DNA from: Parietichytrium sp. I65-24A
Taxonomy: Eukaryota > Sar > Bigyra > Thraustochytrida > Thraustochytriidae
Assembly: GCA_012862575.1 (NCBI GenBank)
Contig: BLSF01000020.1
Coordinates: 124,001-188,000, forward strand
DNA: 64,000 bases
Direction of reading: 5' to 3'
Shown: positions 1-64,000 of the stretch, piece by piece
How positions within the stretch are numbered: position 1 is the first letter of the stretch
Layout: each line of letters begins with the position of its first letter
The notes under the pieces: model-generated
What the model saw: the letters and a program-made list of their open reading frames with translations, nothing else
The model's database searches: none
Told to the model about the DNA's origin: nothing
Made by a program: the position numbers and the translations under genes

Positions 1-101
1 CGCAGCGCGTCGCGGTAAAACACCCCGCGCTTGCGCGAGAACATGGCCCCCGCGAGGCCCACGTAGAAGACCGCTTGGGGTTGCTCTTCTGTGCCGCCCA
101 T
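1..101 (-). CDS. 5' end of an unidentified gene, cut by window edge
   Basis: On the minus strand an ATG at 101 opens a frame that stays open to base 1, giving 33 codons that start MGGTEEQPQAVFYVGLAG. The base composition is GC-rich with strong third-position GC, unlike the AT-richer spacer that follows, which supports coding. The visible part has no domain I recognise. The rest lies outside the window, so function cannot be given. Confidence 0.5.
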   Translation of the reverse strand, partial: MGGTEEQPQAVFYVGLAGAMFSRKRGVFYRDAL

Positions 102-945
102 TTTGTAAATTTCAATCTGTCTTCAATCCTCGGCTGAGGTTTGCTCGAGTGCTTTCAATTGTCGCAATCAGATGATCTGTCTGTCTGTCTGTCTGTCTGG
201 TCGCATTCGGTGATTGCTCGTCCGACTCGCAAGCTCTTGGCTCTTCCAAGTTGGTTCTAGCTAACTTTGATCTTAGTTTCTTTCATTGAAAGTAGTTGAT
301 TGATTGATTGATTGACTCAAAGTTAACGCCTTTTTGGCGGTACCCAGTACTCACTGTCAGTACAGTAACCTCGAAAAGTTGGGCTGGCTGTGCTGGCTGA
401 CTGACACCCCATCCCAAAACCTTGTGTTCCAGGAAACTTCGCCCAGAATTGGACCTCGTTCCTGTGTCACAACTTGTAGCAGTTGTTGTTTCTTCACGAG
501 AGCTTTCATGCTCGCAACTAACAGTTCACAGATCGCACTTCACAGTTGAGCTAATTCATACAAACCAATCGCGCCGCTTTGTTCGAGTTGGCCCAAAAAT
601 TTCCAGCGCTAAATTGATCAATCAAACAAACTCATTTTTCAGTTCCGTTTTGAGTGTGCTTTCTCTCAAACATCAGTTTCAGAGACTCGGAAGGAGGAGG
701 AGGCAGGAGGAGGCGATGTTCCAAAGCGCCGTCAGGCTATCCTTTGTCTTAAATCTCGACTAAGACTGGTGTGCACCGTTTGCGGGAACCTTCCTGCCAT
801 TCCGCCGAGCTGCGTAGAATGAATAGAGTGGAATAGGTAAACAGTGGAATAGGCAAATAGGTAGGGAGAGGGACTGTTATAGTTTGTTCTAAAATGGATC
901 GCACGATTTCGTGCGCTGATGGTTTTGTGGTTTGGCACTTGCGAC
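102..945. other. Intergenic spacer with tetranucleotide repeats
   Basis: I see no convincing gene here. It holds a TCTG tetranucleotide run at about 176-199 and a TTGA run at about 296-315. The short open frames in it start at non-ATG codons or have no recognisable composition. The upstream region of the minus-strand gene at 1-101 must lie here. Confidence 0.5.
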
Positions 946-3305
946 GTTGCGACGAAAAAAGGAGAAGTATAATTATAATTCACTTTTGATCAATCAAGAT
1001 GAAAGGAACAGATTGGCTGGTTCTGATGAGTTACATAGGTATCAATTCGTTTTTCACGATGGAAGAAATGTATCATTTGATCGCGCGCGCCCCTGCTGCT
1101 TTTCGTTGCTTCTGTTCCGGGCCGGTTGCAGCTAAGCTTAGTCCAAGAGGCGCCGGAACGTTTCTCCATCTTTTATATTTGGGCCTCATCATGGTCCAAT
1201 TTCTTCGCCAGCTTCCGTCGAAGAAATTCTTTTCAAAACAATCCCACGTTGTAGATTCTAGGGAAAATCATTTCTAAAGAATAGTAAATTCTTTGTTTCG
1301 CAGTCAGTTCGCGCGATGCTCTGCTCTTCCACTTCACTCCCCACAGTCACGAGAGACATTCCTTGCTGTTTCCCAATACTTAGAACCTACCTACCATCCA
1401 CTAGTAGCTATTCTCGCATTGCTAGTAGACACTAACGATCGTTGAGACAAGCTGGAGCAACATTCTCCGCAGAAAAGTGCTAGCGATAGCGCCTACTGTG
1501 TTCTGGGGTTCTTAGATTGCGTTCCGCAGGTCTTCGAACCCTTAACTGTGGGGTGGTCCCACAGTGTTCTGCTCTGAAGGAGCCTTTATGCTTCTAGTTT
1601 TTCTTCATCTTTTCTTCTGTTTGTGCTGTTTCTCTTTTCTTTTCTTTCTTGTGCAGAATCGTTCCGGAGTCAATCATTCCATTTCAAAATTCGATTGATT
1701 TGCTTTCTTGATTGAAAATCAATTATTAAATGACTGTGGATTTTCGAGTCTGTCTTTACGTTACCGGTATTGTTTCTGTTCTGAAAGAACTTCTTCTGAT
1801 TCTGGATGATTCTTTGTTTGGCTTTTCATTGAACAACAATTCATCTTTTCTACTTTCTTTTCAATTCTCGATTTTGACTTTGTTTTGATTTTGGTTTTGG
1901 TTTTGGTTTTGGTTTGCACGAGAGCGTTGCCAGAGTTGACAGAGTTGACGATTATCTCTAAAACGTTGTGGTGGCAGACGGCGTGTGTTTTGGTGGCCTT
2001 TGCGACAGACAGGGCTTTTCGCGCGGCAGGGATCGCTGGGATTGTGACATTCAAGTCGGTGCGACGTTGACGTGAAGGCTTTCGGACTCGGCCGCTCGCG
2101 TTCGGATTGCAATCTCNGTCGAAAAAGGGAAAAAAATAATTATAGAAAGCACGTGTTATAATTCACTTTTTCAAGATTGATCAAGATGAAAGGAACAGAT
2201 TGGCTGGTTCTGATGAGTTACATTGTATCAATTCGTTTTTCACGATGGAAGAAATGTATCATTTGATCGCGCGTGCCCCTGCTGCTTTTCGTTGCTTCTG
2301 TTCCGGGCCGGTTGCAGCTAAGCTTAGTCCAAGAGGCGCCGGAACGTTTCTCCATCTTTTATATTTGGGCCTCATCATGGTCCAATTTCTTCGCCAGCTT
2401 CCGTCGAAGAAATTCTTTTCAAAACAATCCCACGTTGTAGATTCTAGGGAAAATCATTTCTAAAGAATAGTAAATTCTTTGTTTCGCAGTCAGTTCGCGC
2501 GATGCTCTGCTCTTTCACTTCACTCCCCACAGTCACGAGAGACATTCCTTGCTGTTTCCCAATACTTAGAACCTACCTACCATCCACTAGTAGCTATTCT
2601 CGCATTGCTAGTAGACACTAACGATCGTTGAGACAAGCTGGAGCAACATTCTCCGCAGAAAAGTGCTAGCGATAGCGCCTACTGTGTTCTGGGGTTCTTA
2701 GATTGCGTTCCGCAGGTCTTCGAACCCTTAACTGTGGGGTGGTCCCACAGTGTTCTGCTCTGAAGGAGCCTTTTTGCTTCTAGTTTTTCTTCATCTTTTC
2801 TTCTGTTTGTGCTGTTTCTCTTTTCTTTTCTTTCTTGTGCAGAATCGTTCCGGAGTCAATCATTCCATTTCAAAATTCGATTGATTTGCTTTCTTGATTG
2901 AAAATCAATTATTAAATGACTGTGGATTTTCGAGTCTGTCTTTACGTTACCGGTATTGTTTCTGTTCTGAAAGAACTTCTTCTGATTCTGGATGATTCTT
3001 TGTTTGGCTTTTCATTGAACAACAATTCATCTTTTCTACTTTCTTTTCAATTCTCGATTTTGACTTTGTTTTGATTTTGGTTTTGGTTTTGGTTTGCACG
3101 AGAGCGTTGCCAGAGTTGACAGAGTTGACAGAGTTGACGAGTATCTCTAAAGCGTTGTGGTGGCAGACGGCGTGTGTTTTGGTGGCCTTTGCGACAGACA
3201 GGGCTTTTCGCGCGGCAAGGATCGCTGGGATTGTGACATTCAAGTCGGTGCGACGTTGACGTGAAGGCTTTCGGACTCGGCCGCTCGCGTTCGGATTGCA
3301 ATCTC
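946..3305 (+). repeat. 1.17 kb direct tandem duplication
   Basis: The stretch from about 946 to 2116 recurs almost base for base from about 2118 to 3305. Differences are a few substitutions (for example about 1587 versus 2774), a one-base indel in the segment following the shared start near 1000 and 2184, one fewer TTTTGG unit in copy 2 and one extra GAGTTGACA unit in copy 2. The first 60 bases of each copy are more diverged. A single N at 2117 sits exactly at the junction. This is either a real tandem duplication or two allelic contig ends joined during assembly. No recognisable gene lies in the unit; the copy-2 end abuts the 5' region of the Hsp20 gene. Confidence 0.9.
1540..1578. other. 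Perfect-stem hairpin, copy 1
   Basis: ACTGTGG and CCACAGT flank a 7-base loop, a 7-bp inverted repeat in the duplicated unit. The same hairpin is kept in copy 2 near 2729-2750. It could belong to a structured RNA or a terminator-like element. The minus strand also has a B-box-like GGTTCGAAGACC beside it, but no tRNA cloverleaf can be folded around it, so I do not call a tRNA. Confidence 0.3.
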
Positions 3306-3404
3306 GCCGTGAATTGGTGGACTTTTTCTCGACTGGGTGTCTGTCGGTCTCCAAGGTCTGCCCCGTTTAGCTAGCGAGCGACAGCAGTCTCGCCAGGGTC
3401 GAAG

Positions 3405-3456
3405 AGTTCGGAGAACACTTGGAAAGCACGCTTCGTGAAAGCACATAGAAAACATA
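3405..3456 (+). promoter_or_regulatory. Possible heat-shock-type promoter of Hsp20 gene
   Basis: About 110 to 160 bases before the Hsp20 ATG there is a dimeric heat-shock-element match, TTCGTGAA at 3432-3439, preceded by a loosely spaced GAA/TTC/GAA series near 3403-3417 with 3-base rather than 2-base spacing. A TATA-like CATATATT follows near 3449-3456. The match is short and partly off-register, so this is suggestive only. Confidence 0.25.
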
Positions 3457-3563
3457 TATTGGTGAGAGAAGTCGTTCGGTGTTCAGTGGCCGCGACGGAG
3501 GTGCCGCGTCTGTCTACGGTTCGCCTTGAGCAAGAGCGCAAAGGTTACGAGCGAAGGGCGAAA

Positions 3564-4025
3564 ATGAGCAGATACTTTCAGACGCTGGACCCGTTCTCTA
3601 GTTTGCAGAGTCATGAGAGAGAGCAACACTGGCTGCAAAGGCTTGCGGACGAGCAGCCCATGCGCTTAGATAGCCGCGACTGGCCGCTGCAATGCATGGG
3701 GTTGCAGATGACCATGCGTGAGACGAAGAGCGGGTATTTGGCAAAGGTTGACGTGCCAGGTTGCGGCCCGGAAGACGTGCGGGTCAGCGTGTCAGGAAAC
3801 ATGCTGACAATCTCGGCACACCATGAGGTGGAGAAGCGCAAAGAAGACGAGTTTCACATTTTGTGGAAGGAGCGGGCAGAAGGAACGTGCTCGAGAACTG
3901 TGTCCGTGCCTCGGCACAGCGACGTGGGAAACATAAGTACTGAGCTGAAGAATGGCGTACTAAAGATATACATCCCAAAAATTAGTGACGCAGAGGCAGA
4001 GACCACAAGTGTTGCTATAAGCTAA
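3564..4025 (+). CDS. Small heat-shock protein (Hsp20/alpha-crystallin)
   Basis: A 153-residue protein from the ATG at 3564; the open frame runs upstream to a GTG, but the ATG gives the normal family length. The alpha-crystallin domain spans about residues 55-145. It shows the first strands (KSGYLAKVDVPG), the core VRVSVSGNMLTISAHHE, and the diagnostic C-terminal strand with GVLKIYIPK. A short N-terminal arm precedes it and a short tail ending in VAIS follows. Small Hsps are ATP-independent holdases that form oligomers and bind unfolding proteins. No targeting peptide is evident, so a cytosolic location is likely. The gene converges on the nucleotide-sugar transporter gene, with 297 bases between the stops. 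Confidence 0.93.
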   Translation: MSRYFQTLDPFSSLQSHEREQHWLQRLADEQPMRLDSRDWPLQCMGLQMTMRETKSGYLAKVDVPGCGPEDVRVSVSGNMLTISAHHEVEKRKEDEFHILWKERAEGTCSRTVSVPRHSDVGNISTELKNGVLKIYIPKISDAEAETTSVAIS

Positions 4026-4322
4026 GCTCGCATGACGCAGGTGTATTTATTTTTGAAGTGAAGAGCTATTTGCATTAACAGTAAGCTATCTCCGTAAATT
4101 GCAACTCCGCCCTTCGATTCTCAGCGCTGCGACAGTGTCCAGAGCCCGAGTTCTGGCTTTATATTGCAACGAGCTTTATACTGTACCTCGACGATGCAAA
4201 TCACCCTCTCTGTCAGGCCAACGAAAGCTACTCCTTGTGAGACGACACAAATTCTTGTCTTTTCTTTTTTACATACGTACACTCGACCCGGTACAGCATC
4301 TGTGATCGAGTCGGCAAAGGAT

Positions 4323-5393
4323 TTAATCTGCTTTCTCGTGAGAGGGAACCGCTTTGCTCCCCGGATGAGCATAGATTATTACTGACACAAAAACAATGCA
4401 AGAGCCCACTACAAACATCGGGGAGGTGTGGAAACCGAATAGATAGACGCTGAGCACACTGGAGAAGATTGTTGACACAGCGGAGGCAAAACTCTTGGCA
4501 AGATTGTCTCCATACCTCAAAACTAACCCGATCAGCAAACTCCCGAGAGTATGCAGAGCCACCACGGCCCACACTAGAGGAGTAAAACCGGTAAATATGC
4601 CTTTTTCGGCAATTTCAGGCCCGTCTCTGATGTAGCAGGCCAGCGTGCCCAGTGGAACGCTAAAGACAGCCATCACCAGGCTTTTTCTCCAGACACTGTG
4701 GCCTAAGTTTGACACAGCTTCCAAGTCACTTTTCATGAGCAACTCGGTAAAGCTTCCCGAAAATGCAGACAGGAACGCTGCGAGTAACGTGGCAATCAAC
4801 CCAAGGACGCGAGGGTGCCAGGTCACATCCTTCATCCACGCGTCAGAGTCTCGGTCGTTTATCCGCCTCGGTGGAGAAGACAGCGCAACCAGCGCGATTC
4901 CAATAAACAATACCAATACTGCACACCACTTCTTGACGTCCAAGCTTCTCCGGAGTATGATCAACGCAAGCAGCGCCGAAAACACAACTTTGAGGTTGTA
5001 TACGACCTGAAACACCGCAGGCTCCAGGTGGTTGAGCGCATAGTAGATGAGGTGGTTCTGCACCAAGTACAATGCAGACGGGGCGCACAGTGACATCACC
5101 TTCCTGAGACCCCACTCCCTGAAGCTGAGCAACAGGCCCACGGGTCCAAGCTTCTCGGTATACATGCACACTGCAGCGCAAGCACATACCTTGACCACCT
5201 CGGTCACACACACCACAACGCTGGTGATCGCCACTTCATGTGGCTGCTTGTCCACCCGAAGCGCTCGCATGAGAAGCACTACTGTCGCGTTTTGAGCGAC
5301 CAGCAGCGCCAGGCTGACCGCCTTGACTCGCTCTCCATCAAATCTCGCGCTGGCACCCATCCCATGCTCTGCCTTTCCAAGCGCACCTGCCAT
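4323..5393 (-). CDS. Nucleotide-sugar transporter, SLC35A type
   Basis: A 356-residue multi-span membrane protein from the ATG at 5393. An open frame continues 34 codons further, but it runs into the tandem array and looks like non-coding repeat. About ten hydrophobic segments are visible. Family signatures are present: LVQNHLIYYALNHLEPAVFQ (compare the QNNL..ALSNLDAATFQ type), NLKVVFSALLALIILRRSL, and near the C-terminus the conserved LRYGDNLAKSFASAVS stretch. SLC35A proteins exchange a nucleotide sugar (UDP-galactose, UDP-GlcNAc or CMP-sialic acid) for the nucleotide monophosphate across the Golgi membrane. The substrate cannot be read from sequence. It fits with ALG1 downstream as part of the glycosylation machinery, although the genes are far apart. 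Confidence 0.9.
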   Translation of the reverse strand: MAGALGKAEHGMGASARFDGERVKAVSLALLVAQNATVVLLMRALRVDKQPHEVAITSVVVCVTEVVKVCACAAVCMYTEKLGPVGLLLSFREWGLRKVMSLCAPSALYLVQNHLIYYALNHLEPAVFQVVYNLKVVFSALLALIILRRSLDVKKWCAVLVLFIGIALVALSSPPRRINDRDSDAWMKDVTWHPRVLGLIATLLAAFLSAFSGSFTELLMKSDLEAVSNLGHSVWRKSLVMAVFSVPLGTLACYIRDGPEIAEKGIFTGFTPLVWAVVALHTLGSLLIGLVLRYGDNLAKSFASAVSTIFSSVLSVYLFGFHTSPMFVVGSCIVFVSVIIYAHPGSKAVPSHEKAD

Positions 5394-5417
5394 CAAAGCG
5401 CCCTTGGGCGCCGGGAA

Positions 5418-5743
5418 CACCGCAGTCGTTTGATCTGCCTCCAACAAGCGCTCAGATCTGTCCTCGCACTCTCTTCCAAAGAGCGCCGTGAACATACCGC
5501 AGTCGTTTGATCTGCCTCCAACGAGCGCTCAATATGTCTCCAAAGAGCGCCGTGAATATACCCAGTCGTTTGATTTGCCTCCAACGAGCGCTCAGATATG
5601 TCTCCAAAGAGCGCCGTGAATAAACCGAAGTCGTTTGATCTGTCTCCAAAGAGCGCCGTGAATATACCGCAGTCGTTTGATTGCCTCCAACGAGCGCTCA
5701 GATCTGTCCTTGCACGCTCTTCCAAAGAGCGCCAGCATATCAA
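5418..5743. repeat. Tandem array at 5' end of transporter gene
   Basis: About five imperfect units, each 42 to 77 bases long, built from the blocks CAGTCGTTTGATCTGCC, TCCAACGAGCGCTCAG and CCAAAGAGCGCCGTGAA. Units differ by loss of whole internal blocks and a few substitutions. The array starts only about 25 bases upstream of the transporter ATG, so it probably lies in its 5' UTR or promoter. Units stay open in some frames on both strands, which is why spurious open frames appear here. Confidence 0.85.
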
Positions 5744-6443
5744 ATGCGAGAGCCTGCCTGTCTTCGCCCATCGGCCGTCAATCCCAACAAGTTTCGACTA
5801 GTTTCGACGCGTTAATCATAACGGCCACGCACTTAGGCTCCTTGTCTTGAAGATAGACGTTGCCTACGACTGGGAAACTTCGCCGTGTGTGCTGGCTTCA
5901 ATAGAAAGAGGATAAGCTGATAATGTTGATAATGTTGATGGTGCGAAGTCTAACTTTGTCGCACTGTAAGTGCCGGTACGAACTAGCTAGATAGTATTGG
6001 TCGCTCTTTTACGAATGCCGTGAATAAGCACAGAAAGCACAGCTTTGTTTTGCAGGTCAGATTGGAGAATTGTCAGAGTTGATTTTTCAGTTCAGGTTAC
6101 TTTATAAAAAGTGTCAGCCAACACCAAGATTTTAATTTCTATCAACTGTACCACGAAAAGAAACAGACAGATGCGACTTTTTTCAAATTTTGAAATAATT
6201 AGAGGAAAAAGAAGAAGAAAGAAGTAGTTAGCATTCATTATGAAAGATGACGTAACTAATGCTCTGCTCAACATTCACAGAACAAATCACAGTGTAGTAC
6301 AAATATGGACGTTTTTTAAAGAAGTCTTGTATTGCACAGATTGGCATTGCGTCATCAGTTTCCTCTCCCTGGAGCCCGAACTATCAATACAACTCAAGAC
6401 AGTTCAAGATACCATTACCCTTTTTCGTTAGCCATGCAATAGC
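5744..6443. other. AT-rich spacer, no gene seen
   Basis: About 700 bases between the divergent transporter and La-family genes. It becomes A/T-rich around 6080-6240. I see no gene, RNA or strong repeat. Promoters for both neighbours are expected here but cannot be marked with confidence. Confidence 0.4.
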
Positions 6444-6563
6444 CATGGAGGATGGTGGATCTGGCAAATCTGGCAGCGAGCGGAGTGGCGAAGCTTTGGG
6501 CTGTGAGCGCGAAAGCACTGAAAGCGTTCCGCGCACAGGAGCAAAGTTGCAGTTGCGAATCAG

Positions 6564-6705
6564 GTAAGTTGTGTGAAGAAAGGCAGGTTGAAAAGTTCTT
6601 GTTCATGTGCATGTGCATGTTTGTGCATGCGTTTGTCTTGTGAAGAGTAGCTAAAGTTGAAGACAGTCGTCCCACTGACCCACTGACCCACTGGTTTACA
6701 ACCAG
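6564..6705 (+). other. Candidate intron at 5' end of La-family gene
   Basis: CAG|GTAAGT at 6561-6569 is a textbook donor, and ACAACCAG ending at 6705 (preceded by repeated CTGAC branch-like motifs) is a good acceptor. An alternative acceptor is TTCCAG ending at 6765. An upstream ATG at 6452 gives 37 codons plus one base that joins in phase to the La frame with either acceptor. An ATG at 6444 in another frame gives a more natural-looking Gly/Ser/Glu-rich N-terminus but is out of phase with both. So the upstream exon may be 5' UTR or coding. Confidence 0.5.
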
Positions 6706-6752
6706 GTCGACTCACTTGGTGGTGGCAAAGCGCTCTTTGGAGAAAACAAAAA

Positions 6753-7988
6753 ATGGTTGTTCCAGATGAAGGAGATGCAAGAGCAGCTTTGTATGCAGCA
6801 GTGGCCAAGCAGGCATGGATGGGACAAGTGGCAAAGCAATTGGAATACTATTTCGGTGATGTGAACTTGCCAAAAGATGAATTCCTGTTCCAGAAGAAAA
6901 TGAAGGGAAACCCGAAGGGCAGCGTGAATATAAGCGTGTTGCTTACATTCAACAAGATGAAGAAGATGGGGGCCCAGAAGCAGGACATTGTGAAGGCAGT
7001 AGAGTGGCGGAGGGCTCAGCTAGGAGAGAAAGCTCTCCTGGAGCTTTCGAAAGACAAGAGCAAGCTGAAGAGAGCGCATCTCTTTCCGAAGGAAATCTGG
7101 AATAGTCTACAGCATTGTGACTCTGCCAAGGTGCCGTGCACAGTACGTGTGACCAATCTCGTAGCTCTAACCAAGTCCAAAGGAATTAATGGCTCGGAGG
7201 ACGAATTGCTTCGTCAAGCGTTTGCCGAAAAACTTGGTGGAGACAAAATAGTTAGTGTGAAAGTGATATCCAATTTTGGCAAGCCAAAAGAGTCATTCCT
7301 GAAGCGGCCCCTGCCTTATGCACTCGTTGAGCTGGATACCCAGCAATCAGCTGAGCTTGCAGTGGAAGCCTTCGCAAGTGCAGATTGGCGTCGAGGAATC
7401 ACAGTGAAAAGAGAAAAGCCCAGGAATGAAAAGCAGCCACAGCAAGCACAGCAGCAACCGGAGCCATCTGTTGACAATGGAACCGTGGGCCCGACGCCCG
7501 CAGAAGCTAAAGAAGCAGAGATCCAAGCTGATAACGACAAAGTCCTCGTCGCCGACCAGAGAAAAACGGGCAAGGTGCGCACTCTTGATAAAACAAACTT
7601 TAGCGGCTTCATTGCCCCTCAAGCGAAAAAGAACAAGAGGGTTGGATCGATTCCGTTCAGCATTCCGGACCAGCCGGAGCTGTTCAACAAATTGACTGCG
7701 TCGAGCGTTGTTTCATACAAGGTCAAGACCACTAGCGCTGGCCACGAAGCGGTCGAGTTGGAACTCGTAGAGAGCAAGAGATCAACTGGCGCGCCAGATA
7801 TTGTCGAAGCTTCTGCAGAGGACGAAGCTGCGCGGCGGACATTTGTCCTCAAGCAGCGATCCAAACAAACTGCCAAGTCTGGAAACGAAGACAAAACCAC
7901 ATTCTCATATGCAAAAGGTCCTCCAAAGGCTGATTCCCGCGGATTTAGTAGCGAAGAGTGGAGAGGTGTCATCCGCCGAAAAACCTAA
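6753..7988 (+). CDS. La-motif RNA-binding protein (La/LARP6 type)
   Basis: A 411-residue protein from the ATG at 6753. The La motif lies at about residues 20-100, with the hallmark QLEYYFGDVNLPKDEFL and a downstream KMKKMG. An RRM-like domain follows at about 128-228. The linker is Q/E-rich, and the C-terminus has a KGPPKADSRGF block that resembles the SUZ-C/LSA tail of LARP6 proteins. The La motif plus RRM module binds 3' ends of RNA polymerase III transcripts (La) or specific mRNA stem-loops (LARP6). The domain order excludes LARP1 and LARP4. The protein may be longer by 33 to 53 residues if the upstream exon (6452-6563) is coding. It is expected in the nucleus and cytoplasm. Confidence 0.88.
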   Translation: MVVPDEGDARAALYAAVAKQAWMGQVAKQLEYYFGDVNLPKDEFLFQKKMKGNPKGSVNISVLLTFNKMKKMGAQKQDIVKAVEWRRAQLGEKALLELSKDKSKLKRAHLFPKEIWNSLQHCDSAKVPCTVRVTNLVALTKSKGINGSEDELLRQAFAEKLGGDKIVSVKVISNFGKPKESFLKRPLPYALVELDTQQSAELAVEAFASADWRRGITVKREKPRNEKQPQQAQQQPEPSVDNGTVGPTPAEAKEAEIQADNDKVLVADQRKTGKVRTLDKTNFSGFIAPQAKKNKRVGSIPFSIPDQPELFNKLTASSVVSYKVKTTSAGHEAVELELVESKRSTGAPDIVEASAEDEAARRTFVLKQRSKQTAKSGNEDKTTFSYAKGPPKADSRGFSSEEWRGVIRRKT

Positions 7989-8412
7989 ATCATTCTCTCT
8001 ATCACTCCACGAAACTGAAAACTACGCCGTCAACGCGAAACCCAAAGTTCCTCTCGCTCTTTCTTCCCATCTCTTCTCTGCCCACATGCCAAATCTCATT
8101 TCCAGATCGACTTTGGGCCATTCTCCTTACATCTTACATCCCAAAATATGAACATCATGGTTAGATCCGTTTCGCAATGTAGAGCTTATAGTAAACCTTA
8201 TCAAGTACTAGCTGTCAAATTTACCGAATGAAGGGAAGTGTTGGGCGGTGTGTGCCAAAGCATTTTCAATGTTCATTGAACATCACCATTTGTTCAATGA
8301 AGGAGGACAAGTGAAAGGAACTCTCTCTGCAAGAGCGGCAAAGGCGTCGAGCAAAGGTACAAGGTCTCTGTGCGGAGAGTTTGGGCGGCGAATAGCGCAC
8401 AGGGAAAGAGGA
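7989..8412. other. Spacer between two plus-strand genes
   Basis: 424 bases. The region after 8248 is open in the frame of the next gene but starts at GTG, so I treat it as 5' UTR. No other feature is visible. Confidence 0.4.
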
Positions 8413-8919
8413 ATGGGCAAGTCGACCGCGGCAGCAAGGTCCAAGAGCCAGTCGAACTGGACGCTCGGGAGCGCGGACGCATTCCAGGAGAGCACATGGC
8501 ATAGCGCGTCGAAGGAGCAGTTTTGTGGGCTGAAGAATACCAGCAGGACGCTGCCGATCAAACCCAAGCAGAACGGGGCGTTGTTTAGTGGCACGGCACT
8601 CGTGACAGGAAGGTTTACCTCGGAGAGTATGAGGACCTTTGACCGGGAGCACACCGTCTTCTCGTCCACGTATAAGCGCGCTGAGCCTGCATTTGATCGA
8701 ATGACTGCGTGTAAAACTAATTATGACGTTGCCGACGCCAGCAAGCTCTCTGCTTCAGATCGGTTCAACTCAACGTGTGAGAGAAATTTTAAGGCTCCTG
8801 GCACTGAGGCACTCAGACACGAACGCCTTGCCAAGGTCAACTATGATCGTCCTCCCCCGAGAGACCCCCCAGGCCTATTTTACAACATTGTCAACGGGCG
8901 TTACGAGAAGGCGTTTTGA
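8413..8919 (+). CDS. Small uncharacterised basic protein, possibly ciliary
   Basis: A 168-residue hydrophilic protein from the first in-frame ATG at 8413 (the frame opens earlier at a GTG). It is rich in Ser, Thr, Lys, Arg and aromatic residues spaced along short non-helical blocks (for example SNWTLGSADAFQ, FSSTYKRAEPAF, RFNSTCERNFKAPG), and ends GLFYNIVNGRYEKAF. There is no signal peptide, membrane span or known domain. The pattern of short aromatic/basic repeats recalls microtubule inner proteins and other axonemal proteins of flagellates, but that is an impression, not a match. It could also be a lineage-specific protein. Coding is supported by its third-position composition and by being the only long frame. 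Confidence 0.6.
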   Translation: MGKSTAAARSKSQSNWTLGSADAFQESTWHSASKEQFCGLKNTSRTLPIKPKQNGALFSGTALVTGRFTSESMRTFDREHTVFSSTYKRAEPAFDRMTACKTNYDVADASKLSASDRFNSTCERNFKAPGTEALRHERLAKVNYDRPPPRDPPGLFYNIVNGRYEKAF

Positions 8920-9360
8920 GCCATGCGATACAGACCTTATTGCCCAGAGGGGGGTGCTGTCAGTTTGTAAGCATTGAACGTTGAAACAAGCGTCGGTTCA
9001 GGCCTGGAGCTTCAGGCGATTTACTGGGTCTATCCTTTTTGGCAGGCTACTGAAACATTCTCGCGGCGATATCTTGGCTGACACGAGTTGATGACTTGAG
9101 AAGTACCGAAACCAGAATGGCAAAGCAGAATTTGTTAATCACTAAAAAATCCAACTGAAAAATTTCATACAGCTTCAAAAATGAAAATAGTTTTCGCTCT
9201 CCTCAAGACCACCTCTTCGTTGATAAATTACAGAACTAGGAAAAAATAGGTGACCACGGATTCTTGCGAAGCCAGCCGTTCTACTTGGGAGGGAGCGTCG
9301 CAAATAACTTATGTCACAGCGTCATGGTAAAGATTCTAACAACGACAAAGTCCTCTCTTT
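8920..9360. other. Convergent intergenic region
   Basis: 441 bases between two converging stops. It is AT-rich around 9120-9250, as expected for 3' UTRs. I see no gene or repeat. Confidence 0.4.
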
Positions 9361-9987
9361 TCACACTTCCAGAGCTGCCGGAGTATTCTCGGCCAAGCAT
9401 GTCGGCTCATAGAACGGTACGGTGTAGAAACATCCAAAGCCGAGCGCGTACCAAAACTTGCGGTTGAACTTGTTACCTTCCCAGTAGTAGACGGTCGCCA
9501 TTGGGCAGCAGAGTTTGCCGCTCAGAGTTGGTCTTTCGGCAACCCTTTTGCCAGGTTTGTAAAACATGAAAGCGTATATCCAGGACAAGACCACGAGAAA
9601 GAATATGAAGCCCAGAAAGGTAAGACACAATCGAATCACAGCACTTGCATACTCGTGATCCACCACCGTGAGCGGCCATTGCGACTGGCCAAAGTACTGT
9701 TCCGAGTGGCTCATGACCTCTTCGCGCTTCGCCTCTCTCCATTGGCCCCCGAGACGAGACAGCTCCAGATGATACAGCACATTTCCAACCAACAGCGCGA
9801 TGGGTAAAAGGTACAATTTGTTCCACCTCTTCGGACCTTCATGATTCCATACCGTCTCCAAGGGACACAAGCACAGACTGATACAGTCAGGCTTGAGTTC
9901 TTCAGATCCTCGCGGCTCCACTGCAAACTCCTCCGGGCGAACCTCCAAGAGCGCCGTCTTATTGTCCTGCTCCTTTTCTTGCAGCAT
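9361..9987 (-). CDS. Uncharacterised membrane protein, two or three spans
   Basis: A 208-residue protein from the ATG at 9987, which sits in a good context (ATCACCATG). The frame extends 23 codons further, only to a TTG. Hydrophobic segments lie at about residues 58-78 (LYLLPIALLVGNVLYHL) and 120-145 (LCLTFLGFIFFLVVLSWIYA), and a weaker one near 180-196 (WYALGFGCFYTVPFY). The loop between the first two is hydrophilic and could be lumenal. A CCP motif and several aromatic residues lie before the last segment. I do not recognise the family. It converges on the gene at 8413-8919. Confidence 0.65.
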   Translation of the reverse strand: MLQEKEQDNKTALLEVRPEEFAVEPRGSEELKPDCISLCLCPLETVWNHEGPKRWNKLYLLPIALLVGNVLYHLELSRLGGQWREAKREEVMSHSEQYFGQSQWPLTVVDHEYASAVIRLCLTFLGFIFFLVVLSWIYAFMFYKPGKRVAERPTLSGKLCCPMATVYYWEGNKFNRKFWYALGFGCFYTVPFYEPTCLAENTPAALEV

Positions 9988-12159
9988 GGTGATATATGTA
10001 TGATAGCTTCCAACTCCAAAGACTTTCCCAACGACGTCCGCTTTCTCCAATGCCAACTATCGCTCGCCGACTAGGCCGTATCTCCCCGAGAGTCCGTCAA
10101 CTCAATACGCCTCAATCCTTCAATCTTTCAATCTTTCAATCCTTCAATTCGCCTTCTTCGCAGTCTATCTACACCTTGCGCAATTGCAGTCTTCGCAAAC
10201 TCAGCCCTTCCCAATTGGAGTTTGCAAACTCTTTCTCAGTCTCCGTAGTCTCCATAGTCTCCGTTACACATCATCTAATCCCCTCCCTACTCCGCTTCTA
10301 CCCTATTCTCTAATCTCCAGCCACAGCCAACGGCGGGTAAAAGGCGTAGCGGCAACGTATAGTCATATCTATAGGCCGGGAGCTTTGGTAAGTGTGGTTA
10401 GGCATATGATTAGGCGTAGTGGTAGGAGATGGGTAGGAGGCCGCGCCGCATTCTTTGGCGCAAGTTTTCAGTGTTTTGTTATGTTTTGTTAGAGGCTGTT
10501 GGTGTCCCTTTTTCGTCCGTCCCGGATGGCTAGAGTCGTACGGGTGTGATAGGGAAAGTCGTAGGGGAAAGGCCATCGCACGCTTTGGTGGACCACAAGT
10601 TTACAGATTGATTGATTGATTGAAACCGTGGCGATGTCCTCGAGAATTGATTGCTTCTTTTATCCGCGAGAGGCTCATCAACAGTGCGCGACAGAGCGTG
10701 CTGTCTGTTGTCTGTGACAAAGCTTCATTCATTGAACAAAGAAAAGCTCTTTCGTTCGGTCGTGTGACTGCCTATGACTGCCTCGTCCAAACTTTTGCAA
10801 ACCATACACCGCGGTAGAACTTTTGAAAAAAAAGAATCTTCTCACTTACGAGAAATTCTAAATTCTACACCTCTTACTGACGCGATTACACCAAATAATA
10901 GTAATAGTACTGCACTAACCATGAGTATTGATTAATGATAGCTAGGTACCAATTAATGGAAGTGCTGGGCAGTAAATTGGTAGCTTTTTCGCCTCCGCTT
11001 TCCTCCGCTGTCGATCTATGCACATCTATGCGAGCAGTGCGAGTTTTGAATGTGGCGTCCTTGTGAGCGATGCAAGTGCTGCTTGGGAGAGAATGAGGGA
11101 GACAAAGGAGACAACGGAGACGCAATGAGACGCAATGAGACGCAAGGACGAGACCAATCCAATCCCGACGATGATTTTGACAAGTTTGACGATGATTTTG
11201 TGCGATGGATGGATATGAATGAATAGCTAGCTCTGCGCTTCCGCTGTCAACAGATGTCAACAGACGTCTCAGCGCGAGAAGAGCGAGTGGCTTTGAGAAT
11301 TACGAGCGCCAAAGATCTCTTCCGACCGACATAAAGCTGGAGCCTCTTTTTGCCCGTCATTCTCGGGTCGGAGCTAGCAATGACTTTTGAGCGTAGATGG
11401 ACCCATACTCAAAGACGAGCCAACGTCCAAGTCTTTGCTTTCCAGAGCTATGAGTTCAAATGAGCATAAGTATTATTGCTCTTTCGTCGACGTCGCTGCG
11501 GGCCCAGCAAGAAATAAGTTCAGAGCACAGAGATCACATTCATTTATTTTGATAAACCGACTAGTGAACGGTTCGAGCGGAAAGAAACAAAAGGAAGATT
11601 CGAGGTCGGCCAGACAATGAATCTGCCTTTAAAATCGCAGCGTGTGTGTGTGTAATGAAATCGTTACCCGTGCACCTACCTAGCCTCTATGACCTTTGTT
11701 GGATGCTGTCACTAGGAACCACATATGACGCCATCAAACGTCATCACATTATGTACAACGCCTAGCAAGTTGACTATCAATATGCTCTACTCGAGCGTAG
11801 GAAGGGAAGGAATGATCATTTTGTTCCTCGTTCAAAGAATTAGTGTTCGGAGAGAGTTCGGAGTGTTGAAAAGGTTTGGAGGCGAGAAAAGAGAAGGAAG
11901 GAAAAAAACCTCCCTGTGAATTTCGAAGGAGCAGGCGGTCCAAAAGTTGAAAAGCCGCGCGCTGGCTCGCAATTCGGCAAATTTACACTGTACAGATCCG
12001 TTAAATCGCTGTCCCTCACGTTCCAACTAGCCCGCTCCTCAACTGGCCCGGCGTATGTAAATATACAACCAACGACAAAACAACAAAACAACAAAACAAT
12101 AAAAGAACTGCGCTCAGAAGCTAACAGAGCAAAGCTCAAGACGCTCGAGACTAACGAGA
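9988..12159. other. 2.2 kb spacer with simple repeats
   Basis: No convincing gene. It contains an 8-base CTTTCAAT-type array at about 10112-10148, a GATT run at 10606-10623, and a GT run near 11639-11652. Short open frames are present but lack coding composition or start at non-ATG codons. It holds the divergent promoters of the genes at 9361-9987 (-) and 12160-13410 (+). Confidence 0.45.
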
Positions 12160-13410
12160 ATGGCAACGAACTGCGGCGACGCCGATAGCGCTGAAGAACG
12201 GGCCAAGCAGGCAGGAAATCGGCATTTGCAGCAAGGCGATGTGGCAAAGGCGATAGAGAGTTACTCGGAGGGTGTGACCACGGCTAAGAAAGTGCGGGAT
12301 GAGACCGGGGACAGCGCACATCTGCACGTTCTCTTGAGCAATCGCGCTGCTGCATATTTGAAGTTGGCGGCTGCGAAAAAGCAAGGTCAGAAATCTTCAA
12401 ATGTTGGCGAGAGTGAGGGAGGAGAAGACTGCGACGTCAAAGATGCACTTAAGAAAGCGCTTTCGGACGCGAGAGAGTGTGTGATGCACAGGCCGCAATG
12501 GGGGCGCGGACATGGAAGGGTTGGCGCGACTCTGTTCGAAATGGGAAGGTTTAGAGCTGCATTGGAGGCGTTTGAAGAAGGGCTGGCCGTGGATAGAGTC
12601 AACAAAGCGCTTGCGGACGGTCGCGACAAGTGTATGGCGAAGCTGCACGCGCTTGGCGATGACTTTGAGGATCCCGTCGACCCAGACGAAGTCCAAGCTG
12701 AGGTAGATCCGCTCGACGCCTTCATGCAAGACATCTCAGCGTTGGAGGAGGAACAGGACGACGAACGTGTGCAATCGAAGAACGACGGAGAGGACGCAAC
12801 AGTCGTTGACCATGAGAAGGAAACAGAAGGCTGGACCGCGGAAAACCAGACTGAGCGGATTCTTTGCAAAAACTATCAGTGGGTGAACGCAAACCCGTTC
12901 GCAGTGTTTGCAATTTCGAATGAGGCCGCGACCGAGGAGGATATTAAGCGGAGGTTCCACAAGCTTTCCGCCCTCTTGCACCCAGATAAAAACCCTCATC
13001 CCCAAGCAGAGACAGCTTTCCATGAGTTGAAGAAAGCGCATGAGAGACTGAAGGACCCAAACTCGCGCAAGCTGCTCGCGGAGATTATCCGAAACTGCCG
13101 AAACCGGGTTCTTAAAACACGGAGCAGGCTTCTCGCCAAAGGCATGAGCGAAGCGTTGCTGATAGAACGAAACGGCACGGAAGAAGAAGCTATCATGAAG
13201 GACGTCAAACTAGAATTCGCAACCCGTGAGCACCGGAGACAAAAAAGTGAATTGAACAAACGCTCTCACAATCAGCGAGAAATGGAGGCTGAAAAGAGCG
13301 AAGCAGAGTATTGGCAGACAGTGAAGAAAGCAGAAGAGATCATGAGAGAGGGCAGAGAGGAGAGAGCACAGACCTGGCAGTCGTTCGCAAAGAAAAGAAA
13401 GATGGCGTAG
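12160..13410 (+). CDS. TPR protein fused to DNAJC8-type J domain
   Basis: A 416-residue protein from the ATG at 12160. Residues about 10-165 form TPR-like helices (AKQAGNRHLQQGDVAKAIESY, LLSNRAAAYLKLA, AALEAFEEGLAVD). An acidic linker contains EVDPLDAFMQDI. A J domain begins at about residue 246 (NPFAVFAI), with HPD at residues 274-276. The remaining 130 residues are a charged helix ending in TWQSFAKKRKMA. The J domain plus helical tail, including the ending (compare SWRNF in human DNAJC8), match the splicing-associated DNAJC8/SPF31 family. That family normally lacks TPRs, so this looks like a fusion or a lineage-specific architecture. J domains stimulate Hsp70 ATPase; DNAJC8 co-purifies with spliceosomes. 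Nuclear location is likely. Confidence 0.88.
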   Translation: MATNCGDADSAEERAKQAGNRHLQQGDVAKAIESYSEGVTTAKKVRDETGDSAHLHVLLSNRAAAYLKLAAAKKQGQKSSNVGESEGGEDCDVKDALKKALSDARECVMHRPQWGRGHGRVGATLFEMGRFRAALEAFEEGLAVDRVNKALADGRDKCMAKLHALGDDFEDPVDPDEVQAEVDPLDAFMQDISALEEEQDDERVQSKNDGEDATVVDHEKETEGWTAENQTERILCKNYQWVNANPFAVFAISNEAATEEDIKRRFHKLSALLHPDKNPHPQAETAFHELKKAHERLKDPNSRKLLAEIIRNCRNRVLKTRSRLLAKGMSEALLIERNGTEEEAIMKDVKLEFATREHRRQKSELNKRSHNQREMEAEKSEAEYWQTVKKAEEIMREGREERAQTWQSFAKKRKMA

Positions 13411-13661
13411 ACCTGTTTTCTTTGTCGTAGCCCGTGCATTTGACCAATACAAGACATAAAAACCTGAACTGATTTGACCTGAATTTTGTTGGCTAGAAGT
13501 GCCATTCGCTTTGATCGTCCTAATCTTCTCTTTTCATTGAAATATCATGATCCGCCCTCTCTCAAGCCAGCAGCTAGCTGGAGCTTGCATGGCGATTCAA
13601 TTAAAAAAAAAAAAGTTATATAAATAGAACTACCAGCAAAATGTTTTGCTTCTGAACGAAG

Positions 13662-15800
13662 CTAAGACTGAGGCTTTGGCTTGCGAACGCGCTCGTGAGA
13701 AAACAGCCCGGACTCGTCTTCGAGCCCAAGCTCTGGGGCCACGAGCGATGACAGAAAGAGCTCCTTGTTGTTTTTGAACAGCTGGCGTACTGGCTGCGGC
13801 AGTGTATGCCAGTACTCTGACCAGTACTTCGTTTTTGCTTCCATAGACTTTTGAACGGCACTCTCCGAGGTCTCTTCTTTCAGTGTTGTTGTCGAGGTCG
13901 ATGGCTCTTTCGCGGCCAGGCTTGCACCATTGTTTTGGCCAGGTGTACCCTTGGGCTTTGGCTTCAAGTTTGGTGCCTCCGAGAAAACCGGCAGCAACTT
14001 CTTCTCTTCTTCGCCAAGACCGAGCATACCTGCCATAATGTCAACCTGGTTCTGCAGCACACGGTCGATATCTGCTTCAAAGGTAAGAGGATTGGCAATG
14101 ACGACCCTCAAAGCGACTATGGGGATGTTGTAGATTGGAGATCGAACTGTGGTCCGGCTGACAAAAGTTTTACCCTCCAATGTCTGCAACTTTTGCAACT
14201 CCACGTTGAACATGTCCAACTCCGCATTCTCTTCAGGCGTCAGACTTTCCACTTCTTTCTCCACGCGGTTCTGCAAGTGTGGAGGGATGCATCTGTAGAG
14301 CATGATATTGGTCATTGGGTTCACTACAAGCTGGAAGCAGCCTTTCGAATTTGTAATTCGACCGGCCATATATGACACCATTCGGATACTTCTATCCACA
14401 AGCAGCTCATATCCGCGCACCCCAAAGATGTTCAAATTCGAGTTGAGGTACACCGCATTTGCGGGGCGAGAACCTTCAAGTGTAAACTTTCCGAGGTCAT
14501 AGGAATCCTTCCGGATGATGTAGCGTGCCGTCTTTTCCACGGACGCGCTAAACTCTGGTTCCCGGAAAAAGCACAGTCCGCAGCCCATAGGCATGTACAG
14601 CTGCTTGTGGCCATCAAGCGTTACTGAGTGAGCCTTGCTAATACCTTTCAAAAGCTTTCGGTGTTTTCTCGAAAATATACATGGACCGCCCCATGCGGCA
14701 TCTACGTGAAAGTGAATCTTGTATTTCTCCGACAAGGCGCCTATCGCCTCAAGATTGTCAATCGACCCTGTCTCCGTCGCCCCGGCCACCCCAAGCAGAG
14801 CAACTATCAAGATACCCTTCTCTCTGCACTTGATGATGGCTTCCTCCATGAGATCCACTCGCACGCGAAAGTTGTTGTCGAAAGGTACCGAGATGAGAGA
14901 CTTGACACCAAACCCGAGAACGTCTGCAGCTTTGCCCATCGAGTAGTGTAAGAGCTCAGATCCCACGATTGCCGCGCCCTTGTAGCCATAGTGCGTCAAA
15001 GCTTCAAATAGACCCTCTTTCTCTATTCCCAGAAACTCGGTGCCGTCTTCATGTGTCCGTGGGGCAAGAGCCATGTTTCTGGCTACCCACAGTGCGGTCG
15101 TATTGGCAATCGTACCGCCAGATGTGAACACTCCCAACGCTGTCTTCGCATCGTGAATGTATTTTTCATAGAAGCTGTCCTCCCTCTCGTAGAGTTGGCG
15201 GTGCAACTGCGCAATAGCCTCGCGCTCCATGAATGTTATCGTCGTGGCTGTCTCAGTTTTTACTGTGTTCTGGTTCAGTGTGGTGACTAGGCGACTGAGT
15301 GGCCGCATAAAATAAGGCAAGGACGAGGTCATGTGGCCGATCATCACAGGGCTCGCAGTATTGACAGAGTCATTGACGGCCGACCTCACCAGCGTGTCCA
15401 TGTACTTCTCCAAATGCTCGTCGTCGCGAAGCGGGTTCTCCGGCAACGTTGAGCTTGAAAATCTCTGCGAGATTTCCTCCAAGGTCACGCCTTTGCTCCG
15501 CACCTGTTCCGAGTCTAAGAACGCCTTCTCCGCATTGATTAGCTGCTTTCCTGTCTGCTTCAAGCTCACTGAGCTCCACGCCGAGCCCATTCCTAGACTC
15601 TGCCTTTCACCTTCACCCTCAACAGGATCGCGGTGCAGCTCCGTAAGCGAAGTCAGTTCGTCCTCCTCCTCCTCTTCGAGGCCGTCCAGCTCCGAGTTGA
15701 TTGACCATGTTCGCGGCAAGAACAATTGTCTAATGAGCTCCTCCTCTCCCTCCTGGTCCACAACCTCGTCCACATCCTGGTCCGCATGATCAGCTGCCAT
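13662..15800 (-). CDS. PLP-dependent group II decarboxylase, PanP-like
   Basis: A 712-residue protein from the first ATG at 15800 (the frame opens earlier at GTG). An acidic N-terminal extension of about 110 residues precedes the fold. The type I PLP core shows GVFTSGGTIANTTALWVARN, GVAGATETGSIDN, the cofactor-binding Asp in HVDAAWGGP (D367) and the Schiff-base lysine in LDGHKQLYMPMG (K399). The family makes amines from Glu, Asp or aromatic amino acids. The GHKQLYMPMG signature is closer to bacterial PanP-type (aspartate 1-decarboxylase, giving beta-alanine for pantothenate) than to animal GAD, where NPHK is usual. Substrate is therefore inferred as aspartate or glutamate. No clear mitochondrial presequence is seen. 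It converges on the J-protein gene, 251 bases apart. Confidence 0.9.
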   Translation of the reverse strand: MAADHADQDVDEVVDQEGEEELIRQLFLPRTWSINSELDGLEEEEEDELTSLTELHRDPVEGEGERQSLGMGSAWSSVSLKQTGKQLINAEKAFLDSEQVRSKGVTLEEISQRFSSSTLPENPLRDDEHLEKYMDTLVRSAVNDSVNTASPVMIGHMTSSLPYFMRPLSRLVTTLNQNTVKTETATTITFMEREAIAQLHRQLYEREDSFYEKYIHDAKTALGVFTSGGTIANTTALWVARNMALAPRTHEDGTEFLGIEKEGLFEALTHYGYKGAAIVGSELLHYSMGKAADVLGFGVKSLISVPFDNNFRVRVDLMEEAIIKCREKGILIVALLGVAGATETGSIDNLEAIGALSEKYKIHFHVDAAWGGPCIFSRKHRKLLKGISKAHSVTLDGHKQLYMPMGCGLCFFREPEFSASVEKTARYIIRKDSYDLGKFTLEGSRPANAVYLNSNLNIFGVRGYELLVDRSIRMVSYMAGRITNSKGCFQLVVNPMTNIMLYRCIPPHLQNRVEKEVESLTPEENAELDMFNVELQKLQTLEGKTFVSRTTVRSPIYNIPIVALRVVIANPLTFEADIDRVLQNQVDIMAGMLGLGEEEKKLLPVFSEAPNLKPKPKGTPGQNNGASLAAKEPSTSTTTLKEETSESAVQKSMEAKTKYWSEYWHTLPQPVRQLFKNNKELFLSSLVAPELGLEDESGLFSHERVRKPKPQS

Positions 15801-16906
15801 CTTCGCGTCCGTAAACAAAGCCCAACTTAGCGCCACGGCTCTGTCACTCTCCTGCTGCGCGCACAGCTCAGTCTATCAAATCCTCCCGCCCTTCCTCTTT
15901 CCAACGAGACGCTCGTGCACTGTGGCTATCCTCGCCGCAGATTGACTAACTGTGCCAACAGCGTCAGTTGAATGAACTTGGCCGTGTATGACCAACCAAG
16001 AAGAGCTATCCAACTAATCCAACTCACGACTTTACAGGCTCGCCGACGCCTCGCACTCAGTTATACAAAGTTTGTTTCCGAGAGCACTTGCGCTCCACTG
16101 TGGCCCGCCACCTTGCCAAGTCCTCAAGCTTGTACTGCCCGTGCCTGCGCCTATGCAGAGACAAACAAAGAAACAAGAGCTTTGGAAAACGAAGAGTCTC
16201 CAAGTGGAGTGTGGAGTGTGGAGTGAATGGGATTTTGCAAATTAACAATGGTGATAATGGTGATAAAGCAAAGTTGTTGACTGTGAACTTTGCAAAGAGA
16301 GTTAGGGCAAATCAAAAGATTATCTGGGTTATCTGGGTGGGCGGACATGCAGGGGCTGAGCAACCTGAGCATGCCGGGATCGACTGTAGTCGCTCGTTGG
16401 TTCCAGGTCGTAAGAGAAAGTGTGCATTGGAATTTGCGACAGAGTTGGTCCAGAATGGCGCATGTTTGGTTGGTTTGCATTTTTTTGAAGGTGACGAGGT
16501 CTCATTTGTCTCTTCATGTCTCTTCGTCGAGAAAGAAACAGCTTTGCTTGCTGGCTTGTAGCTAGCGAGCTGGCCGATTGAGAGGAGAGAGGAATGGTTT
16601 GCGAGGCTGATAAACATAAGTAGAGCCACCAAGTGCAGCGTAAACAAGCCCTGACGGAAGGTGGTGTGGCTGATAAAATATCGAGAAACTCGAGTAACGA
16701 GAAAGTTAACTGCGAATGTGAGATGCTCACCGAGCTCCAAAAATCACAGCTGCCTTCATGTGTCGAGACCGTCGAGACTACGAAGAATGGAGGAACTGAA
16801 TAAATGAGGAGACTATCTGGTTTCCAAAAAGAGCGGATTCATTAGAATATATTTTTTGCGAAGATTGTCAAGCATTGGCGGTGAGGTACCACGGAAGAAA
16901 CGGCGA
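15801..16906. other. 1.1 kb spacer upstream of decarboxylase
   Basis: It lies between the decarboxylase start and the topoisomerase stop, both on the minus strand. Overlapping open frames on both strands up to 157 codons occur, but none starts with a sensible protein or shows a domain. I see no gene. Confidence 0.4.
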
Positions 16907-19027
16907 TCACCACATAAATGATTCCGGAACAGACATAGCCCAAGGGAACTTGTCGCGCAACGCTGCGGCAAAGACTTTCTCAATAGGAAGCTCGTTTCGC
17001 TTGCACCAGGCCACGGTGATGCGTGGGTCAATGTAGTTGATCTTGGAGGTGCCGAGAGCGACGCTCTTGTTGTCGTCCTTGATCTGGTAGTTGAGTTGCG
17101 CAGTCTTAATTTTCTTCTCCCAGTTTTCTATTCTGCGTTGAACCTCCTCAGCGCGGGGCTGGCGGGTAAATAAGTGTGCGACGCGCTTCTTGTCATCCAT
17201 CGTAGCGTTCGAAGGAATCTCAGGTTTGAGTCGGATATCCTTATTCCTATTCCGCTTCTTGAGCATGCTGCGCAGCTCGTCCAGCTGTGATTTAAACATC
17301 TCAATGTGACTGGACAACTTTTCTATGTTGCTCTCAGTGGCTTTGGAGACTGTGCGCTGATGATTACAAAGAATGGCGACTTCGCGATTCGCGTCATTGT
17401 AGATAAGGACCTTCTCCTGGTCAGGCATGAACGGATCGACGGTTCGAGGGAGCTGCTCCTGGAGGGTTACGGAAGCATTCATGGTACGAAACACTTTGGC
17501 ACTAAGGCCATTCATGAGTGTTTTCAGATGTGCGTTGAGACGACTCACATCAAGCTGGTCGAACACTTCGTCGGAAGGCTTCTTGCCCTTTGTAAAAACC
17601 TCAAAATTTTTGAGGACCTTGACCCCGACAGCACCATGCTGATCCACCACAGGATACGTCTGAAAGTGGCGCATAGAGTCTTTTCCCAAAAAGTCTAGCG
17701 TCAAAGACTGGGTGGCCTTGTCAACTGAAACGTGCTCAACGCGCAGAGAGCAGCAGCCAACGGTGTCTGCCTCGTCTTCATCTTTTTCGTTCCCCACACG
17801 AAGCGCAAGGCGATCGATCACCCAAATCGCTGTTCCTAACTGGCGCTTTGCAGCATCGCGTGAAACCAACATACTCTCGTAATCATTACGGATAAGCTTG
17901 ATCTTGCTTTTCAGCTCGCGAGCTTTCTCGTACTTCTTCATATCTGACTGCCCCTTGAATTTTGAGCTCTGAGCAAGCCATACATACTTGGTATTGTTTT
18001 GCACGTTCTCTTTCCAGAAAGCAAGCCACGAGATGTCATTTTTGTGTACCACAGCTCCCCAGGAGTGCCCAGGTACCGGGCACGGAGGGATCGGGCTATC
18101 TTCTCCGATGTTGATGGTCACTTGCTCAGGCATCACACGCTTCTTCAGTTTGCCAGTCAGTGGGTGAAACCCGCGTCCGCGAAACAGGCCAGGTGGCTCC
18201 ACCATAACGTTGCCTACTTTTTGCAAGTGCCCGTCGACAAGGGCAAACGAGAAAATCATGCGCTGGTCCTCTAGGACCTGCTTTCTCGCTTCTTTCTCCT
18301 CCTTGGTCATATTCTTCTTATCCTCCCGCTGCTTGTTGATGAAGTCCCGAAGTCTCGAGAAGTCGCATTTGTCGAAGCTCTTTATGACATGACCTTTGCC
18401 GAGTACTGACTTGAAGTCTTCAAAAAAGTTCTTGTTAAAAGTCTGAGCGATTTTGGGGTCTCCAAGTTGTGGCCCATCCAGAGGGATTTCTGCGTACAGC
18501 GTGGCCACCTCCTCTTGCTCAGAGTTAAGGTCTACCGGCCTGCCGTCGTAGAACAGCTTTACACCGTGTGGCTTGTATGGTTCTGGGAACATGACGCCAT
18601 TGTGCTCCAACGTGACCCACTTTTGCCCATCGCGCATCGGAGGATCCTCCCACCACTTGTGCGATTTCATCGCCGTCTCGAGCTGCTTCAGGGCAGGTTC
18701 TTGCTTGCCGCTGGCGCTTTTCTTCTTGCGCGCCGTGCTGGAAGATCCTCTGGCTCTGGCGCCCATGTCATCATCGTCATCATCGTCGTCGCCATCTCTC
18801 GGCCTCTTCTTTGACTTGGACTTCTTCTTGGCTTTTGGAGCGGGCTCATCATCTTCGTCGTCCACGGCCTCCTCCTCTTCTTCCTCTTCCATCATATCTT
18901 CGTCGACGCCATCTTCCTCCTCCTCTTCAAACTCTTCCTCCTCTTCTTCTTCTTCTTCAAGCTCCTCTTCCTCCTCCTCTTCTTGCCCGCTAAACTCCTC
19001 GAACTCGTCTTGCTGACGGCCCTTCAT
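16907..19027 (-). CDS. TOP1: DNA topoisomerase I (type IB)
   Basis: A 706-residue protein from the ATG at 19027. The first 110 residues are extremely acidic (Glu and Asp runs), then comes a basic nuclear-localisation stretch (KAKKKSKSKKRPRDG). The core follows from about residue 122 (KWWEDPP, the start of the conserved DNA-clamp domain), including GPQLGDPKIAQTF, SWLAFWKENVQ and DRLALRVGNEKD. The C-terminal domain carries the active-site tyrosine in SKINYIDPR (Y665), followed by ITVAWCK. It relaxes supercoiled DNA by transient 3'-phosphotyrosyl nicking during transcription and replication. Length and domain order match nuclear TOP1 (human 765). The N-terminal acidic tail is less basic than in animals. 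Confidence 0.97.
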   Translation of the reverse strand: MKGRQQDEFEEFSGQEEEEEEELEEEEEEEEEFEEEEEDGVDEDMMEEEEEEEAVDDEDDEPAPKAKKKSKSKKRPRDGDDDDDDDDMGARARGSSSTARKKKSASGKQEPALKQLETAMKSHKWWEDPPMRDGQKWVTLEHNGVMFPEPYKPHGVKLFYDGRPVDLNSEQEEVATLYAEIPLDGPQLGDPKIAQTFNKNFFEDFKSVLGKGHVIKSFDKCDFSRLRDFINKQREDKKNMTKEEKEARKQVLEDQRMIFSFALVDGHLQKVGNVMVEPPGLFRGRGFHPLTGKLKKRVMPEQVTINIGEDSPIPPCPVPGHSWGAVVHKNDISWLAFWKENVQNNTKYVWLAQSSKFKGQSDMKKYEKARELKSKIKLIRNDYESMLVSRDAAKRQLGTAIWVIDRLALRVGNEKDEDEADTVGCCSLRVEHVSVDKATQSLTLDFLGKDSMRHFQTYPVVDQHGAVGVKVLKNFEVFTKGKKPSDEVFDQLDVSRLNAHLKTLMNGLSAKVFRTMNASVTLQEQLPRTVDPFMPDQEKVLIYNDANREVAILCNHQRTVSKATESNIEKLSSHIEMFKSQLDELRSMLKKRNRNKDIRLKPEIPSNATMDDKKRVAHLFTRQPRAEEVQRRIENWEKKIKTAQLNYQIKDDNKSVALGTSKINYIDPRITVAWCKRNELPIEKVFAAALRDKFPWAMSVPESFMW

Positions 19028-21109
19028 CGCGATGGCCGGTCAAAGTATAGGCACAACCTGATGCTTGTCCGCAACGAGAGGCTGAATCGAACCCAGTTCG
19101 TTTCTGAACCCTCAATTCTCAATGAACGTGCAAAAGAAAAGTCAGCCGACTGCTGGCAAGACAATGCAGCAAGGCGCTTGAGATAACCAAATCGCGATAT
19201 CCAACGACCGTGCTTCCTCCCAACACACAACGTTGGAAACACAAAAGCAGACCTCACCAAATTGCCAATTGCCAATTGCCAATCACCAATTGCCAATTGC
19301 CAATGCTGTCAACTTTCACTTGCCCTGAAAGAGTATCTCGATCAAATTTCGCACAACTCTTGCTCCCAAAGTTTCCAAATATCTCTCAATCCAACTAACT
19401 TTGCAACGATATTTTATATATATCCTTCAAACGACGAAACCACCGAGGTTAGGTATCTATGCGCTCACCAACCCAGACACTGTGGCAGGGATCAAGTGAT
19501 CCACCGTGCTTTTGACGACTGGGCAAAGTGGCGGGCGTACGGACTGTGGAAAAAAGTGTCCTCGATGCGGACCCTTGCTCCCCACTGTGGGAAAGTTGGC
19601 TCTTTTTCGAGTCACGTTCGCTGCCAGGTGGGGCGATAATTTCGGATATGCATTCGTATTTTCTAAATACAGCGGATAGTGAATGCCTACTTGTCGATAG
19701 GACCAAGATTGTATTCGCAAATATTTTGTGAAGGGGAAAAAATAAGTGAACCTGACCGATAGGTTAGGGTGTGATAAGAAGAATTTGAGTGTCCGTCCTA
19801 CAAACAATTGTTAGTCAGCACGGTAGTGCCTATTAGGAATAAAGAATCGAACGTGACTAAAAACGAAGACGCGAACATATTTTGTTCATTTTAGGTACTC
19901 TTAGTGAACTTAGTAAAGATGCGTTTCAGCAAAGAAAACAAAGAAAACAGCCATGTCAATTTACGCTTTATTCCAAGTCAGAACAGAACTCAGAATTCAG
20001 AATTCAGAAATTGATTCAGAATAATTCATACGGAAAAGCTTTGGAGCTTCATGAACAATAAGTAAAAGTACAAAAATTGTCGTTGATGATTTCAATTGAG
20101 CTCTTTGTACAACAAACGCACTACTCCAGGGTGCAGCCGGCGAAGGCAACTGCTCTTCGTGAACGTCCGAGCCGTCTACCAACGATGATGATCATTGACT
20201 GTGAAATCAGCTCACAAGTCTCAGAAGTCAGACTTCAGACCTCGGAGTTTACATTCGACAACTTTTCGCTCACGAGTAAACCATGAAGAGGCTAATTCAC
20301 CGGCGAAGGACAGTGTTTCGGCGGTGAATCAGCGGCGGGAATTGCACGGGATGCACGGGACGTCTATCTTTCTGACTCAGGAGTAGTATTGACAGTGAGT
20401 ACCGGCATGCGAGCAAAGCAAAGCAACGAAACCTCTCGCACTCAACAATCCACAGCCAAGAAGAGAAGAAGACTGCAGCGGGCTCCTTCTTGCAAAGAGG
20501 CATGAAAGTCATGAAAGGCATGCGACATCATCGCTCTTCCTGTGGATCCTGTGGCTCGCAGATGCCACAGATGCCACGCAAGCAAGCCGCATCCTGCTAC
20601 TCGCGTTCAGTAACTTACGTCTTGCAACAACATTGCAACTATTGCAACACACGTTTACTTTCAGACCAAGAGAGCAAGCAGGACGAGTAAAGGACTCGTA
20701 GGAGACTGAGCCTCTGAGGTCTCTGAGACTGACAGAGACGGCCCGACTGAGAGTGAGTCAGCGCAGCGCATAGTGCGCCCGCCTGCATACAGCTTAACAG
20801 CTTTTAGAAGTTGAAAGTTAAAGCTCTTCTCATCGACACTGGACAACTTTTCGCTTTTCACGCTTTTCGCTCATTCGCATGGGCGACGTGCATGCGCATG
20901 TACTCACAGTCAGTCCCGATCTTTGCTGTTCTGTGCGATTGGGGTGAAACGTTGTGGCACACGTCTTTGTACAGCGGGAGTTGTGAGTGAACGAGGACAA
21001 GGACAAGGAAGCAGGAAGCAGGAAGCAGGATCTTTCGGAGCTGGTCAGCGGCCCTGCACAGCAGACGTTTCGTGTGTTGAAAGGAAAGGGCAAAGGTTTC
21101 ATTGACAAG
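19028..21109. other. 2.1 kb divergent spacer with period-7 repeats
   Basis: It separates TOP1 (-) from the gene at 21110 (+). It holds an ATTGCCA heptamer array (19261-19302) and a CAGAATT-type heptamer array (19984-20011). No supported gene. The open frame leading into 21110 begins at GTG (20987) and is probably 5' UTR. Confidence 0.45.
19261..19302. repeat. ATTGCCA heptanucleotide array
   Basis: Six tandem 7-base units of ATTGCCA, one of them changed to ATCACCA. It lies about 235 bases upstream of the TOP1 start codon. Confidence 0.95.
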
Positions 21110-22675
21110 ATGGCGCTCTTTGATTTCGCGTACATGGGGCAGGATATGCTCGAGCAGCGCAAGGCTGCCAAGAAGAGCAAGAAGAGTGGCAAAGGGGCGG
21201 CAGGCAACGGAGAGCAAGTTGAGGAGGAAGAGGAGGAGGCACACCCTCTTGTGAAAAGCGAGGGCCCGCTTCCCATCGTGTTAGAGGGAGATGTCGGTGT
21301 GAACATTGGCAGCGACGATGGCGCCGGCTTGGTGGGGTGCGTGGACGTGGACGACGACGACGACGCGAGCACGATCTCAGAAGCATCGGAGGCGTCAACG
21401 AAGAGCGGGTCGTCATATCGTCAGAAAACCAAATCAGCTATGCGGAAATTAAGCGCTCTCTCCTTTTTAAAAGCGAAGAAAGAAGAATCGGCGGAGAAGG
21501 CTGCTCCGCCTCCGCGCGCTCCGTCGCCATCTAAAGTGGAGCTAAAAGCCAAAGCTGAATCAAGCGAGCTCTCAAATGCTCAGTACGAATCCATCAGTAT
21601 GCAAGAGTCTAATCAGCTGAGCCTTACGGCTTTTGAGAAAGGTTATGGGCCTCCATTCATGCTGCTAAAGTCGATGAACAGGGTTGATCGGGAGACCATC
21701 ATGAAGCTGCTCTTCATAAAGCGCAAATCGGAATTTTATAACGATGAGTTGGACTCATTTAACATCCTTTTTACAAAGATATTTGGGATTCGCGCTCGCA
21801 CAAACACTGCCCTACGTTCTGCAAGAGTTCTCAAGCAGGCTACTTGGATACACTCGGTGCTCAAGTGTGCTACTGCGCTGGAGCTAAGTACTCGCATGGT
21901 CATCAGCAGCGGGGATTGGAGATTGCCATCCAGAGTGACCGAACGCATGACTCACAAGCAAGCCCTGAAAGCCACAACCTCGGAGTTCCAGGGACGTAAC
22001 TCACAGCTCTTGTGGAAAGCCGAGAAGAGATTTTACACCAAGCTGCAGAAAAACATTGCGGCGCGTGTGGGCAAACGCGGCGCGGCTTACATTGAACGCT
22101 GGGTTCGCGAGAAAGCTGGCCCTGAATACGCGCATCTCTTTGAATCCCCTAAAAAAGCTGACAAGAGCGACACTGACCAAGACTCTGATGATGAGGAGCC
22201 TATTCACCCACAAATTTCGATGGACATCCAGTCCGCGCGAACAGGTTCTCGCGGCCGATCTGCGGAGGCGTTGGACGACTCCGAACTCCGCGAATTGGAA
22301 GATTCCTTTCACATCCCACAAATCGTGGCCAACATTGAGAAGGCCATGCCAGGGTTTGGCAGGTTTGTTGTTCTCGTGATCCTGACGTTTGCGCTCCGAG
22401 CAAAGGAGCAAGACGGCGAGTTTACCTTCACGAACAAGAAAGATATGGTCAAGAAGCTTGCGCTCGTAGGTGCCAAGGATGGCATCATTGGGCTCTCCCT
22501 TGGGATCCCGCTCGCCACGTTCGTGAACCCGTTCCTTGGGTTTCCTCTGATGTTTATGAGCCTGGTGAATCTTAGCATGGGAAGCACAGAGTTCAACATC
22601 ATCGAGCCCATCTGTATGATAATGCTGCATCAGCTGTTGCTAGCTTGCAATGGCACATCGGTGCACGATTTGTAG
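21110..22675 (+). CDS. Orphan 521-residue protein with hydrophobic C-terminus
   Basis: The first in-frame ATG is at 21110 (good context, AAGATGG); the frame extends upstream only to a GTG. Residues 1-150 are low complexity with acidic and Lys/Ser/Pro tracts. The central part, about 160-350, is soluble and helical (FLLKSMNRVDRETIMKLLF, TKIFGIRARTNTALRSAR). A second acidic linker follows near 340-360. The C-terminal 140 residues have hydrophobic stretches: GFGRFVVLVILTFALRA (about 414-430), GIIGLSLGIPLATFVNPF with PLMFMSLVNLSMG (about 456-490), and IEPICMIMLHQLLLAC. There is no signal peptide. I do not recognise the family. It may be a C-tail-anchored or hairpin membrane protein. Confidence 0.75.
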   Translation: MALFDFAYMGQDMLEQRKAAKKSKKSGKGAAGNGEQVEEEEEEAHPLVKSEGPLPIVLEGDVGVNIGSDDGAGLVGCVDVDDDDDASTISEASEASTKSGSSYRQKTKSAMRKLSALSFLKAKKEESAEKAAPPPRAPSPSKVELKAKAESSELSNAQYESISMQESNQLSLTAFEKGYGPPFMLLKSMNRVDRETIMKLLFIKRKSEFYNDELDSFNILFTKIFGIRARTNTALRSARVLKQATWIHSVLKCATALELSTRMVISSGDWRLPSRVTERMTHKQALKATTSEFQGRNSQLLWKAEKRFYTKLQKNIAARVGKRGAAYIERWVREKAGPEYAHLFESPKKADKSDTDQDSDDEEPIHPQISMDIQSARTGSRGRSAEALDDSELRELEDSFHIPQIVANIEKAMPGFGRFVVLVILTFALRAKEQDGEFTFTNKKDMVKKLALVGAKDGIIGLSLGIPLATFVNPFLGFPLMFMSLVNLSMGSTEFNIIEPICMIMLHQLLLACNGTSVHDL

Positions 22676-24651
22676 ATAGAACCATGAGAGCAAAAAATTC
22701 AAAACGCTGAACAACATAGATGTCAATTTCAAATCTCTCTTTTCCTCCCGGCTCGAACATGAAAGCAGCACCAGCGCCGGAATCCAATTTGGGCCGTGCA
22801 AATGTCCCTCTGCTTTCCCCTTCTCATATTCCGTCCAACAGTGGAGACCTGAAGGCGTTGTGGGCAGACCAGGGTGCACTTGTTGTGTTCTGTGCACTAT
22901 TCGAAATTCAGTATTCAGACTCCAGAGTTCCCTATCCTCCGCAGCGGCGAACAAGTTTGTCCATCCAAAGAATATCCAAACTCTCCTGTGATACTTATGA
23001 GAGCGAAGTTTACGTACTACTGCAAAATTGCGCCACTTGGCGTAAGGTACAGCTTTTCGTTCTCCGAGGAGAAGCCAGCAATGTAGCCGTTTGAAGCTTC
23101 TGATCCAGTCGCATGATCGCAGCTGGCTGGAGAGACAGCTCGGTGCTTACTTTACTGCTAGCAAAGCATCACCGCCCCCATTTGGCTCAACGGTGGTCGA
23201 AGCTGTGTCCATGCCGCTGCAGCACTCACACCAGCAAAAAGCAAATGTACCAGTGCCCATCACCACCTTCAAGGTCACCTTCACCTTCACTTTCAACCAC
23301 ATCCACATCCACATCCACAACCACACCAGCCCCATCCTTCGCCAGGCAGGTGGCGGCACTTGAACTCGCAACGGCTACCTCGAACTAACACTGCAAACTG
23401 CAAACTGCAGCTAGTAGACAACTCGTAGTTGGCAACTGACTCAACTACCCTCCCTTCGCTCGAGTTATGAGTTATCTCGAGTTGCGTAGACCCTTTAGGT
23501 GTCGGGGGGCATGTTTTCGCCCTTTTTATGCCAACCCCGATGCGCCACGCATGCCGCGATGTGCGATGTGCGATGTGCGACGTGTGATGTGCGAGTGGCG
23601 TGAAAGAGGAGGAGGAGGAGGAGGTGCAGAGGCGCCAAGTCGCCAAGGGTTAAGAGCGAATTCAGGAAAATATGGAATAGAATAGAGAATACAGGATGGA
23701 TGCTTTGCTCGGAGTAGAAACAGTCGACGGATCGATCGCCTCTTGCAAGACGTGGCGCTGTATTGTGATGTTTGTTCAAGTCAAAATGAATGAATGAATG
23801 AATGAAAGCTAAAAAAAAAAGAATGCATGAATGAGTGTAGATACACCAACCACAAGCCCACCCACCCCGGTTGAGGCGAGTTTGATGTTTTACTGCGATC
23901 AAGTGGTTTGACTGCCGAGACTTCCGACCTTTCCCGGGGCGACTGCGTGCATGGTAAGCATGCACGTACGAGTGCGGAGAGTTCGAGTGAACGTTGGGAG
24001 AGTTGGGACCGTGGACACGAATGGCATCCATCTATCCCATCTATCCATCTACCCATCCATGGACCCACCGCATTGTCCCGTAGCGCCTGCGCGCAAGTGC
24101 GAGCGTCGGCACTGACCGCGAGTAACAAGGAGCATAAGATCGAACAACCAACCAGTCGGAAATGTGACGACCCGCTCAGTGGATGCACGAAAAAGTTCGT
24201 CAACCATGGCGCATTTTTTGACCATTTGGGTACAATCTTCCGTTCGGCGGAATGGCCCAAGGCGTTCAAAGCTCTCTATCCCCTCCGCTAGAAGCTCGTT
24301 TCCGTGCCGTAGCCCCCGTCACCCCGGTATCAAAATCGCAAGGGGAGGGAGGAGGTGTTCTTTCGGCCTCTTGCCATTTTGGCAGTGAATGTAGTGAATG
24401 TGCCATTTCAAGAACGCTCCCACGTCGGACGCTTTTCTTCAACGATGCGCGCTGAGGAATGACAGATAAGAGATGAGCGACGTGTTGGCTACGCTGGTTG
24501 TGCATTTCTGCGCTGCTCAAAAAGACTCTACTAGCTAGGTCGCAATTGTAAATTACAGTGACTAACTACTTTTGATAGTCTCCGAGGTGGGAAGATTTTC
24601 ATCTTTTTTTGCATCCTCCTCTTTGTGGACGGCTTACGATGGCCAAGGCGG

Positions 24652-24686
24652 CTCAGTGCTCAGTGGTCAGTGCTCAGTGCTCAGTA
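24652..24686. repeat. CTCAGTG heptanucleotide array
   Basis: Five consecutive 7-base units of CTCAGTG with single-base changes in two units. Confidence 0.9.
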
Positions 24687-25100
24687 CCAGCACAGCCAAA
24701 GACGCTGAAGGCTCGACGATTGCATAGCAGTCGCAGCTGGCAAAAAATGTTGTTCCAGCTGTGCTCTGCACTCCGCAAGTGGGCATTTGCTGCGAACACT
24801 TGACACGCGAAATTTGATCCGTTTGGGTCTTAGAGCGCTGTAACGTGCCCTCCTCGGAGGTGCTGTTCATGGTTTCTGAATTCTGATGAGATGAAGGAAA
24901 GGGGCAACAACAAAAGGTGGCACTGCTAGGCGCCAGCGCACGAGAAATCCGAAGCTGTGACATCGATTGGTCCATCCACTCAACTCTGGACCTACGCTCT
25001 GGCAGGCGCTTTTGCATTTTTGCATTCTTGCATCGGCGACTTGTTAAAGTGGAGTCCGAAGGCAGAGCTGAGAACAGAGGAAAGAAAACCCAAAACGCAA

Positions 25101-25159
25101 TCTTTCATCTTTCATCTTTCATCTTTCATCTTTCATCTTTCATCTTTCATCTTTCATCT
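25101..25159. repeat. TTTCATC heptanucleotide array
   Basis: About eight perfect 7-base units of TTTCATC, located roughly 270 bases upstream of the RING-protein start codon. Confidence 0.95.
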
Positions 25160-25426
25160 GTCCTCCATCAGCTCTCTCAGCGCTTTTGTTTGCATTGCAG
25201 ACAAACAAACAAACCCATAAGCGACGAGGGCTAACCACAGGAGTACAGTCGAGATTTGCGTCGTCTGACCTCCTCGTCGAATCTGGAGCCAGCAGACAGG
25301 ACCGGCAAAGCCAAAACTCGCAAGCAACAAGTTCAGGCCGCTTGTAACTCCGAGAGTGTGAGTCGAGCAAAGTGTCAGAGCTGACGCCAAGTGCCTGGCT
25401 GTACACCAGCGCGGCACGCGGGAACA

Positions 25427-26455
25427 ATGCGGACTGTTTCGGAACCTAACGCGTCTCTGCGCGTGACCGTGGGTCCGTGGATGTGCTTTACGGCACAGGA
25501 CAAGCGGCCACGGTCAGTGCGCTCTGCGGCGGCATCACCAGACACCAAAAAGAAGGTCAAGTTTGTCATCCCTGGCTTGGAGTCGCGGTCCCCGCTCACT
25601 CCCCGGCAGAGTTTTCCGAAGCTTGATTCAGAGCTCAACGCGAGGCTCGATGCAGTGGACCTCGGATCTCCGATGAAACCTTCAAGAAAGGAAAAATCCG
25701 CCAAAGCTTCGCCGCGGATGTCCATCTGTGGCAAGATTTTGATGGATGCCCAGCAGAATGCGATTCGTGCCGCAACGCCGAAGAGCTCCCCCAAGGTGGT
25801 GCCAGGGAGGGCGGCGGGTCAACAAGAAGAGCTTCGCGATAGCTTGACTTGCTCCATCTGCTTGGACCTCTTTCATCGGCCATGCACGCTCATGTGTGGC
25901 CACTCGTTCTGCAGGGGCTGCATCATCAACCACGACCTTGCGGCAAAGGCCCAGGCTAGAAGCTGTGGACAGAAAGGCGGGCGCCCCTGCCCAGCTTGCC
26001 GTGAGCCTACAGTCTCCTCTGCTCATCTCAAAGAGAGCATCGCACTCAAGACTTTGCTGCAAACTTACTTTCCTCAGCACGTCGCCAAATGCGAGACGCT
26101 GAGTGTGCTGAAAGGGAAAAAGATCTGGATTTCGTTCCTGGAGTCTCGAAAGAAACTCATCAAGTTTCGCGACGAGCGCGACGCGCTCAAGGACGAGATC
26201 GCTGAGCTCCAGGAGCAGCTCTCTGCGAAGAAGAAGGCTCACGCCGAGGCTGCGCAGGCGTGCGAGAAGGAGCTGCTGGTGGCCAAGTCTTTGAAGGAGA
26301 TGATGGACTACAACGTTTACGCGCCACTGTCGCTCCACGAGAAGCGGTCTTTGGCTGCGCTTTCGCACGCTAGGAACCCAATTCCTGCTCTTGACGAGGC
26401 CATCAATGAGTTGGAGGAGGAGGCCGATGGGTCGGCAAAGCCCAAGAGGGCATAG
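25427..26455 (+). CDS. RING-finger coiled-coil protein, likely E3 ligase
   Basis: A 342-residue protein from the ATG at 25427 (the frame opens 12 codons earlier at GTG). Residues 1-135 are basic and low complexity. The C3HC4 RING lies at about 143-200: CSICLDLF, then CGHSFCRGC, then CPAC, with a longer than usual insertion of about 25 residues between CRGC and CPAC. A helical coiled coil follows (about 240-295, KFRDERDALKDEIAELQEQL). RINGs of this kind recruit E2 enzymes for ubiquitin transfer. The family within RING proteins cannot be told, because no B-box, SPRY or other second domain is present. The long insertion between zinc-binding pairs is worth noting. Confidence 0.88.
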   Translation: MRTVSEPNASLRVTVGPWMCFTAQDKRPRSVRSAAASPDTKKKVKFVIPGLESRSPLTPRQSFPKLDSELNARLDAVDLGSPMKPSRKEKSAKASPRMSICGKILMDAQQNAIRAATPKSSPKVVPGRAAGQQEELRDSLTCSICLDLFHRPCTLMCGHSFCRGCIINHDLAAKAQARSCGQKGGRPCPACREPTVSSAHLKESIALKTLLQTYFPQHVAKCETLSVLKGKKIWISFLESRKKLIKFRDERDALKDEIAELQEQLSAKKKAHAEAAQACEKELLVAKSLKEMMDYNVYAPLSLHEKRSLAALSHARNPIPALDEAINELEEEADGSAKPKRA

Positions 26456-27009
26456 GTTCCATGCCCGCCAATGAAATGAAAATGTGTACTGCAAATGATT
26501 TGCAGGGGCCGCGGGTGCTCGCGCCGCCGCCCTTTGCTTTGTGTCTGTGTGTATGTTGATAATGCTCACTGTGCTGTCATAAGAAAATGTTGCTGCGGAT
26601 TTGCGGCTGCTGAATTTTGAAATTTTCACCTGGTCGTGGGGCAAGACAATAGCTGCGCCACAATTTGACAATAAAATAATTTCATCAACCACTTTATTTG
26701 CTATGAATGATTTGCCTTCTTCCGCTCCATCCTCGCTCGAGACAAACAAAATGAGAAAACAGAAGGAAGAGACCAAACACAAAAGTGCTCTTTCGCTCTG
26801 CTCGGTTGCAAGGCGCTGAGGGCCGCCTGTTCTCGAAGCCGGTGGCAAATTCACGCTGCCCCACCCGGCGACTTGCGATCCACAACCAGCAACCAACAGC
26901 ATCGAATCAAAGGCCTCCAGAAGAAACTCGCGAAAGATCGTCAGCAATGCGTGCGCGCGCATGACCCATGGCCCATTGCCCATTGCTCATTGTCCACAGC
27001 TCGTCGCGC

Positions 27010-27054
27010 AATCCAACGCAGTCCAACGCAATCCAACGCAGCCCAACGCAGTCC
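27010..27054. repeat. CAACGCARTC decamer array
   Basis: Four to five 10-base units of the form CAACGCAGTC or CAACGCAATC. Confidence 0.85.
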
Positions 27055-27114
27055 GCCATCCCTTTGAAGCGTGCAACATGCCATCCCAACCGCGGTTTCG
27101 AGCACCAACCCCAA

Positions 27115-27192
27115 GTCATCACCATCATCATCATCATCATCATCATCATCTTCTGATCGATCAATCAATCAATCAATCAATCGATCGATCGA
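27115..27192. repeat. Compound ATC/AATC/ATCG microsatellite
   Basis: A run of ATC trinucleotides changes into AATC and then ATCG tetranucleotides in one continuous stretch just beyond the 3' end of the small mitochondrial-type gene. Confidence 0.9.
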
Positions 27193-27222
27193 TATCAACC
27201 AAAGACCTGAGACCTAAGACGT

Positions 27223-27627
27223 CTATCTGCGTGCAGACGGCTTTAGTTCGGGCCCGATCGTCGTCTTCTCCCGCTGCTGGTCCTTGTGCTCGTGGTACAT
27301 GAGGTACGCTATGTACCCTCCGAAGAACACCCACACTGCGCCGACGATCTTGAGCGTGGACGCCTTCGTTGGGTCCAGCAGCAGCTCAGGATTCGCCAGC
27401 GCGAACAACGAGGTGCCCGTCGCCACCGCCTTCGGGGCCTCGTGCCGCAGCGGACCGTCCCCGGCGCGTACCTTTCGCGAGGACACTTTGGCCGACTCCG
27501 CCGATGCCGATCCCGATCCCGATGCCGATGATGATGGAGATGTTGGAGATGATGGAGATGGAGATGGCTTGCCGGTGCTGAGTGCGCGGCGGGCACACGC
27601 CGCTGCGGTTGCGCGTACGCGGAACAT
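27223..27627 (-). CDS. Small single-span protein with mitochondrial-type presequence
   Basis: A 134-residue protein from the ATG at 27627. The N-terminus MFRVRATAAACARRALSTG is Arg/Ala-rich without acidic residues, a good mitochondrial presequence with a plausible cleavage near RRAL-ST. A Ser/Pro/Gly-rich linker follows, then one hydrophobic span at about residues 93-111 (KIVGAVWVFFGGYIAYLMY) and a charged tail. The design resembles accessory subunits or assembly factors of respiratory complexes, but I cannot name one. It shares a 203-base divergent promoter region with the gene at 27831. Confidence 0.6.
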   Translation of the reverse strand: MFRVRATAAACARRALSTGKPSPSPSSPTSPSSSASGSGSASAESAKVSSRKVRAGDGPLRHEAPKAVATGTSLFALANPELLLDPTKASTLKIVGAVWVFFGGYIAYLMYHEHKDQQREKTTIGPELKPSARR

Positions 27628-27830
27628 TCCGGGATCGTTGCTCGCTGAGGAGGAGGCTTGACTGAGCTGCGAGGTTTCTATGTACTAGAACGATCGCACA
27701 TCAGTCGTCAATGTGCCAAGAGACACCGAGACATCGAGACACCAAGACACCAAGACACCGAGAGAGCTGAACGAAGGAACGAAGGAACGAAGGAACAGGT
27801 CGTTGGCGTGAGCGTGAGCGTGTGCGTGCG

Positions 27831-28184
27831 ATGATGGAAGGCGGAGTAACTGCAGGGTCAAATGATCTTCGCGATCTGATGCTCAAGCCGCGTGAGTCTC
27901 TGACGGATGATGAGAAACAGCGTCTGCAGAGCGCGGCTCGGCTCCAGAGCGCCAAAGAAGAGCGCCTCACGCAGCTGTTGGGCGCCGGCGACGTTCGCGG
28001 GCTGGCGCTGATGAAGAGCATCTCGCAGCAGACTTTCGATGAGGCCGTGCGAGAGAACATGGAGGACCTCGGCATGACGCAGCAGGAGGCGCTGGATGAT
28101 GCCATCGAGCAGTTTCACAAGCAGGGCGTGCAAGAGGAGCAGCTTCAGTCCATGGCGAGAGAGAGCAAGACTGACAATCTATGA
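27831..28184 (+). CDS. Stand-alone ARMC6 N-terminal-like protein
   Basis: A 117-residue acidic helical protein from the ATG at 27831. Residues about 65-102 contain SISQQTFDEAVRENMEDLG followed by QQEALDDAIEQFHKQGV. This closely matches the N-terminal segment of ARMC6, from memory QETFDAAVRENIEEF...EAV.EAVEQFESQGVD. ARMC6 then continues with armadillo repeats, which are absent here: the frame closes at TGA and no armadillo-like frame follows before the gap at 29682. No splice donor is evident near the end. So this is either a genuine short homologue or a truncated gene. The last 16 codons are duplicated in tandem immediately downstream. Function of the segment is not known. Confidence 0.7.
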   Translation: MMEGGVTAGSNDLRDLMLKPRESLTDDEKQRLQSAARLQSAKEERLTQLLGAGDVRGLALMKSISQQTFDEAVRENMEDLGMTQQEALDDAIEQFHKQGVQEEQLQSMARESKTDNL

Positions 28185-28237
28185 CACGAGCTTCAGTCCG
28201 TGGCGAGAGAGAGCAAGACTGACAATCTGTGACACGA
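28142..28237 (+). repeat. 48-bp tandem duplication across a stop codon
   Basis: Two adjacent 48-base copies (28142-28189 and 28190-28237) differ at two positions, both A to G. The unit carries the last 14 codons of the ARMC6-like gene, its TGA and some bases beyond. Because 48 is a multiple of three, the second copy stays in frame and ends with its own TGA at 28230-28232. Confidence 0.95.
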
Positions 28238-29681
28238 CTGCCGGCGATGCAAGCTTTTGGCAGCCGGCTTGAGAGCTGCATGGATGGATCATCCGCTGAT
28301 TTCTGTGGCAGTAAGCAACTGCGGCGCTGGAAAAGAGGGCTGCGCGGCTGCCTCGAAACTGTTATTGGGGCATTTTTAGTCTGTTATTACCTTCGCAACC
28401 TGAATGTGTTAGAATGAAAATGAAAAAGAATCTCTTCGATACTTGCCTGCTTCCATGTAGATTGGATAGGTCATCAGTTGGCCGATATCAGTTCCTTCAT
28501 GACTCGCAAGTTCTTCACAGCGCAAAAGGTACCAGACGCGTGTGTGCCCGCGGCGCGCCTCGTCGTATAAAGCATAAAGCTTTGCACTGTGAAGACAATG
28601 ACTCACCGATGCACCACAAAGTCTTCGTTGGAATCGCCAATTCATGATCTGCACAGTTTGAAAGACGTAGCGTCCCAATGTTTCCCAATCCCGTTTTCGC
28701 TCGGCTCACTGGGCGACGAAGACTTTTCATTCTCTTTGAAACACGGGCATCGAGAAGCAAGGCTGAGACACACCGGCCAGGGAACGTATTTCGGAATCCT
28801 TTGTGTATTTGTTCTCTCAATCACAAAAACAACTAGAGAGCTAGAGATAAGCAGCCCAGATCGACTGCCCAGTCCATTGCTCAACGAGCCATGACTGCTG
28901 TATTTCCACGAAAGAGTAGTGCATACTCTCGCATTCCGCCCTTGCTGTTGATCTTTATATAATCTATAATTGCTTTGCCAGCTTGCTTCTTTCTGGAGAT
29001 ATCCGGGTTCTCAATCGAGAACCCCACCGAGACAATTGGCGCAGAACCCAAATTTCAAAACGCGTCTTCTGAAAGCTGGGAATTCTGGGAATTCTGAATT
29101 CTGAGTTCTGATCATTGTTGGTTCCTGGAACTTGAAAAACGAACACCCGGGTTCTTCGCAAAGAACCAAGATTCGAGTGGAGGCGGAGAACCCTCACGAC
29201 TCCCTCTTCTTCTTCACCCATCATGCATCATGTCGTCGTGAGACTTCTCCCTAGAAGCCGCACTAGGATACGATGGCACACTTTCCATTCCCCACACAAG
29301 AGTCAAAGCACTGGTGGAGCCCGGCCTTTGGATACTATCGTTTTACCTATTTTCGGTTATCAGCCTCCAGCCTCTCCAGTGTGGGAGGCGGAAATTATTC
29401 AGGCGGAGCTTCTCAGGGCCTCGGCCTCCGCCTCACAAGCTTTTCGGAAAGTTTTCTTTCCCTTTCACCGCCCAACACTACAGTCGCAGCTACTCCACAG
29501 TAGTACCCCTCTGGCGGAAGAATTTGTGTCGTAGCAGGCCTATATGTCGGGACTACCATCCCTTCTCACACCCCACCTTACCCGAATCGGTACCTAAAGC
29601 TTAGTACTCGTAAGTCCCACTTTCATCCTACCATCCTGCGGGAGTACATAGACCTCTACCACCTTAAACTCTAGCACTCCA
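28238..29681. other. Spacer before the assembly gap
   Basis: About 1.4 kb without a supported gene. GAATTCT-type repeats of period 7 and 9 lie near 29079-29110. The last 80 bases on the minus strand keep an open frame into the gap that reads VLPQDGRMKVGLTSTKL before its stop. This could be the 3' end of a coding or repeat element hidden in the gap, but it is too short to name. Confidence 0.35.
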
Positions 29682-30034
29682 NNNNNNNNNNNNNNNNNNN
29701 NNNNNNNNNNNNNNNNNNNNNNNNNNNNNNNNNNNNNNNNNNNNNNNNNNNNNNNNNNNNNNNNNNNNNNNNNNNNNNNNNNNNNNNNNNNNNNNNNNNN
29801 NNNNNNNNNNNNNNNNNNNNNNNNNNNNNNNNNNNNNNNNNNNNNNNNNNNNNNNNNNNNNNNNNNNNNNNNNNNNNNNNNNNNNNNNNNNNNNNNNNNN
29901 NNNNNNNNNNNNNNNNNNNNNNNNNNNNNNNNNNNNNNNNNNNNNNNNNNNNNNNNNNNNNNNNNNNNNNNNNNNNNNNNNNNNNNNNNNNNNNNNNNNN
30001 NNNNNNNNNNNNNNNNNNNNNNNNNNNNNNNNNN
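29682..30034. other. Assembly gap (353 N)
   Basis: A run of N. It abuts a dense microsatellite on the right, which probably caused the gap. Confidence 1.
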
Positions 30035-30082
30035 ACGGACGGACGGACGGACGGACGGACGGACGGACGGACGGACGACGAC

Positions 30083-30124
<42 letters not shown>
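30035..30124. repeat. (ACGG)n, (ACG)n, (AG)n microsatellite
   Basis: About ten ACGG units, then ACG units, then about twenty AG units, directly at the right edge of the gap. The true length is unknown because the gap begins inside it. Confidence 0.97.
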
Positions 30125-30126
<2 letters not shown>

Positions 30127-30572
30127 TGGTGGGTTCCCGCAGCGGCAGTGGGTTCTTGGTTCTTGGTTCTTGCTCGCACCGTGCGCGTCGCCCCTTCCCC
30201 GCCGCTCCAGCGCGCATCGAGGGTCGCGTCCGACGGCATTGCTCCTGGAGGTCGTGTGAGTGCTGCGCCGTCTCGCTAGAATTCGCGGTTTGCCAGCTTG
30301 CTCTGGCGCAGCGCTCTCACGCGCGTGATCATCCTTCTGTCTCTCCTTATTGCATTCTTGCTTTTTGTTTTCTTGCTCAGTGAATAGTCTGCATATTACT
30401 CGCCTCGCGTGTGTTTTGAGAGTGGCGTGCGTCGGTGCGTAGGTGCGTGTAGGTGGGTGGGGTATATTGATTGATACATTCATTCCACAATTCCACACGG
30501 TGCAATTAGATTTTGGTATTTTATATATATAATTCGGGGCGGGAAACGGACTCAAGCCCCGCGAACAAGAGG
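30125..30572. other. 5' region of the receiver-PAS gene
   Basis: About 450 bases between the microsatellite and the ATG at 30573. A TATATATA stretch at about 30521-30530 lies 45 bases before the ATG. No gene is seen. Confidence 0.35.
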
Positions 30573-32153
30573 ATGGATGCATTGGAAAATGCGGTGCAGG
30601 CGCTGACTGTGCTGAGAGATGCCCTGCATGAGGATGGCCCCGAAAAGGGCCTGGACACGCAGCTGAGCACCCAGCTAAAAGAGCTGATGCAGGAGTGCGC
30701 GACAGCATTAGCAGGCAGAGTGAGCGTGAAAAGTGGCGGAATGAAAGATGGCGAAAATGCGGCAGCTCGAGCGAGCACGCCGCAACAGGAGAAGGAGATG
30801 GACATCAATGTTCTCATCGTGGACGATGACAAGACTGCAGCAACCATCATTTCTCGACAGCTGAGCAAGCTCAAGATTCGCAACCAATTTGTGCTGAGTG
30901 GGCAAGAGGCGCTGGACAAGTTGTACGAAGACCCGCAATCGTTCCACTTGGTGCTTTGCGATGTGAATATGCCCGGCCTCGACGGCGGAGCGGTGCTGAA
31001 GCGGGTGTTGTCGAATCCTCAGCTCAAATATATTCCTATTGTAATGGTAAGCTCTGATGAAGATGTCAACAAGGCCAAGGAGCTTGTCCAAGCAGGCGCC
31101 AAAGACTACATCGTGAAACCAGTTCGCCAGGTGTCTCTTGTGAGTCTTTCGTTCAAAGTCCGCGGATGGCAACAGGTGCATAGCACCAAACACTTATCTG
31201 CTCTGTACGAAATGTCGTCGGCCCTGTTGGTCCATTTGAAAGTTATTTTGGGGAAAGGCGATGAGCCAGACCCATCCACTGCCACTCCTGCCGAGGAATT
31301 GTCCTTCTCTCGTGCTAACGTTTCCCATGCCTTTATTCAAGCCGCGTCGCTTCCGATGATGGAGCTGCTCGGCATCACCAAGAGCGATGTCGCGAGTGGA
31401 CATGTCGACGTGCTTGAGTTTGTTGTTGCGGATGACAAGGATGTGCTCTGCCACCAGCTCCGACAATCGATTTACGAAGATATGAACGACACGACGTCGC
31501 GTCACAAAGGCCAGCGCCTAGTTTGGCGTTGGATAGACTCAAAGGGCAGCAACGTTCCAGTTGTAGGCTCCTGGTCGCGCATTGGCGACGTTGGCGACGA
31601 TGAGGTTATTCTCGAGAGCACTTCCCTCCTACCTTCACTGATGCTCAAGCGAGAGAAAGAGCGCCGAGACTTGGCGGAGCGCGAAGCAAAAGAGGCGCTC
31701 CGCGAGTCCACAAAACTACGCGAGGATCTTCTCATTACAAGGCGTTCAGACCAGACAATGCGAAACGAGCTGGCTTCTCTCATGGGCGAAATGTCAGAGT
31801 TTTCCAAGATGATTACTGAAAATCCTCATGTTCTGACGTGGCGCTTTCGAGTTCTGGATGGCAGAATCGAATATGTAAGCCCAAAGTCCTGCGAGGCTGT
31901 GCTTGGGTATCAACCACAGGAACTGCTGGGGAAAATGAACAGCGATACCCTTTTTCCAGAAGACCTTGAAAAAGGTCAAACGCATATTACGTCGATTCAC
32001 GGATCAGTACGCTTCCGGCGAGTGCACAAATCTGGGAAAACTGTCTGGGTGGAGTCAAGAGCGTATGCGTGGTGGGACGAGCAGCACAGTGTGATCATCG
32101 TTACAGAATATGATATTACGGCTCTGATCCTCAACGGCTTGGCTCCCAAGTAA
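30573..32153 (+). CDS. Receiver-PAS-PAS signalling protein without output domain
   Basis: A 526-residue protein from the ATG at 30573. A short helical N-terminus is followed by a CheY-like receiver at about residues 78-190. It has the acidic pocket D84-D86 (LIVDDDK), the phospho-acceptor D130 (LVLCDVNMPGLDG), S160 (MVSSDED) and K182 (YIVKPVR), so all catalytic residues are present. A PAS-like region spans about 250-345, a heptad-rich coiled coil about 358-410, and a clear PAS domain about 412-516 (ITENPHVLTWRF, CEAVLGYQPQELLGK, FPEDLEKG, GKTVWVESRAYAW). There is no kinase, cyclase or DNA-binding domain. It probably takes phosphate from a hybrid histidine kinase and signals through PAS-mediated partner binding. 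It may be part of a light or redox pathway, but the PAS ligand cannot be deduced. Confidence 0.9.
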   Translation: MDALENAVQALTVLRDALHEDGPEKGLDTQLSTQLKELMQECATALAGRVSVKSGGMKDGENAAARASTPQQEKEMDINVLIVDDDKTAATIISRQLSKLKIRNQFVLSGQEALDKLYEDPQSFHLVLCDVNMPGLDGGAVLKRVLSNPQLKYIPIVMVSSDEDVNKAKELVQAGAKDYIVKPVRQVSLVSLSFKVRGWQQVHSTKHLSALYEMSSALLVHLKVILGKGDEPDPSTATPAEELSFSRANVSHAFIQAASLPMMELLGITKSDVASGHVDVLEFVVADDKDVLCHQLRQSIYEDMNDTTSRHKGQRLVWRWIDSKGSNVPVVGSWSRIGDVGDDEVILESTSLLPSLMLKREKERRDLAEREAKEALRESTKLREDLLITRRSDQTMRNELASLMGEMSEFSKMITENPHVLTWRFRVLDGRIEYVSPKSCEAVLGYQPQELLGKMNSDTLFPEDLEKGQTHITSIHGSVRFRRVHKSGKTVWVESRAYAWWDEQHSVIIVTEYDITALILNGLAPK

Positions 32154-32903
32154 ACTTTGCCCATTGACTCTCGCCTTTCCCCTTCACAACTTTATTCCCG
32201 TTTGTGTCGTCCTTCATGGTTAGCGAGTAGCTAGAGCATGGATTTGGTGTGTTCTGTTCACTGGGCGGAATACCTGGCACCGTCTCTGCACTGTTGTTGT
32301 TGTAGTAGTTGTTGATGATGATGATGATGATGTTTCTGACCAAAGGCAGCTGGGTCGCGTGCATTATATAAAGGCTTTTCGAGAGAAGTCGACAGGATGT
32401 TTTACATCGGAGTGTGTCTCATTGAGGTAGACTGGCTCAATTTTCAAAGGAGAATTCCTTTTTATTATACGAAAAGGGCAGATGAAACTCTAGACTGTTC
32501 TATCGAGATCGAGGGTCATTCTCGACTCTCTTTTTTTTTGTGGTTTTGGCTGGTAATAGTAACGTGGATTACATCTAAATTTATGTTGAGTTCAAGGAGA
32601 GATATTGGAATTAGTTGGACGAGGGAAGTTTTGTGGCGTCGACATTTATTCACCTGAGTGCGGCCCCGCTGAGCTTGTCTGCTTCCTTAACTATGACTGA
32701 TCAGGCGTTGCTATCCTCTGAATGATGTTTGATTCTCGTCAGTGATTGTCCAAACTGTCAACCCGAGCGGCCGCAGCCCCGCCATGACCGGATCGAGAGG
32801 TGTTTTCACTGTCGGATTCTACTGGTGCGGCTTTGTGAATAGTACAACGACAAACGAACTCTTAACATATATTTATCTATAAGCTCCCGGTTGATTCCCG
32901 CTC
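32154..32903. other. Convergent spacer
   Basis: 750 bases between converging stops. A strong TATATAAAG lies at about 32365-32373 and is followed 25 bases later by an ATG opening an 86-codon frame (32397-32657). That frame has no recognisable domain and is not called as a gene. A (GAT)n run lies near 32315-32330. Confidence 0.35.
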
Positions 32904-33996
32904 TCACTTACTTTTTCTCATGCGCTGACCATACTTGACGGCAATGCTGTCTGCATGCATGTTATAGATAATCATTGCAATATGAATGATAGGTGAGAAA
33001 AGAACTTCCAGCACTCCAAAGCGGCCGCGCGGGGTGATGTTTGCACAAGCCGATATGAGCATGTTGTGTACCACATCAGGAGAGCGAATATGGTACTCGT
33101 TTCGGAGGCAGCTGCTCATCATCGCATCCACAACGGACCTGACCGAGTACACGTCCGATGGTGGGGAAAGCTCGAATGTTTCCTTTGGCTTGTGCTTATT
33201 CTCTTCCTCAAATCCAGGAGTGTCCATATCTGGCGGATACGCAATCCGCACGCGAATGCCGAAGCCCTTCAGCTCGTTTCTCAAGCAGTCTTTTGCAGTC
33301 CAACACACTCTGTCAGCACACGCTTCCGATATCACTACTAATAACAACGAACAAACAAAGAGAAGACAAAAACAAAAACCAGTCGCAAAACTTACCCGCA
33401 ATCGCTCGCAGAGCGGATTTCGCAGGCGCGTACGAGCTGTACCCGATGAAAGCCGCGCATGCAACAGCCGAAGAGATAAACACAATTTCTCCTTTAATCA
33501 AGTTCTTCACCATGCCCTCCGCGACCACCTTGGCGCAATAGACTGCCCCCAAGTAATTTTGCTCCATGGACTTTTTAAACGTCTCAGGGCTCTGCTCCAA
33601 AAAGTACCCAGGCTCCGCTCCGCCGGCAGACAAGAACAACGAGAACACTGGCCCGTACTCAGCTTCGGCCTGATCGAATGCGGCCTTCACTTTGGCGAAA
33701 TCAGTCACATCTACGGAGACATACTGCACCTTTCCCGGGCCTTCCTTGGCAGAAATCTGCTTCACGGCAGCGTCCAGCTTGCTCACTGTGCGCGCCATGA
33801 TGGTCACATTGGCGCCGTACATGTACAGCTCCTCTGCCAAAGCCAAACCCAGCCCTTGCGAGCCGCCGGTCACCACCACATGCTTGCCCGCGTACACCGC
33901 CTTCCCACTCCTCTTACCAAATCGAAGGAAACAAGCCAAGGTCGCAACAACAATTGCGCCCAAAATGGACCCCAAAACTATGAGCCACGTCAACAT
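32904..33996 (-). CDS. KDSR: 3-ketodihydrosphingosine reductase, one intron
   Basis: Exon 1 is 33396-33996 and exon 2 is 32904-33289, giving 328 residues (human KDSR 332). The intron (33290-33395, 106 bases) has a GTAAGT donor and an AAAAG acceptor. Splicing there restores the family sequence SALRAIA-DCLRNELKGFGIRV. An N-terminal membrane segment (MLTWLIVLGSILGAIVVATL) is followed by the short-chain dehydrogenase fold: NADPH-binding TGGSQGLG, and the active-site Ser plus YAPAK (Tyr-x3-Lys). The signature AYPPDMDTPGFEEEN is diagnostic. A C-terminal hydrophobic segment follows. The enzyme reduces 3-ketodihydrosphingosine to dihydrosphingosine on the cytosolic face of the ER, the second step of sphingolipid synthesis. 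The start is the first ATG; the frame opens 7 codons earlier at TTG. Confidence 0.95.
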
Positions 33997-36149
33997 CCTC
34001 CCTCCCCAAACGCCCAACTAGCCCCAACGACCACTAAAGCAAACACAGATCAGAATCGCGCGAGCCCAGACGCCAAACCTCAAACCTCCACGACGCTCTG
34101 GCACGATTGAGAGAGAAGGGCTCCTGCGATGCACAACGCGTACATGCGTCAATGTACCCAAGTATGTGTTTCAATGAATGGTGTATGTGTGTGTGAGAGA
34201 GAGAGAGACACACATGGAAATGAATGACAATTGAATGAAACAAACACACAAAGAGATGAGATTGCGCCACTAGCAAAGGCTTAGCCTTTGACTAAGTAAT
34301 TCATATACACCCCGTAGTGGTCATAATAAGCTATTCATTCCTACATCAATGAGATAACACTTCCTGTGTCTTCTGTGTTTGGCTTGCACATGCAGTGGTG
34401 TTGGTAGCAGAATGCTACTGAACTGCGTAGAAGAGACTATGCGTGGTCGTTGCCGTGAGGTGTGCTACTCAAGTCTAACCGTCCTGATTAGTGACTACTT
34501 TAGTACTGCGCCGTGAATTCACTATTCGATCCGAGAGAGCAACTCGTTGTTCTTTCGCATTTTCTGTCTTTTTTTTGTCTTCTGAATTCTGACTCTGTTC
34601 AGCAAAGTGGTGAAACGAAACACTCCTGACATTGCATTTGTCGTGAACCTGCAGAGCGCATGAATGGATATGCACTGCTTGAAGACGCGTGGTCAAACAA
34701 CAAAAAGAGCGCCAGATCAAGGCGTCTGCCTATGAATGAAACTGTCTTTAATTAATACTGCATGCTTCCATGTTCAACACGCACTTTCGATCGATCGATC
34801 AACGCATTTAGCAAGCAGAGCGATAGATAATTGACGAGAGAACCAGCTCAGCTTGAGCCGTTGTACTGTATCGGAGCCTCTCTGAGTACCGTTCGAGTCA
34901 CTCATGGAGCTGCGTTGATGCGATTTGATGCGGCTTTCACCTGCAAAATACACAACGTACTGCTTTCATGCCGAACAGGGAAAACCCACGCGTCCAAGGC
35001 TGCGTCGCGATAGTCGCGATGCTTTCTGTGCGCGCATCTTGAAGTTTAGTCTGGCACTCTCAAAGCTGGAGACAGATCTTCGAGCTTTCGCTTATGTCCC
35101 CTGCTTCCGCTTCCGTTGTAGGTTTCTTTCTTTGTTTATGCCTTTTGGCTTCCTAGTTCCGTTTGGCGTTGGGGAAAAAAAAAAAAAAAAAAAAGCTGTA
35201 AAGGAAAGATAAAGCATTGTTGACCTGTAAACTTACAGAATTCAAATTTTAAAAAATCCTTCACTTCTAAAAATTCTAAATTTCAAATCTCGCTCCTCTT
35301 CTCTACAAGAATCCAGAAATCTTTACTCACTGCTACTGGCCCCCATTAGCACATTTGGTACGATTTTACTGCACCTCGAGCTCTTAGTCGCGCACATAGC
35401 CCCTCGCATAGCGCCTTTTCGGTCTGGCAGAGAACTGCTCTCTTGTTCTCTGGCTCTCGCCCGCCTTGTGGCCGTGCGCGAGAGGGCGGCGAGTACGGCG
35501 AGTACGTTCAAATTCCGGGGGTCTTGAACGCGATTTCGGGGGCGCGCGGGCTCGGCGAGGTCACGCCGCGAACGGTTCACTTGTTCGTCCGTCCGTCGCT
35601 GATTCGCTGATTCGCTGGTCAGCTGTCTCCGCCGGGTCTGGTTGCTGGCGCCGCTTCGAGGCCAAGTGTGGGACTGCCAAAACCACGGATCGCAGTCTCG
35701 GTACGGATTTAGGCGAGGTCAGCACAGTGGCACAGTGGAGGTGCCAAGTTGGGAGATTCGGGTGGGAAAGAGAAGCGTGCGCCGGAGCTGAAGAGTGGTG
35801 GAAAGATATTTTTTGATTGAGATTTTTCGATTGAGATATTTTGAGATTTTCACGTCTCTTGCCGAACTTGTACGTCGGAATTGGGATTAGTTGCAACGAT
35901 TGCTTTGCATGTTGGAAGCGCATTTCGTTTTTTGAGGTGGAAATACACGAGCTTTGCGCCAAAAGGAGCTGGATTTCTCAGGTGCAAAGGAACAGGCTGT
36001 TTGCAATCTGGATTTTGGAATCTTTCACGGTCCATCGGCGAGCCGAATCCTTCCTTCCCTGGCCGACTGGAGGTAGTGGAAACGGGAAGAGACGGAGGCA
36101 CGAAAAGTAAACGAAAGCGACCTCGAATTCTGAAATACGAGTCGGCAGA
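33997..36149. other. 2.15 kb divergent spacer
   Basis: It separates KDSR (-) from the GNAT-LysM-HMG gene (+). It holds a GA/CA-rich run near 34190-34220, a GATC run near 34790-34800 and a 20-base A tract at about 35175-35194. No gene is supported. The open frames around 35323-35962 lie on both strands and look like GC-rich shadow frames. Confidence 0.4.
35175..35194 (+). repeat. Poly(A) tract
   Basis: Twenty consecutive A residues after GGGG. It could be a plain homopolymer or the tail of an old retroposed copy. No flanking target-site duplication was obvious to me. Confidence 0.8.
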
Positions 36150-39100
36150 ATGGCGTTGTCAAGGAGGAACCCACAGAAGCGGCTGGTTGAGCCGCTCTAT
36201 GAGATGCAGGATGTTCCGCCTTGCTCAAAAGATCTCAGAGATTCGTGCTTAGTCAAGGTCGAGGACAGGGATCTTTGGATTAAAATGCTTCCCGAGCTGC
36301 TTCTGCTGTGTAATGAGGCCTCGTCAAGGTTTGAGACCCGCTGCAAGAGCGCAATAGAGGCACTCCGCAAGTTGTCTGGTTCGATGGAGCCCAAGATTCC
36401 GCCTAATTTGCTCCCCATACACGATGGTAAAGCTCTCGGTTTGGAATACATCACCGATAGGATGGATCTGGATGACCCACTGCATGGTTATGTCGTGCGC
36501 ACTGCGAAAGAAGGCTGGATACAAGGCTTCATCTCTGTAACGACCTTTACGTCTTGGCAGCGCTGGTTTCGCTGGGACAGCTTAGTTGATGAGGCTGGCG
36601 TGCTCATGTTTGACACTGATGGCGCAGGCGTAGACGCTCTTCACTCTTTAGGACACCCTGATCCTCGCGAGACGGATAAGCCCGAACTGGGGTGGTGGAG
36701 CACTCGAATTGTGGATGCGGATGGCTCTTTGAGCGCATCTCTCAATAGCGAGATCAGAGATGGCGATCCAGAGGGCGAAGGTGTGATTTGGCCGCACATT
36801 GCGGAACTCTCTCTTTTGGGTGGGATCGGTTGCGGTTCCTTCCTCGTCAAGCTAATTATCGAAGAACTGGAAAACAGTGATTCGCCATACAATTATTTGG
36901 TCATGCAAGCCACAGAAAACGCAGTGAGCTTCTATGAACAGCACGGATTTGTGCGCGTTGGAGCCGTGGCCCGATATTTTGACAAGACCAAAAAGTCGGA
37001 CGAAGCGAGCACTTCCTCGAACCAGGCCTCTGACATGGAGGTTGATGAGCATGGGCCACTTCCTACGCCTCCTGTCCAACTAGGCGTTGCTCCTCGAGTG
37101 AGACGGCGTCGCGCAGAGTCTTCCAACACTGACAAAACGTCGGATGCTACAGGCCTTTCTCCTATTAACGAGCTTCTACCTCGCTCAGTTCGCCGAAATG
37201 GACAATCGGAGGAGGACTCCACCAAACCGCCCAAGTGCGGCAATGAACTGGAAAAGAGTGCTGTAGACGCCAGATCGGCCATGTCTCAACCTGAGATTCC
37301 CAACACGCCATTTATTTGCGGTGCTTCAAGTCCTTTCAAATGGCACAAAGTGAATGAGAAGGAAACCCCGACTCTGAAAGAGTTGGCGGAACTCATGGGT
37401 GTGCAGGCTTGCGACATATCCTTCATGAATCGCCGTATGTATGGAGAATTGAGCGAGGGCGACCAGCTGATCGATGGCGTAATGTTGCGAATTCCTGTTT
37501 TCCCAACCTTTTATGATGGCATATCGCACTCATACAAACACACCACAAAAACTGCACTTGCTTCAGAAACCGCTCCGATGGTCACATGTTCGGCGTTGCC
37601 TGGGGAGGCGTCCGCCAATGGGCTATGGTACTGTGCAAGGGATAATCAGACACCTCGACAAATTGCTGCCCAACTGGGCATAGAGACTCGTGACTTGATT
37701 GACGCGAATGCAAAGTTGTATCCGGATATGACGTCTTATTCCCCCCTACACGAGATGACAATCATGCGAGTCCCCAATGTCTCTGCAAAGCCAATGCAAA
37801 ACCTAGACCCTAAACTCGTAGAAGAGCTTGAGCGCGCGAGGTCAAGCTGGGGCTGGGGATCAGACGACGCAAAACAATCAGGTCTTTCTGGGGTAATGAC
37901 CTATCGGCATTGGGCCTTCTCAGATGACCCGGTCGATTTTGCAGTGTCGAGCTACATGATGGTCCGGCCCTTGAAAAAGAGGAAGCCGGCTGCGGCGACA
38001 GTATCGGTGCCGCCGCCGCCGCTGACGGCGCAACCAATCTTGAGTGCTGAAGATTCAGAGTCTCCGGTCGCAACCCTTGCTCGTGATCGTCTCAAAGGTG
38101 TGGATGTTGAGGTCCCAGTGTTTGCTTACGGAGGAAGTGCGCCGGGGCTGATCTCAGAGCAGCGGTCGCTTTTAAACGCGTCGGCGGAGGAGGAGGAAGA
38201 AGAGGAAGAGGGTTCAGAAGAGTCCCCTGAAATTAAGCCGGAGACTGGCAACCCAGCGGAAGAGTCCAAGCAAGGTTCCGCGGCAGTGAGCGAGGTAAAG
38301 GTAGAGAAAGCGATAGAGGATCAAGAGCCTGTTGTGGAAACACACCAAACGACACCTTCCCCGGATCCTCAGCTAGAAGCAGACGACCCGAACAGGCGCA
38401 TGACCAGATCGTCGAGACCGCGGAGGCAAGCAGCCCAGCGAGCCGGGACGACGTCCTCAGAGCCAACTGAGCCAAAGACTAGAGCCGGGAGTATCGCCAC
38501 CGAGTCAGAAGCCCCGCCTGACAAAGTCGTCTCCAGCCCGGAACCAGAGCCGCCAAAGACGTACCTTCCAGGTTATCCGCAGCAAGTAAAGGTGATTCTA
38601 CACTGCCAAAGTATTCGTCGCATGAGAACTTTTGACGAAGCGCATCGCATGGGTCCTTTGCAAGCAGCCGTAGCATTTGTGGAAGGTGCAAAGCTGCCCA
38701 AAGGATCCAGAAAGAAGAGGGGCCGCTCAGGGTCGGACCTTTCAAGCACCGCGGCTTCCATAACAGGCTCTGTTAGAGAGTCGAATATCAACGGTAGCGA
38801 CGGGATTGAATTGCGCAGTAAGAGATTTGTTGCACTAGACAGCAAGACGAATCTTGTGCAGGTGTTCGTCCGCAACGCCACTCTGGTTGGTCCACGCATG
38901 GTAGCGAGAATTGATGCACCACTGAAATGCAAGGTGTTGGACGAGGACAAGAGCATCGAAGTCCTGAAACCAGCGAAGCCGCGGCCACCGTGGAACGCGT
39001 ACATGTGCTACGGGATGTCTCGTCGCGTGGAGCTGAAACGAACTGATCCAAGCATGAGCTTTTCGGCCGTGAGCAGTCTCATTGGCTCTGAATGGCGCGA

Positions 39101-39713
39101 TTTCTCCGAGGAAAAGAAGAGACCTTATCATCTCATGGCGGAAGAAGAGAAATCTCGCTATAAGACAGAGATGGAAGACTATCAAAATGCACTTAAAGCT
39201 CTCGGCCTAGCCGACGAGGAGCCAGGAGCAACTGACAAATCTGTTAATCCAAGCTCTTTGGTGAATCAGGTTGTCCGCTTGTGCCGCAAGCCGAGTCATA
39301 AAGATCGGCAGCGATTTCTTCTCGGTTCTAAACTTGTTGCTGCAGCCGCTGGCCAGCCTCTCGGAGGCGACTTACAAGAGAACGCTGGCGATGTACGAAG
39401 TCTTTGCGAAGAGCACCTGCAGGTGTCCAAATTTTGCGCGGAAAGACCGTACCGCGATGAGGAATGCGCAGAATACTACTTCGTGCTCACCTACATTCCG
39501 GACCTCTACTGGTGCAGACTTTGCCCTCTGCAGTCAGTTGGAATGTTTGATAAGCGTATTCCGCGTCATTACGGCCGAACGAAGTGGATGCTAGTTCCGG
39601 AAGGGCAAGCGATTGAGATCGACGTGTCTGCTTCGAGATGTACGGCAGTGGCGTCGATTGCGGTAAGAAAAACCCAGGACGCAGACCAGGAAGAATGGGA
39701 CATCATGGACTAG
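36150..39713 (+). CDS. GNAT-LysM-LysM-HMG-box protein, 1187 residues
   Basis: ATG at 36150. Residues about 120-280 look like a GNAT acetyltransferase: substrate strands, then LSLLGGIGCGSFLVKLIIEE (a degenerate acetyl-CoA loop region) and VSFYEQHGFVRVG, the classic last strand-helix pair. Two LysM-like modules follow, at about 397-450 (HKVNEKETPTLKELAELMG ... GVMLRIP) and 491-543 (YCARDNQTPRQIAAQLG ... MTIMRVP). Then come acidic and Ser/Pro-rich linkers (Glu run near 680) and an HMG box at about 942-1015 (KPRPPWNAYMCYG, WRDFSEEKKRPYHLMAEEEKSRY). The C-terminal 170 residues are folded-looking but unknown. HMG boxes bind DNA, so a nuclear, chromatin-linked acetyltransferase is inferred. LysM in such a protein is odd, since LysM usually binds N-acetylglucosamine polymers outside the cell or in bacteria. 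No signal peptide is present. Confidence 0.85.
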   Translation: MALSRRNPQKRLVEPLYEMQDVPPCSKDLRDSCLVKVEDRDLWIKMLPELLLLCNEASSRFETRCKSAIEALRKLSGSMEPKIPPNLLPIHDGKALGLEYITDRMDLDDPLHGYVVRTAKEGWIQGFISVTTFTSWQRWFRWDSLVDEAGVLMFDTDGAGVDALHSLGHPDPRETDKPELGWWSTRIVDADGSLSASLNSEIRDGDPEGEGVIWPHIAELSLLGGIGCGSFLVKLIIEELENSDSPYNYLVMQATENAVSFYEQHGFVRVGAVARYFDKTKKSDEASTSSNQASDMEVDEHGPLPTPPVQLGVAPRVRRRRAESSNTDKTSDATGLSPINELLPRSVRRNGQSEEDSTKPPKCGNELEKSAVDARSAMSQPEIPNTPFICGASSPFKWHKVNEKETPTLKELAELMGVQACDISFMNRRMYGELSEGDQLIDGVMLRIPVFPTFYDGISHSYKHTTKTALASETAPMVTCSALPGEASANGLWYCARDNQTPRQIAAQLGIETRDLIDANAKLYPDMTSYSPLHEMTIMRVPNVSAKPMQNLDPKLVEELERARSSWGWGSDDAKQSGLSGVMTYRHWAFSDDPVDFAVSSYMMVRPLKKRKPAAATVSVPPPPLTAQPILSAEDSESPVATLARDRLKGVDVEVPVFAYGGSAPGLISEQRSLLNASAEEEEEEEEGSEESPEIKPETGNPAEESKQGSAAVSEVKVEKAIEDQEPVVETHQTTPSPDPQLEADDPNRRMTRSSRPRRQAAQRAGTTSSEPTEPKTRAGSIATESEAPPDKVVSSPEPEPPKTYLPGYPQQVKVILHCQSIRRMRTFDEAHRMGPLQAAVAFVEGAKLPKGSRKKRGRSGSDLSSTAASITGSVRESNINGSDGIELRSKRFVALDSKTNLVQVFVRNATLVGPRMVARIDAPLKCKVLDEDKSIEVLKPAKPRPPWNAYMCYGMSRRVELKRTDPSMSFSAVSSLIGSEWRDFSEEKKRPYHLMAEEEKSRYKTEMEDYQNALKALGLADEEPGATDKSVNPSSLVNQVVRLCRKPSHKDRQRFLLGSKLVAAAAGQPLGGDLQENAGDVRSLCEEHLQVSKFCAERPYRDEECAEYYFVLTYIPDLYWCRLCPLQSVGMFDKRIPRHYGRTKWMLVPEGQAIEIDVSASRCTAVASIAVRKTQDADQEEWDIMD

Positions 39714-40052
39714 TTAAATGTCTTGTCCCAATTGAAGTCAATTAGATGGTAAGCTTTTTGAGTTGTGTAAGGATGCGTGAACTGCGATTTGGAAAAATGG
39801 CGTTGTTAGTTTAAAAGATCGTAAAATCTAGGTAGTAATCTTCCAAAAGACATACTTTGCGAATCTTTCGTTGGAGTTGACATGGTGTTGAACGTACGTT
39901 TGGTTGGGGTTCTTTATGCCAACCAAGTGCTCCCCTTTATGCCCAAGGGCCGCTTACGTTGCACTTCACTGCTCTTCATAATCAACATGGCGATTCAGCT
40001 ACTTCGCTTGAGACAGAGGATTATTTTAAAGAATTGCGTTTGTTTTCGGATT
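39714..40052. other. Convergent spacer
   Basis: 339 bases between the HMG-box gene and the calponin gene. It is AT-rich and consistent with two 3' UTRs. I see nothing else. Confidence 0.4.
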
Positions 40053-41001
40053 TCAATGTGATTGATTCTGTGTATATATATCGCGAATTAGATAACTGGA
40101 ACAGAGACGATTGGGACATACGAAATATATAATACTCTTCCTCCAGGCAGATAGAAGTGTTCAATTATGTTCAAATGATTCGCCGTATCGCGGCTTACCT
40201 GCTTGCAGCTGCCTCGGCGCCAAATGTTGGTCCGGACTTTTGGATTTGCGCTTTGTCCATGATTCCCTTGGATCCCATACCAAGTTTGCCAACTTCGTTC
40301 GGTGCTTTAGACTCTCCCGCATTGTCCGCTCCGAATGTAATGCCTGGCTTGGAGATGTGCACCTTGTCCATGACGCCCTTGGATCCAAGCCCAAGTTTAC
40401 CGACTTCATTTGGCGCTTGTGACTCCCCAGCGTTTTCTGCGCCAAAGGTAATGCCTGGCTTGGAGATGTGGACCTTGTCCATAATTCCCTTCGAACCCAT
40501 GTTGAGGAGCGATACCGCGCCGTTGCGGGCATTGAGGCTCCATCGCTTGACTTTGGATCCCATGGACTCCTTAGGCGCAATGCATGGCCCAGTGAAACCA
40601 TTCTTTGTTGCAGCGCGGGAGAAGTTGACAACTCCGGTCGCAACGTTGACAGGGCTGCGCAGATCGTATAAGTCAGGCGTCGTGAAAACGTCATTCTCTC
40701 TCATGCCCAGGCCTCTGCAAGCTTGAAGGAAGTTGGAGATGTTCTCTCTGGCAAGGAAAGGCTTGCCATCCGTGTGCATGTTGATCTTTGGAATAGCATT
40801 TGGGCGAACCGCGTTCATTGCCAAGCACAAGATGACACCGTCGCGCAGGCTCTCGAGGAATTCTCCCTCGAATTTTCTACCTGAGAGTTGCTCCAGGAAG
40901 CCTTGGACCTTGCGCTCAAGCTCTACATCGCGTTTTGCCTCCTCTTTCTCCTTCAGCTCGGCGTCGAGGCCGTAGTTGTAGTTTGCTCGTTCGTCTGCCA
41001 T
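40053..41001 (-). CDS. Calponin-type CH-domain protein, probable 3' intron
   Basis: ATG at 41001. The calponin-homology domain spans about residues 27-135 (VQGFLEQLSGRKFEGEF, LRDGVILCLAMNAVRPNAI, ENISNFLQACRGLGM). Three near-identical calponin-like repeats follow, each with MGSKGIMDKVHISKPGITFG, at about 167-260. The unspliced frame stops after 268 codons at 40195. However, that TAA lies inside a perfect donor, AGCAG|GTAAG, and an acceptor GTCTCTGTTCCAG at 40096 joins in phase to 14 more codons ending at 40053, giving 281 residues. So the coding parts are 40199-41001 and 40053-40095 with a 103-base intron, similar in size to the KDSR and ALG1 introns. Calponins and transgelins bind and bundle F-actin. 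The protein is cytosolic. Confidence 0.9.
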
Positions 41002-42606
41002 TTCTCAAGTTGTTTTGGTTCGATTGGCTCTGCGTCTGTTAGTCCTTTGGAGCTTTTGAGCTTGCTTGTTTGCTTGCTTTGGATGTTTCGGGTCTGCACA
41101 TGATCAAGCAGCGCCGCCAAATCTTCCGCCAACACACTACTATGCAAAAACCCATGCAACTGTAAGCTTATTTCCTCATATTCTGGAGATCATCAGTGCA
41201 GCAAGTACTGCGATGAATTACTGGTCGGTGATGGCCAAGCATGCTTCGCAGTCATACAACAACTTTGGTCTCATTGATATTATTGAATCCACTCGCCTCA
41301 ATCCCTCGCAAACGAGAAAGGCCCTCACAGGTCAAATGGCCTTGCTCTTACTCGGGCGAGCTTCCGCAAACTCAAAGCTTGCAACTTTCAACGGAATCCC
41401 TCTTTCAACGAAGAGAGTGCACACCAATACCCTCGCTGACCGCCTAATCGTCACTACGTGCATACATAAGACCTTAAGGTCTTAGCCGCGGGTACTTGGC
41501 GACCATAACCAAACCGTTCATAAATGCACTAATGGTTGATCAACTGTTCATTGATTCGAAACGATAGGAAGTCGGAGGATGGAATGGGAAGCAACTGAAG
41601 TTTTTTAAAACTGTAAGAAAAAAGGAAGAATTCAACGAACGTGTGCGATTCACCTTGATTGACTGTGAATGCGAGTAGCTTCGAACGAGCCAGCGAAAGG
41701 GCAAACTTGTGACAGACCTTTCGCCATCTGAATTCTAATGAACCACGACGAGTGGATGGGTTCGCAGTTGATTGGGTAATGTCCGCAAACACTCCGTTCA
41801 CCATACTCATTCACGGGGTGACATTCCCACTTGCAGTTCAACATTTTCTTATTCTTTGTTATTTATTTGGAAGGGTTGAGTGAATTTGGAACGAGGTGAG
41901 GGAGAAGATCGGAGGGACTGATGCTGGAGTTAAATGGAGCGGTCTCAGGAGCGTACACACCTTGATGAGACGACCTTTTTCTTGAGAGTAAGTTATAGTG
42001 TGTTGTCAGCTGTGAGGTTATGGCCATTGGATGGAGTGATAAAAGCTTTGAAAGAGCTGCCCGGGAGAGAGTGAATAGATCTTTTCTCTGCCATCGATCT
42101 TCCGCCTGGTAAACCGAAACGCTTGTCGCGACTCAATTGTGTCGCTGTACTAATACCGGTCATTCCAGCACATTAGGTACTTTGCGCCCTCTCCATAAAC
42201 GAAGCAATGATGTGCCCTCGCTCTCCTCGTATCAAAGGAGCGAAGGGGAGCAAACTGCGGAAAATGTGCGATGAATGGGGTTTCTCATTTTGTAAACAAT
42301 TCAGACCGCCGACGAGCGGGGGAACAACTAGTCAGCAAGGATCGGATGGCAACGTTGAATTACGTATCATCAAAGAGCACCTTGAGGCTTCATGTTTGGT
42401 TTGTCTGAAAAAGGTGCTGCATCCCTCGCATTCACTCGCACATTAGTGTGGGCGAGCGCAGAGGTGTGTGATATTCGCTCTTTCCTCAAAGTGTGATGCG
42501 AGGAAACCTTAGACAACATAGACAAACGTGAAAATATCTTTTAACTCCTTTTTTTTTAATTGAAAGAAGAGCCTTTGCTACAAATATGTTTTCTCCTCTC
42601 ACACTT
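41002..42606. other. 1.6 kb spacer
   Basis: It lies between the calponin start and the stop of the acidic repeat protein, both on the minus strand. Open frames up to 139 codons have no domain. An ATG frame at 42207-42446 (79 codons, with CLVCLKKVLH) is possible but unsupported. Confidence 0.4.
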
Positions 42607-44718
42607 CTAATGAGTCTCCTCAGACTCCTCGCCTTCTTCGTCTCCGGTGGACAGCCAGCTGTAGTCGTCATCCGTAATCGTCTCATTGCCGTCCAGGGAT
42701 AGACTTTCTCCAGCAGCCAAGACCTTCGGTTTATGTTTGTTGGGTTTGGCCGGGGCGTCCTCGTCGTCCTCCTCACTCCTTTCCTCTGCCTCGTCAAAAC
42801 TCTCCAAAGAGGATGGGTGAGCACGGAGCTTGGTGGTTGTGGAACCAACAATCCTTTTGAGCGTATCTGCGAGATCTTCGAAATCCCCCTCAATTTCAAA
42901 TACATCGAATGCTGCTAACAAGCGAGGGTCTCGGTCGGGCAAAAAGCCTGCGAGCGAGGAAGCTTCGTCCGGTTCAATTTGCCCAGTGAACACCAAATGA
43001 AACATCGTGTCTAGAATCTTCTTGTCCTCGAGCATTTCAGCTTGCTGCTTCGACTTTTCAGGCGAGTCGGTACTATTAAACAGTTCTGGGGCCGCTAAGA
43101 GGGAAATTGTTTTGAGGGTGTCGATGAGATCGTCGATATCGCTCGTTGCACAGTAGGTCTCGTAAGCCGCTGTGGCTCGCTCATCGTGCATTCCTATGAG
43201 CGAGTTCAGAATCATGTACTGGAGCTCAGTGATGACTCCGTCAGAGTTTAAGGCGTCCACAAGATCGAGCAGATTGCGGTCCTTATCATCCATCGTGGAC
43301 GCCATCGCCCCAGGGGTCAGCCTCTCGCTGCGAATGAGGCAGAGGCGTTTCATGGAGTCGAGGGCATCGGCGAGATCGCCTTCACTTAGCAAGAGGTCAA
43401 AAATGGCTGCAAGAGCGGGATCCCCCTTGTTTAAGAGGTCAAGCAGGATCGCAGTCTCGAGTTGGTCAAACACACCGCGAGTGTGCATTCGAAGCAAGAA
43501 GGTTTTTTTGTCGTGACAAATGATGATTGTCAACAGCTGGTCCGCCAGGACGCGTTGGTTCTTGTGGTAGCAGTACATCTGCCAAGCTTGCGTGACCAAA
43601 GATGTCGCACCGCGGAATTCGAGGGTAATGAAGCGGGCCTCCTCTTTGGTGACGTAGCCATTTGCAAGCAGATGAATCACAACGCGTTCCAAGCTGACAT
43701 GGTCAGCAATTCTCCTTAGCGTATCTGCAAAGTCCTCCTCGTCGCCGCGCTCCTCGTACACCTGAGAGGCCGCAAGAACAAGCGGACTCTCCATGTCCAC
43801 CAGCCTTTTGATTGTCAGCGTTTCTATCTTATTCAGCATGCCCCGCTTCAACAACGCGACAATCACCTGATATAGTAGCTCTTTGTCCATTTCTTCATCC
43901 TCATCATCTTCCAGGTTGTCATCATCATCTTCCTCATCATCGTCGACATCGTCGTCGTCGTCATCGTCTTCGTCTTCAGTGTCGACGTCGGTAGCGTCTT
44001 CATCGTCAGAGTCGTAGTCTTCGTCATCCACACGTTCGTCGTAATCGTATGTGCTTCGCCGCTGGGCCTCTTCAAAGTCCTCCGTGTTGCCACGGTATCT
44101 GGCCACGTTCAGCTCGATTTGGGCCAGTCTTTGAAGCGTGTCTCGGAACTCGTCCCAGTCGCTATCCTCGAGATAAAGCTGCACCGCTCCAATCGTGCGC
44201 TCGTCGCCTTCCGAGACAAGCTTGCGTAAAATATCGGCGCCTGCGGAGCTCAACTCTCCATGATCCTCAAGATAGGTGACGACCATCAAGAGACGCGCTT
44301 GCTCGAGCCACAGTTTAGACTCTTCGCCATCGCTGTCATCCAAATCAGAGTAAAAGTCAAGCTCGTCGGAGCTCGTGTCATGCTCAGCATCGAACGAGAG
44401 CGCTCCTGGGGAAAGGATGCTCCTGCCTCCAGTCTTGCTCTTCTTGGCTGTCTTTTTGGTAGGTGCAGCTGGGCGCTTCACCAGCACGCGATACATTGGA
44501 GAGGTGAGCACTTCGGGCGACTGCGAGATAATAGACAAGCTAAAAACCGACTCATCAGCTTCATCGACCAACCCAACCACCCCGTCAAGCGCGAATTTCG
44601 CCTCCAAGACATTTCGAAGCTCCTCCGGATCGATACCGGCGTAAACAGCTAGGTCGCACATTTCTAGCCGACCGCTCTCGCGGGAGCAAATCCTTATCCG
44701 CTTGGCTCTGAATTCCAT
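42607..44718 (-). CDS. Acidic protein of six ~60-residue helical repeats
   Basis: A 703-residue protein from the first ATG at 44718 (the frame opens at TTG nine codons earlier). Residues 1-80 look like a compact domain. A Lys-rich and an acidic segment follow, then six repeats of about 60 residues with pattern hhxxLhxxGxhxxxExxhLxxLhxxxDxRhxAAhxhaexxGDxxDLxDTLKRI. Good examples are DPRLLAAFDVFEIEGDFEDL followed by ADTLKRI, and DERTIGAVQLYLEDSDWDEF. A long Asp/Glu run (about 50 residues, near 230-290) separates repeats 1 and 2. Each repeat probably forms three helices, so the whole would be an alpha-solenoid. I do not recognise the repeat as a named family. The C-terminus is acidic and ends SEETH. 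No targeting signal is visible. Confidence 0.8.
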   Translation of the reverse strand: MEFRAKRIRICSRESGRLEMCDLAVYAGIDPEELRNVLEAKFALDGVVGLVDEADESVFSLSIISQSPEVLTSPMYRVLVKRPAAPTKKTAKKSKTGGRSILSPGALSFDAEHDTSSDELDFYSDLDDSDGEESKLWLEQARLLMVVTYLEDHGELSSAGADILRKLVSEGDERTIGAVQLYLEDSDWDEFRDTLQRLAQIELNVARYRGNTEDFEEAQRRSTYDYDERVDDEDYDSDDEDATDVDTEDEDDDDDDDVDDDEEDDDDNLEDDEDEEMDKELLYQVIVALLKRGMLNKIETLTIKRLVDMESPLVLAASQVYEERGDEEDFADTLRRIADHVSLERVVIHLLANGYVTKEEARFITLEFRGATSLVTQAWQMYCYHKNQRVLADQLLTIIICHDKKTFLLRMHTRGVFDQLETAILLDLLNKGDPALAAIFDLLLSEGDLADALDSMKRLCLIRSERLTPGAMASTMDDKDRNLLDLVDALNSDGVITELQYMILNSLIGMHDERATAAYETYCATSDIDDLIDTLKTISLLAAPELFNSTDSPEKSKQQAEMLEDKKILDTMFHLVFTGQIEPDEASSLAGFLPDRDPRLLAAFDVFEIEGDFEDLADTLKRIVGSTTTKLRAHPSSLESFDEAEERSEEDDEDAPAKPNKHKPKVLAAGESLSLDGNETITDDDYSWLSTGDEEGEESEETH

Positions 44719-46232
44719 TCTTGCACTGCAAATTCGCCTTGCCAAGACACACCAGGAAGCCGCCCCTCTTTCTCAAGGGCGAGGACGAACTCTCAAGAGC
44801 CAACAATCAACAACAAACGGGCCCCAACAGCCGTAAATTACCAACCAACCACCAGCTCCGTCGATTCAACTTCGATCTCCTCTCGGAATCGATCAAACTC
44901 TTTCAGCTTTGCTCCTTCGCTCTTTCCACGCTTTTTTCTATTTTTCTTTTTTCTCCAACCACTGCGAGCCTCGAAATGGCCGAGCCGTTCACGACGCGAC
45001 ACGCACAGGCTATAACTAACGGCTGCTCCAACGACTCTGACCCGACGGATATTCCCCCGACGCCCTAACGCCAACGCAACCGCACACAACTTTCACCTTG
45101 CACGCCACGCAGCCCGCCAGTTCCTCGCGAACACTTCTGTCGTTCCTCCTTACGTTCTTCCTTTCGATGAGTTCAGTCTTTCGTATTTCGTCTTTCGTAT
45201 TTCGTCTTTCGTGTCTCCCACGCGCACAGATAAGTAACTTGGCTTGACTGCAAACAACTCTATGACAACTATGACATCTGTATCCGCACCAAGTCCAACA
45301 GTCCGCTGCGAGCGCGCAATGTAACGGATGCTATGGGGCGCTACGACAGTACTTGGTTGATATCCTACACTACGATTAGGGGTGCGCGAGGACACTTTCT
45401 CTCTCTCTCTGTGACGTATTCGCCAGACACTTCATACACTGACGGTTTCGGGAGCTGCTAGCTGGTTGGGTAAGTAACGGGGTAAGAGTCTGGTGTGGAA
45501 GTTGCATTGGAGCGAGCTGATTAGCGTCACAGAGACGGATGTGTGACGAGAGTTTGGAAGGATTCTTCTCTTCTCTAAAATCACTAAAATCTCTAAAATT
45601 CTTCATTCAAAAAATTGTAAACTTGTAAACTTGTGACATGTCAACGGAAATGGTACTAGTTCTGCGGAAAGCTTGAGAACGTTTTCGGTTGCGAGCTGCA
45701 GGAGCTGCTGAAAGGAATACAGGCAGACACGCAGACTCGTGACAAACACTTCGTCCGCGGAAAAGTATGGAAAAGTGCAACCTTTTGCCTCCGCGTAACC
45801 AGAGCAAATTATCTCCTGCAAGAGTTTGCGGACACAACGTTTGCTATCAAATGTTCTATATATACCTTAGTACAAACTGGAGCGGTGAATCTCGTCTCTG
45901 GTTTACCTCCGGGTGCAATTCTTTCTTCCAACTCTTCCAACCTGTACCTGTCGTACTTGACATTCTTGACATGCGCGGCAGTAGTACTCGAGTACACGCA
46001 GTACGTACGTACGTACGAACGTGCAAGTCCATTCTTCGTTTGCGAGCGAGACATTGTGCTGCAGACTCGCTACTGAGTACTGAGTACTGAGTACTGAGTA
46101 CTGAGTACTGAGTACTGAGTACTGAGTACTGAGTACTGAGTACCGAAACTCAGTCGTTGAAAGCTGGCGGCGAGCACCGGGAAAAGTGAGCGTTTGGGGG
46201 AAAGACCGCCCGCCCACACACGGATCTGTAAA
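44719..46232. other. 1.5 kb divergent spacer
   Basis: It separates the acidic repeat protein (-) from ALG1 (+). It holds TTTCGTATTTCGTC repeats near 45178-45212, GTAC runs near 45999-46016 and a TGAGTAC heptamer array at 46074-46143. The small ATG frames in it (for example 31 codons from 44975) are unsupported. Confidence 0.4.
46074..46143. repeat. TGAGTAC heptanucleotide array
   Basis: Ten perfect copies of TGAGTAC, 70 bases, ending 89 bases upstream of the ALG1 start codon. The unit contains GTAC and overlapping GAGTACT, so the array can form hairpins on either strand. Confidence 0.97.
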
Positions 46233-47725
46233 ATGAAGCTAACCGTGGCAGTTTTGGTGCTGGGCGACCTGGGAAGGTCGCCGAGAATGCAGTTTCACAC
46301 CCGAAGCCTTGCTAGAAGTGAGTGGACTCGCGCAGTGTACTTTGTAGGACTCGGCGGGCACGCGTGCTTGGAGAGCTTGGAGAATGATGAGAAAGTGCAC
46401 AAAGTGGAGCTGAAAGAGCCTGTGACGGCGGGATTGCCAAGAGCGATGTTTTTGCTCTATGCGCCGGTGAAAGTTATCCAGCAGACCCTGCAATTGACGT
46501 GGACGCTGCTTCGGATACCTGGACTGGATGCCGTGCTGGTGCAGAATCCGCCTTGCATACCTACATTTGCAGTCCTATTGGTGGTCAAGGTCCTGAAAGG
46601 GACACGCATTGTGGTGGATTGGCACAATTTGGGTTTCACAATCATGGCAATGACCTTGCGTGGCGGGGAGAAGCACTGGCTCGTAAAGGTTGCCCGGCTG
46701 TACGAGCGAGTCCTGGGGAAGCTTATTGGGTCGGAGCATCTCTGTGTTACGAAGGCGCTTCGTGAGTGGCTCGCGAACAACTTTGGTATAGACCGGGAGA
46801 TAGTGAATGTGCAGTACGACAAGCCGCCAGAAATGTTTTATCGCCGAGAGCTATCTGAGCAGCATGAATTTTTCGAAGCATACAAACACAAGTTCTCTTC
46901 CTCCGGAGAAAATTGCTTCACAGAGAAGCTTGCGGATGGGCAGATAAGATCGAAAGCCTCTCGCCCAGCCATCGTAGTGAGCTCCACGAGCTGGACACCT
47001 GATGAAGACTTTGGTATTCTTCTCACTGCGCTGACTCAACTGGATGAGCACCCACTGGCCAAGTCGCGCAAAATATTTTGTGTCGTAACAGGAAAGGGAC
47101 CACAGAAGGCCATGTATGAGGCCAAGATGGCCGAGCTCGGGCTTCAAAATGTGCAAGTATTTACAATGTGGCTGGAGTCCGGAGACTATCCGAAGCTTCT
47201 TGGATGCGCCGATCTGGTAAGTTGTTTTTGAGCTTTTGGCTTTGTGAAAGAGTATATTATTCAGTGTGAAGAGCTGAGGAGACTGACCTGTGTGTGCGGT
47301 GGTGTCTCCGCCTTCGTCGGGTACAGGGTGTCTGCTTGCATTTGTCATCATCTGATCTTGACCTGCCAATGAAAGTGGTGGACATGTTTGGGTCCGGGCT
47401 GCCCGTCTGCGCGGTGGAATACCCTTGTCTGAGTGAACTCGTTGTGCACGGAAAGAACGGATTCGTGTTCAAAAATGAGGCCCAATTGAGTGAACAAATG
47501 GCAAGCCTTTTGCTTGAGAAGGGCTGGAGTGATCAGCTGAGCCGCCTGCGGGAGGGAGTTGCAGAGTTTGCCACCACGAGGTGGGAGAAACACTGGAAAG
47601 AGAACACCGCACCAGTCTTCACCCGGCTCGGACACGCGCCTTGGCCTGTGTTCAATTGGATTGTCTTGATAGTGATTGTCGAAGGGCTCGCCTGGCTCTT
47701 GTACTGGTACTTGACAGCAAATTAG
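46233..47725 (+). CDS. ALG1: ALG1 beta-1,4-mannosyltransferase, one intron
   Basis: Exon 1 is 46233-47216 and exon 2 is 47327-47725, giving 460 residues (human 464). The 110-base intron runs from CTG|GTAAGT to TACAG|GG and splicing restores [23 protein letters not shown], a strongly conserved block of the family. The start region carries GDLGRSPRMQFHTRSLA, and DLPMKVVDMFGSGLPVCA is the acceptor-end glycosyltransferase motif. A C-terminal hydrophobic segment (WIVLIVIVEGLAWLLYWYL) is unusual, because the membrane anchor is normally N-terminal in this family. ALG1 adds the first mannose from GDP-mannose to GlcNAc2-PP-dolichol on the cytosolic ER face. The frame extends 13 codons upstream only to a TTG, so the ATG at 46233 is used. 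Confidence 0.96.
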
Positions 47726-47988
47726 CAAGCCTAATGGCCCGCTCGGTAAACAGAAAAGAAGAAGGAAAAGGAGAAGGCGGGACTGTCAAATGTGTGTGTT
47801 AAACTGTAATTCTCCAAAACTATTTCGTCGTGAGAACACGGAAGGGACAAAGACGTCCTTATTACCAATACTCAAGGGCAGAGCTGACTGCAAGGCAAAC
47901 CTGCCAGGAAGGCACATCGAGCTCTCTCTAACATACAAAATTAATCAGAATACTAAACCGACGTCGAAAAAGGGTGCTCGGAGCACGA

Positions 47989-49983
47989 CTACATTGGATC
48001 GCCAAAATTCAAAGCGTCGTCTTCCAGGCCGCGTCTTTTTCTCGGGCGGCCCCTGCTTCGACTCCTGGAACCACTGCGCGGCGCCCCGCGACCTGGCGGC
48101 AGGGTTTCATCTGGGGTGAGTTGCTCTGGGTAAAAGTCTTCATCAGAGAACTGCTCATCTGCATATGTAAACTCTGCGCCATCGTGACGGTACTGGTCAT
48201 CTGGCTGGCCAGGGAAGAACTTTCTATCTTCAGGAAAGTTGTCGCCGCTGTACTCTCCTTGCTCCCGAGCACTGTAGCGCCCAAACTGTCCGTTTGAAAA
48301 CGCGAACCGCTGGTCAGAAGCGAGATCCCCCATGCCAGGCCCAAAGAGGGTGAAAGCTGTCGCCATCCCGAAGATTGCCACGAGAAAGTATGCCGCTGCA
48401 GCTTGCGCAAGACAGCAGACGACCATAAATACCAAAAACGAAGTTACCTGCCAGTGGTACATGTAGTACACTGCTCCGAAAAGCTGGCACTCGAACACTA
48501 CGGCTGCCTCGAACACCTGTACGAGTGGCGTCGACAACACCAGCCGCACTGCGCCAGCGCGCTCGTTAGACTCCTCCCGTTCCAAAAACTTTTCAAAGAG
48601 AGTGACGCGCACCACTGTCGACGCCAGATCGCGTGTTGTTTGCGGGTGACACTGCAGCTCGCTCGCCTCCGAGAACCAAGCGGGTGGCCACCACCACCAC
48701 AGAGCCCACCACCACCCGCTGTGCACCACGCGAATGCGAACGCACTCCATCGCATCCTCTGCTTCTCCCGCTTGATCCCAGCGGCCCCACTGCTCTCGCC
48801 GGTCCTCGCGCGTCTCTGCGAACTCTGCAAACGACGACCCACGATACGCCGAGTCGCGATTACCGCGGCGCAGCGGCCGAGCGAGCACCGGACGCTTGGA
48901 CCTTGCGATGGTTTTGGACCCTTCCGCCGCGAGAATCTCGGCCGAGACCATAAAATTTCCCACACCGCGAATAGCATCGTCCGCCGCCGCGGCTCGCAGC
49001 TCCAGCGCCACGTCGTACCAGAACCCAGGCGAAAGCTGTCTCGGCCGCCCGGCGTAGTATGGTGGACCTAATGCCCTACCAAGCAGCGAACCCTCGTGGT
49101 GCTCGAAAAAGTCCTCGCGATCGTCGCCCACGCGCTCCCATTGCTGCCAGCCGCCCCCGATTTCAGAGCGAGCAACGGGAAGCAACGCATCTCGGACCCA
49201 ATTTCGAATGTGCTCTGAAGCCGATGCTTTCGATGACGGTGCTGACGGTGCTGACGGTGCTGACGCGGGACCTCGGTTCTGGTCCCTGTCATGGCGCTGA
49301 CCTTGATGCGGATCGCCATTTTGCTCGGCTTGGCGCTCCTGAGAATCAGGCTTCGCTTGATCATCACGTTGCTGTTGCTGTTGCTGCTTGTCTTGTTCCT
49401 GCGTTTGCTCTTGATCATCTCGGTTCCGGTTCAGATTGTGATTTTGTTTCTCATGATTCTCATGATTCCCATGATTCTCGTGACGTTGCTGCTCGGAAGA
49501 ATGCTGCTGCTCGGGAGCAAGAGTTGCCGCTGCCTGGCGTAAAACAGCACTCTCCGCGATTGCGTTCTGCAACCCGAACTGTCCGACGCCTTGCGGGTCA
49601 AAGTCGAAGAACATCGGGACCACCACGCGCAACGTTCCCGGAACGTTCTGCGCGTACAACGCTGCGTACACTGCTGCGTCGCCGAGCGCCAGCGTTCCCA
49701 GTAGCAGGGTGGCTACGCCCCACGCCGTCGCCACTCTCACACCCAGCGTTCGCCACGCCGAGTCTGCGCGCTGGGGACCCTCCGCGTACACCCCTCGAGA
49801 CACGAAATCACCGCCGCGCGCACCCCCAATAGGTACGCGCGCACCCCGCGCGTACGCTTCTCGTTGTTCTTCTTCTTCCTCCTCCTCCTCGCCGTCTCCG
49901 CCAGAACCGCCGTCGTCCCACCCCGCCGACTCACTGCGCCGCCGCGCGTCCCAATCGTCGCTATGCATCGCGTAACTGCTCAT
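47989..49983 (-). CDS. Seipin homologue, enlarged
   Basis: A 664-residue protein from the ATG at 49983. The acidic, Gly-rich N-terminal tail is about 75 residues long. Transmembrane segment 1 is at about 83-110 (VATAWGVATLLLGTLALGDA). The lumenal domain shows seipin signatures: FWYDVALEL (about 320), FMVSAEI (about 343) and KTIARSKRPV. Transmembrane segment 2 is at about 514-550. The lumenal part has a Gln/His/Asn-rich insertion (about 160-235) and a Trp-rich block, WWWALWWWWPPAWF (about 424-437), neither usual for the family. The C-terminal tail is Arg/Ser-rich and acidic. Seipin oligomers at ER-lipid-droplet contacts set droplet size, so this gene fits an oil-storing cell. It converges on ALG1 with 263 bases between stops. 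Confidence 0.85.
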   Translation of the reverse strand: MSSYAMHSDDWDARRRSESAGWDDGGSGGDGEEEEEEEEQREAYARGARVPIGGARGGDFVSRGVYAEGPQRADSAWRTLGVRVATAWGVATLLLGTLALGDAAVYAALYAQNVPGTLRVVVPMFFDFDPQGVGQFGLQNAIAESAVLRQAAATLAPEQQHSSEQQRHENHGNHENHEKQNHNLNRNRDDQEQTQEQDKQQQQQQRDDQAKPDSQERQAEQNGDPHQGQRHDRDQNRGPASAPSAPSAPSSKASASEHIRNWVRDALLPVARSEIGGGWQQWERVGDDREDFFEHHEGSLLGRALGPPYYAGRPRQLSPGFWYDVALELRAAAADDAIRGVGNFMVSAEILAAEGSKTIARSKRPVLARPLRRGNRDSAYRGSSFAEFAETREDRREQWGRWDQAGEAEDAMECVRIRVVHSGWWWALWWWWPPAWFSEASELQCHPQTTRDLASTVVRVTLFEKFLEREESNERAGAVRLVLSTPLVQVFEAAVVFECQLFGAVYYMYHWQVTSFLVFMVVCCLAQAAAAYFLVAIFGMATAFTLFGPGMGDLASDQRFAFSNGQFGRYSAREQGEYSGDNFPEDRKFFPGQPDDQYRHDGAEFTYADEQFSDEDFYPEQLTPDETLPPGRGAPRSGSRSRSRGRPRKRRGLEDDALNFGDPM

Positions 49984-50711
49984 ACCGTACGCGAGGACAC
50001 CCTACCTATCTACCTATCTACCTACCTACGGACATGGCGGTTCTGAGTGTGTACTCAGTACTCCCGTGTTAGTCCCACAGTCTCCTAAATCTTTCCTGTT
50101 ACTGCCTCCAGTTAGGGGAAACTGTGGCCGATACTCGCGGGGAAATCCAAACGTAAATTACGCATGTCGTGTAGGGTGGGGACGGTAGGAGGGGGTTATG
50201 CGTTATCCTTAGTTCTGTATCTGAGCTTCCTGCAGACGTCGCAGAACATCCTGGTCTCATAAGCTTGCATCGCAAATCAAAGCTTAGGGTCTTATTAGTG
50301 AATTCTGCAAAGAAGTGAACCAACTGTAAAGCATGCATAAGTGGCTCCTAAATCCTAAATCTTGCTATTGAGTACTGATGCCCTGTTCTTACAGCTAGCT
50401 AGCTAGAATAGCTAGCTACTAGACAGCCACTTCTCGACGTAACTTTTGATTGCTGACAGTTAGTTTTGCAAAATTCAAGTTTTGAAAGCGATTTCGATTG
50501 ATTGATTGAAAAAGGTCGCAACTCAGCGTACTCAGCGAGAGACCAAGTGGACGTTGCGCCTTCACGGTTCAAAGTGTAAAGAGAAAGCTTGGACTCATTG
50601 GAGACTCGGGAGCTTGGGGCTTGGCGTGCATTGAGCTGCGGTAATCTGCATCGGGCTGTATTTGGCTGTGTTTGGCAGGGATCTTGAAGGTTGCAGGAAC
50701 ATAAGAGCAAG
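49984..50711. other. Divergent spacer between seipin and TPR-DnaJ genes
   Basis: 728 bases. It holds CTAC repeats at about 49999-50026, a GCTA-rich stretch near 50390-50420 and a GATT run near 50500-50510. No gene is visible. Confidence 0.4.
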
Positions 50712-52751
50712 ATGTTCAAGCAAGGAGTGACCACGATGAGTAGCGTCAAGTCGAAGAAGGGCAGGATGAAGAATAGGATGTCGACCGCGCAGAAGAAGAA
50801 GAAGGCGTCGCTGAATGGCATGGAAGACAGCTTCATGTCGGTGGACCATGATGAGGACATGGAAGATGCAGACAAAGAGAACGTGCTCAACTCTAGCACA
50901 CGGAAGAGCGGCAAGGTGTTTGCCAAAAGGAATGCTAGCTCGACAAGGTCTTCCTCGGCCCGCAAAAGCAAGCGAAGACGGATGGATCAGTCGAGCTCGA
51001 CGCCTGCTCGCCGTGCATCCAACTTGTTTGACGAAGACTCTCAAGCCCAGGGGTCCAGATACGAAGACGTTTTTGTGGGCAACTTGGAGTCTGTGCTCAA
51101 GTCCAAAGGAGAGCCCACTCCGCGAGGTAGCGCCTCAGGCATAAAGCCACGAAAGAAGAGGAGGTCGAGCGTTCTCCGCAGCTCCATTGGTGGCCAACAC
51201 GATCGAGCAAAGCTGCTGAAGAATGAAGGAAACCAATACTTCAAAGACCAGGACTACTTTCGCGCAATCGAGTCGTATTCGAGTGCGATCGAGCTGGACG
51301 CCCACAACGCCGTCTACTTTGGCAATCGCGCAGCCGCGAAACTGATGCTGAAGGACTTTTACGGTTGTGTAGCAGACTGCGAATCGGCGATCAACGTGGA
51401 CAGCAACTACATTCGCGCAAGGGTTCGGCTTGCTCGAGCTCTGATATCGCTAGGCGAAATGGAGTCAGCCATGCAGCAGCTTTATTGTATCTCCAAATAT
51501 CAGGGCTCGGACCAGGAGGCGGTCTTTGAGGAAGCTCGTGAGATCGAGGCGCAGTGTAATTCATATCGCCAAACCATTGCGGAGTCCGACTCTCTCCTGT
51601 CACAAGAAAGAGCCAAACACTGCATTCTCTTAGTGGAACAAGCGCTCAAGTTTGCGCCGGCTTCAAACTTGCTTGCCGTGGTGAAAATGGCTGCGCGGCT
51701 GATGGAGATAGCGACCAGTAATGCCTCCGAGGCTGTCTCCAAGGAGAATGTGCATCTGATCAAGTGCGAGCTTCAGCAAGTCCCAAAAGACGGAGATCCA
51801 AGAGCTGAAGCGTATCGCGTGGCAGACTATCTGGCCAAGTACGGATCGACTCTTCTCTACTGTGCCATGACCTCTGAGGCAAGAATTATGTTCAACCGCG
51901 CCGCCCAGCTCAACCCGCAAGACTTTAACATCCAGGAGCGAGTGAAGCTTGTGCATCAGATGGAGGCCGCCTTGAATGATGGAATCAAAGCCTACGACAG
52001 CAAGCGTTTCGAAGAGGCTTTGAATCATTTTGACACAGCCCTGCTTGCAGACCCGCTGAACCATGCATTCAATGGGAGATTGCACTTTCGCAAAGCAGCT
52101 GCGAACGTCTCTTTGTGTAGATTCAGCGCAGCGATTGAGGATTGTGACAAGACCTTGGGACTTCTGCCTGACTACTATAAGGCTCGCATTCGTAAGGCAC
52201 ATGCCTTCATGCAAATGGGAGATTTGCACACTGGAGTGAAGGAGTTGGAGAAAGCATACAAGCTGCACCCTACCACTACAATTGCCAGTGAACTAAACAT
52301 GGCCAGACAGGTACTCAGTCGTGCTGAGAAAAAGGAGGAGCAGAAGAAAGAGGCAGAGCAGCGCAAGCGGTGGTTTGAGCAGCAGCAATCACGTCAGCGA
52401 ACCCCGAATGCCCGGTCTGCGAAGAAAAAGAACCGCGACGAACAGCAGCAGACCAAGTACTTCACGCGTGCATCCGCGAAGAAGGAGACAAAATCTGAGA
52501 CACGGAGAAAATCGATTGACATCCTAAAGGAGACAGATCACTACTCAGTCCTAGGTGTGTCTCGAAGAGCGTCCGTAGGCACCATCAAGAAAGCCTTTCG
52601 CAAGAAGGCCCTGGTGTACCACCCTGACAAGAATTGCTCCCCGAATGCCGAGGCGAAGTTCAAAAGGGTGAACGAGGCCTACAACACCCTCAGATCGCCA
52701 AGCAAACGCATGGTGTATGATAGCTCGTCCTCTTTTTTTGGAGTCTTCTAA
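50712..52751 (+). CDS. TPR-DnaJ co-chaperone, DNAJC7-like
   Basis: A 679-residue protein from the ATG at 50712; the frame opens seven codons earlier at TTG. Residues 1-160 are Lys/Arg/Ser-rich, a likely nuclear targeting region. TPR repeats follow from about 165 ([34 protein letters not shown]) to about 540, in two groups as in DNAJC7/TPR2. After a basic linker comes a C-terminal J domain (about 612-675) with [18 protein letters not shown] and the HPD in VYHPDKN. The arrangement of TPR first and J domain last is that of DNAJC7, which moves clients between Hsp70 and Hsp90. The 160-residue basic N-terminus is extra compared with human DNAJC7 (494 residues). Confidence 0.9.
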
Positions 52752-52918
52752 ACTCTTTTAAGTGGTCCACAATCCTTCAGTGAAAGGCCGAATAAGGCGC
52801 TGTTTACCTGTCTGAGGTTTACACTCTAGAAGAGAGGGGGGGAGAGGTGGAAGGCGAAGAACGACGTCACGAAATTACAATATTTTTGTTTAGGCTTCAC
52901 ATCAGTACGAACAAAAAA

Positions 52919-54196
52919 TTACCATGCATCAACTTTCTTAGCGACTGCCCAAGTTGCGACGGCATCTCCATCTTTTCTGTCTTTAGATTTCTCTTTTTTC
53001 TTCTTTTTCTTCTCCGTCTTGTCGCCGGAAGTGCTCTCCTCACCATCCCTCTTTCTCTTTGGCTTCAAGGTGACAACTTCCGCAACACCAGACGCAGCGG
53101 GTATCGCTGGTGTGGAATCTGTCTTTGGGGCTGGCTCCTCGTTTTGTTGTTGCTCCTCGAACTTTTCAGTCGCAGCCTCTGTTTTGCTCTCCATCTCGAC
53201 GTTTGCTTTCTCCTTTACGCCTTGAGCAGGTTCCTTGGAGTTCTGTTTTGTTTTTTTCTGTAACTTCCTAGCCCCTTCTTCTTCCGCAATGCCATAAAAA
53301 GAGAGAGGACGCGAGTCTATCGTTCTCAGTCGCGAAGGGTGTTTGATTACCTTCCGAACCAAGCACTCCGCATAAGCCTTCACGTCGTCGCTGAACTGCT
53401 CGTGCAGCTGGTTGTGCCTTAGAGAGAGATGTATCAGAGAAGAACAGCTGCTGAGGGGCTGCAATGACTCTACGCTCGCAATTGCATTACTACTCAGGTC
53501 CAATACTGCGAGCTTCGAGAAGTCTCCGAGGGACGTGCACTTCTCCAGCGAAGCAATCTTATTTCCAGAGAGACGGACTTCAGCTAGGAGAGGGCACTGG
53601 TCCGCAGAGATGCTTGGGAACTCGGTCAGAGCATTCTTGGACGCGCTCAGTTTTTTAAGCCCTGGGAGATTTTCAAAACCAAAGTCGTCGCCAAGGTTTT
53701 CTAGCTTGTTTCCCGAAAGAATGAGAGTGTTGAGTTTCTCCAGCTTGACTGTAATATTCATGGTCCGAATGTTGTTGTCATTGAGGACAAGGGCGCATAA
53801 ATTAGGCAGACTACGCAAAATTTCGCTTGGGAAAACTTCAAGCAAGTTGTTCGCCAACTTGAGGGTCACAAGGTTGCTTATTCTCCATTTACCGATTCTT
53901 GACACGGCTTCATCTTGGAGGCGATTTTCAGACAAATCAAGGTACGTCAGCTTGATCTGCTCCTTCTTCCCATCGTCTTTGCTGTGAAACAGTCTTTTCG
54001 GCAGCATTTCCAACACATTCTTCTGCAAATGTAGCTTGAACATATTCCCCTGTCCCTCTAGCGCACTTGGTGCAATCGCATTAATGCCAGCATCGCCGAA
54101 CTGCAACTCTTTCACCTTCGTCCCACCAACGAGCTGGTCCACCTTAGCTTTCGTCAAGATTCTGCGTTCCATCGTTGCATCCGCCTCTTCGCCCAT
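52919..54196 (-). CDS. Leucine-rich repeat protein with basic C-terminal tail
   Basis: A 425-residue protein from the ATG at 54196 (the frame opens 15 codons earlier at TTG). About eight LRRs of 22 to 25 residues span about 40-270, with consensus blocks such as LTYLDLSENRLQDEA, LVTLKLANNLLEVFP, LNTLILSGNKLENLG and LAVLDLSSNAIASVE. An LRR-cap-like segment is followed by a long charged region, and the last 50 residues are Lys-rich (KKKKKKEKSKDRKDGD). The motif order is that of SDS22-like or ribonuclear LRR proteins. The basic tail suggests nuclear or nucleolar location. The partner cannot be named. It converges on the TPR-DnaJ gene with 167 bases between stops. Confidence 0.85.
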   Translation of the reverse strand: MGEEADATMERRILTKAKVDQLVGGTKVKELQFGDAGINAIAPSALEGQGNMFKLHLQKNVLEMLPKRLFHSKDDGKKEQIKLTYLDLSENRLQDEAVSRIGKWRISNLVTLKLANNLLEVFPSEILRSLPNLCALVLNDNNIRTMNITVKLEKLNTLILSGNKLENLGDDFGFENLPGLKKLSASKNALTEFPSISADQCPLLAEVRLSGNKIASLEKCTSLGDFSKLAVLDLSSNAIASVESLQPLSSCSSLIHLSLRHNQLHEQFSDDVKAYAECLVRKVIKHPSRLRTIDSRPLSFYGIAEEEGARKLQKKTKQNSKEPAQGVKEKANVEMESKTEAATEKFEEQQQNEEPAPKTDSTPAIPAASGVAEVVTLKPKRKRDGEESTSGDKTEKKKKKKEKSKDRKDGDAVATWAVAKKVDAW

Positions 54197-54763
54197 CTTT
54201 CTGCGATGTGTTTCAAGTTGCACTTCTCCACGCGCAAGCAAGCAGTCTCCGCACTAACAATCTTGAAACACTCAGTAACGCCTGTCTCTCTCTCTCTCTC
54301 TTCTCAGGCCACCACTGGGGCTGGGAGCCCAACGCGTTTTGGTTCCCTGCGCTGGAGACCACCTCAAAACGGGTTCTTGAAGGAAGATGCGGTTCCAAAC
54401 TCACGCACTCTGAGCACCAACCTGTCTATCCCTCACGCTCTTTCTCTCTCTCTCACGCTCGCTCCCTTGCGCGTAACAAACCACTCATAAACCAGTCAAT
54501 GTTCCGAGTTCTCCTAAAACTTCTCTCGGCTTCCTTATGTTCTCTATCCCAGAAACCCCTGTACCTGAGTACCGGTAGTTCTCTCGTTGCAGTCGCTTAT
54601 ATTTTACTCTAGCCTGGATATGACCCACTACAGGAACGAAGGAGCGTTCCTTCTAACGGCTCCAGCTTCCGTATGGAGCGGCTAGTGGAAAGGCTAGTGT
54701 AAAACCTGGGGAGACGAAAAAAACAAAATGCAATAGAGCATTTAGAGCAATTGGCTGAAAGAT

Positions 54764-54799
54764 GAAAGAAGAAAGAAAGAAAGAAAGAAAGAAAGAAGA
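54764..54799. repeat. (GAAA)n tetranucleotide run
   Basis: About seven GAAA units, purine-pure on the plus strand. Confidence 0.9.
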
Positions 54800-54896
54800 G
54801 TGGCGAAAAGGGCGCGCGGACAGTGGCAGCATACGCAAAGAACTAGATTACGGTCTACGGTTTCCCCTCCTTGTTTCGTTCCGCAGCTCAACCGCA

Positions 54897-54921
54897 GTTA
54901 CGTTACGTTACGTTACGTTAC
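54897..54921. repeat. GTTAC pentanucleotide array
   Basis: Five perfect copies of GTTAC/CGTTA. The period of five is unlike the period-seven arrays elsewhere in the window. Confidence 0.95.
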
Positions 54922-55296
54922 AATCTCCGCAAGCTGAGAGTGGAAGTGAAGGAAGGGTTGAGCGAACGAGAAGCTCTCTCTCTCCTCTCTCCTCTCTCCT
55001 CTCTCTGTCTGTGTGTGGAAAACGTTTGGAGCTTTGCTTTGGCAGGTTCAAGTGAACGGAGATTGACATTGGAGCAGTGAAGAGGGGCCGTGTTTTGACT
55101 TGTTTGTATGTGTTTCAAGGCGTGTTGTGTGTCTTTCGCTGTCTGTGGCCGATTTAGAGAGGAGGTTGTGGCCGAGGGTCAGAGTGAAACGGAAAAGCTC
55201 GATTGCGAGTCCTGCTGACGCGGGCCAACCGGCCATTGAACAGTAGCGCTTCTCCGATCTGATCCGGACTATATTACTCAGACAGGACGCCGGAAC

Positions 55297-58200
55297 ATGC
55301 GTCAAAGAGGCTCAGTGCGGAGAGCACTATGGGATGTCGTGGTTCAGCTTTTCATTTGGGCTCATTTGGCTGGACTGGTACACGCTGATACGATGGTATT
55401 GGTTGTTCCTCCTGGCTCAGGGCGTGGCGGATCCGCTTTGGACGAGCAACCTGCGTTGGCAGTTGTCAATAGCCTGGGCAATCTGATCAATACCACCTCC
55501 CATCCCTCGTATGCAGGCAAGACATTCTTTGTCACCGCGAGACTCAAGACGGGAACGCTGCCAGATGAAGCCCGTTATGCAGTGCTGAGGCAAGAAGGCT
55601 TGGACTCACTGACGGAGGAGCCATCGACAGAAATCATTGATGGGTGGGCAAATTTTTCTGGGCTATACATTAACGAGATCGCGGAGGGGTTCGTGCTGGA
55701 GTTCACTGCTTTGGAATCCCCTTTTGGCAGCGCCGAAGCAGACCCAATTGACGTGACGTTGGGAGACCCCTATGAACTGAGCGTCATACAACAGCCGGGA
55801 ACCGCAAAAGGAGGACTGGATTTTCGGCCGCAGCCAATCGTTGGCGTCGTGGACCGTGGTGGCAATCCGATTACGTGGCTTAACGAAGGCGACGTCACTG
55901 TTGACATTTGCTTGCCAGAGCATGACAGTGAATGCGTAGCAAATCCAGGAGGATCTTTGTCATTAATTGACACGTCAAGCAGTTTTACGGTGGAAATATT
56001 CGAAGGCGTGGCACAGTTTACGGGATTAAACATCGACCGCGCTGGTTTTCCATATCGGCTGAGGTTTAATTCATCGTACTCTGGCGTGTCGCAACAGATC
56101 ATTCTCAGCGCGAATTTTACGGTAGGCATCGGACAGGCGTCCACGATTAAGATAGAAACTGCTGTTGCAGGGGCTCGTGGAGGAGTGCCATTTCAGACCC
56201 AGCCAATCGTATCTGTAAGAGATGCTGGTGGGAACGTCGTTACAGAGGATGCGTTCGTGCCTCCTTATTCTGAAATGCAACTTTATTTGAGCAACAACCC
56301 CACCAAGGCTATTATCTCTTCGAACCTCTATCCCTCTCTCTCCCTTGGATTAGTGGGCGGTTATGCGTATGGGACGGACTTTGAAATCGACCTGATCGGC
56401 CAGGGGTACCAGATTGGGTTCACAGCGGTGATGAGGACTGCAGATGGCGAAGAGTACCAAGTATACACTGAGACAGACCCTTTTGATGTAGAGATCGGAG
56501 ACCCTACTGCATTGAAGGTTCTTCGCTCAGTAGGTGGCGCTTTTGCCGGCGGATTGCCGTTTTTCTACCAGCCAAACGTTGCTGTCGTGGATGGGGGTGG
56601 CAACATTTTCGAAACCGAAAGCGAAGCTCTCATGAGCGCGGCTTTGACAGTGAACCCGGACAACAGGCCGCTAGAAGGCGCCAAAGAGGTGCAATTGTTT
56701 AGAGGTGTCGCTAGATTCAGATCACTGAAGATAACGTTCGCTGCCAAAGGATACGAGATGACATTTACAACCACCGTTAATGGCGTACCCCTCTCCACAG
56801 CCATCACATTTGACGTCCTCCCATCGTCAGAGTTTAGTGTTTTCTCCGAGGACGCTAGCAGCGACGATTACTTGGGCGAGTCGGTGTCTATTTATGACGG
56901 TACCGCAGTCGTTGGTGCACCGATGAAGCATAGGTATAAAAACGAGATTCAGCGGCTTTCTACGGTGAGCCCGTCAATATCCAGAGTCGTTCAGGAAGTG
57001 CAACTTCTCACGCTCTCGAGTACTCACGTGAACGAAATTCAACAGATCTCCACCTGTGGTGCTGGAGATGGTTCCATTCTTGGTTACTTTACCATCTCTT
57101 ACGATGAGTACACATCACGGCCAATAAGATATGATGTTCACAGTACCGTCCTTCAAAATTATTTGGAGGCTGATCTGAAAGTTGTTGGAAAGCTGAGTAT
57201 AGAGAAGAGCACGGCCTCTGATTGTGAGGCTGGGAACGCGTATACATGGGCGATCACATTTACGACCAAGGAGGGGGCCATTAATCAGCTCGTCGCAAAC
57301 ACGACAGGTGACGATTCGGGCAATTTCCTTTACCAGTTCACTCAGTACCCAAGTTTGGAGGCCGCAAGCACTGCAAGCAATGTGACCCTGCAGATTGACA
57401 CCATTCAGGACTCTCCAGTCATAGGGGGATCCTTCACTCTTTTGGTTGGCGGCGATGGGTCAACGCGCGGCTCCGACATTGTACCTGTAGAGACCGCGCC
57501 ATTGCAGCACGATGCGACAGGGACTGAGGTGAGACTTGCAATCGAGGCGGCCATGCAGAGTGTCCAATCCTCGCTCTTTCAGTCCACTTATTCAAGCTTT
57601 ACTCTTGTCAACGTGTATCGAACAAATGTAGATAGTCAGGGAGGGTACTCTTGGGCTATAACATTTCCTGCCAAAGCAGAGACGGTTTACACATGGAAGG
57701 CTTTGGAGGTCAATACAACTGAGTTAACTGGAAATCTGGTGACAGCAACGGTTTCAAAAACTAAGATAGGCCAAGCTCCAATGCGCGGCAATTTCCGGCT
57801 CTGGTTCCAGGGTGCAGGTCCGACAGAACCAATATCCTACTCGGAGCCGGCATCAACCTTTGCAACGAAGCTGGAGGCTCTTCCAACGGTAACGAGCGTG
57901 GATGTGACAAGAACTTCTAATTCTGACAATGGGTATACGTGGACCATCACGTTTTTGGAGACGATGTCCAAAACGGCGCATGGCTACACCAAGGACGAAA
58001 TCCGGAATTTGGAGCCTCTAAAGGCCGACACTTACTTACTTGGGGGCACTGACGCCCATATACTGGTGGAATACGTTTATGCAGTGGATGACATGGACAC
58101 TCTGTACTGCGAAGCCACACTGGATAACTTGCCAGCAGTGTACGATGAAAATGTGGAACCAGAGACCTGCGAGCAGCTTGAACTGGACGCTTTCCTGTTC

Positions 58201-61200
58201 GAAGCCGACTTCCCAGCAATGGGAAAGTTCGGAAATCAGACAGGAGCCGCGTATGTCTTTTACTTGGACACGGACGGCGCACAATGGAGACAAGGAGCAA
58301 AGTTGGAATCCGCTGACTCAAAGCCTTATGACAGGTTCGGCTGGTCCGTAGCCTATGACAACAGCACTACCGTCTCCAGTACCAGGACTGGGGTGGCAGT
58401 CATTGGCGCACCATATGCTGCATATGAAGGGCTCGTTGAGCAGCAAACGATAGCATGCGACGGGGATAGTGGCACGCTCGGATTTAAGTTCAGGTCCAAG
58501 TACAGCTCGTTCGGGGCATATGACATGACGGCTCCGGAATTGAAGACCATTTTGAAGTCAACAACGTCCATTACCGAAGTCAACGTCGTGTTCTACCGAG
58601 GAGAAGTCGATGAGGCAAATGCTCTCGCCGATGACAGTGGGGACGGGCTGTGCCAGGCGGGAACTGTCGCGGAGAATCTGAAGATAATAGCATTGGTCAC
58701 ATTTGTAAACCCATACACCGGAGACTTGCCAATGATCGAACCAGTCGTAGTGGACCCGATCCTGGCAGTAAATGGTCTCTTGTTTGACTCCACGGCATCC
58801 TTAAATAACAATGGGGTTCGGCTCGGAACCGTTACTGTGAGCGAGCACCGGAAGGGTACCATTGGCGCAAAAAGCTCAGGTGACGTAGGGTACAAGGTGG
58901 GAGCTGCCTATGTGTTCCTCCCACCAGGCGCCGACAGTAGCTTGGAGACCCCGATTGGAGACTGGGACTTGAACGCCAAGCTGTTTGCTTCCGACAAAGT
59001 TGCCGGGGACGAGTTTGGCTACTCGGTCGCAGTGTTTCAGGATACCATTATCATTGGAGCCCCCGGAAACAGCTTTGATGCCAACGGATCAAATGAATTG
59101 CCCGGGGCAGGCGCAGTGTATGTCTTCACCAGAGACGGCAAATACGGGGGGGAGGTGGGAGTTTGGACGCAAAGCCAGAAGCTAGTTGCAAACGATCGAG
59201 AAGCTGGCGATAGATTTGGCACAGTAATTGCGCTGAGGGACAACACTATTGTGTGCTCGGCCCCGGAGAAATCAGACGGCAAAGGTCGAGTGTATGTATT
59301 CAAAAGAGTGTCCATTCTCATGAGGTTCACGTTTGATCAGGCAATAAGCACACAGTATGCTGTTGCAGGCGACCATTTCGGGAGCTCGCTTGCTTTGGAC
59401 CGTAACACGCTGATTATTGCAGCCGAACAAAGTGACGGCCCCGACGAAAGCGAAGACGATCCGGTTTACATGGCCGGAGCTGAACTCGCACAGGGATATT
59501 CTGACCCCTTTCGGAAGGGTGTGGGGTTGGAGAAGTGCGGCAGAGTGTATGTGTATACACGCCAAACCTATGCGAATGCCTATCAGCTACTCCAACGCTT
59601 GTACCCACGAACTCCTCGAGCTTTCGCTCGATTTGGGCACGGGGTGGCAGTCGAGAAAGACGTTCTTCTAGTCACTGAGCAGGAAGAATTTCGAGGGGAG
59701 AGGAGCTCGAGGCGATTTGTTTATGAGGTGCAGTCCAGGCTCGGCAACGAGTCTGATACCACCACGCAGCTCGGAAATCTATTTGCTCTTACTTGGAACA
59801 CGGAGTACACTGGCGAGCAAGTCACTGAAATAGTCCGCCAGTCGATCTACACCGCGTCTGCTTACGACAGTGATGCTGCTTCTCGTGGCTTGCCCAAGCA
59901 AACCACGCAGCGAAAGGTATTCGAGAGTGTGCAAACGAAATGGATGAAAGCCAATGTTTCTGCTGCAGATATGCAAACCCGCCTGAGCGATGACTTTGAT
60001 GCCGGAGACGTGATCGTGACGCGAACGGATGCAGACACAAACAATGGATATATCTGGAGAATCACTTTTGTGGATATTGACCCTGTTGGTGGAAGAGTAT
60101 CGATGATTCCGCAGCTAGGGGTAGAAAACAAGCTCTCTGGAGGCGGGGAAATAGAAGTCCGACTTGTTCAGTCCCCCGCGGTCTTCGTGCTAGGCCAAAC
60201 TCACATGTTCAAGCGAAAGTCGACAACATTTCATCAACACGCAATATTGAGACCAGAGATTCCGCAAGATGCTGACCTCTTTGGGACCTCGGTATCTATG
60301 CACGGACGCTATGCAGTCGTTGGGGCCCCGAATCGTGATGCCATTGAGATCTCGGGGTCGAACAGTGGGAGCGCGCTGTTCTTTGACATGGGGTTTGCGA
60401 ACCTAGCATTCGCCTCTCAGGGCTACGCTGTCATGGAAGGGGATGGTGCTGCAAGCATAAAGGTCTCCAGATGCGACCCTAACTGTATGGTTGGTTTTGC
60501 TCCTACTCCGGGCCCTCAAACGAGCGACTTTGCCGAAGATGAGGCAAATATGATTCAGTACTTGCTGGTGGACGGAACTGCTCGCTCGCGCGGGGACTGC
60601 ACGTTGGACAGTTACGCGACAGATGAGTGCCTTTGGTTTTCTGCGGATAGTCACGATTGGGACTCATCTCGTACAATTCCTCAGGCATTCTTGAACATCG
60701 ATCACTACAACCCTGTGAGAATAAGCGGCGGTTACACAACACCGTTTTACAGCACTGAAGACTCAAAGGCTGATTCGGCATCTGCTCGAGCTGCCTCAGC
60801 CTTCAGCAGGTTTGACTATAGAGGTCAGTCGGACTATGTCCCAGATGGGGGCCAAATTGAATTCAACGCCAATGTCCTGGAGGCAGAGTTTCAAGTCTTG
60901 ATTACCGACGATGCCGTTTACGAAGCGCCAGATGAAACGGTGAACCTTTTGCTTACTACGTCGGGAATGCGGCCGGTTCCAGGAGGAGACTATTGGGCAA
61001 CTTTAACCATTGAAGATGACGGGGATAGCGGAGTCGGCGTTCAAGAAACGTTCAACAAGCTTTATGCCACAAATCCCACGCATTCTGCTCGGTTCGGATC
61101 TGCTACTTCTACCTACGGAGACATTGCAGCAGTGAGTGCCCCGTTTGAGGCGACGACATTTAGTGATGCTGGCGCTGTGTATCTGTACCGCAGAACTAGT

Positions 61201-64000
61201 TTGGGGTACTGGGAGCTCGAACAGCGGATCACCTCTCCAGATGGCTGTTCATCAGGAGCGTTTGGAACCTCCTTGGAAGTGAAGAGCCTCTCGCCTTTTC
61301 GACTTATAGTTGGGGCACCTGGACAGACTCCGCCTGCTGCGTATATATTCTACCGAGTGCCCACCAATTCGTCTCACGCGTACCCTTCCCAAGGCCCTGG
61401 AACCTGGGTTTTGGAAGCCACATTCACTTTGGAGGCGGATATGGTGGCAGACTCCCGCACATCGACAAATGAGCACCATCCGCTCGACCATCAAGCTTTC
61501 TTTGGAGGGCCGAATGGCGTGTCGATCACAACAGAGTACGCAGTCGTCGGAGCGAAAGGGCTGGAGGCCGCATTTGTGTACCGAATGTACAGTCAGTCAA
61601 ATTGGTACTTCTTGCAGATGCTTAAAGCCTCTGATTATGAGGACGCCGAGTACCCGCCAAACTCTAAGCATCGCAGAGTTTTTGTGAAGAGGTCTCTTTT
61701 CGGCTCCAGCGTCGCAATCGACGATGATACCCTTGTCATTGGGGCGACCTTGGCGCACAATGACCGCTATGTTAACCCAAATCGCAAAACGGATCAGGAC
61801 GTGGGGCTTTTGTGCGCGGATACAGGTTTTGCGAGCTCGGAAGTGGAGCCTCAGCTGTACCAATGGGAGCTGAACGAATTTGGCAACATATACCTCTGGA
61901 GTGCTGCTGACAATGAGACAAGGGCGGAATTTTTCGGTGGCAGCGATGCTTTTCAAAACATCGTTTCTTGCGAAGAGTACGATGCCTTTCACCTTGTGAT
62001 ACGATCGAACGGAATCCCGAACCACGCGTACGGTGCATTTCCGTTCACGGAAGATACCCTCCGCGAAGACCAGCCCGACAATCCGAACGGTCTTGAATCC
62101 CAAGAGCTCGCCATCCGCCTGTCAAGGTTTCCCAACATCACGAATATCAACCCAGTCTCCGTCATTGAAGACCGATCCATGCTTCCGCAAGGAATTATCG
62201 GTGTTGCTCTTAATGGTGTCCCCTTTTACAACCCATACGATGAATATGGAGACGACACTGTGGACGTGGAGTCAATTGGATACAGCGGTTCGGTGCCGGA
62301 TCTCTGTAACGGAGTCGCAGTTGAACCATCAATGTATGCGTATCGTTCAAACCCAGCGTGCTTGTATGATCAACCAGTTGAATGGAACACTTCCATACCG
62401 AGATTGAAGTCCGGCAAGCTATATCCCTTTGTCTTCTCTGTGGAAGATGGGCTGACAAATCCAAATCCGGGCCAACGGTCTCCGAAGCTTGGCTACGCAC
62501 TAGACGGATTTGCAATTTACGGCCCATTTGCGGAAGGCGGTGATCTGCCAACAGATTTGGATGCTTGCAACGGTAGGTTCGACTCTGAGCTTCAAACCTA
62601 CGTTTACCATATCACTCCGTGGAAAGCGCCATACCTCATTGGGTGTTTTCGAGGAACTTTGCAAATTGAGACGCCAGTGAAGACGAATGTGTTCCCGGAG
62701 TTCATGAAGGGGCAGTCGAACGTTCCAAGAGATCTAGGATACTTCGGCCACGGCGCAGTATACGTTTTCATTAGCAGACCACTGTCCATTAGTCCCGTGG
62801 CCAGTACTCTGAAAGGTATGTACGTTGGAGTGCATGATAATCCATTCAATGGCTTTGCATCTGGATATGGGTGGATAGAACAGACAATCCTGCTTGCGTC
62901 GGATGGCGATCGGGCTGATCGATTCGGGCATTCTGTCGCTCTTGATGGAGACCACCTCCTGATCGGGGCTTACTTTGACCGTTCGAGCCCTAGGTCCACT
63001 TGGGACTTTGAGACGGGTTCTTTGATCGGCTGGACACGCACTGGGACTGCGTTTGATTACCAGCCCACGTACGGTGACAATCCTTCATTTCAGGAATGTA
63101 TACGGAGACTATAATATTGAGACCTTCCGAGACTTTGAGGGGAAAATTAACGTTGCCACTTCCAATCCTCTGGGTAAGAAAATTGCGAGATACGACTTCA
63201 TTGAAGGTTACGACAAGGTCATTCTCTATGGCCCACAAAGCGAGCACGTGGACCACCCAATATCGGTCTTGATAGAACCAGACGAACTTCGGACGCCGGA
63301 GTATTCTTTTCGGCCCGGAAGAGCACAAAAGGCGAAACTTCAGGGCAAATTTTTCGTAGCAACCTTCGAAAAGCGAACGGCTACCTACGATAATACAACG
63401 AAAACATTTGTCCCAGACTATGAGGAAGGCAGTGTACAAGGAGACGAGCCTCAAGGAACGCTGACTTCCGACCCGTTCCCAATATACGGAACAAAGATCC
63501 AGTTTCTCATTGGAGGCGGATGCAACATCGAGAATGAGTACGTTGAACTCCTTATTGATGGTGTGTCTGTGCGCAAAACGACAGGGCGTTGTGACGAAGC
63601 GATGAGGGAGGTGACCTGGGATGTAAGCTCGTACAAGTTACAGTCTGGTATAATTCGTATTGTTGATGCTTCGTCTACGAAATGGGGCCACATCAACGTG
63701 GATGATTTCCGTTTTAACTGGGACCTGAACTATTTGTATCGAGCAACGACTCGTTCGGATGACGGGACCGGATCGCGTCAAGCTGGCGGGCCGAAAGGGT
63801 ACGCTGGAGAGGCCGCTTCTGGAGCGGCCTATGCGTTTTGGCGAAAATCAGAGACATCAGACGAGCCTTGCGAAACATCCTGTAATGTTACCGGATGCTT
63901 CTACACAAGTACCCCAGTAGACCGATGGGGTTGCGTTTGGGAGGAGCAGCAAAAGCTGCAAGCCTCTGACCGCCGAGGAGGTGAGCTTTTTGGTTGGTCC
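55297..64000 (+). CDS. Giant secreted FG-GAP/YHYH/Calx-beta protein, runs off window
   Basis: ATG at 55297 and a signal peptide (VVVQLFIWAHLAGLVHA). The frame is open for 2605 codons to 63114, and the homologous reading resumes in the +1 frame at 63095 and stays open to 64000. Domains: four Ig-like repeats at about 30-515 with the motif GGxPFxxQPxVxVxDxGGN; many FG-GAP repeats (DRFGWSVAYD, DEFGYSVAVFQ, VVGAP/IIGAP, AVYVF); several embedded modules ending in GYTWTITF or AYTWAITF; a Calx-beta-like block at about 1850-1920; and a YHYH domain near 2398-2450 (DGFAIYGPF ... YVYHITP). The start of an FETGSLIGWTRTGTAFDYQP module follows near 2565. Such beta-propeller proteins are surface or matrix adhesion proteins. 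The frame change near 63090 is either a sequencing error or a lesion; no intron fits the space. Its C-terminus, and any membrane anchor, lie beyond the window. Confidence 0.85.

Follow-up and report, generated by a model that had tools for sequence, protein, structure and literature searches.

Introduction

LysM domains are best known as modules that bind cell-wall sugars outside cells. A published account describes recognition of GlcNAc-X-GlcNAc by LysM with a minimal motif that forms a contact surface of four sugars and, for the LysM domain of AtlA, a 60- to 80-fold decrease in affinity for GlcNAc5 upon the substitutions T13A, L14A and I39A (PMC4083421). In the same account the structural elements of the AtlA domain follow the order T4-V8, L14-Y21, V25-N32 and G42-V47, and helix 2 ends in a buried Asn, N32 (PMC4083421). 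A protein-binding LysM domain in a transcription-linked protein is also already in print. The LysM domain of NCOA7 is required for binding the protein G3BP1, as judged by truncation (PMC12350179), and human NCOA7 is listed in a review as a nuclear localised transcriptional coregulator (PMC5614904). On the side of the acetyltransferases, the available text on the oomycete enzymes distinguishes Gcn5, Elp3 and Hpa2 types and mentions no HMG-box fusion (PMC5112689).

Here we describe an open reading frame in which a GNAT-like acetyltransferase region is followed by two LysM-like modules and an HMG box. In a literature search, this order was described in no title or abstract start among the matches listed, and no paper joining LysM, O-GlcNAc, nuclear and HMG box was found.

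The open frame and its surroundings

The protein is encoded on the forward strand at 36150..39713 of the 64-kb window, by which we mean the whole stretch of DNA that was analyzed. The frame runs for 1187 codons without interruption, giving a single product of 1187 amino acids. Its coding character was scored with a codon-usage measure trained on five other long ORFs of the window and applied to consecutive 60-codon windows that cover codons 1-1140, the final 48 codons (stop included) being left out. The score was above zero in each of the 19 windows, and the mean codon score of 0.147 was the sole positive value among the six reading frames, the other five ranging from −0.17 to −0.435. The continuous frame proposed in the first-pass annotation is thus borne out, and the combination in one protein of two LysM-fold modules with an acetyltransferase-like domain and an HMG box looks real. 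The same annotation noted the lack of a signal peptide, and neither a signal peptide nor a membrane segment was apparent from Kyte-Doolittle hydropathy, the highest 19-residue mean being 1.65 over the full length and 0.61 for windows that start within residues 1-60.

Between and beside the domains the protein contains three basic clusters that resemble nuclear localisation signals at the level of the motif: RVRRRR (aa 316-321, 37095..37112, +), PLKKRK (aa 607-612, 37968..37985, +) and SRKKRGR (aa 853-859, 38706..38726, +). A run of eight Glu (aa 680-687, 38187..38210, +) occurs in a linker with a high content of E, S, A and P. The C-terminal region (aa 1020-1187, 39207..39710, +) belongs to no recognised family; it gave no match in Pfam or among PDB sequences and no relative in viral contigs. 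The several basic clusters, together with the lack of an apparent signal peptide, favor a nuclear reading, and judged from these motifs a nuclear location and role of the protein appear likely.

The search for relatives was made with exact peptide patterns or against prokaryote and phage records, and its outcome therefore says little about protists. With five protein segments and the module alignment as queries no relative was confirmed in viral contigs at E 1e-3, and at E up to 1 there was no match to the whole protein in phage records or to the modules in plasmid records. GNAT and LysM-like stretches similar to these may also occur in other stramenopile-type genomes, a possibility that was given no weight.

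The window looks eukaryotic because the neighbors include a eukaryotic topoisomerase I, a seipin and a calponin-homology protein. The latter (PF00307; 40195-41001, −) adjoins the gene studied here and carries three GSKG(I/V)MDK repeats at its C-terminus. The seipin homologue (PF06775; 47989-50001, −) has a low-complexity N-terminal half and lies in a GC-rich stretch (0.604). At 30510-32153 (+) a response-regulator receiver domain is fused to PAS, and at 55240-63114 (+) an open frame of 2624 amino acids contains FG-GAP_2 stretches, eight in all, together with a YHYH region and a Calx-beta match that stays below the cut-off; it may encode a large protein that is secreted or located at the surface. 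An assembly gap, seen as a run of N at about 29680-30060, has GGAC-type and CT repeats next to it. The 64-kb window gave no match to tRNA genes or Rfam families.

The HMG box

The most clear-cut domain of the protein is the HMG box at aa 944-1011 (38979..39182, +). In the whole protein this region matched PF00505 with an E-value of 3.5e-16 and 59.8 bits, well above the cut-off of 25.4 bits, and we regard the assignment as firm at the sequence level; the first-pass description of a canonical HMG box is upheld. A search of PDB sequences matched the same residues to HMGB1, NHP6A and SOX proteins, and both SRY and HMGB1 box B could be aligned to the box with zero gaps. We take N949, M952 and F971 to be at positions known as DNA contacts. 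N949 occupies the position of an Asn in SRY, M952 that of a Met in the NHP1 homologue 2lhj, and F971 that of a Phe in HMGB1 box A. N949 and F971 form a mixed pattern, combining an SRY-like Asn with a Phe like that of HMGB1 box A. Judged from its family, the box would be expected to bind and bend DNA.

The GNAT-like region

The GNAT-like acetyltransferase region covers aa 100-290 (36447..37019, +), with a Pfam match to PF13673 confined to aa 226-272. The score was 20.8 bits when the whole protein was searched, which is below the cut-off of 23.6, but 24.1 bits, just above it, when the segment was searched alone. The GNAT-like fold proposed earlier is supported as a domain reading, and we consider the match weak but credible as far as sequence comparison goes. 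Using phmmer, the conserved half was found to resemble PaiA (1tiq, E 0.031) and NAA50 (6yzz, E 0.14). Searching genome contigs with aa 1-554 as the query gave two bacterial genes that match aa 205-268 (37% identity) and aa 207-268 (35%), and both of these genes read as GNAT.

The acetyl-CoA loop motif of GNAT enzymes is R/Q-x-x-G-x-G/A. The region studied here has a phosphate-loop-like GGIGCG at aa 224-229 and NAVSFYEQHGF at aa 257-267 (+). When the loop was aligned by eye with RQQGIG and RKQGIG of the two bacterial relatives, the GxG element was found to be retained, with G224 at the position where Arg or Gln is expected. These features can be read in two ways. The GNAT domain could be inactive, so that the protein would be an architectural HMG-box factor in which the GNAT and LysM parts serve as structural or docking folds. 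The marginal score, the loop Gly where the bacterial relatives have Arg in the alignment by eye, and the long stretch before the conserved half in which Pfam finds no match at all fit such a protein, which we nevertheless regard as unlikely, if far from negligible, because the good preservation of the GxG loop and of the NAVSFYEQHGF motif suggests an intact cofactor site. We favor a GNAT-like domain that, if active, would use acetyl-CoA to acetylate a nearby protein.

Sequence evidence for the LysM-like modules

The two LysM-like modules span aa 397-449 (module 1; 37338..37496, +) and aa 492-542 (module 2; 37623..37775, +). They resemble each other, with a BLASTP E-value of 3e-7 in a single comparison and 13 of 58 positions identical. 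Neither gave a match to PF01476 even at E 10 in a Pfam/HMMER search, the filters of which drop most weak matches, and for this reason they are filed here as a LysM-like fold and not as members of PF01476. For direct comparison an alignment of 49 LysM sequences was used, taken from loci of 22 bacterial genomes with PF01476. With a plain HMM of this bacterial alignment module 2 scored 8.2 bits, a value reached by none of 2000 shuffles, and module 1 scored 3.3 bits, which six of 2000 shuffles reached. When the HMM was run over the 927 six-frame ORFs of the window of at least 40 amino acids, the ORF described here ranked only third with an E-value of 1.7; scoring by sequence alone thus does not settle the LysM assignment. 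In the reverse direction, a profile of the two modules found no LysM chain among PDB sequences at E up to 10, and returned three matches, two bacterial regulators and an RNA polymerase subunit, with E-values of 0.65 to 1. Within the window an HMM of the two modules matched only the ORF they come from, the next E-value being 0.79.

Profile-profile comparison gave a stronger signal. Aligned with the bacterial LysM profile by hhalign, the module pair reached a probability of 92.3 in an alignment of 44 columns that runs from one end to the other; 300 column shuffles of the pair peaked at 19.2, so that none of them reached the observed value. Taken singly, module 1 gave 79.96 and module 2 gave 78.65. 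In the global mode of hhalign the pair fell to 62.3, module 1 to 26.9 and module 2 to 15.0. As a second control 559 tiles were compared with the same profile, 446 of them from eight other proteins of the window and 113 from the protein itself. Ten tiles exceeded a probability of 20, all of them overlapping the modules, and the best tile elsewhere stayed at 13.8. The profile-profile similarity of the modules to LysM thus exceeds both the shuffle and the tile controls. Furthermore, N427 of module 1 and N520 of module 2 align with N32 of AtlA, the Asn that ends helix 2.

Predicted fold of the modules

For structure prediction by AlphaFold2, residues 489-545 were used as input with module 1 as the sole other row, so that the alignment held zero outside LysM sequences. 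The model of module 2 had a pLDDT of 90.2 and a pTM of 0.74, and all five models reached a pLDDT of at least 89.7. The elements of the model are a strand at 4-7, helices at 14-21 and 25-31 and a strand at 50-53, which is the beta-alpha-alpha-beta arrangement that the first-pass annotation had predicted for a LysM fold and the same strand-helix-helix-strand order as in AtlA. A Foldseek comparison with the PDB gave 143 matches at E up to 10, and of the 50 matches listed 17 have LysM in the title. The match to the AtlA LysM domain (2mkx) had TM scores of 0.72 (by query) and 0.79 (by target). Across the PDB matches the lowest E-value was 0.032 and none of the 143 reached 0.001, which we attribute to the model having only 57 residues. 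LysM proteins were also among the matches in a library of viral structures, with a best E-value of 0.0075.

The prediction makes a strong case for a LysM fold of module 2. The only model covering module 1 is a whole-protein AlphaFold2 prediction made from one sequence, which had a mean pLDDT of 34.8 and in which even the HMG box was unresolved; for module 1 we infer the fold. Of the two LysM modules named in the first-pass annotation, what failed is the match to the PF01476 profile at E up to 10, and what stands is the profile-profile similarity above the controls together with the predicted fold of module 2.

Five of the 50 PDB matches listed for module 2 are mitoribosomal CJ chains (6sg9_CJ, 7pub_CJ, 7pua_CJ, 6hiw_CJ and 9hny_CJ; TM by query 0.63-0.70), four of them titled Trypanosoma brucei. 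Judged from this match of models, they are possibly another intracellular LysM fold; a literature search found no paper on a mitoribosomal LysM in Trypanosoma brucei.

Sugar site and possible ligands

The positions of the AtlA affinity hot spots T13, L14 and I39 are occupied in module 2 by T, P and L. In module 1 they are T, L and L in its own alignment or T, P and L in the alignment of the pair; a two-residue insert accounts for the difference between the two at the L14 position. In both modules the I39 position was assigned by counting back from the final Pro. The distance from the helix-2 Asn to this Pro is 21 residues in both modules, compared to 16 in the bacterial consensus, which points to an insert common to both modules in the loop next to the groove in which sugar is usually bound. 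At the level of sequence, the sugar-contact positions are not clearly lost.

O-GlcNAc is one sugar, and a GlcNAc polymer is not known from the nucleus. LysM binding requires a chain of sugars (PMC4083421), which makes it unlikely that the modules read single O-GlcNAc. The suggestion that they read O-GlcNAc or have changed function is thus not supported in its first part, given the four-sugar minimal motif, and a changed function is more likely.

The modules might still bind GlcNAc-containing glycans, in which case the protein would couple intracellular glycan sensing to acetylation at chromatin. This would agree with the residues kept at the hot spots (T, L/P and L in module 1; T, P and L in module 2), but it is hard to reconcile with the Pro at the L14 position of module 2, with the insert beside the groove in both modules and with the lack of a known nuclear GlcNAc polymer. 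The use of four sugars in a row by LysM, as given in the AtlA study (PMC4083421), counts against it as well, and we consider glycan binding improbable. A specific arrangement in which the modules would read an intracellular GlcNAc-containing ligand, with this reading coupled to acetylation at the DNA that the HMG box holds, seems highly improbable. Finally, although the sequence searches by Pfam, by HMMER across the window and in the reverse direction did not succeed, we give hardly any credence to the view that the modules have a different small fold or resemble LysM by chance, in view of the model at pLDDT 90 (five models at least 89.7), the PDB fold matches to LysM and the shuffle and tile controls.

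Proposed role

Taken together, we consider it reasonably probable that the locus encodes a nuclear, chromatin-associated GNAT-like protein in which the two LysM-fold modules act as intracellular protein-interaction modules rather than as glycan readers. The modules would most likely hold a protein partner or the GNAT region. By analogy, the protein binding of the NCOA7 LysM domain lends support to this interaction reading. It also takes away some of the surprise of the present case: the earlier view that a LysM domain would not be expected in a nuclear protein was only partly right, since published work on NCOA7 already pairs a protein-binding LysM domain with a report of nuclear localisation (PMC12350179, PMC5614904).

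The significance of the locus lies in a divergent LysM fold that is missed by the standard profile and that, in an apparently nuclear protein, accompanies a GNAT domain and an HMG box. Should this order prove to be conserved across protists, LysM would have been recruited into chromatin and overlooked by Pfam-based surveys; the same order in several lineages would mean a family, and a single occurrence a fusion. Next to NCOA7, where LysM is needed for protein binding, the protein offers a second place to ask if LysM works without glycans.

Comparison with known systems

With the described LysM domains (PF01476, CBM50; AtlA 2mkx) the modules share the predicted fold (module 2), the helix-2 Asn (both modules) and a T at the T13 position. 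They differ from these domains in missing the Pfam model and in a loop after helix 2 that is five residues longer than in the bacterial consensus, and they occur without an apparent signal peptide, joined to GNAT and HMG parts. The acetyltransferase-like region has the conserved half with the GxG loop and the FYEQHGF motif in common with PaiA (1tiq) and NAA50 (6yzz), whereas the sequence match to these enzymes is weak and the loop Arg or Gln is replaced by Gly. A full HMG box is shared with HMGB1, NHP-type and SRY/SOX proteins, but here it is a single box within a protein of 1187 amino acids that also contains GNAT and LysM folds. With NCOA7 the common feature is a LysM domain within a non-secreted multidomain protein tied to transcription; NCOA7 combines it with GRAM, an oestrogen-receptor-binding region and TLDc, and not with a GNAT domain or an HMG box.
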